The notes beneath the pieces were generated by a model that saw only the letters and a list, made by a program, of their open reading frames with translations, was not told the origin of the DNA and made no database searches. The translations under genes and the position numbers were made by a program. This document shows, one piece after another, positions 1 to 33,298 of a stretch of DNA of 33,298 bases. The stretch's first letter is position 1. Each line of letters opens with the position of its first letter. This DNA is from Armatimonadota bacterium (GTDB taxonomy: Bacteria > Armatimonadota > Zipacnadia > Zipacnadales > FEN-943), in NCBI GenBank assembly GCA_003170595.1, contig PMZA01000543.1, positions 1 to 33,298 on the forward strand. Reading direction: 5' to 3'.

Positions 1-9197: not shown

Positions 9198-9204
9198 ACA
9201 AGTC
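9198..9204 (-). promoter_or_regulatory. GACTTGT element, copy 1
   Basis: GACTTGT followed by CCC on the minus strand, about 125 nt before the PrimPol start codon and oriented toward it. It also abuts the plus-strand ATG at 9205. It is one of six copies found in the mobile block. Confidence 0.4.
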
Positions 9205-9447
9205 ATGACCGCGGGGCACACAGCACCGCGCGCACGCCCCGGGGCCACGACCGATATGCAGAGAACTCAAACTACCAAGGGACCAGGTACAGGTAAGTCC
9301 GGGGCGGTGTGCTGCCGCAGAGCACCCGCAAAGGCAAAGGCACTGGACATTCCGGATTGCGGCCCAAACCGCATCCAGGGCCAGCCAGAGCGAACTCTGA
9401 AGAACATTAGTTCGCCCCGACAGAGGCGCCCGCAGGTCAACCCCTAG
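9205..9447 (+). CDS. Small basic hypothetical protein
   Basis: An 80-residue frame with a very good ribosome site: AGGAGG at 9191-9196 lies 8 nt before the ATG, inside a longer purine run. The product is rich in Arg, Lys, Pro, Thr and Gln, with no hydrophobic segment; two adjacent cysteines lie near its middle. It matches no family I recognise. It is divergent from the PrimPol gene and ends in TAG like most small genes of this block. The basic composition would suit a DNA- or RNA-binding peptide, but it could also be a chance open frame. Confidence 0.35.
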   Translation: MTAGHTAPRARPGATTDMQRTQTTKGPGTGKSGAVCCRRAPAKAKALDIPDCGPNRIQGQPERTLKNISSPRQRRPQVNP

Positions 9448-9881
9448 TAACCAGCGTCCCAGCGCAAGGCAGGGCCCGCCGAACGCCGGGTCCGACCATC
9501 CTCAGGACCTTGACCCCCGGGGAACCTCGCCGTGGGACCACAGGGGCGAGTTTGGTGCGCCGGGCCCTGCCATCCAAAGCCAAATCGTGTACAGACGTTT
9601 CATCAGAGTTAGTTTGGCTATTTACGACCTCCGGACCGGGGAGACCCAAGCGGCGGCATGGTTTGAAGTCGCGAATTGCCAGACGTTTCCCCCTCGGCCC
9701 GACCGGAAATTTTCGGGCGCGCAGGATCCTCCGTCGCGGACCTTCGTGGCTGCGGTTTCAGTCGTTCCATGCGAGGCAAGTCGGCTGGGAGAGCCCTAGG
9801 ACGGCAGCGATGCGGCAGCAATGCAACGGCTGACGGGCCTTTTCCAACAAGCTTTCAGATCATCGCATCGTGTCACCGGCG
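9448..9881. other. Intergenic, no supported gene
   Basis: Between the small ORF and the ParB-methylase gene I see no domain on either strand. The long plus-strand frame starting at 9821 only becomes protein-like after 9959. The segment is GC-rich with scattered short inverted repeats and one AT-richer patch around 9600-9630 (TTAGTTTGGCTATTTACG) that might hold a promoter. Confidence 0.35.
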
Positions 9882-9888
9882 CGACTTG
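9882..9888 (+). promoter_or_regulatory. GACTTGT element, copy 2
   Basis: GGCGCGACTTGTCGGG lies 70 nt upstream of the ParB-methylase ATG at 9959 and points toward it. Its flanks (G-C before, C-G-G-G after) resemble the copy at 19752. Confidence 0.45.
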
Positions 9889-9958
9889 TCGGGCTGGTCA
9901 AGGCGGGGTCAGGGCTCGTCCCACCCGCCAGGATCAGAACGACAAGGAGTGGACCAAC

Positions 9959-11326
9959 ATGCAGCAGCATCAAACGAAGGACAAGGATTTGGGCACCGAG
10001 ATGGAACAGACCGGATTAGGCTGCCAACCGGCTGCGCAGAGCCCGGTTGCCCAGAGCACCGAGCGCCGGGAGCCTGAATGGGAAGCCGACGCCCTGCAGG
10101 TTGACAGCATCCGCGTCGGTGAGAGGGCGCGGAAGGACCTCGGGGACACCGATGCGCTTGCTCGAAGCATCGACAAGGTTGGTTTACTACACCCAATCGT
10201 AGTAACCTCCGACCTTCTACTTGTGGCAGGACAGCGGCGGCTGGCGGCTGTTCGGCAGTTGGGATGGACGCATGTTCCCGCCAACATAGCCGCGGATCTC
10301 AACGACGCGCTTCGCTTCGAGCTGGCGAGCCGCGACGAGAACACACAGCGCAAGGACCTTCTGCCCTCCGAGATGTATGCGCAGGCCCAGCGGTTGGAGC
10401 CCCTAGAGCAGGAGGCGGCGCACGGGCGGCACAACGAGCAGGCTAAGGTCAATCTCGGTCTGACCGACAACGCAAACTTTGCGCCGTCGGAGAAGGGCGA
10501 GTCTAGAGCCAAGATCGCTCAGGCCGTGGGGACCAGCCACGGCACCCTCAGGAAGATCGAAACGGTCGTGAAGGCTGCGGAAGAAGACCCCGAGACCTTC
10601 GATCCCATGGTTGCCGAGATGAACAAGACTGGCAAGGTAGACCGAGTCTACAAGAGAGTGCTGAGGTTCCAATCCAGGGAAAAAGCCCTGGCCAAGGTAG
10701 AGGATGGAACGCTACTCGACATGGTGGACCTGCGGGAAGGCGATTTCCGGGAGGTCCTTGTCGACTTGCCCGACGAATCGGTCGCCCTGATCTTCACTGA
10801 CCCGCCCTACGACAAGGCGAGCGTCCCCCTATACGGCGACTTAGCTGAACTGGCTGCCCGGGTGTTGGTGCCTGGCGGCAGTCTCATCACGTATTCCGGC
10901 AGATGTGCCCTGGAAGAGGTCATGCGCCTGCTGGGCCGTCACCTCACCTATTGGTGGCTGGCGGCGGCGAAGCACAATGGGGCGTCCACCCGGATGCCTG
11001 GAAAAAGCGTGTTTGCCGAATGGAAGCCGTTGCTCTGGTATGTCAAAGGGAGCCGGCGCGATCAAGAGTTCGTCTCGGACTTCGTGACTTGCGGGCCGCC
11101 TGGTGAGGGCTTCAAAAAGTACCATGACTGGCAGCAGGACATTATCCCGGCCCAGTATTACGTGGAGCGTCTCACGCAGGAAGGAGAAACGGTGCTGGAC
11201 CCATTCGTGGGATCGGGCACGACGCTTCTGGCAGCCGTTCGGGCAAATAGGTGCGCCGTCGGCGCCGAGATCGATCCGAAGGCAGCCAAGCTGGCCCGGG
11301 TGAGACTCTCCGAGGCCCTCAGTTGA
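9959..11326 (+). CDS. ParB/Spo0J-like domain fused to beta-class DNA (adenine) methyltransferase
   Basis: This 455-aa fusion starts at ATG 9959, with AGGAG 9 nt upstream. Residues about 45-200 form a ParB/sulfiredoxin-like N-terminal domain (LLVAGQRRLAAVRQLGW replaces the usual GERR box, residues 87-103) followed by a helix-turn-helix-like stretch (IAQAVGTSHGTLRKIETV). Residues 250-455 are an N-4/N-6 methyltransferase with motif IV DPPYD (281-285) before motif I DPFVGSGTT (414-422), the beta-class order. DPPY favours N6-adenine methylation. Such fusions occur in phages and plasmids and may protect DNA or mark it for partition or replication control. No restriction endonuclease is adjacent. 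A perfect 15-bp hairpin follows the gene. Confidence 0.87.
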   Translation: MQQHQTKDKDLGTEMEQTGLGCQPAAQSPVAQSTERREPEWEADALQVDSIRVGERARKDLGDTDALARSIDKVGLLHPIVVTSDLLLVAGQRRLAAVRQLGWTHVPANIAADLNDALRFELASRDENTQRKDLLPSEMYAQAQRLEPLEQEAAHGRHNEQAKVNLGLTDNANFAPSEKGESRAKIAQAVGTSHGTLRKIETVVKAAEEDPETFDPMVAEMNKTGKVDRVYKRVLRFQSREKALAKVEDGTLLDMVDLREGDFREVLVDLPDESVALIFTDPPYDKASVPLYGDLAELAARVLVPGGSLITYSGRCALEEVMRLLGRHLTYWWLAAAKHNGASTRMPGKSVFAEWKPLLWYVKGSRRDQEFVSDFVTCGPPGEGFKKYHDWQQDIIPAQYYVERLTQEGETVLDPFVGSGTTLLAAVRANRCAVGAEIDPKAAKLARVRLSEALS

Positions 11327-11404
11327 CAAGGTGGCCTTCGCCTACGGACTGAGGTCTCTGGGCGCGGACTGCGAGCCGGCTGCTGTACATACGACCTCTG
11401 CAAT

Positions 11405-11454
11405 GCTTGCCCGGGCGGCTGGGATGATTATCTGTTAGGGCCGCCCGGGCAAGC
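11405..11454 (+). terminator. Perfect 15-bp stem-loop after the ParB-methylase gene
   Basis: GCTTGCCCGGGCGGC (11405-11419) is fully complementary to GCCGCCCGGGCAAGC (11440-11454) around a 20-nt loop, about 80 nt after the stop codon. There is no following T-run. It is the strongest simple hairpin noticed in the window and most likely ends or protects the transcript; a protein-binding or recombination site is an alternative. Confidence 0.55.
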
Positions 11455-12397
11455 TGCCGGGGTGCGGGTGGAGAGCTTCGAAGCACCGGCCAATAGCGCT
11501 GGCCGGTCGACCGCGCCATTCGACAGGGAAATGCGGCTTGGCGGTGTGGGTTGTCGATGATAGTTCTTGCTCTTGCTAACGCTGGTGCCCCCGGTTGAGA
11601 TAGGAACGCATAAGTCCCTCGGTCGGAAGCCAAACCATGCTGGTACCGACCTGCCCGAGCGGATTTGGCGAACTTGTGCAGATCCACCGTAAGTGCTCGG
11701 GCAACGGCACCCAGGTAATCCTGGATCATTGGCGTAGTCTGTCGGCTCCGGCTGGGAGTTAAGCCGGCAATGGTCCTCTTGCGTCCTCGATGTCGGTGAG
11801 CAGTGTCGCTACTCGTTCCATGTCCCAGGCGCTGTACGGGGGGCGGCCGCGTTGCAGTGGCGGATCGGAAGACTGGAGCCGAGCAGAGCGTGAGGGAAGC
11901 GGGGAAGGGTTTCATTCCAGTTATGTACACCCTAGAATCCTTGCTGGGCAAAAACATGCGTCCTCGGGGAGGGAATTTTTGCTGTCGAACACAAGAGCCT
12001 GAAGAAAGTCTGGTGGCGGGGAGGGAGTTTCCCAAGGCGGGCTTGGCTTTCCCGTCCGTTGGGCTGCCGACCAAGAGACGGCCGCGCGATTGAGTATAAT
12101 GGAAGGTTGCTCCGCGCTGATCGAGGAGATCTGCGAAGCAATGACCGCGGAGCTACAGCGGAAAGCAGTCCTGGAAGCGGCGCCGTAGAGGGCGTCTGGA
12201 AGAAAGTTTCGGATGAGGCAGGAGGCTGGGAAGGCGCTGGCGTAGTTGCAGATCCAGTAGCGAGCGCCCCGATGGTTGGAGCGCCGCAGAGCAGAAGCAG
12301 CTTGTTCGTCGTGCCAGCGCGGGCGCGGCGGGGCATCACAGGGGGACGACGGGGCGGGTGCTGAGCGTGCTGAGCGCCAGCGGCCCAAAGCCTCGGG
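11455..12397. other. Long intergenic segment without a supported gene
   Basis: About 0.9 kb with no recognisable product. A 251-codon minus-strand frame (11319-12074) is Arg/Pro/Ser-rich and looks like a chance frame. From 12099 a plus-strand frame begins with coding-like helical sequence (ALIEEICEAMTAELQRKAV) but is broken by TAG at codon 30 and twice more later, so it may be a decayed gene. TATAAT occurs at 12095-12100 without a clear -35. Tandem GTGCTGAGC copies lie near 12359-12376. Confidence 0.4.
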
Positions 12398-12434
12398 TCT
12401 AAAGGCTCGCCCCAAGCCCCCCTGAACCTTTAGA
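12398..12434 (+). promoter_or_regulatory. Leader stem-loop next to the ribosome site of the primase-helicase gene
   Basis: TCTAAAGG (12398-12405) pairs exactly with CCTTTAGA (12427-12434) around a 21-nt loop. The 3' arm ends one base before AGGAGG (12436-12441), the Shine-Dalgarno sequence for ATG 12449. Folding could affect ribosome access, so this is a candidate translational control element. Confidence 0.45.
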
Positions 12435-12448
12435 TAGGAGGCGTTTGC

Positions 12449-13528
12449 ATGAGCACGACCCTTGAGGACTTGCCTGTCCGGCAGGACGAGCTTGACGAGA
12501 TCGAGCAGTACTGGCGTGAGGATCCGGTGCAGTTTCTCCGCGATCTAGGCCACGACCCCGCCCCTGAAAACGCAGGTGGCGACTCCATCCTCGGCTGGTG
12601 TCCGGCGCATGCCGAGCACAACACCAAGAGCCTGCAGATCAACCTGGCCAGTCACAAACTGCCAGGCTGGTGGACCTGCTACGGCGCCTGTGATCGGCAG
12701 GGGAAAGGTGCCGTTGATCTTGTTCGCGCCATGCTCGAATGGCACGGAGCCAGCGCGGAAGAAGCGACCATCGAGGCCGCCGTCCAGTACATCCGCGACC
12801 ACGTGAGTCTTGGCCAGCCGTTCGTCTCCGACCGAGCCGAAGAGGAACCACAAACTGTCGAAAGGCCGAGCCGCAACCATGATCCTCTGGAGGACGACCA
12901 CTACATCCCGCCGTGTGCAGGCGATGGGTCCAGTCCCACGGGGCGCGCCGTGTGGGATGCCCATCTCGACCTGATGGAGCACGCCAAGGGTGGCGGCTTG
13001 ATCGACGGCATGACGGTACTGGAATACGCTCGCGAACACCGATGCTGGTCAGACGAAGTGATGAAGCGCGCGCTGGTCGGGGTGAAGGACGGCGATCCCA
13101 TGCGCATCCTGTTTCCGGTGCCGGCACTGGACAGCATCTGGCCGCCGGCTGATGCGTATCCTTCGCTTGGACCCAAACCTTCCCCGATGGAAAGACGAGA
13201 CGTACACCCAGTGGCTTGGGGAGATGGACAAGGCGCAGCTTGTCGACTGCCGGCGGCACCGGTGCGACGGCAACCCGACCGACAAGAGCATGCCCTGGAA
13301 GAAAGATGTCCATGCGGTGTGGTACGGCAGGCATCTATGGCGCTCCCCGGAGCCGGACACGATCATCTGGACGGCTGGCGAACCAGACCTGCTCGCGCTC
13401 GTCTCCGCCGGGCTCCCCGAGGGCGTGGAAGCGATCACGAACACATGCGGCGAGGGCACGCTCCCACAAGGCAAGGTGCCCTGGAGCTGGCGGGGCAAGA
13501 CAGTGGTGGTCGTCACCGACTGCGATGA
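12449..13528 (+). CDS. Primase-helicase, N-terminal zinc-finger part (frame breaks near 13130)
   Basis: The ATG is preceded at 7 nt by AGGAGG. The first ~100 residues form a CHC2-type primase zinc finger with C51-x2-H54 and C77-x3-C81 (WCPAHAEH ... WTCYGACDRQGKG), which recognises template during primer synthesis. The frame is coding-like to about LFPVPALD (codon ~228), then turns into Arg/Pro/His-rich nonsense up to the stop at 13528. The continuation of the protein is in the +1 frame (ASGRRLMRILRLDP), so the genuine gene is probably 12449-15080 with a one-base slip between 13130 and 13140. The slip could be a sequencing or assembly error, a real mutation, or programmed frameshifting. The neighbouring element genes are intact, which favours error or programmed shift. 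Confidence 0.65.
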   Translation: MSTTLEDLPVRQDELDEIEQYWREDPVQFLRDLGHDPAPENAGGDSILGWCPAHAEHNTKSLQINLASHKLPGWWTCYGACDRQGKGAVDLVRAMLEWHGASAEEATIEAAVQYIRDHVSLGQPFVSDRAEEEPQTVERPSRNHDPLEDDHYIPPCAGDGSSPTGRAVWDAHLDLMEHAKGGGLIDGMTVLEYAREHRCWSDEVMKRALVGVKDGDPMRILFPVPALDSIWPPADAYPSLGPKPSPMERRDVHPVAWGDGQGAACRLPAAPVRRQPDRQEHALEERCPCGVVRQASMALPGAGHDHLDGWRTRPARARLRRAPRGRGSDHEHMRRGHAPTRQGALELAGQDSGGRHRLR

Positions 13529-15080
13529 CGCGGGGCGCAAAGCCATGAGGAAACGGGCAGATTTCCTTTTCAAGCAGGGCGTAGCCCAGGTGCAATGGGC
13601 ACGGCTTGAACCCGACCGCGTGGACAAGTTCGACCTCACCGATTTCATACGCGAGCTCCCCGACCGCTCCGAAGCCTTCGACGCGATGATGAGCACGGCA
13701 ACGCGCCTTTACTCCGATGCCCAGAGCGACAACGCGGACATTCCCCTGGCGATCCGCAACCTGGAAGAGGAGAGAGACATCGAGTACCTAGACGAGCCCT
13801 GGCTAGCCCGAGGGTATCTCAACATCATCGGCGGACCCAGTTCTCAGGGGAAATCGTGGATTGTGCAGCGGAGCGCCACTGCCTGTCTGGGGTACACCGA
13901 TTTCCCTTCGGGCCATCCGTCGACCGTCAAGGGGAGGGTGCTATGGTTCGACACTGAGATGAGGTTGCCGGTAATGAAGCAGCGCTTGCTGGACGCCGGA
14001 CTCCCTCTTGACGATCCCAACCTGATCTGCCTGGAGGTGCCTGTTCTGGCGGTTGAAGACAAAGGATTACGGTCAGATACGGGCAGCACCGAGCCGCTTC
14101 TGCTTTACAACAAGTGGCATCGGCAGTACGTGAGTAGCATCGTCCGGCAGATTAGGCCCGTCCTAGTCGTCATCGACACCTTCACGGCCGCGATGGGCGA
14201 GTACGAAGGCAAGAACGACAAAGTAGCCGAGGCCATACGCTGGCTCGCGATGCTGGCTCGCGAGTTCAACATTGCCATCATCATCGTCCAGCACGTGAGG
14301 AAGCTCGGCGCCGACGAGGCTGCCGAGGCCGGTGGCGACGAGGACTGGGTCGCACCCCGCCGACCGATGAGGGAGGATCTGCGCGGCTCTGCGACCATCT
14401 ACACCATCACGCCGGTGGTCGTACTGATGTACCAGCCCGTCAAGGACTTTGCCAGGGTTTGGTTGGATAAGGCAACGACGGGCGGGGCTGGCGTCGCGTA
14501 CGGCGTGGACTTTCGGACAGGCAAGGGCAAGCCGCCAATCTTCGGGACTGCGGCGCCCTCTCCATCAGCCGGGGCTCACAACGCCCAGGCAAAGGCCGCG
14601 GCTTGGGTCATTGAACGGCTGAGCCAGCTGGCAGACGGCGAGTGGATCTGGAACGGGGATCTCAAGCGGGAATTCCTGGCGACAGGCATCTGCGGGGAGA
14701 GAAACTACGACGGCGCTCTCGCCGACCTCAAGCGCCAGAAGATCGTGGAGGAAGGCAAGCCAGATCTTCGAGAGAGGCGCGTATTCCTCCGGCTCACCGA
14801 AGCCCACCAAACGAACACCACAGCGTTGCCGGCGAGCGTCGACCAAGAGAAAGGTGGGGGAGATGAAAGCCAACCCCCGGCGGATCCCGAGAAGATAGTT
14901 CGGACGGAAACCACTGGGGTACCCGCCGACTCTGGACCAAGAGAAGAAGTAGTCATGGAAGAACAACAAATCCCTGAACTGCTTGAGGGTCTCACAGAAG
15001 GCTTCCTCGAGATCTCTGGTGAAGACGGACCCGAGAAGGATGAAGGCACCTCGATCCTCTCCGCTCAGGGAGTCCTGTGA
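13152..15080 (+). CDS. Primase-helicase, TOPRIM plus RecA-like ATPase part
   Basis: This frame carries a TOPRIM domain with its Glu in TAGEPDLLAL (E77) and D-x-D in VVTDCDDAGRK (D123/D125), the primase catalytic metals. It is followed by a RecA-like/AAA_25 ATPase with Walker A GGPSSQGKS (227-235) and Walker B VLVVIDTF. A later IIIVQHVRK resembles a sensor or L-region. The architecture (zinc finger, TOPRIM, RecA-like) matches phage and plasmid primase-helicases of the RepA/gp4 style. ATG 13152 has no good Shine-Dalgarno sequence and lies inside the TOPRIM-linker reading (GRRLMRIL), so it is probably not a true start; see the 12449 entry. The last ~120 residues are acidic and Pro/Glu-rich. It ends in TGA, and the TGCAGAC array begins 7 bp later. 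Confidence 0.75.
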   Translation: MRILRLDPNLPRWKDETYTQWLGEMDKAQLVDCRRHRCDGNPTDKSMPWKKDVHAVWYGRHLWRSPEPDTIIWTAGEPDLLALVSAGLPEGVEAITNTCGEGTLPQGKVPWSWRGKTVVVVTDCDDAGRKAMRKRADFLFKQGVAQVQWARLEPDRVDKFDLTDFIRELPDRSEAFDAMMSTATRLYSDAQSDNADIPLAIRNLEEERDIEYLDEPWLARGYLNIIGGPSSQGKSWIVQRSATACLGYTDFPSGHPSTVKGRVLWFDTEMRLPVMKQRLLDAGLPLDDPNLICLEVPVLAVEDKGLRSDTGSTEPLLLYNKWHRQYVSSIVRQIRPVLVVIDTFTAAMGEYEGKNDKVAEAIRWLAMLAREFNIAIIIVQHVRKLGADEAAEAGGDEDWVAPRRPMREDLRGSATIYTITPVVVLMYQPVKDFARVWLDKATTGGAGVAYGVDFRTGKGKPPIFGTAAPSPSAGAHNAQAKAAAWVIERLSQLADGEWIWNGDLKREFLATGICGERNYDGALADLKRQKIVEEGKPDLRERRVFLRLTEAHQTNTTALPASVDQEKGGGDESQPPADPEKIVRTETTGVPADSGPREEVVMEEQQIPELLEGLTEGFLEISGEDGPEKDEGTSILSAQGVL

Positions 15081-15086
15081 TATGAC

Positions 15087-15315
15087 TGCAGAGTGTGCAG
15101 ACCAAGGTCTTCTGATCTTCATTCTCCTTGATATTTCAAGGGATTCAACTCTGCAACCCCTCCTTGCAGACCATTGCAGAGCTTGCAGACCATCTCATCT
15201 CTCTTCCTTGATGGTCTGCAATCTAGGACCTAGATCTGCAAAGGTCTGCAAGACCGATTGCAGACCGGAATTGCCATGCAGGACAAGGGAATTCGGGATG
15301 GTCTGCAGGTCTGCA
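15087..15315. repeat. Heptamer array TGCAGAC/GTCTGCA (candidate iterons/origin)
   Basis: Exact TGCAGAC or its complement occurs at 15096, 15165, 15184, 15214, 15244, 15259, 15301 and 15309; one-base variants are at 15087, 15149, 15175 and 15234. The last two exact copies are 8 bp apart, and most forward copies read TTGCAGACC. In the middle, ATCTAGG-A-CCTAGAT (15221-15235) is a perfect palindrome flanked by heptamers. Chance would give well under 0.1 copy. The array starts right after the primase-helicase stop codon, mirroring the array behind the PrimPol gene. Iteron origin is inferred. Confidence 0.65.
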
Positions 15316-15693
15316 GCTGATTCTTCCAGATCCTCGATCAGATGCTCCTCTCTTCGGATCCGACTCCCGGCTCGAGTCCACTAGTTGCGCGAACCCATCA
15401 GGGAGTCTAGACACGGGCCCTTCTCGTCAACATTCCTCTCCCGGCCACTCACTGCTGTGCCTCGGAGCATTCGTGACCACGATCATCTTCGAAGATCCCA
15501 GAGGAGGACCATCTCAGGCTTGAAGGATTTGGTCTGTCTCCCCATGTTCTTCTCTTGGTCCCACTCGGGCTGTACAGCGGTGGTTTTCGTCGGTGCGCCA
15601 CATAGCCAAAGGGGGCTCCGCGGTTCCTACGATACGGCCGTAGGCCCCTCCCTACACACTCGCAGGGGGCCAATCCCTATGTCCTCCAGCAGG
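15316..15693. other. Intergenic with dense hexamer palindromes and a hairpin
   Basis: No gene is supported. GTCAACA, the heptamer of the other array, occurs at 15426. Six-base palindromes are crowded here: GGATCC 15356, CTCGAG 15371, ACTAGT 15380, TCTAGA 15406 and GGGCCC 15415. CCTACG (15626-15631) pairs with CGTAGG (15639-15644), with AGGGGGC/GCCCCT arms outside. This forms a structured hairpin that could terminate the minus-strand gene ending at 15694. Confidence 0.4.
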
Positions 15694-16137
15694 CTACCTC
15701 ACCGCCCTCAGCCTGACGAAATCCCCGCTGTCCGGCAACCACACACCGGCGAGGACCATGCCGTCAAACTCGACGGTGACTCGGTGTGCCTTACGTACAC
15801 CAAACAGCTGGAACTGGGGTCCGAGTCTTGCCGCCGGCAGGAACTGGTCGCCGGTCCATGTCGTCATCATCGCGCCTCCACCTGGTGTGGGCTGGACGTA
15901 GGGATTGGCGGCACGGTATTCCCGGGTGAGTTCTTGCTCCAGTGCCACCGCGTGTTCGCGACAGAGGTGGACGGTGCTGCCGATGAGTCCCTTAGATGAT
16001 GGCACGCCGATCCGCTCCAGGCAGGCGTTGGTCCGCTGGTCGGTGTTGGCGAAGTAGGCGACATTGCTGCTGCACGGGCTGGGCCTCTCCACTGTGCCAC
16101 ACACATCGCAGGGCGGGCCGCACTTAACTTTGCTCAT
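15694..16137 (-). CDS. Hypothetical protein with N-terminal cysteine cluster
   Basis: A 147-aa product of unknown function. The N-terminus has a C-x3-C-x2-C pattern (KCGPPCDVCGT) and later Cys and His (ACLERIG, HLCREHA), consistent with a small zinc-binding fold. The C-terminal third (HRVTVEFDGMVLAGVWLPD) looks like a compact beta domain. It starts at ATG 16137, exactly 10 nt after a GACTTGT element on its strand, and no Shine-Dalgarno sequence is obvious. It is divergent from the ArdC-like gene across 135 bp. It ends in TAG. I do not recognise the family. Confidence 0.6.
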   Translation of the reverse strand: MSKVKCGPPCDVCGTVERPSPCSSNVAYFANTDQRTNACLERIGVPSSKGLIGSTVHLCREHAVALEQELTREYRAANPYVQPTPGGGAMMTTWTGDQFLPAARLGPQFQLFGVRKAHRVTVEFDGMVLAGVWLPDSGDFVRLRAVR

Positions 16138-16147
16138 GCTTGCCTAG

Positions 16148-16154
16148 ACAAGTC
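16148..16154 (-). promoter_or_regulatory. GACTTGT element, copy 3
   Basis: GGGCGACTTGTCTAGG on the minus strand, ending exactly 10 nt before ATG 16137. It is arranged back-to-back with the copy serving the divergent gene. Confidence 0.55.
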
Positions 16155-16255
16155 GCCCGCTACGCTCGGCCAAGGTGCTCGACCGTCTCGTCCGGTCGGT
16201 GTGTCACAAGAACTGCCCTCAGGAGCCGGTGCTTTCGCCGTGGCCGTTGGCTGGT

Positions 16256-16262
16256 GACTTGT
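16256..16262 (+). promoter_or_regulatory. GACTTGT element, copy 4, overlapping a -10-like box
   Basis: GGTGACTTGTATAGT ends its 7-mer exactly 10 nt before GTG 16273, with the same spacing as copies 3 and 5. TATAGT (16262-16267) lies only 5 nt before the start codon. The transcript could therefore be leaderless if this is the -10 box. Confidence 0.55.
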
Positions 16263-16272
16263 ATAGTAAACC

Positions 16273-17226
16273 GTGACCACGAACGGAAGAGCCCCGATCC
16301 CAGACGAGAAGAAAGCCCAGCGCAAGGCCAGGGTTGACGCCATTCACGCGACGGTCCTACAGCTCGCCGAGGCCATTGCCGACCCCAACCAGGGCGACGA
16401 GACGTTCGACCAGTACCTCCGCTTCGTCTCGCAGTTCCACCACTATAGCTACAACAATGTCTGTAGCGTCCTTGCTCACCGCCCGACGGCCAGCCGCATT
16501 GCCGGGTTCAGGGCGTGGCTCAAAGTCGGCCGCCATGTCAAGAAGGGCGAAAAGGGCATCCCGATCCTCATCCCTCTCCACAGCAAGACCAAGACCGTCC
16601 TCGATGAGGTGACGGGCGAAGAGACCGAGGAGCCTGGACGCGTCTACTTCGGCTTGGGCCACGTGTTCGATGTGAGCCAGACCGAAGGGGACCCGCTGCC
16701 GAACTTCAAGGCGGACCTGGGCGAGGACGGGAAATCGCTTCTCGCCGCCGCCGTTCGAGCCGCTCAGGGACTTGGGTTTTCCGTCACCTTCGAGCCCATC
16801 TTCGGCGACGTCAATGGCTACAGCAACGCACTCACTGGCGCCATCACCCTCAACTCGGAGCGCAGCGCGGGCGTCTTGTGCCAGACAGCTGTACATGAGC
16901 TCGTCCATAGCATTTGTCACCGTCGGGCTATGGGCGAGAAGCAAGACCTCCAGGCCCATGCCCTGATCGAAGGTGAGGCGGAAGCTGTCAGTGTCGCGGT
17001 CATGCACTGGCTGGGACACGACACGCTGAGCAACGGTTCGCAGTACATCAAGAGCCATCGAGCCACCGCTGAAGTTATCAAACGCTCACTTTCCAGAATA
17101 GCTAACTGCGCCCGCCTGATAATCGACGGCATGGAGTCCGAGTTGGCGGCGATGGGGATCAGGGTCGGGGATGAAGTCCAGGAGAACGCCGAAGGTGGGG
17201 AAGAGGCGGTCGAAGTGGCGGCCTAG
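16273..17226 (+). CDS. ArdC-like antirestriction protein (ssDNA-binding domain plus zinc metallopeptidase)
   Basis: The 317-aa product has the ArdC/LtrC N-terminal domain at residues about 20-130 (FHHYSYNNVCSVL, FRAWLKVGRHVKKGEKGI), which binds single-stranded DNA. Residues about 160-300 carry a metallopeptidase-like domain with the zinc motif H-E-L-V-H (AVHELVHSICHR) and a downstream acidic helix (IEGEAEAVSVAV). ArdC proteins on plasmids protect incoming single-stranded DNA from host nucleases and restriction. The start is the GTG at 16273; no internal Met precedes the conserved region. It lacks a Shine-Dalgarno sequence and is preceded by the GACTTGT/TATAGT element. It ends in TAG. Confidence 0.82.
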   Translation: MTTNGRAPIPDEKKAQRKARVDAIHATVLQLAEAIADPNQGDETFDQYLRFVSQFHHYSYNNVCSVLAHRPTASRIAGFRAWLKVGRHVKKGEKGIPILIPLHSKTKTVLDEVTGEETEEPGRVYFGLGHVFDVSQTEGDPLPNFKADLGEDGKSLLAAAVRAAQGLGFSVTFEPIFGDVNGYSNALTGAITLNSERSAGVLCQTAVHELVHSICHRRAMGEKQDLQAHALIEGEAEAVSVAVMHWLGHDTLSNGSQYIKSHRATAEVIKRSLSRIANCARLIIDGMESELAAMGIRVGDEVQENAEGGEEAVEVAA

Positions 17227-17334
17227 CGCGATGATGGTTGGCGGATGTGCTCGCGGTTGTCTGTGGTGGGTGCGCCGGCGTGAGAAGCAACGGCGACCGC
17301 GGTGTTCAGGTTCATCGACTCGGAGGAAACCAAC

Positions 17335-17601
17335 ATGACGAGATACGCCTTCATCAGCGATTGTGGTGCGTCCGGATTACCGCAGGTGCTCGTGGTGAGG
17401 GACACGCGTGAGGAGATCGTCGCGGCTGCGCTCACGGTATACAACAGAAGGTACGGCCCCGAGCGTGAGCACAGCATCTCTCCTGATGAGGACTGGAGCC
17501 TATGGATCGACGACGAGGGCCGCGGCGAGTTCGAGCGGCTAGGCAACGTCCAGAGCCGCGAGGAGATCGAGTGCTTCTTTGAGCGCGGCGCCGAGGTCTA
17601 G
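17335..17601 (+). CDS. Small acidic hypothetical protein
   Basis: An 88-aa frame starting at ATG 17335, 8 nt after GGAGG (17322-17326), ending in TAG. The product is acidic, with an EEIVAAALTVYNRRYG helix and a WSLWIDDEG segment. It has no signal peptide, membrane helix or known motif. It follows the ArdC-like gene by about 110 bp and precedes another small gene that has a GACTTGT element between them. It is probably an accessory gene of the mobile block. Confidence 0.6.
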   Translation: MTRYAFISDCGASGLPQVLVVRDTREEIVAAALTVYNRRYGPEREHSISPDEDWSLWIDDEGRGEFERLGNVQSREEIECFFERGAEV

Positions 17602-17606
17602 CAGGC

Positions 17607-17613
17607 GACTTGT
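17607..17613 (+). promoter_or_regulatory. GACTTGT element, copy 5
   Basis: AGGCGACTTGTCCTCGG sits in the 22-bp gap between two small genes; its end is exactly 10 nt from ATG 17624. Its position in such a short gap argues for a site close to translation or transcription start, and it helped to choose that ATG. Confidence 0.55.
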
Positions 17614-17623
17614 CCTCGGTGGC

Positions 17624-18013
17624 ATGAGCGTCAGTCTCAGCTTGATGGCGGCAATGACGAATGAAGAGAACCTCGAGCGGGAGCGAGAACGGGGAGCCGA
17701 AGTGCCAATCTTCGCCGTTCTCCCTGCATCCCACCTTCACTCCCTGCGAGATGTGCAGAAGCCTCTGGGTTTGGGAGCCCTCCACGTGCCTACCTGCCTT
17801 GAGCCCCTCGAGGACGGCGAGACCGGTGAACGCTCGTTCACGATGGACGCCTACAACCAACCCCTTCAGTACATCACCACGGATGAGCTACTCGCGGCCA
17901 TCAAGAGGCTGAAGACCGTCCCGCCGCTCGTCGCCGGTGTTAGGGCCTTCGTGCAGGGCTACCGCGAGTGCTACGGGGACGTGTGGGACGTGTGGATCTT
18001 GTACTGGTGCTAG
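17624..18013 (+). CDS. Hypothetical protein
   Basis: A 129-aa frame ending in TAG. The second half looks coding (TMDAYNQPLQYITTDELLAAI, then a helix and an aromatic tail WDVWILYWC). The first third is weaker. The frame is open from TTG 17579; ATG 17624 was chosen because it stands 10 nt after a GACTTGT element, though ATG 17645 or 17654 are possible. No family is recognised. Confidence 0.5.
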   Translation: MSVSLSLMAAMTNEENLERERERGAEVPIFAVLPASHLHSLRDVQKPLGLGALHVPTCLEPLEDGETGERSFTMDAYNQPLQYITTDELLAAIKRLKTVPPLVAGVRAFVQGYRECYGDVWDVWILYWC

Positions 18014-18114
18014 TCGCAAGGCCGGATGAACGGTCGTTCACTCCTGGACGCCCGCCCGATCTGGCTGAAGGCGTTGCGGCATGACATGAATGGCGTTGCC
18101 CCCGTGAGAACACC

Positions 18115-18486
18115 ATGGAAACCAAGAGAACTACGCCAGTGATCTTCCGGAAGTGGAAGGACCCTGACGGCGGCATCATCGCCCTTCTCGTCTGCGAGCC
18201 GTGCAGCTATGACCGTGCGGAATTGGTGACCTCCTACGAGCATCTTGGTCAGCACGGCGCCGCTCTGTACACCGGTGTCATCGCTTCCACGTTCCCCGCC
18301 AAACCCGAGGAATACGCCGACCTGCTCCAGGAGTTGGTGAAGATCGGCTACACAGACCTGAAACCATATCGCCGGACACAACCCTGGATGCGGGAAGAGC
18401 GGGCGAGGACGATCCAGCGCTGGCGGGAGGCTGACCGGCGGCAGGCAGAGACGACGGAGCGGTTGGGCTTGGAGGCGAGATCGTGA
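18115..18486 (+). CDS. Hypothetical protein, mobile-element type
   Basis: This is a 123-aa product with a mixed alpha/beta N-terminal half (TPVIFRKWKDPDGGIIALLV, then a Cys and a helix). The C-terminal helix is highly charged (REERARTIQRWREADRRQAE). Small proteins of this build are common in phage and plasmid accessory regions, but I cannot name a function. The Shine-Dalgarno sequence is weak. The stop overlaps the next start (TGATG). Confidence 0.6.
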   Translation: METKRTTPVIFRKWKDPDGGIIALLVCEPCSYDRAELVTSYEHLGQHGAALYTGVIASTFPAKPEEYADLLQELVKIGYTDLKPYRRTQPWMREERARTIQRWREADRRQAETTERLGLEARS

Positions 18487-18692
18487 TGGGGAAGCCTCCG
18501 GCAGGGCTCAGCGGCTGTCGCTACCGTTGCCTTGACTGTGGGCTCCACCTGCACGGCAGGCGGGAGTGCATCGGCCACGCCGCCATTTCACAGTGCCGGC
18601 AGTTCGCCACAGTGAAGTCCGGGCGGGTCCTTGTCGCCAGGCGAGATGGGCGCGGCAGGTTGGAACTCGTGGCGGCGGGGCATCTCCCGTAG
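18486..18692 (+). CDS. Small cysteine-rich (zinc ribbon-like) protein
   Basis: A 68-aa frame, with ATG 18486 (or GTG 18483) overlapping the upstream stop codon. C-x3-C-x2-C (CRYRCLDC) and later C, H and C residues could bind one zinc. It is translationally coupled to the previous gene and ends in TAG. About 200 bp without a gene follow before the recombinase. Confidence 0.5.
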   Translation: MGKPPAGLSGCRYRCLDCGLHLHGRRECIGHAAISQCRQFATVKSGRVLVARRDGRGRLELVAAGHLP

Positions 18693-18898
18693 TCGGGCAG
18701 CTGGTAGATCGGCACCAACCGGCACGGTGGGGGCTAGGTGGAGGTATGCCGCGGCATCCTTCTGCGGACGCCTGAAGTGCTCACGGTCGCCTCACGTACA
18801 GCCGGATTTCGACGGGATTCGCGGGCCGACACAAACTGCGTTTTGGGAAACCGAACCTTTTCCTGAAACACGCCACGCTCCAAACGACACAGGAGGCG

Positions 18899-19645
18899 AT
18901 GAGAACGGCACGACCGAGGGGCTCAAAGCAAGCGCGAGACCAACATGCGAGGCTCCAGACGGGGGCCGGCAAGGTCATCGGCTACGTCAGGGTGAGCACC
19001 GCGGGGCAAGCCATCAACGGCCACTCACTCGATGGGCAGCGGCGCCGGCTTCAAGAGGTTGCGGAAAGGGAAGGGCTCCTGGTCACTGACATCGTGGAGG
19101 AAGTGGAGAGCGGGGCGAAGGAGCGTGAGGCGCTGGCAGAGGTACAGCGCCGCATCCTGGCGGGCGAGGCGCAAGGGATCCTCTTCCCTAAGGTCGACCG
19201 CCTGGGGCGCAGCCTGCTTCATCTTCTAAAGATCGTCGAGTGGGCCGTCTCTAACCGCGTTGACCTCATCTCCGCGGACGAAGGCTGGCAGGTGAAGGCG
19301 GGGGAGAAGGTCGACCGAATGCTGCCCTTCCGGCTCGCCATGGCGGAGGTGGAGCTGGAGCGCATAAGGGAGAGGACCCGCGAAGGCCTCAAAGCGGCGA
19401 GGCAAAAGGGCATCAGGCTGGGACGCCCGGTCGAGAACACGGGCGAGTTGGCGGAGCGCGCTGTTGCGATGAGACGCCAGGGCATGACGCTCCAATCCAT
19501 CGCGGACACGTTCAACGGCGAGGGGACAACGACAGCAAGGGGAAAGCAATGGTCCGCGACAACGGTTTACGACATGATCAACCGCGTGGATCCCAAAGCC
19601 AATCCTGTGGGTGGGTATAGAGGAAGAAGGGGTGCCGCCGCGTGA
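18899..19645 (+). CDS. Serine recombinase (resolvase/invertase family)
   Basis: The 248-aa product has the catalytic N-terminal domain with the nucleophile Ser in GYVRVSTAGQ (about residue 33), QRRRLQEVA, and the Arg motif KVDRLGRSLLHLL. The long E helix includes VELERIRERTREGLKAAR. A C-terminal helix-turn-helix follows (TLQSIADTFNGEGTTTARGK, WSATTVYDMI). The size fits a small resolvase or DNA invertase rather than a large serine integrase, so it probably resolves dimers or inverts a segment. ATG 18899 lies only 2 nt after AGGAGG, unusually close. No alternative start fits better, because the catalytic domain begins about residue 26. Confidence 0.88.
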   Translation: MRTARPRGSKQARDQHARLQTGAGKVIGYVRVSTAGQAINGHSLDGQRRRLQEVAEREGLLVTDIVEEVESGAKEREALAEVQRRILAGEAQGILFPKVDRLGRSLLHLLKIVEWAVSNRVDLISADEGWQVKAGEKVDRMLPFRLAMAEVELERIRERTREGLKAARQKGIRLGRPVENTGELAERAVAMRRQGMTLQSIADTFNGEGTTTARGKQWSATTVYDMINRVDPKANPVGGYRGRRGAAA

Positions 19646-19751
19646 GGAGCAGTGAGCAAAGGGCTTCGCCTGGACGATAGGAGACGTGCTGACTCGCCTT
19701 CGTGTCTCCAGCCGCTCCAGACCGCGACACCGAACAGCTGCCTTAGTCGGT

Positions 19752-19758
19752 GACTTGT
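19752..19758 (+). promoter_or_regulatory. GACTTGT element, copy 6
   Basis: GGTGACTTGTCGGGGAG ends 13 nt before ATG 19772, and here the following bases also supply a Shine-Dalgarno-like GGGGAG. It is the last copy to the right; I found none outside 9.2-19.8 kb. Confidence 0.5.
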
Positions 19759-19771
19759 CGGGGAGATTGCG

Positions 19772-19966
19772 ATGGCGGCAGACAACGACGCAGGGGGAAC
19801 GCATCTACCGGCCTCGAGCTTCACGCTCTTCGACCCCGATGACCCCGCGCTGTAGCCTGGCGACATCCAGCCAGGGATATACCGTCGAGCGGGCGTTGTG
19901 GCGCTGGTCCGCAACCACAAGGACAACCCGGAGGTGATTCAGTTCATCGCTGACATGATGGAGTAG
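19772..19966 (+). pseudogene. Small gene interrupted by an in-frame TAG
   Basis: Reading from ATG 19772 (GGGGAG 6 nt upstream, GACTTGT element before it), the frame has strongly coding-like sequence on both sides of a single TAG at 19853-19855. It reads FTLFDPDDPAL, stop, PGDIQPGIYRRAGVVALV, then ends HKDNPEVIQFIADMME and TAG at 19964. The restored protein would be 63-64 residues. TAG is one change from AAG (Lys) or CAG (Gln). The family is unknown. It is either a recent nonsense mutation or a sequencing error; true read-through is less likely because intact genes here also end in TAG. Confidence 0.5.
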
Positions 19967-21328
19967 GCGCGGGAGGGGCGTTCTCCCGGGGAAGATCGTC
20001 GAGCATGAGGCATCATCACGGCCACCGACGGCCTGCGTTGACTTCTACGCCGCTGTGAGCCCCAACCGCCCCCACACAACTTGCTCCGCCGAGCCGGCCC
20101 AGATGCCCGTTGCTGCGTTCTCGGCCAAATCTGGGCGCATTTCCCTCGTCCGGCAGCGACGACCCGCCCGGAGCCATGGCGCGGTGCTGTAGGCGCGTGC
20201 GGTGTTCAGAGCGGTAATGCGCCATGTCGAGACCACCAAAGGATAGCCGGTGGCGGAGGCAGAGCATCGGTCTGTGGGAGCGGCTCGCCCCCGTTCGTTA
20301 GGCATGCTCGTCGCGCGCAGCTACCGGGCCGAGAACAGTGCCGGGCCGGGCGAAAGCCGCAGATCTCCAGAGCCAACAAGCAAGCCCTATGAACAGGGAC
20401 TGCCGCCGGCTACTTCGTGCCAAGGTCGAGTGGTGAAACGCACATGGCCTGAGCCGCGTCCAGGGCCGTTTTCTCGGTAGGGGCAATGTCTGCTCATCCA
20501 ACGACGATTACGCTTTTGGATTCGATTGACGAGGTCGATTCATGACCGCCGCAAAATCCTTCAAGAAAGTAGAGCATTGTTTGGGCATTAGACACAGTTT
20601 CGGCTCGAAGACTGAGTTTTTCCAGCTTGCGCGAAGCCGATGGGAGAGCCCGCCAGACCATCGCGGAATGCAATGTATGGGCCGCCAAAGCATGCCACGG
20701 AGGCAGCAGGCAGGCAGAGCCGCCAGTTCTTCGAGCTGTCCTACTCTTCGTTTCCAAAACCGTATATCGATTCCAAAACTGGATTTGGATTCGCGATTAC
20801 ATATATCACTGATGCCCTGGATCCTCATGCTCGACTAGAAACCCCCAAAACCGTTCTCCTAGCCCCGGGGTTCTTCTTGGGTTCTCCGTAGCCACATGGT
20901 AGGGAATAGGACCAGCCTACCCGGGAACGCGGGATGGACGATTACAGGGGACCATCGCACGTCGCCCTATGGAGATGGCAGGACGAGATCGCAACGGACG
21001 TAGTGTGGCCACCGCGGCGCCCAGCTGGCATCTTCTTACCGCGCTGCGCCTTGCTTGTCGCCTGGGGTGGAAACCGCGCTGCATCACCTGCCCCTTGGGT
21101 GTCGCGGTTCAGACCATCCAGAGCACCACGACCACCAGCAGAATAGGGGGCTTCGGGTTGGCGCTACCTGAAACGCGAGGTGTTCTTGGTCCAAGGGCGA
21201 ATCTGTACATCAGATGGGTGGCTGAACAGCGGATGAAGAAACGACACCCCTTTGCTATGGGTAAGCCCGGTCAGAACCGCCAGAGCGTGATAGGGCAACT
21301 TGAAGGTGCAGGCAAGGAGGGGAAGCCC
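19967..21328. other. Long stretch with no supported gene
   Basis: About 1.36 kb in which open frames on both strands are short, of biased composition and without motifs. An AT-richer patch near 20740-20815 repeats TTCCAAAAC twice and contains ACATATAT. The frame from 20969 leads into the tyrosine recombinase remnant, but its first 120 codons do not look like protein. This is probably decayed DNA at the edge of the mobile block. Confidence 0.4.
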
Positions 21329-21907
21329 ATGAGCGAGCAGGTGGTGAGCTACAACGCGGAGATGGAGGGCTTCATTGAGTACCTGGTGATGGAGAGGTCG
21401 AGTTCGGCAAATACCGTCGCGGCCTACAAGCAGGACCTGGTGGATTACTCGCGCTGGCTGAGCAGTCAGGGCAAGAGCAGCTTTGCCCAGGCTGAGACCG
21501 AGGACGTGAGGGAGTACTTGGACCAGCTTCAGAAGGTCCATAAGCGAACACGGGCGACGGCTGCACGGCGGCTGAGTGCGATACGGAGGCTTTACCGATA
21601 CCTCCTGCGCGAGGGACAGGCCCAGCGCGACCCCACGGTGAAGGTCGAGTCCCCCCGAAGCTCGGCCGTCGGCCACCGCCCTTGTTGAGTGTGGAAAAGG
21701 GTCTGAACCTCGGATCGTGGTCCACGTCCAATGCGAGTTTCCACGCCTGACCAGGGATCAACCTACAGCCTTGGGAGAAGCATCGTTCCGCACGCCACGG
21801 TCAAGCCGCCAGTGTCCAGCCCCACCACCAGCCGCATGACGGAGCGGTACACGCATGTGCATCCTCTGGCGGTGGCGCAGGCGATGGGAGCAATAGAGGA
21901 AGGGTGA
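21329..21907 (+). pseudogene. Tyrosine recombinase (XerC/D-like) lacking its catalytic core
   Basis: ATG 21329 has AAGGAGG 8 nt upstream. Residues 1-110 are an intact core-binding (SAM-like) domain of XerC/XerD type (FIEYLVMERSSSANTVAAYK, then RRLSAIRRLYRYLLREG). The frame then ends at 21688 after 119 residues. In the same frame, 21812-21907 encodes what looks like the extreme C-terminus, with the catalytic tyrosine in RMTERYTHVHPLAV. The segment carrying Arg, His-x-x-Arg and most of the catalytic fold, normally about 150 residues, is missing. An internal deletion is the simplest explanation. It is not expected to recombine DNA. Confidence 0.65.
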
Positions 21908-22083
21908 TGGGGGAAAGAACTCCGGGAGCGGTGGGTGACCTGTAGCTGCGATGGCCGACGATGAGACATGAGGATCAAAGTCGGGGGCAGGACCAAGTAG
22001 AAGTCTTCACCAAGATCCAACTTGGCACTGCTTTCGGGGGCAAGGTCACCGGCTCGTCCCTGCCGGCCGAAGAGGCGGCTTAG

Positions 22084-22494
22084 CAGAGCGTCCTGGTCGC
22101 CCAACCTCGGCGCGACAACGGGCCGATCTTCTTCGCCACTCGCGTCTTAGGCAGAAAGTCGCCTGAGAAGAACCTTTGGCTATCCAACGTTGACGGCACC
22201 GGCCTTCGCCTTGTCCGACGCGAGAGCCACTCCTGGCTGGGCGTGGCGGCCACCGGCCAGCTGGTGCTTTGGGAATGGAGCCACTCGGCCCCGGCGCCCT
22301 CGGGCTCATCGGCCGGGCGAAACAAGGTTACCCTCCTGAACCCGGGCACCGGCCGCGAACGGGTCCTCTTCTCCGACCTCTGAGCCCCGGCCCCCGAGCC
22401 GCGCCTCCGTACCGAGTGGCGGCGGCCACCCCGGCCCGCCGGAAACATCTTCGCCTACGTGTCAACCAAAGGCGCGCCGGAAGCGTATATCTAG
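22084..22494 (+). pseudogene. Beta-propeller (TolB/PD40-like) gene remnant
   Basis: One frame without a start codon shows repeat-like blades: PIFFATRV ... KNLWLSNVDGTGLRLV, LLNPGTGRERVLFSDL, and after a TGA at 22381, IFAYVSTKGAPEAYI before TAG at 22492. These match the IAYVSTRxGxxEIYxxxxDG pattern of TolB-type propeller repeats. TAG at 22081 precedes it. With three stops and no start it cannot make a protein. It lies between the decayed recombinase and the sigma operon. Confidence 0.45.
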
Positions 22495-22525
22495 CAGGGC
22501 AACCCCACTGACCTGAGTGATCTCG

Positions 22526-23098
22526 ATGGTCGTAGGCAGACATCCGACCATGCTTATGGGTGACGCCGAACTTGCCCGTCGGAGCCGAGATGGCGATGTG
22601 GGAGCCTACGAGGAACTGGTGCGCAGGCATCGCGGTTCCGCCTACCGGGTCGCGCACGCGATCCTCGGCAGCCCCGACGACGCCGAGGACGTGGCTCAGG
22701 AGGCCTTCCTCCGGGCCTTCGGGGCGCTGGGCACCTATGACCACCGACGCGAGTTCTCGGCCTGGCTCAGCCGCATCACTGTCAACTGCGCTATTTCTCG
22801 GCTGCGCGGTCGCGAGCGGAACCAGAGGCGCGAGCAGGCGGTGGACGACCCGCCGGGTCCCACGACGCCCGAGCGAGAACTCGTCACCGGCGAACTCCGA
22901 ACCCGTGTGCGCGAGGCCATCGACGTTCTGCCGGTCAAGCAACGGGTCGCCATGATGCTCTTCGCCCTCGAGGATATGGGCATCGCCGAGACGGCCTACG
23001 CGATGGGCTGCTCGGCCGGAACCGTGAAGGCGCATCTGCACCGGGCCCGTCACAAGCTGGCGGCCGATCTGTCCGCTTACATGGAGGAAGACGAATGA
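22526..23098 (+). CDS. ECF-type RNA polymerase sigma factor
   Basis: This 190-aa protein has sigma region 2 (EELVRRHRGSAYRVAHAIL, with region 2.4 DDAEDVAQEAFLRAF) and region 4 (LPVKQRVAMMLFALEDMGI, then GCSAGTVKAHLHRARHKL). These bind the -10 and -35 of target promoters. ATG 22526 is the chosen start; GTG 22517 and ATG 22550 are also possible, and no strong Shine-Dalgarno sequence decides. The stop overlaps the anti-sigma start by ATGA, so the pair is co-translated. Targets probably include the downstream envelope-type genes. Confidence 0.85.
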   Translation: MVVGRHPTMLMGDAELARRSRDGDVGAYEELVRRHRGSAYRVAHAILGSPDDAEDVAQEAFLRAFGALGTYDHRREFSAWLSRITVNCAISRLRGRERNQRREQAVDDPPGPTTPERELVTGELRTRVREAIDVLPVKQRVAMMLFALEDMGIAETAYAMGCSAGTVKAHLHRARHKLAADLSAYMEEDE

Positions 23099-23736
23099 CT
23101 ACCTGCCGCAAGGCTAACGGATGGATGCACTCGCTCCTCGACGGCACGCTGACCGACCGGTCGGCGCTCGACGCCCACGTCCAGGGCTGCCCGGCGTGCA
23201 GGAGCCGCCTGGCGCTCCTCGAGCGTGTGCATGAAGCCGTAGTGGCGGAGGCTGCCTCGAACGTGCCTGACGCACGGGTCGAGGGCATCACGAAGGGCGT
23301 CCTGCGCAAGGTCAGGGCGGGGATCCTGCCCGGGCCGCTTCCCTCACGTCTGCCCGCCTGGGCGCCCCTCGCCGCGGCCGCGGCACTGCTAGCCGCCTTC
23401 TGCCTGGGAGGACTCGCCGGCGGGGCGATAGTCGAGAGGCGGGGGCCTGCGCCGGCCGTCACTGCTGCGCCTCGGGTGGTGGAACGAGTCGTCGAGAGGA
23501 AGGTGCCGGTGATGCGAGAGCGCGTGGTCGAGCGCATCTTGCGCGTACCGGTGGTGCAAAGGCGGGTGATCTACCGCGACCATATGCGAGCAGCCCGGAC
23601 CCCCTCGCCGGGGGAGCCGGCCGCACCGCTCGTGACGCATGCCGAGCGTGTCGTGGCTGCCGATCCGTCGCTGGAGATACAGTATACGCAGTCCTTCCAT
23701 CTTGCTCGCGCAGTTGAGCCCCAAGGGGAGAGGTGA
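23095..23736 (+). CDS. Zinc-type (ZAS) anti-sigma factor, membrane-bound
   Basis: The 213-aa product starts with a ZAS motif, H-x3-C-x2-C (AHVQGCPACRS), preceded by an early Cys. Residues about 83-112 hold a hydrophobic membrane helix (APLAAAAALLAAFCLGGLAG). The outer part is a repeated Val/Glu/Arg tract (VVERVVERKVP, RVVERILRVPVV). It would hold the ECF sigma factor at the inner membrane until a signal arrives. It overlaps the sigma gene by 4 nt, and the SLBB gene starts 8 nt after it, so all three form an operon. Confidence 0.8.
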   Translation: MTTCRKANGWMHSLLDGTLTDRSALDAHVQGCPACRSRLALLERVHEAVVAEAASNVPDARVEGITKGVLRKVRAGILPGPLPSRLPAWAPLAAAAALLAAFCLGGLAGGAIVERRGPAPAVTAAPRVVERVVERKVPVMRERVVERILRVPVVQRRVIYRDHMRAARTPSPGEPAAPLVTHAERVVAADPSLEIQYTQSFHLARAVEPQGER

Positions 23737-23743
23737 GATCGAG

Positions 23744-25231
23744 ATGACCCCGCTGCAGGCAGGAGCCCTGATCCTCGTCGTCAAGATGGTACTGGTCACG
23801 GGCGACGCCCATGTCGCCCTCGCTGTGAGCGGCCCAGGCGCTTCCGTCAGCTACGACAGCGCCTCGCGGCTTCTGATCGCCAGGCAGCCTACCAGGGAGA
23901 CCCTCGAGAAGCTGTGCTTCCAGCCGAATCCGCCGAAGCAGATCAATCTGCCGCATGGGTACTTGCACTGGTCGACTACCGACTGGCCTTTGCCCTCCCG
24001 TGGGACCTACTCGATAGTCAACCAGTTCCCAGCCGAGGGCGGCAACGGGGCCTTCTACCTGGAGGAGGTCGGGCAGGGGATCTATCGCAAGATGCGAGTC
24101 CAGGAGACGCCGGGTTTCGACGTCAGCCTGAAATCCACGTCCTTGCCCAACGGACCCGCGGGTCCCGCGTCGCCGCAGATCGTGCTGACCTACCAGGAGT
24201 TCACCGGCGGGAAATACGACCCAGACCTGGGCGCCTACGTCGGCCGGCCTACCGTGGAGCGCAAGGAGGTCTCGGTCGCCCCCTCGCTCAAGGTGGGTGA
24301 GAGTGCGCTGCTCGTCTGGCAGCCGTCAGCCGCAGGAAACATGGGCGTGGATCTGGCCGGTGGCATGTCGATCTCGACGGCCGGGAGAATGCCCGAGGCC
24401 GAGAAGCCGCGAGTCGGCGACGCCGGCCTGCCAAGCGGCGCGCCGATGGACATGCCTGTCGAGGGCGAGTCGCGCCCGTCGGGACCTTTTTCGCCGCCGC
24501 TGCACAATCCGAGGCTCGTGGTCTTCCTGGAGGTGGCCACCAGGGAGGCGCTGGAGAAGCTCGCGGCGGGCGGTGCCGCGACGGCTCAAGAGCCGGCGAC
24601 CACCGATATGCCCGGACTCGGCTCGCGCATACTGCCACCCGTCGCGGTGAAACCCTCGGTTGAGGTGGCGCCACTAGACCGCGAGGTCCTCGAGGCGCGC
24701 GTGCGGGAGTTGGAGGCGCAGGTGGATGCGGCCAAAATCCGCCTCCGGCAGGCCGAGCGGAGGTTCGCCCTGGGCGAGGGCCAGTATAAGGCCGAACTGA
24801 TGACCCAGGGCGATTACTCTGACCTAAAGGACGCCGTTCCTCTGGCGCAGGCCGAGCTCGCGCGTGTCACAGCCGAGCTCGACGTGGAGCGCATACTGCT
24901 CAGGCGCGCCATCGAAGCCTCGCCGCAGACGTCCGTAACCGTCGTGGCCGTCGGGGAGGTCAAGCAGCCCGGAGTCTACCTGCTGCCGCTCAACAGCACG
25001 CTGCTGGACCTGCTGGTCAAGGCGGGCGGTCCAACTGAGAACGCGGACCAGGCCCACGCCACGCTCATGCGCACCGCCGCCGAAGGACCTGCGGTGCAGG
25101 AAGTGGACCTGAGCGGGTGGAAAGCTGGCACGCCGGGCCTGACGGGCTTTGGCGGGATGACCTCGTTGCATTCGCAGCTCAGGCCCGGCGATGTCCTGGT
25201 GGTGCCGGCGAAGGGCACGACGGGCGGATGA
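23744..25231 (+). CDS. SLBB-domain protein, polysaccharide-export-like
   Basis: This 495-aa product has a short hydrophobic N-terminus (ALILVVKMVLVTG) and a unique region to about 300. A coiled coil follows (LEARVRELEAQVDAAKIRLR, repeating to about 415), then a C-terminal SLBB domain (VAVGEVKQPGVYLLPLNS, LLDLLVKAGGPTENAD, ending LRPGDVLVVPAKG). SLBB domains bind glycans in Wza-type export proteins; the polysaccharide-export N-domain is not seen, so it is not a plain Wza. ATG 23744 was chosen over upstream codons for its GAGAGG ribosome site and its position 8 nt after the anti-sigma stop. It is probably periplasmic and regulated by the upstream sigma factor. Confidence 0.7.
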   Translation: MTPLQAGALILVVKMVLVTGDAHVALAVSGPGASVSYDSASRLLIARQPTRETLEKLCFQPNPPKQINLPHGYLHWSTTDWPLPSRGTYSIVNQFPAEGGNGAFYLEEVGQGIYRKMRVQETPGFDVSLKSTSLPNGPAGPASPQIVLTYQEFTGGKYDPDLGAYVGRPTVERKEVSVAPSLKVGESALLVWQPSAAGNMGVDLAGGMSISTAGRMPEAEKPRVGDAGLPSGAPMDMPVEGESRPSGPFSPPLHNPRLVVFLEVATREALEKLAAGGAATAQEPATTDMPGLGSRILPPVAVKPSVEVAPLDREVLEARVRELEAQVDAAKIRLRQAERRFALGEGQYKAELMTQGDYSDLKDAVPLAQAELARVTAELDVERILLRRAIEASPQTSVTVVAVGEVKQPGVYLLPLNSTLLDLLVKAGGPTENADQAHATLMRTAAEGPAVQEVDLSGWKAGTPGLTGFGGMTSLHSQLRPGDVLVVPAKGTTGG

Positions 25232-25336
25232 GTCGTCTGGCGAACCTGTTGTGGTTCTGAGCGCGCGACGTTTTCCGGTACGCGAGGGGGAGCGTCGTCC
25301 GCAGAGATCCTACTTCTCGCTGTTCGGGAGGTTATC

Positions 25337-26167
25337 ATGCCGTCTCGCGCCTTAGCCTTTCTGCTCTTCCTCGCCTTCGCCGGATTCACTGTCGTACGCC
25401 TTTTCGCCGATCCACCCAAACCCCTGCCCGGACCACCTCTCGGGCCCGATAAGTTCACGATCCACTCCTCCGGCACCCTCCGGGACATGGTTGACGCCCT
25501 CGGCAAGCTCACCCACCGCCAGATCTGGCTCAACACGGGCCTCGGCCGGGGCGCCCCGCCTCCGCCTACGCCCAAGGGCCTTGAGGACATGCCCGTCTCC
25601 CTCAACTTCGACAACGCCACCCTCGGCGACATCCTCGCGTCCCTCTGCAAGCAGGCCGGCATCGTCTACGAATCCCAACAGGGCTCCTGGGGCTCCCAGT
25701 ATCCGCCCATCATCCTCCGCCCAGGCGATCCCGCCGTCGATGGCCGCCCGGTCTGCGTCCTCGACGACTACATCCTGCGGCTCATCATGATCAGCGCCAG
25801 CCAGAGCCGCTCGGCCACCTTCCGCTGGGGCGCCGCCACGCCCGAAAGACCCGACCCGCAGAGCCAGCTTCAGGTCACCCTCGAAGTTCTCCCACGCACG
25901 CCCGAGGCCGACGTCACGTCGGAGTCGCCCGAGTGCCAGGCGGTTCGGCAGGAGGAACACGAACGGCTGCTGGCCGGCATCGCAGAACTCCCCGAGGACC
26001 TGCGCGCGGTCGTCAGTCTGAGGGCGGTCGAGGAGCTTGGCTTCGCGGAGATTGGTGAGATCGTGGGCGCGACTGAGGGCGCGTGTCGGGTTCGCTATCA
26101 CCGGGCCAGGGAGCTGCTGAAAGCGGCCCTCGGCGCGCCCGCCCAGGCCGCCAAGGAGACAGCATGA
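25337..26167 (+). CDS. Chimeric gene: secreted STN-like domain fused to sigma factor region 4
   Basis: ATG 25337 has GGGAGG 5 nt upstream. Residues 1-25 are a signal peptide (ALAFLLFLAFAGFTVVRLFA). Residues 38-192 are an STN-like domain closely similar to the gene at the right edge of the window; from GSWGSQYPPI to LPRTPEA the two match almost residue for residue. At about D192/V193 (near 25913) the similarity stops. Residues 205-268 are instead a sigma-70 region 4 (AELPEDLRAVVSLRAVEELG, VGATEGACRVRYHRARELL), which belongs in the cytoplasm. A secreted sigma tail makes no functional sense, so this is likely a recombination or assembly fusion that removed the front of a second ECF sigma gene. 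The stop overlaps the next gene by ATGA. Confidence 0.75.
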   Translation: MPSRALAFLLFLAFAGFTVVRLFADPPKPLPGPPLGPDKFTIHSSGTLRDMVDALGKLTHRQIWLNTGLGRGAPPPPTPKGLEDMPVSLNFDNATLGDILASLCKQAGIVYESQQGSWGSQYPPIILRPGDPAVDGRPVCVLDDYILRLIMISASQSRSATFRWGAATPERPDPQSQLQVTLEVLPRTPEADVTSESPECQAVRQEEHERLLAGIAELPEDLRAVVSLRAVEELGFAEIGEIVGATEGACRVRYHRARELLKAALGAPAQAAKETA

Positions 26168-26538
26168 ACGACTACGAATTGGACCGGGCACTCAACTGCC
26201 TGAGCATCGAGCCGGGTGTCGGCTTCTCGGAGACGGTGATGGCCGACCTCGCGGAGCTGGATGCCCTGCGCGAACTGGCAGATCGGCAGGCGCGAACTGG
26301 GCGTGGGGTGTGGCTGGCGGCCGGTGTCGTAGCCATAGTCGTGGCGGGATTGGTGGCTTTCCCCGTCCTGGTGCCACCGGCCTGGTTGGTGCAGACAGGC
26401 CAGTCCGCCCTTCTCGCCCTGGCCGCGGTCGACTGGGAGCGCTGGGCCCCCGTAGCACTGCTTGCCGCGGCAGCAGGAATTGTGGCCTCAAGCCCAGGGG
26501 TCTGGAGCCGCCCACGACGAGGCGAAGCGGCGGGCTGA
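26164..26538 (+). CDS. Small membrane protein, probable anti-sigma partner
   Basis: A 124-aa product overlapping the sigma-like tail by 4 nt. The soluble N-terminal ~45 residues (LDRALNCLSIEPGVGFSETV) are followed by two hydrophobic segments (VWLAAGVVAIVVAGLVAFPV and a second Ala/Leu-rich one near 100). Position and topology match the anti-sigma or sigma-associated membrane genes that follow ECF sigma factors, but no zinc motif is present. If the upstream sigma gene is truncated, this gene has lost its partner. Confidence 0.6.
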   Translation: MNDYELDRALNCLSIEPGVGFSETVMADLAELDALRELADRQARTGRGVWLAAGVVAIVVAGLVAFPVLVPPAWLVQTGQSALLALAAVDWERWAPVALLAAAAGIVASSPGVWSRPRRGEAAG

Positions 26539-26692
26539 CGCCCTGCTACTGCCGAAGGCTGTATGTAGATCGTCCTCTGCCCAGTGTCCATCCCAGGATC
26601 GGCCGGTTGGATACCATCGCGTAGTCGCCGCGTGACCTTGCCCCGAGACCAGGTCCAGGTTGAATGTCATTGTAGGCCTACCTTGTGGTGCT

Positions 26693-26982
26693 CCCCGAGT
26701 TTGGTCCACCTGCAATGAGAGTCAACAGACTAGTGCAGCGCACCCCGTTCTTGATCCACCTGCGATAGCTGCCTTCCAGTCCCGTAGCCCGTTTCCTGCA
26801 GATGGGGGAAGAGAAACTGGCGCTAACTGACAGAGCCGAACGCTGACGCCGCCTAAGCGCAGCTATGTTGGGCGAGGTAGATCACTCGGGCGGCAGGGCT
26901 TCCCCCCACCGACTCCAAGCCGTAGGAGGAGTCCTGCCTTGTAGCCTAAAAACTCGCATTGTAGGTGGATCAAACTCGGGGG
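26693..26982. mobile_element. Short element with paired inverted end repeats (IS21-like remnant or MITE)
   Basis: Four copies of a motif around TTTGRTCCACCT are arranged as two on each side. Forward copies are at 26693 (CCCCGAGTTTGGTCCACCTG) and 26743 (CCCCGTTCTTGATCCACCTG). Reverse copies are at 26859-26890 (weaker) and 26953-26982 (complement CCCCGAGTTTGATCCACCTA). The outer pair differs at only two positions over about 23 bp. Multiple inward-facing sites per end are characteristic of IS21-family elements. No transposase lies between, so this is a non-autonomous or deleted copy. No gene is supported from 26539 to 27040. Confidence 0.5.
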
Positions 26983-27040
26983 CAGTTGCAGGGGTGCTTA
27001 CTCCAACGGGGCAAGTGGTGCCGTTTGCGGGGGCAGGTCC

Positions 27041-29203
27041 TTGGACGTCTGCGCTGCAGGGAATCGACTGGAGACGTTGAGATCCCGCCGCCTGGCTGAG
27101 GATGAGCGCCTGGTCTGCATGGAACGGGCCCTGATCCTTGACGCCGCACGCAGCCGGTATGGTCACCTGACCCGCATCGAGCGTCAGGCGGCAGTGATAC
27201 GCGACCTGTGCGAGCAGATCACGCCAGTGATCCAGCCGGAGGACGTGCTCTTGGGATGCATGCCCCAGGTCCTACCGACCGGGGAGCAGGAAGGGTTCGT
27301 GGCCGGACACCCGGAGCTCTTCGTGGAGCCCGGCGCACCGGGGGTCCTGGATAGCCTCTCCATCTACATCCCTGACTGGGACTGGCTTCTGGAGAGCGGC
27401 CTGGGCGGCATCGTGGACGAGGTCCTCCCGCAGTTGTCCGAAGTCCCGGCCACAGCCCCTGACGGGGCTGCCCAACGCGAGTTCCTGGGGGCAGCGCTGG
27501 TCGCGCTGAGGGCACTCTCCCGCCTGTGCCGGCGCTATGCCGAGGCCGCGAGACGTGAGGCAGCTCAGGTGACCTGCCAGGCACGACAAGCCGAACTTGC
27601 CGAGGCAGCGGCCCGGTGCGACCGCGTAGCCGGCCAGCCTCCCGAGACCTTCATGGAAGCTCTGCAACTCCTGCAGATCACCCACATGGCTTTGTCATGC
27701 CTCGTGGGCGGCCGAGATGTGACCCCGGGGCGTCTGGACCAGTACCTTTGGCGGTTCTACCAGGATGATGTCATCCACGGGAGGCTGAGTCGCGACGAAG
27801 CCGTGGTACTTCTGGCGCAGTTCATGCTCCGCCTGTCGCAGATGACGGGAAACGGCACCGACTTCGACGACAACCGGCGGCGGTCCCCCTGTATGTACAG
27901 CCACCTGTACGTGACGGTCGGCGGCACGGACGAGCAGGGGGGTTCGGCCTGCAACGCCCTTACCTCGGTGATCCTGGACGCGGTTGACCTGCTCAGCTAC
28001 AAGGAGCCAACTCTCCTGGTTCGTTGGCGCAGAGACATGGACGAGAGCCTGCGATGGCGCGTCGCCGAGTTGGTGAGTCGGCGGCGGCCAGTCACCATCT
28101 ACAACGATGACGTGGTCATGCAAGCTCTGGTGTCGCAGGGCGTGCCGTTAGAGTGGGCGCGTGGATATGCCCATGGCGCCTGCCACAACGTTCTTGTCGC
28201 CGGCCACGAAGCCGCTAGCGGGCCGGCGGCCTTCTACAACGTCCCCAGCCTACTGCTCGACACGATGGCCGATGGAGAGGTCGTGAGCTTCCAGGCCTTT
28301 GTGGAGGCCCTCCGACAGCGGGTGCGCCGCGTGCTTGAGGGCGCGCGGAGCGATGCCGAGAGGCTCTGGTCCACGCAGCTTGAGCCCGCGTGCCCGGTAT
28401 TGCAGTCAGCCCTGATGCGGGAAAGCGTCACTCGACGGCGGCCGTGCTGGCAGGCGGCCTCGATCAGCCATTTCAACCACTACTTCATGGGGCTGGCGAC
28501 GGTTGTCGATTCCCTGGTCGCCCTTCGGGAACTGGTCTTCGAGCAGCGCCGGCTGTCTCTGAGTGAGTTCATGGGGATCCTCGACAGCAACTGGGAAGGG
28601 CACGAAGGGTTGCGGGCCGAGGTGCGCCGACGCCTCCCCCGCTATGGCCGGGACTGCCCTGAAACGCGGGCCTTGACCGCTGCCGTGGGGCAGATGTGGG
28701 CCGAGGAGGTGGAGGCAGCGTCGCTGGGCCTCAACCGGGCAGCGATGTGGCCGGGGTTCTACTCCCACATGACGCACTTGCACGAGGGCCGCCACACAGG
28801 TGCCACGCCCGACGGACGGGCCGCCGGTGACCCCCTGAGCGAAAGCCTGAGTCCCTCGTTGGGAACGTCAGCCTGCTCTCCGACCGCTCTGCTCAGCACG
28901 ATGTCGGTCCTACCCTTTGCGCACACTCCGTCAGGCGCGGCGAGTCTATCCCTGCCGGTCGCTGCCGACGGGAGCCCGCAGGACCCTGAGCCGATCCGAG
29001 GGCTGATCGACGGCTACTTTGGCCTGGGTGGACTGCATCTGCACGTCAACGTGTTGAGCGCGGAGACCCTCCTCGAGGCACTTCGGGCACCGGAGCTGTA
29101 CGCCGATCTGATGGTGCGCGTTGCGGGCTTCAGCGCTCTCTTCGTGCGGCTGAACCCAGCGGTGCAGCAGGACATTGTGAGGCGCTTCCAGGACGGCGGC
29201 TGA
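27041..29203 (+). CDS. Glycyl radical enzyme, pyruvate formate-lyase-like, without adjacent activase
   Basis: The product is up to 720 aa. The C-terminal glycyl radical loop RVAGFSALF places the radical Gly at 696. The PFL-like N-domain starts with the usual CMERALILDAARS. The thiyl Cys is C381 in YAHGACHNVLVAG, where most relatives have Cys-x-Glu; here the Glu position is Asn. Such enzymes cleave or dehydrate small substrates under anaerobic conditions after radical installation by a radical-SAM activase, and none is encoded in this window. TTG 27041 is the longest start; TTG 27077 or a CTG just before it would fit the family length better. It is flanked by a short mobile element, suggesting transfer. 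The substrate is unknown. Confidence 0.75.
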   Translation: MDVCAAGNRLETLRSRRLAEDERLVCMERALILDAARSRYGHLTRIERQAAVIRDLCEQITPVIQPEDVLLGCMPQVLPTGEQEGFVAGHPELFVEPGAPGVLDSLSIYIPDWDWLLESGLGGIVDEVLPQLSEVPATAPDGAAQREFLGAALVALRALSRLCRRYAEAARREAAQVTCQARQAELAEAAARCDRVAGQPPETFMEALQLLQITHMALSCLVGGRDVTPGRLDQYLWRFYQDDVIHGRLSRDEAVVLLAQFMLRLSQMTGNGTDFDDNRRRSPCMYSHLYVTVGGTDEQGGSACNALTSVILDAVDLLSYKEPTLLVRWRRDMDESLRWRVAELVSRRRPVTIYNDDVVMQALVSQGVPLEWARGYAHGACHNVLVAGHEAASGPAAFYNVPSLLLDTMADGEVVSFQAFVEALRQRVRRVLEGARSDAERLWSTQLEPACPVLQSALMRESVTRRRPCWQAASISHFNHYFMGLATVVDSLVALRELVFEQRRLSLSEFMGILDSNWEGHEGLRAEVRRRLPRYGRDCPETRALTAAVGQMWAEEVEAASLGLNRAAMWPGFYSHMTHLHEGRHTGATPDGRAAGDPLSESLSPSLGTSACSPTALLSTMSVLPFAHTPSGAASLSLPVAADGSPQDPEPIRGLIDGYFGLGGLHLHVNVLSAETLLEALRAPELYADLMVRVAGFSALFVRLNPAVQQDIVRRFQDGG

Positions 29204-29244
29204 GAGGACTGCAAGACGCTTGCTGACCCGCGAGCACTTGGTGT

Positions 29245-29261
29245 GGGGCCTGAAGGGCCCC
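29245..29261 (+). terminator. Compact GC hairpin after the glycyl radical enzyme gene
   Basis: GGGGCC (29245-29250) pairs with GGCCCC (29256-29261) around TGAAG, about 42 nt past the stop codon, followed by TCTACCTG rather than a T-run. It is a plausible terminator. The remaining bases to 29454 show no supported gene; one frame near 29386 (DFEFQYSKLPEAILPLQRR) may be a fragment. Confidence 0.45.
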
Positions 29262-29454
29262 TCTACCTGAGGCAAGCGCCCCCCTGGGCTCGCACGCTCC
29301 GACTTCGCATAACTGCGCTTAGGCGACGCCGACGGCTTCCGCTGGGCTTGTCCCTCGTCGGGCATGTCTCGGAGCCAGACCTGACTTTGAGTTCCAATAC
29401 AGCAAGCTGCCGGAGGCCATCCTGCCTCTTCAGCGGCGCCACTGGTCCAGGTTG

Positions 29455-30543
29455 TTACGAGCGTGCTGGAGCAAAGACGTAACGCTCACGCAGACCGTTC
29501 AACTGCGCGTGTCCGAGTTTACCCTCGTGCTGAAGTCGGCCTACGACGATCCCTGGGTGTACCTCGGCAATCCGCGCGAACTCTCTGATCGAGCCTTCCG
29601 AGAAGGAGCGGTCTCGCACGAAGACTCGGTATGCAGCTGCCGGTAGAAGTGCGTCGGCCGCGAAACGGTCCGCCTCTTCTTCCTCGGGAGTATTCGATCC
29701 GTCTTCAAGCTCGACGAACATCTGGCGTTTGCCATGACGCAGGATGTGCCCCAGTTCGTGAAAGAGGCTGAACCAGAAGATGTCGGCCCATCGCCCCCGG
29801 AGGCTGAGCTGTACCAGGGCCTTGGATGGTGACAGCCAACGTGTAGCACCGTGGGCGTAGGTATTTGGAAGGTGAGGAACGAACACAAGGGCCACGCCGC
29901 AGGACGCCAGAAGGTCACGAAGCTCGCCACAGAACTGGTCAGGCTGGCTGCGGGTCATCCGGCGGACAGTGTCGAGAGAGCGCATCAAGCAGCTTGGATC
30001 GTAGGGCGCGACCTCGATGCCGGCGGCAATGCGTTCGCCTCCGCGCAACCAAGCGGCCAGTGACTGCCACGACGGCGAGTGCGTCCCCGATACGCGGTGC
30101 AGTGCGTCCGCGTACATGTTCTTCACGGCCTCACAAGAGCCAGCCTCGAAGAACTGCAGCAGATTGCGCACCTTTTCCAAAGGATCTCGGGTCTGAGGAA
30201 CCCAACCAAGACGGGCGATTGCGGCATACGGGAAGTCGGGCAAGCACCGGGCCTCATCTCTGAGTCGGTCCAGCTCCGATCGCCGCGCTCTGTTGTACTG
30301 GTAGTTCTGCTCAAGCCGGAGCCAGAACCGCGCTGGCGTTCCAAGGACACGCTCCAGTTGGAAGGCCGTCGCGGGCTCGATAGCCTTCGAGCCCCTGATG
30401 ATCTCATTAATGGCCTGAGACGGCCGCTCCATGCGCCTGGCCAGTTCGGCCTGAGTCATGCCTCTCGCCTTGAGCAGATCCGCTAAGGTCTCGCCGGGCG
30501 GGATCGCGATGTCGGACCACGGGCCTACAAGTGCGTCACTCAT
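29455..30543 (-). CDS. HigA-type antitoxin fused to ImmA/IrrE metallopeptidase domain
   Basis: This 362-aa protein begins with a Cro/C1-type helix-turn-helix of the HigA/VapI group (ETLADLLKARGMTQAELARR and PSQAINEIIRG, residues 18-51). Residues about 210-330 are an ImmA/IrrE domain with the zinc site H262-E-L-G-H266 and an acidic helix (EEEEADRFAAD). Long HigA-IrrE fusions are known antitoxins that bind the toxin and repress the operon. The ATG at 30543 overlaps the toxin gene by 8 nt, so the two are coupled, with the toxin first as in higBA. It ends in TAA. Confidence 0.85.
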   Translation of the reverse strand: MSDALVGPWSDIAIPPGETLADLLKARGMTQAELARRMERPSQAINEIIRGSKAIEPATAFQLERVLGTPARFWLRLEQNYQYNRARRSELDRLRDEARCLPDFPYAAIARLGWVPQTRDPLEKVRNLLQFFEAGSCEAVKNMYADALHRVSGTHSPSWQSLAAWLRGGERIAAGIEVAPYDPSCLMRSLDTVRRMTRSQPDQFCGELRDLLASCGVALVFVPHLPNTYAHGATRWLSPSKALVQLSLRGRWADIFWFSLFHELGHILRHGKRQMFVELEDGSNTPEEEEADRFAADALLPAAAYRVFVRDRSFSEGSIREFARIAEVHPGIVVGRLQHEGKLGHAQLNGLRERYVFAPARS

Positions 30544-30841
30544 AGTGCTCTGTCTCCACCTCCTCTATGAACGCAACGACGTCGCTGCCTTGCTGTGAGA
30601 GCGTGAGGATTAGCCTGTGACGGAGTGCAAGATCCATCGAGTGCTGGCCGGCCCGGTCTTCACGCAAGGGATGGAAGTGGAACTGCGCAAGAGTGAAGAT
30701 GACCTCGGCAGTGTCGGCAGCTTTGAGCGCCTCGATTGCCTTCACGTACGTTCGACCTACCTGCGGCCCCCACTCCCGGACTGCCATCCGGTGGTTCGTG
30801 AAGCAGCGCTCCAGCTTGTTTGTGCGGAACTCGACCCTCAC
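30536..30841 (-). CDS. HigB/RelE-type toxin
   Basis: A 101-aa product of the plasmid maintenance killer (HigB) family. It has a short N-terminal beta strand and helix (NKLERCFTNHRMAVREWG), then the typical core FHFHPLREDRAGQHSMDL and RHRLILTL near the C-terminus. HigB toxins are ribosome-dependent mRNA endonucleases. The start is GTG 30841 and the stop overlaps the antitoxin gene. The operon probably moves as a unit; it lies against the cut end of a phosphoesterase gene. Confidence 0.82.
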   Translation of the reverse strand: MRVEFRTNKLERCFTNHRMAVREWGPQVGRTYVKAIEALKAADTAEVIFTLAQFHFHPLREDRAGQHSMDLALRHRLILTLSQQGSDVVAFIEEVETEHYE

Positions 30842-30857
30842 ATCGGCTAAGTCTAAC

Positions 30858-30882
30858 AGGCTTCACCCTTTGGATGAAGCCT
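30858..30882 (-). promoter_or_regulatory. Palindrome upstream of the toxin gene (operator or bidirectional terminator)
   Basis: AGGCTTCA (30858-30865) and TGAAGCCT (30875-30882) form a perfect stem with a 9-nt loop, followed on the plus strand by TTT. It lies 16-41 nt before the toxin GTG, the usual place for a HigA operator. On the minus strand TTGAAA near 30917 could be a -35 element. It could equally act as a terminator for plus-strand transcription. Confidence 0.45.
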
Positions 30883-31026
30883 TTTCCAGGAATAGTTTAC
30901 CTAAATGGGCGTCTTTCAAGAGCGTGGCCCGGCTTCGCCGCCTAAGGGTAGTTATGTACGAATGGATCCGAAGCACTTGCTACCCCGCTCTGGCTAAGTC
31001 CCCTCATTGATCCAAGCTAACCACCA

Positions 31027-31143
31027 TTAGGGCGTCAAGACAAAGCGGACCGGGGCGGCGTCGCGGCAGGCATCGGCGAGGCGGAGGACCCGTTCGCGGC
31101 TGGTCTCGGAGTTGTGTATATCGGCGAGGGCGAGTATGCGCAT
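31027..31143 (-). pseudogene. Truncated metallophosphoesterase, N-terminal fragment only
   Basis: ATG 31143 follows the STN-like gene's stop by 2 nt. The 38 codons begin MRILALADIHNS, the first metal motif (D-x-H) of calcineurin-like phosphoesterases, continue with a matching helix (RERVLRLADACRDAAP), then end at VRFVLTP and TAA. The remaining ~200 residues (GD, GNHD, GHxH motifs) are absent. The break lies next to the HigBA module and probably records its arrival or another deletion. Confidence 0.55.
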
Positions 31144-31145
31144 GG

Positions 31146-32333
31146 CTAGGGTAGCGGTATGTTCTCGATGACGAAGGGGAGTGTTTTGTCAGCGGTGCCG
31201 AAGCGGTGAACGGTCAGAATGAGCTCCTTCGGTTCGAGGGGCGGCGGCGGCGCCCCCGGCGTCGCGGGTTGCAGTTGGAACATGAAGCCTACCTCATTTG
31301 TGTCTCGGCCGGAGAAGCTCTGTCGCGTGAAAGCGCCCTGAGCGCGCCGGCCGTCCGCGCCGACAAGCACAGCCAGGAATCGCTCGTGCGGCACCCACCC
31401 AAGCGCGTCGTTGTGCGGGAGGGGCGGGCATTGGCACTCGATGCTGACCGTGAGGACAGTGTCGTTGCGCCTCCAGTCGCGGACCGTGACAGTGACATCA
31501 TCCTGGGTAAAAGCCTTGCCCTGGCTATCGGGCGGGATATGAATCTCGGCGGTCTTGATCTGCGAGAAGAGGGCAAGGCTGCCCTCGAGCCGGGTGATGG
31601 CCTTCGGCAGGGGGTCGGGGGCGGGCAGGAGCAGGGAAATGGGCAGGAAGAGCGTTCCGGTGGGATCGTGCATGGCAGAGTTGAAGTTGGTGCCAGGCGG
31701 GCCGGTTGCCGAACCGGCACGCCTGTCGGCGTCGGGAAGGTTCGCGGCCCGGGCCTGAACGCCGGCCAGGCGAAGGGCGGCGTCGGGCGAGAGGGCGATA
31801 ATCTCAATCGCCAGGTCCAGGTTGTCCCTCGAAGGGGGACAGTCGGGGGCGGTCGCGCCCCAGCGGAGGTTCTCCTCGCGCGTGCGCGTAACCATCACGT
31901 GGGTGACGCGGAGGATGTAGTCGTCGAGGCGGCATGTAGGGCGGGCGTCGACCTTGGGGTCGCCCGGGCGGATCGTGATTGGCGGGCCCTGGAAAAGGGG
32001 GCCGCCCTGCGGTACCTCGTAGACGACCGGGGCCTGGGCGACGAGGGAGGAGAGGATGTCACCAAACGTGGCGTTGTCGAGGTTCAGGACGACAGGGGTC
32101 TCCTCGACGGGCTTGGGCGGAGCGGCACCCGTCCTGGGTAGCGGAACGAACATGATCTGACGCCCGGTGATCCTTGCGAGGGCCGAGATGACGTCGACGA
32201 GCGCCCCTGAGGCGTGGACCGTGTACTTCTCCGGGCCGAGGTCGGGCGCCGGGGATGGCCGGACCGGCTCGGCGCGAAGGCATGGTGAAAAAGCGAGGGC
32301 CAGAAGGCAGAGGCCGAGCATGCGGATCGACAT
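31146..32333 (-). CDS. Secreted STN-like domain protein, paralog 2
   Basis: A 395-aa product. The start is ATG 32333, with GGGAGG 7 nt upstream; the open frame upstream of it is not protein-like. Residues 1-21 are a signal peptide (MSIRMLGLCLLALAFSPCLRA). Residues about 35-130 are an STN-like domain (VVLNLDNATFGDILSSLVAQ), as in secretin and TonB-receptor N-termini. The rest holds beta-rich regions including SLALFSQIKTAEIHI and KAFTQDDVTVTVRDW that recur in the paralog at the right edge. It starts 75 nt after the stop of that paralog, so the two form one operon, and the truncated phosphoesterase follows. It ends in TAG. The function is unknown; it is likely periplasmic or surface-associated. 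Confidence 0.65.
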   Translation of the reverse strand: MSIRMLGLCLLALAFSPCLRAEPVRPSPAPDLGPEKYTVHASGALVDVISALARITGRQIMFVPLPRTGAAPPKPVEETPVVLNLDNATFGDILSSLVAQAPVVYEVPQGGPLFQGPPITIRPGDPKVDARPTCRLDDYILRVTHVMVTRTREENLRWGATAPDCPPSRDNLDLAIEIIALSPDAALRLAGVQARAANLPDADRRAGSATGPPGTNFNSAMHDPTGTLFLPISLLLPAPDPLPKAITRLEGSLALFSQIKTAEIHIPPDSQGKAFTQDDVTVTVRDWRRNDTVLTVSIECQCPPLPHNDALGWVPHERFLAVLVGADGRRAQGAFTRQSFSGRDTNEVGFMFQLQPATPGAPPPPLEPKELILTVHRFGTADKTLPFVIENIPLP

Positions 32334-32407
32334 AACGTTCCCTCCCCGAGAAGTGGATGCCTCGCGAGGGAAAGGATGACACCTTCGCCCCGCCGCGGCA
32401 AGGCGCA

Positions 32408-33298
32408 TCACGGGAGGGGGACGTTCTCGAAGACGAAGGGAATGATCTTATCCGCCGCGCCACAGCGGACGAAGGTCAGCTGCAAGCCGGTCGGCACCAG
32501 CGGCGTCGCCACTTCGCCCTGTTGCTGTGGCTGCACGTTCAGCGGGAAGGTGGCGCCGATCTCTATCTTGCCGTTGGTATTGCCCTCGCTCGTCGAGTTC
32601 GGCAGGCAGGGGCGGCCGTCCGCCGTCAGCAGCGTCACCTTCTGCCAGTCGCGCCCGTACCACGACTGGCGCTGATCGTGGGCGATGGGCGGGGCGGTCG
32701 CGTCGAGGGCGATCTCGAGGTTGTCCCCCTGGGGCGACCCTGCGGGTCCGCCGCTCCTCTTCCACGTGCGGACCGTGACCGAGACGTCGTCCTGGGTGAA
32801 GGTCTTGCCCTCAGAATCCGCCGGGATCTTGATATCGACGACCTTCACCTCGGAGAAGCAGGTGATGCTGCCCTCGAGGCGGGTGAGGACCGTGGCCCCG
32901 GGGTCGGGGATGGGGAGCGTGAGCCAGAGAGGCTGGCGGCCCATGCGTCCCCAGGAGTCGCGCTGAAGGGGCTGGAGCCCGCCGTACATGCGCGTGTCGG
33001 TCTCGATGGGCTTGCCCACGTCAGGGACGGCGGTGACGTGAGACTGGAGGCCCGCGAAGCGGAGCTCGGCCTCGGGCGTGCGAGGGAGAAATTCGAGGTT
33101 GAGCTGAAGCTGGCTCGTTGGAGCCTGCCTCTCGGGCATGGCGGAGCCCCAGTGGAACATGGCGGTGCGGTTCTGGCTGGCGCTGATCATGGTGACGCGG
33201 AGGATGTAGTCATCGAGGACGCAGACCGGGCGGCCATCGACGGCGGGATCGCCCGGGCGGAGGGTGATGGGCGGATACTGGGAGCCCCAGGAGCCCTG
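32408..33298 (-). CDS. Secreted STN-like domain protein, paralog 3 (5' end outside window)
   Basis: 296 codons are visible; the frame is open to the right edge, so the signal peptide and the start of the STN domain lie outside. The first residues at the edge (QGSWGSQYPPITLRPGDPAV) are nearly identical to residues 115-134 of the chimeric gene at 25337. The following 60 residues remain very similar up to LPRTPEAE. The C-terminal half matches paralog 2 (LEGSITCFSEVKVVDIKIP, KTFTQDDVSVTVRTW, KIIPFVFENVPLP). ATG 33190 is internal and should not be used as a start. This gene shows what the 25337 gene lost after residue 192. Confidence 0.7.
   Translation of the reverse strand, partial: QGSWGSQYPPITLRPGDPAVDGRPVCVLDDYILRVTMISASQNRTAMFHWGSAMPERQAPTSQLQLNLEFLPRTPEAELRFAGLQSHVTAVPDVGKPIETDTRMYGGLQPLQRDSWGRMGRQPLWLTLPIPDPGATVLTRLEGSITCFSEVKVVDIKIPADSEGKTFTQDDVSVTVRTWKRSGGPAGSPQGDNLEIALDATAPPIAHDQRQSWYGRDWQKVTLLTADGRPCLPNSTSEGNTNGKIEIGATFPLNVQPQQQGEVATPLVPTGLQLTFVRCGAADKIIPFVFENVPLP

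Follow-up and report, generated by a model that had tools for sequence, protein, structure and literature searches.

A candidate establishment regulon marked by a compact 16-bp motif in plasmid-like elements of an Armatimonadota bacterium

A contig of an uncultured Armatimonadota bacterium (GenBank assembly GCA_003170595.1, contig PMZA01000543.1; the window is the whole 33,298-nucleotide stretch analysed here) contains a mobile block in which the heptamer GACTTGT recurs just ahead of start codons, among them that of a gene for an ArdC-type anti-restriction protein. Is this recurrence anything more than chance, and, if it is, what kind of signal could the heptamer belong to?

From a heptamer to a 16-bp motif

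An earlier note, made by eye, had listed six copies of GACTTGT, all intergenic and all within the mobile block. An exact count on both strands gives eight (1124-, 5273+, 9198-, 9883+, 16148-, 16256+, 17607+ and 19752+), against a chance expectation of 2.67 +/- 1.5, and none of 100 shuffles of the window reaches this number. The two overlooked copies, 1124- and 5273+, fall beyond the limits of the block, each within a long ORF (359-1861 and 1858-5367, respectively), and one listed copy is at 9883+ rather than at 9882. The spacing to the start codon, on the other hand, was given exactly for four sites: 10 nt at 16148-, 16256+ and 17607+, and 13 nt at 19752+. The proposed extended context GGYGACTTGT is likewise present at these four sites and missing from 9198- and 9883+, whose contexts (CATGACTTGT and GCGCGACTTGT, respectively) misfit it, as well as from 1124- and 5273+. 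Because of this misfit, and because neither copy is among the 12 top matches in the window to the held-out matrix described below, 9198- and 9883+ are best read as chance heptamers.

The four remaining sites share a strict 16-bp motif, WRGCRGGYGACTTGTM. Alignment of 16 sites from the genome yields the contiguous motif W-R-G-C-R-G-G-Y-G-A-C-T-T-G-T-M, in which position -5 is exclusively A or T, and a search from -60 to +70 across the same 16 sites found no further conserved block, including one at -35. A matrix trained on the 12 sites outside the window, all from other contigs, ranked the four window sites at the top (20.96-24.34 bits), with the next window match at 14.1 bits and the best match in 40 shuffled windows at 18.1 bits. 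Across the assembly (6.45 Mb, 553 contigs, 84.5% complete) the scores are bimodal, with 16 sites at 21-27 bits followed by matches at 14 bits and lower. These 16 strong sites are held by four contigs, the window contig (C462), C106, C367 and C547. The shorter pattern GRYGACTTGTM matches 24 times in the genome, 16 times within these four contigs, which total ~72 kb; the other eight matches are dispersed over as many contigs and lie mostly in coding-like sequence, and the reversed pattern, used as a control, gives 24 matches across the whole genome. The held-out test thus rejects a chance heptamer for the four 16-bp window sites, which are almost certainly real. Chance clustering fits the other four window copies (1124-, 5273+, 9198- and 9883+), and we accept it for those; as an account of the whole pattern its probability is close to nil, since it is contradicted by the held-out matrix, by the genome-wide clustering and by the retention of sites between paralogues.

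Sites and genes on four contigs of one genome

Two of the window sites form a divergent pair. The site TAGCGGGCGACTTGTC (16147..16162, minus strand) stands 10 nt before the ATG of a 147-aa gene (15694..16137, minus strand), the product of which has a Cys-rich N-terminus and falls in no Pfam or PHROGs family, and TGGCTGGTGACTTGTA (16248..16263, plus strand) stands 10 nt before the GTG of ardC (16273..17226, plus strand; 317 aa), identified by matches to Pfam ArdcN (1e-9) and to the anti-restriction family phrog_7245 (5.6e-14). Downstream, TAGCAGGCGACTTGTC (17599..17614, plus strand) precedes by 10 nt the ATG of an acidic 129-aa gene of no known family (17624..18013, plus strand; pI 4.9), whose homologue on C106 is also led by the motif. 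A TAG within this site doubles as the stop codon of the ORF before it. The fourth site, TAGTCGGTGACTTGTC (19744..19759, plus strand), lies 13 nt before the ATG of an ORF at 19772..19966 (plus strand) that contains a single in-frame TAG after codon 27; the part beyond this TAG is similar, as read from sequence, to an ORF of contig C346. The motif precedes only these four window genes, and the genes for the ParB/methyltransferase, the Rep-helicase and the resolvase have none, so the description of the site as element-wide was too broad.

The same anatomy recurs on the other contigs. A start codon lies 10-13 nt downstream of 10 of the 16 strong sites: besides the four in the window, these precede ardC, the 129-aa homologue and a 151-aa gene on C106, a RuvB-like ATPase gene on C367, and a RuvB-like ATPase gene and a 233-aa acidic gene on C547. 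Three sites are further away, namely C106 3925- (ATG at 35 nt, with a strong Shine-Dalgarno sequence), C367 2114- (start codon at 47 nt) and C547 8524- (RNase-H-like nuclease, GTG at 53 nt or ATG at 92 nt), and three have no convincing gene behind them (C106 2389-, C367 4371- and C547 12101+). Each gene has one motif copy, oriented with the gene, and sites occur on both strands; three divergent pairs, ~97-115 bp end to end, provide one site per gene. Apart from ArdC, the products encoded beside the motif are mostly unfamiliar, often acidic small proteins. Shine-Dalgarno pairing is almost nil in eight of nine near-site genes and present in the three far-site genes. Its absence would be expected if near sites gave leaderless or short-leader mRNAs; because host genes show only moderate Shine-Dalgarno use in the same test, and because the numbers are small, this evidence is weak and at most suggestive.

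The gene content of the four contigs, which includes integrases, ParB/methyltransferase fusions, ArdC and Rep-like genes, suggests that they are mobile, integrated plasmid-like elements. The ORFs scanned on these contigs, which are fragments, included no recognisable relaxase or transfer gene, and no regulator gene common to C462, C106, C367 and C547 was identified. Genes for a serine recombinase and a tyrosine recombinase lie near motif sites, and a truncated transposase-like ORF begins next to C106 2389-.

The element on C106 is paralogous to that of the window and has diverged from it, with 84% DNA identity in the ardC region and 70% in the next block. At ardC and the 129-aa gene (the C106 homologue of which includes Ns) the 10-bp core is identical between the two and the 10-nt spacing is kept, whereas similarity in the upstream 60 nt and in the 9-nt linker is close to random. 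The earlier note had named loss of the motif and its phasing in close relatives as evidence against a functional site; both are retained in the paralogous C106. An extra C106 site precedes the homologue of the window gene at 18115-18486, the window copy of which has none. Beyond this genome, no motif cluster was found in 291 genomes of the phylum, and matches in 60 nearer relatives are at chance level. The divergent-pair pattern gave three matches in IMG/VR and 28 in GTDB contigs; these were chance-like and had no additional sites nearby, a tandem repeat in L104 excepted. No close relative of the ArdC protein was found in GTDB and IMG/VR contigs, and a count of 10-mers at ArdC loci of distant genomes is uninformative, since the method missed the motif on the very contigs that are known to carry it. 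As no cluster appeared elsewhere in the phylum or in IMG/VR or GTDB contigs, paralogues within a single genome supply all of the evidence.

Other ardC genes have private upstream sequences of their own. Two further contigs of this genome that encode ArdC, C346 and C518, represent a second element family and carry no 16-bp motif; they contain a repeated AGGTCGACRGYCGACCTCAGGAT-N8-GACCRNCA, situated some tens of nt upstream of ardC and of neighbouring genes. The palindromic core of this repeat has 16 strand matches in the genome, against zero for the reversed control, and a near variant is absent from 45 class relatives. Planctomycetes bacterium K2D has a mobilizable plasmid, pK2D_1, on which the gene for an ArdC relative and the three small genes that follow it share the upstream sequences TATCACGCGG-TCAAGGGCCGCT and GCAAAGGCTTCCCCTTGACC-CGCGTG, four copies each. 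The C346/C518 and pK2D_1 sequences sit well upstream of a Shine-Dalgarno sequence plus ATG. A Kocuria plasmid, by comparison, showed no upstream repeats before most of the genes near its ArdC gene. Relatives of the window ArdC occur on 1670 PLSDB plasmids, the majority of which are typed as conjugative or mobilizable.

Candidate roles for the motif

The strict form, orientation and placement of the sites invite comparison with several known signals. A sigma54 -24/-12 promoter is alike in length and spacing, but was rejected since both invariant dinucleotides fail: in the consensus alignment the first G is A in nine of the 16 sites, and T replaces the -12 C in all 16. To SP6/T7-type promoters the motif bears a resemblance only in the string AGGTGAC; PF00940, the family of single-subunit RNA polymerases, was not found in the 84.5%-complete assembly, and control genomes were likewise silent. 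The single-strand promoters Frpo/ssi drive early anti-defence genes of the leading region on entering DNA and need a stable hairpin (PMC11541004). An early switching-on of anti-defence genes as DNA enters the cell would be the shared feature. Here, however, both strands are used, and eight of eight sites tested show no hairpin as ssDNA or RNA, folding no better than shuffles (z-scores -0.7 to +0.9), which disfavours this type of promoter. The motif region has no match to an Rfam family.

A translation-start element acting in mRNA, which would recruit the ribosome or bind an RNA-binding protein or a guide RNA, has its precedent in the Start-Associated Sequences (SAS) of Cluster K mycobacteriophages. 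These are short asymmetric sequences, repeated 11-19 times immediately before the start codons of non-structural genes, in nearly a single orientation and absent from the host, with a Shine-Dalgarno core 3-7 bp from the start (PMC3203893). The motif is likewise a short asymmetric repeat before start codons and private to its element; it lacks the Shine-Dalgarno core and stands 10-13 nt or more from the start, which places it outside the SAS class. A motif that stands at an almost constant 10-13 nt from the start codons of unrelated genes, with scant Shine-Dalgarno pairing at near sites, would suit an mRNA element of this layout, as would the variation at positions -4, -3, -2, +1 and +2, which consists mostly of transitions that keep G-U pairing. 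Positions -5, -1 and +10, however, vary by transversion, some sites lie 35-92 nt from a gene that has its own Shine-Dalgarno sequence, and the C346/C518 and pK2D_1 sequences stand well upstream of theirs. We consider a translational role unlikely. A related reading, which we also judge unlikely, is that of a single-block start signal, either a promoter used through an element-encoded transcription factor, with nearly leaderless mRNAs as its products, or an element that recruits ribosomes in a non-Shine-Dalgarno manner or pairs with a guide RNA, which would switch on incoming anti-restriction genes independently of host signals.

The motif might instead bind a repressor that halts elongation into the gene and form no part of a promoter, as do the stoperators of Cluster A mycobacteriophages, 13-mers spread across the whole phage genome and bound by an immunity repressor that recognises asymmetric sites as a monomer (PMC9283540). 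Here, too, asymmetric sites lie in short intergenic gaps, oriented with transcription, and each element has several of them. The motif is, however, also found at divergent pairs and before genes that have no close upstream neighbour, no such repressor was recognised, and the placement relative to the start codon, stricter than that of stoperators, is not needed for control of elongation; this role seems rather improbable. Still less probable is a site for specific recombination, whether a shufflon, an invertible segment or, as the earlier note had suggested, a mark of modular gene insertion. Inverted pairs do exist (16157-/16253+, C106 2389-/2466+ and C547 8524-/8611+), and the recombinase genes and the truncated transposase-like ORF beside C106 2389- lie close by. 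Yet at the two comparable sites (17604 versus C106:4067, and C367:782 versus C547:10464) homology continues through both flanks, the dyad typical of recombinase sites is absent, and recombination leaves the near-constant distance to the start codon unexplained.

A putative establishment regulon

That the motif is cis-regulatory for the genes of the element is very likely, and that it acts on transcription is likely. The earlier proposal of a conserved, oriented, start-proximal site is borne out, the sites being confined to the mobile block and related contigs, and a promoter component or operator explains them best. On balance we lean towards a promoter or operator of the element's establishment, or anti-restriction, regulon. 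This reading draws on the strictness of the motif, its confinement to four contigs, its orientation and spacing, its retention between paralogues, its co-occurrence with ardC, and the two parallels with unrelated sequences.

The closest published counterpart is found in the pLS20/p576 family of conjugative Bacillus plasmids, in which private sequences are shared by the upstream regions of ardC, of methyltransferase genes and of variable small operons; there are two unrelated kinds of these establishment sequences, EGeRS1 and EGeRS2 (PMC8708921). EGeRS1 is 400-750 bp long and lies upstream of the RBS, whereas EGeRS2 contains a recognisable promoter with TTATCCCnnTTATCCC operators (PMC8708921). 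The asymmetric heptamer repeats of p576 flank a recognisable strong promoter and are bound by a repressor, and repression is relieved upon entry into the recipient (PMC8708921). In the present elements, too, one sequence precedes ardC and several other genes of one element (ardC plus three in the window, ardC plus others on C106), methyltransferase genes are nearby, homologous ardC genes are preceded by unrelated sequences in related elements, and the motif is confined to the mobile element, with 16 strong sites on four contigs only. The site differs in being 16 bp long, in ending ~10 nt before the start codon and in lacking a Shine-Dalgarno sequence, and a second promoter block as in p576 was not seen across the aligned sites. 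As the heptamer TTATCCCnnTTATCCC was not found in the 16 aligned sites and their flanks, the motif falls outside both EGeRS sequence families and is alike in layout only. It is this layout, the same as in the pLS20 family with a much shorter site, that leads to the promoter or operator reading, and we regard the motif as an unusually compact new form of a known kind of regulation.

Under the establishment-regulon reading, the 16-bp motif would serve as a private, per-gene promoter or operator of a small regulon in a family of integrated plasmid-like elements. Its members would be the ArdC-type anti-restriction gene and genes for small proteins, to which the sister contigs would add a RuvB-like ATPase and an RNase-H-like nuclease. 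Every gene of the regulon would own a motif copy in fixed orientation 10-13 nt ahead of its start codon. Transcription probably starts at or beside the start codon, and genes with longer leaders would have the motif further away. By analogy with pLS20/p576, an element-encoded factor may repress these genes in the resident element, and repression may be lifted briefly after arrival in a new cell; the action on transcription, the binding protein, the transcript starts and the transient expression on entry are inferred.

If this is right, a 16-bp string suffices to tag establishment genes, and thereby candidate anti-defence genes, in an uncultured lineage, and the motif-led genes of no known family would be candidates for new anti-restriction or anti-defence proteins. 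Clusters of GCRGRYGACTTGTM offer a search form for independent element lineages that carry the motif. Two unrelated private sequences in one genome, together with a third on a planctomycete plasmid, suggest that tagging of the ardC neighbourhood is common beyond Bacillus, and a private regulatory sequence beside ardC may be usable as a handle for discovery.

Upstream sequences before ardC genes

In the assembly containing the window (G000), a second element family, represented by contigs C346 (L081), C518 (L082), C132, C322 and C534, carries its own repeated palindrome-plus-block sequence upstream of homologues of the anti-restriction gene ardC and of small genes. The planctomycete plasmid pK2D_1 (L164) bears yet another upstream sequence, present in four copies within 11770-14704 before ardC and three small genes, which is of a third kind, unrelated to both the palindrome-plus-block sequence and the 16-bp GACTTGT-cored motif.

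Interrupted and decayed genes

The motif-led ORF at window 19772-19966 (+) contains one in-frame TAG after codon 27, beyond which it resembles an intact ORF of C346; the stop may reflect a nonsense mutation, readthrough or an assembly error. What is left of a decayed integrase at window 20969-21910 is the SAM-like domain of its N-terminus and, detached from it, a C-terminal remnant that recurs at both ends of C106 (L023), which carries a diverged paralogue of the window element. In C106, the start of a truncated, putatively transposase-like fragment (2006-2389, −) adjoins the motif site at 2389 (−).

Methyltransferase fusions and a candidate origin

The window element (9821-11326, +) and that of motif-bearing contig C547 (L025, 8122-9645, −) each encode a DNA methyltransferase with a fused ParB-N-like or HTH domain. 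A single 490-aa ORF of motif-bearing contig C367 (L024, 4508-5980, +) contains a tyrosine recombinase domain together with an N6/N4 DNA methyltransferase domain. Directly after the Rep-like helicase gene of the window (13152-15080), approximately ten copies of TTGCAGACC/GGTCTGCAA in both orientations form an iteron-like cluster (15085-15320), a candidate replication origin.
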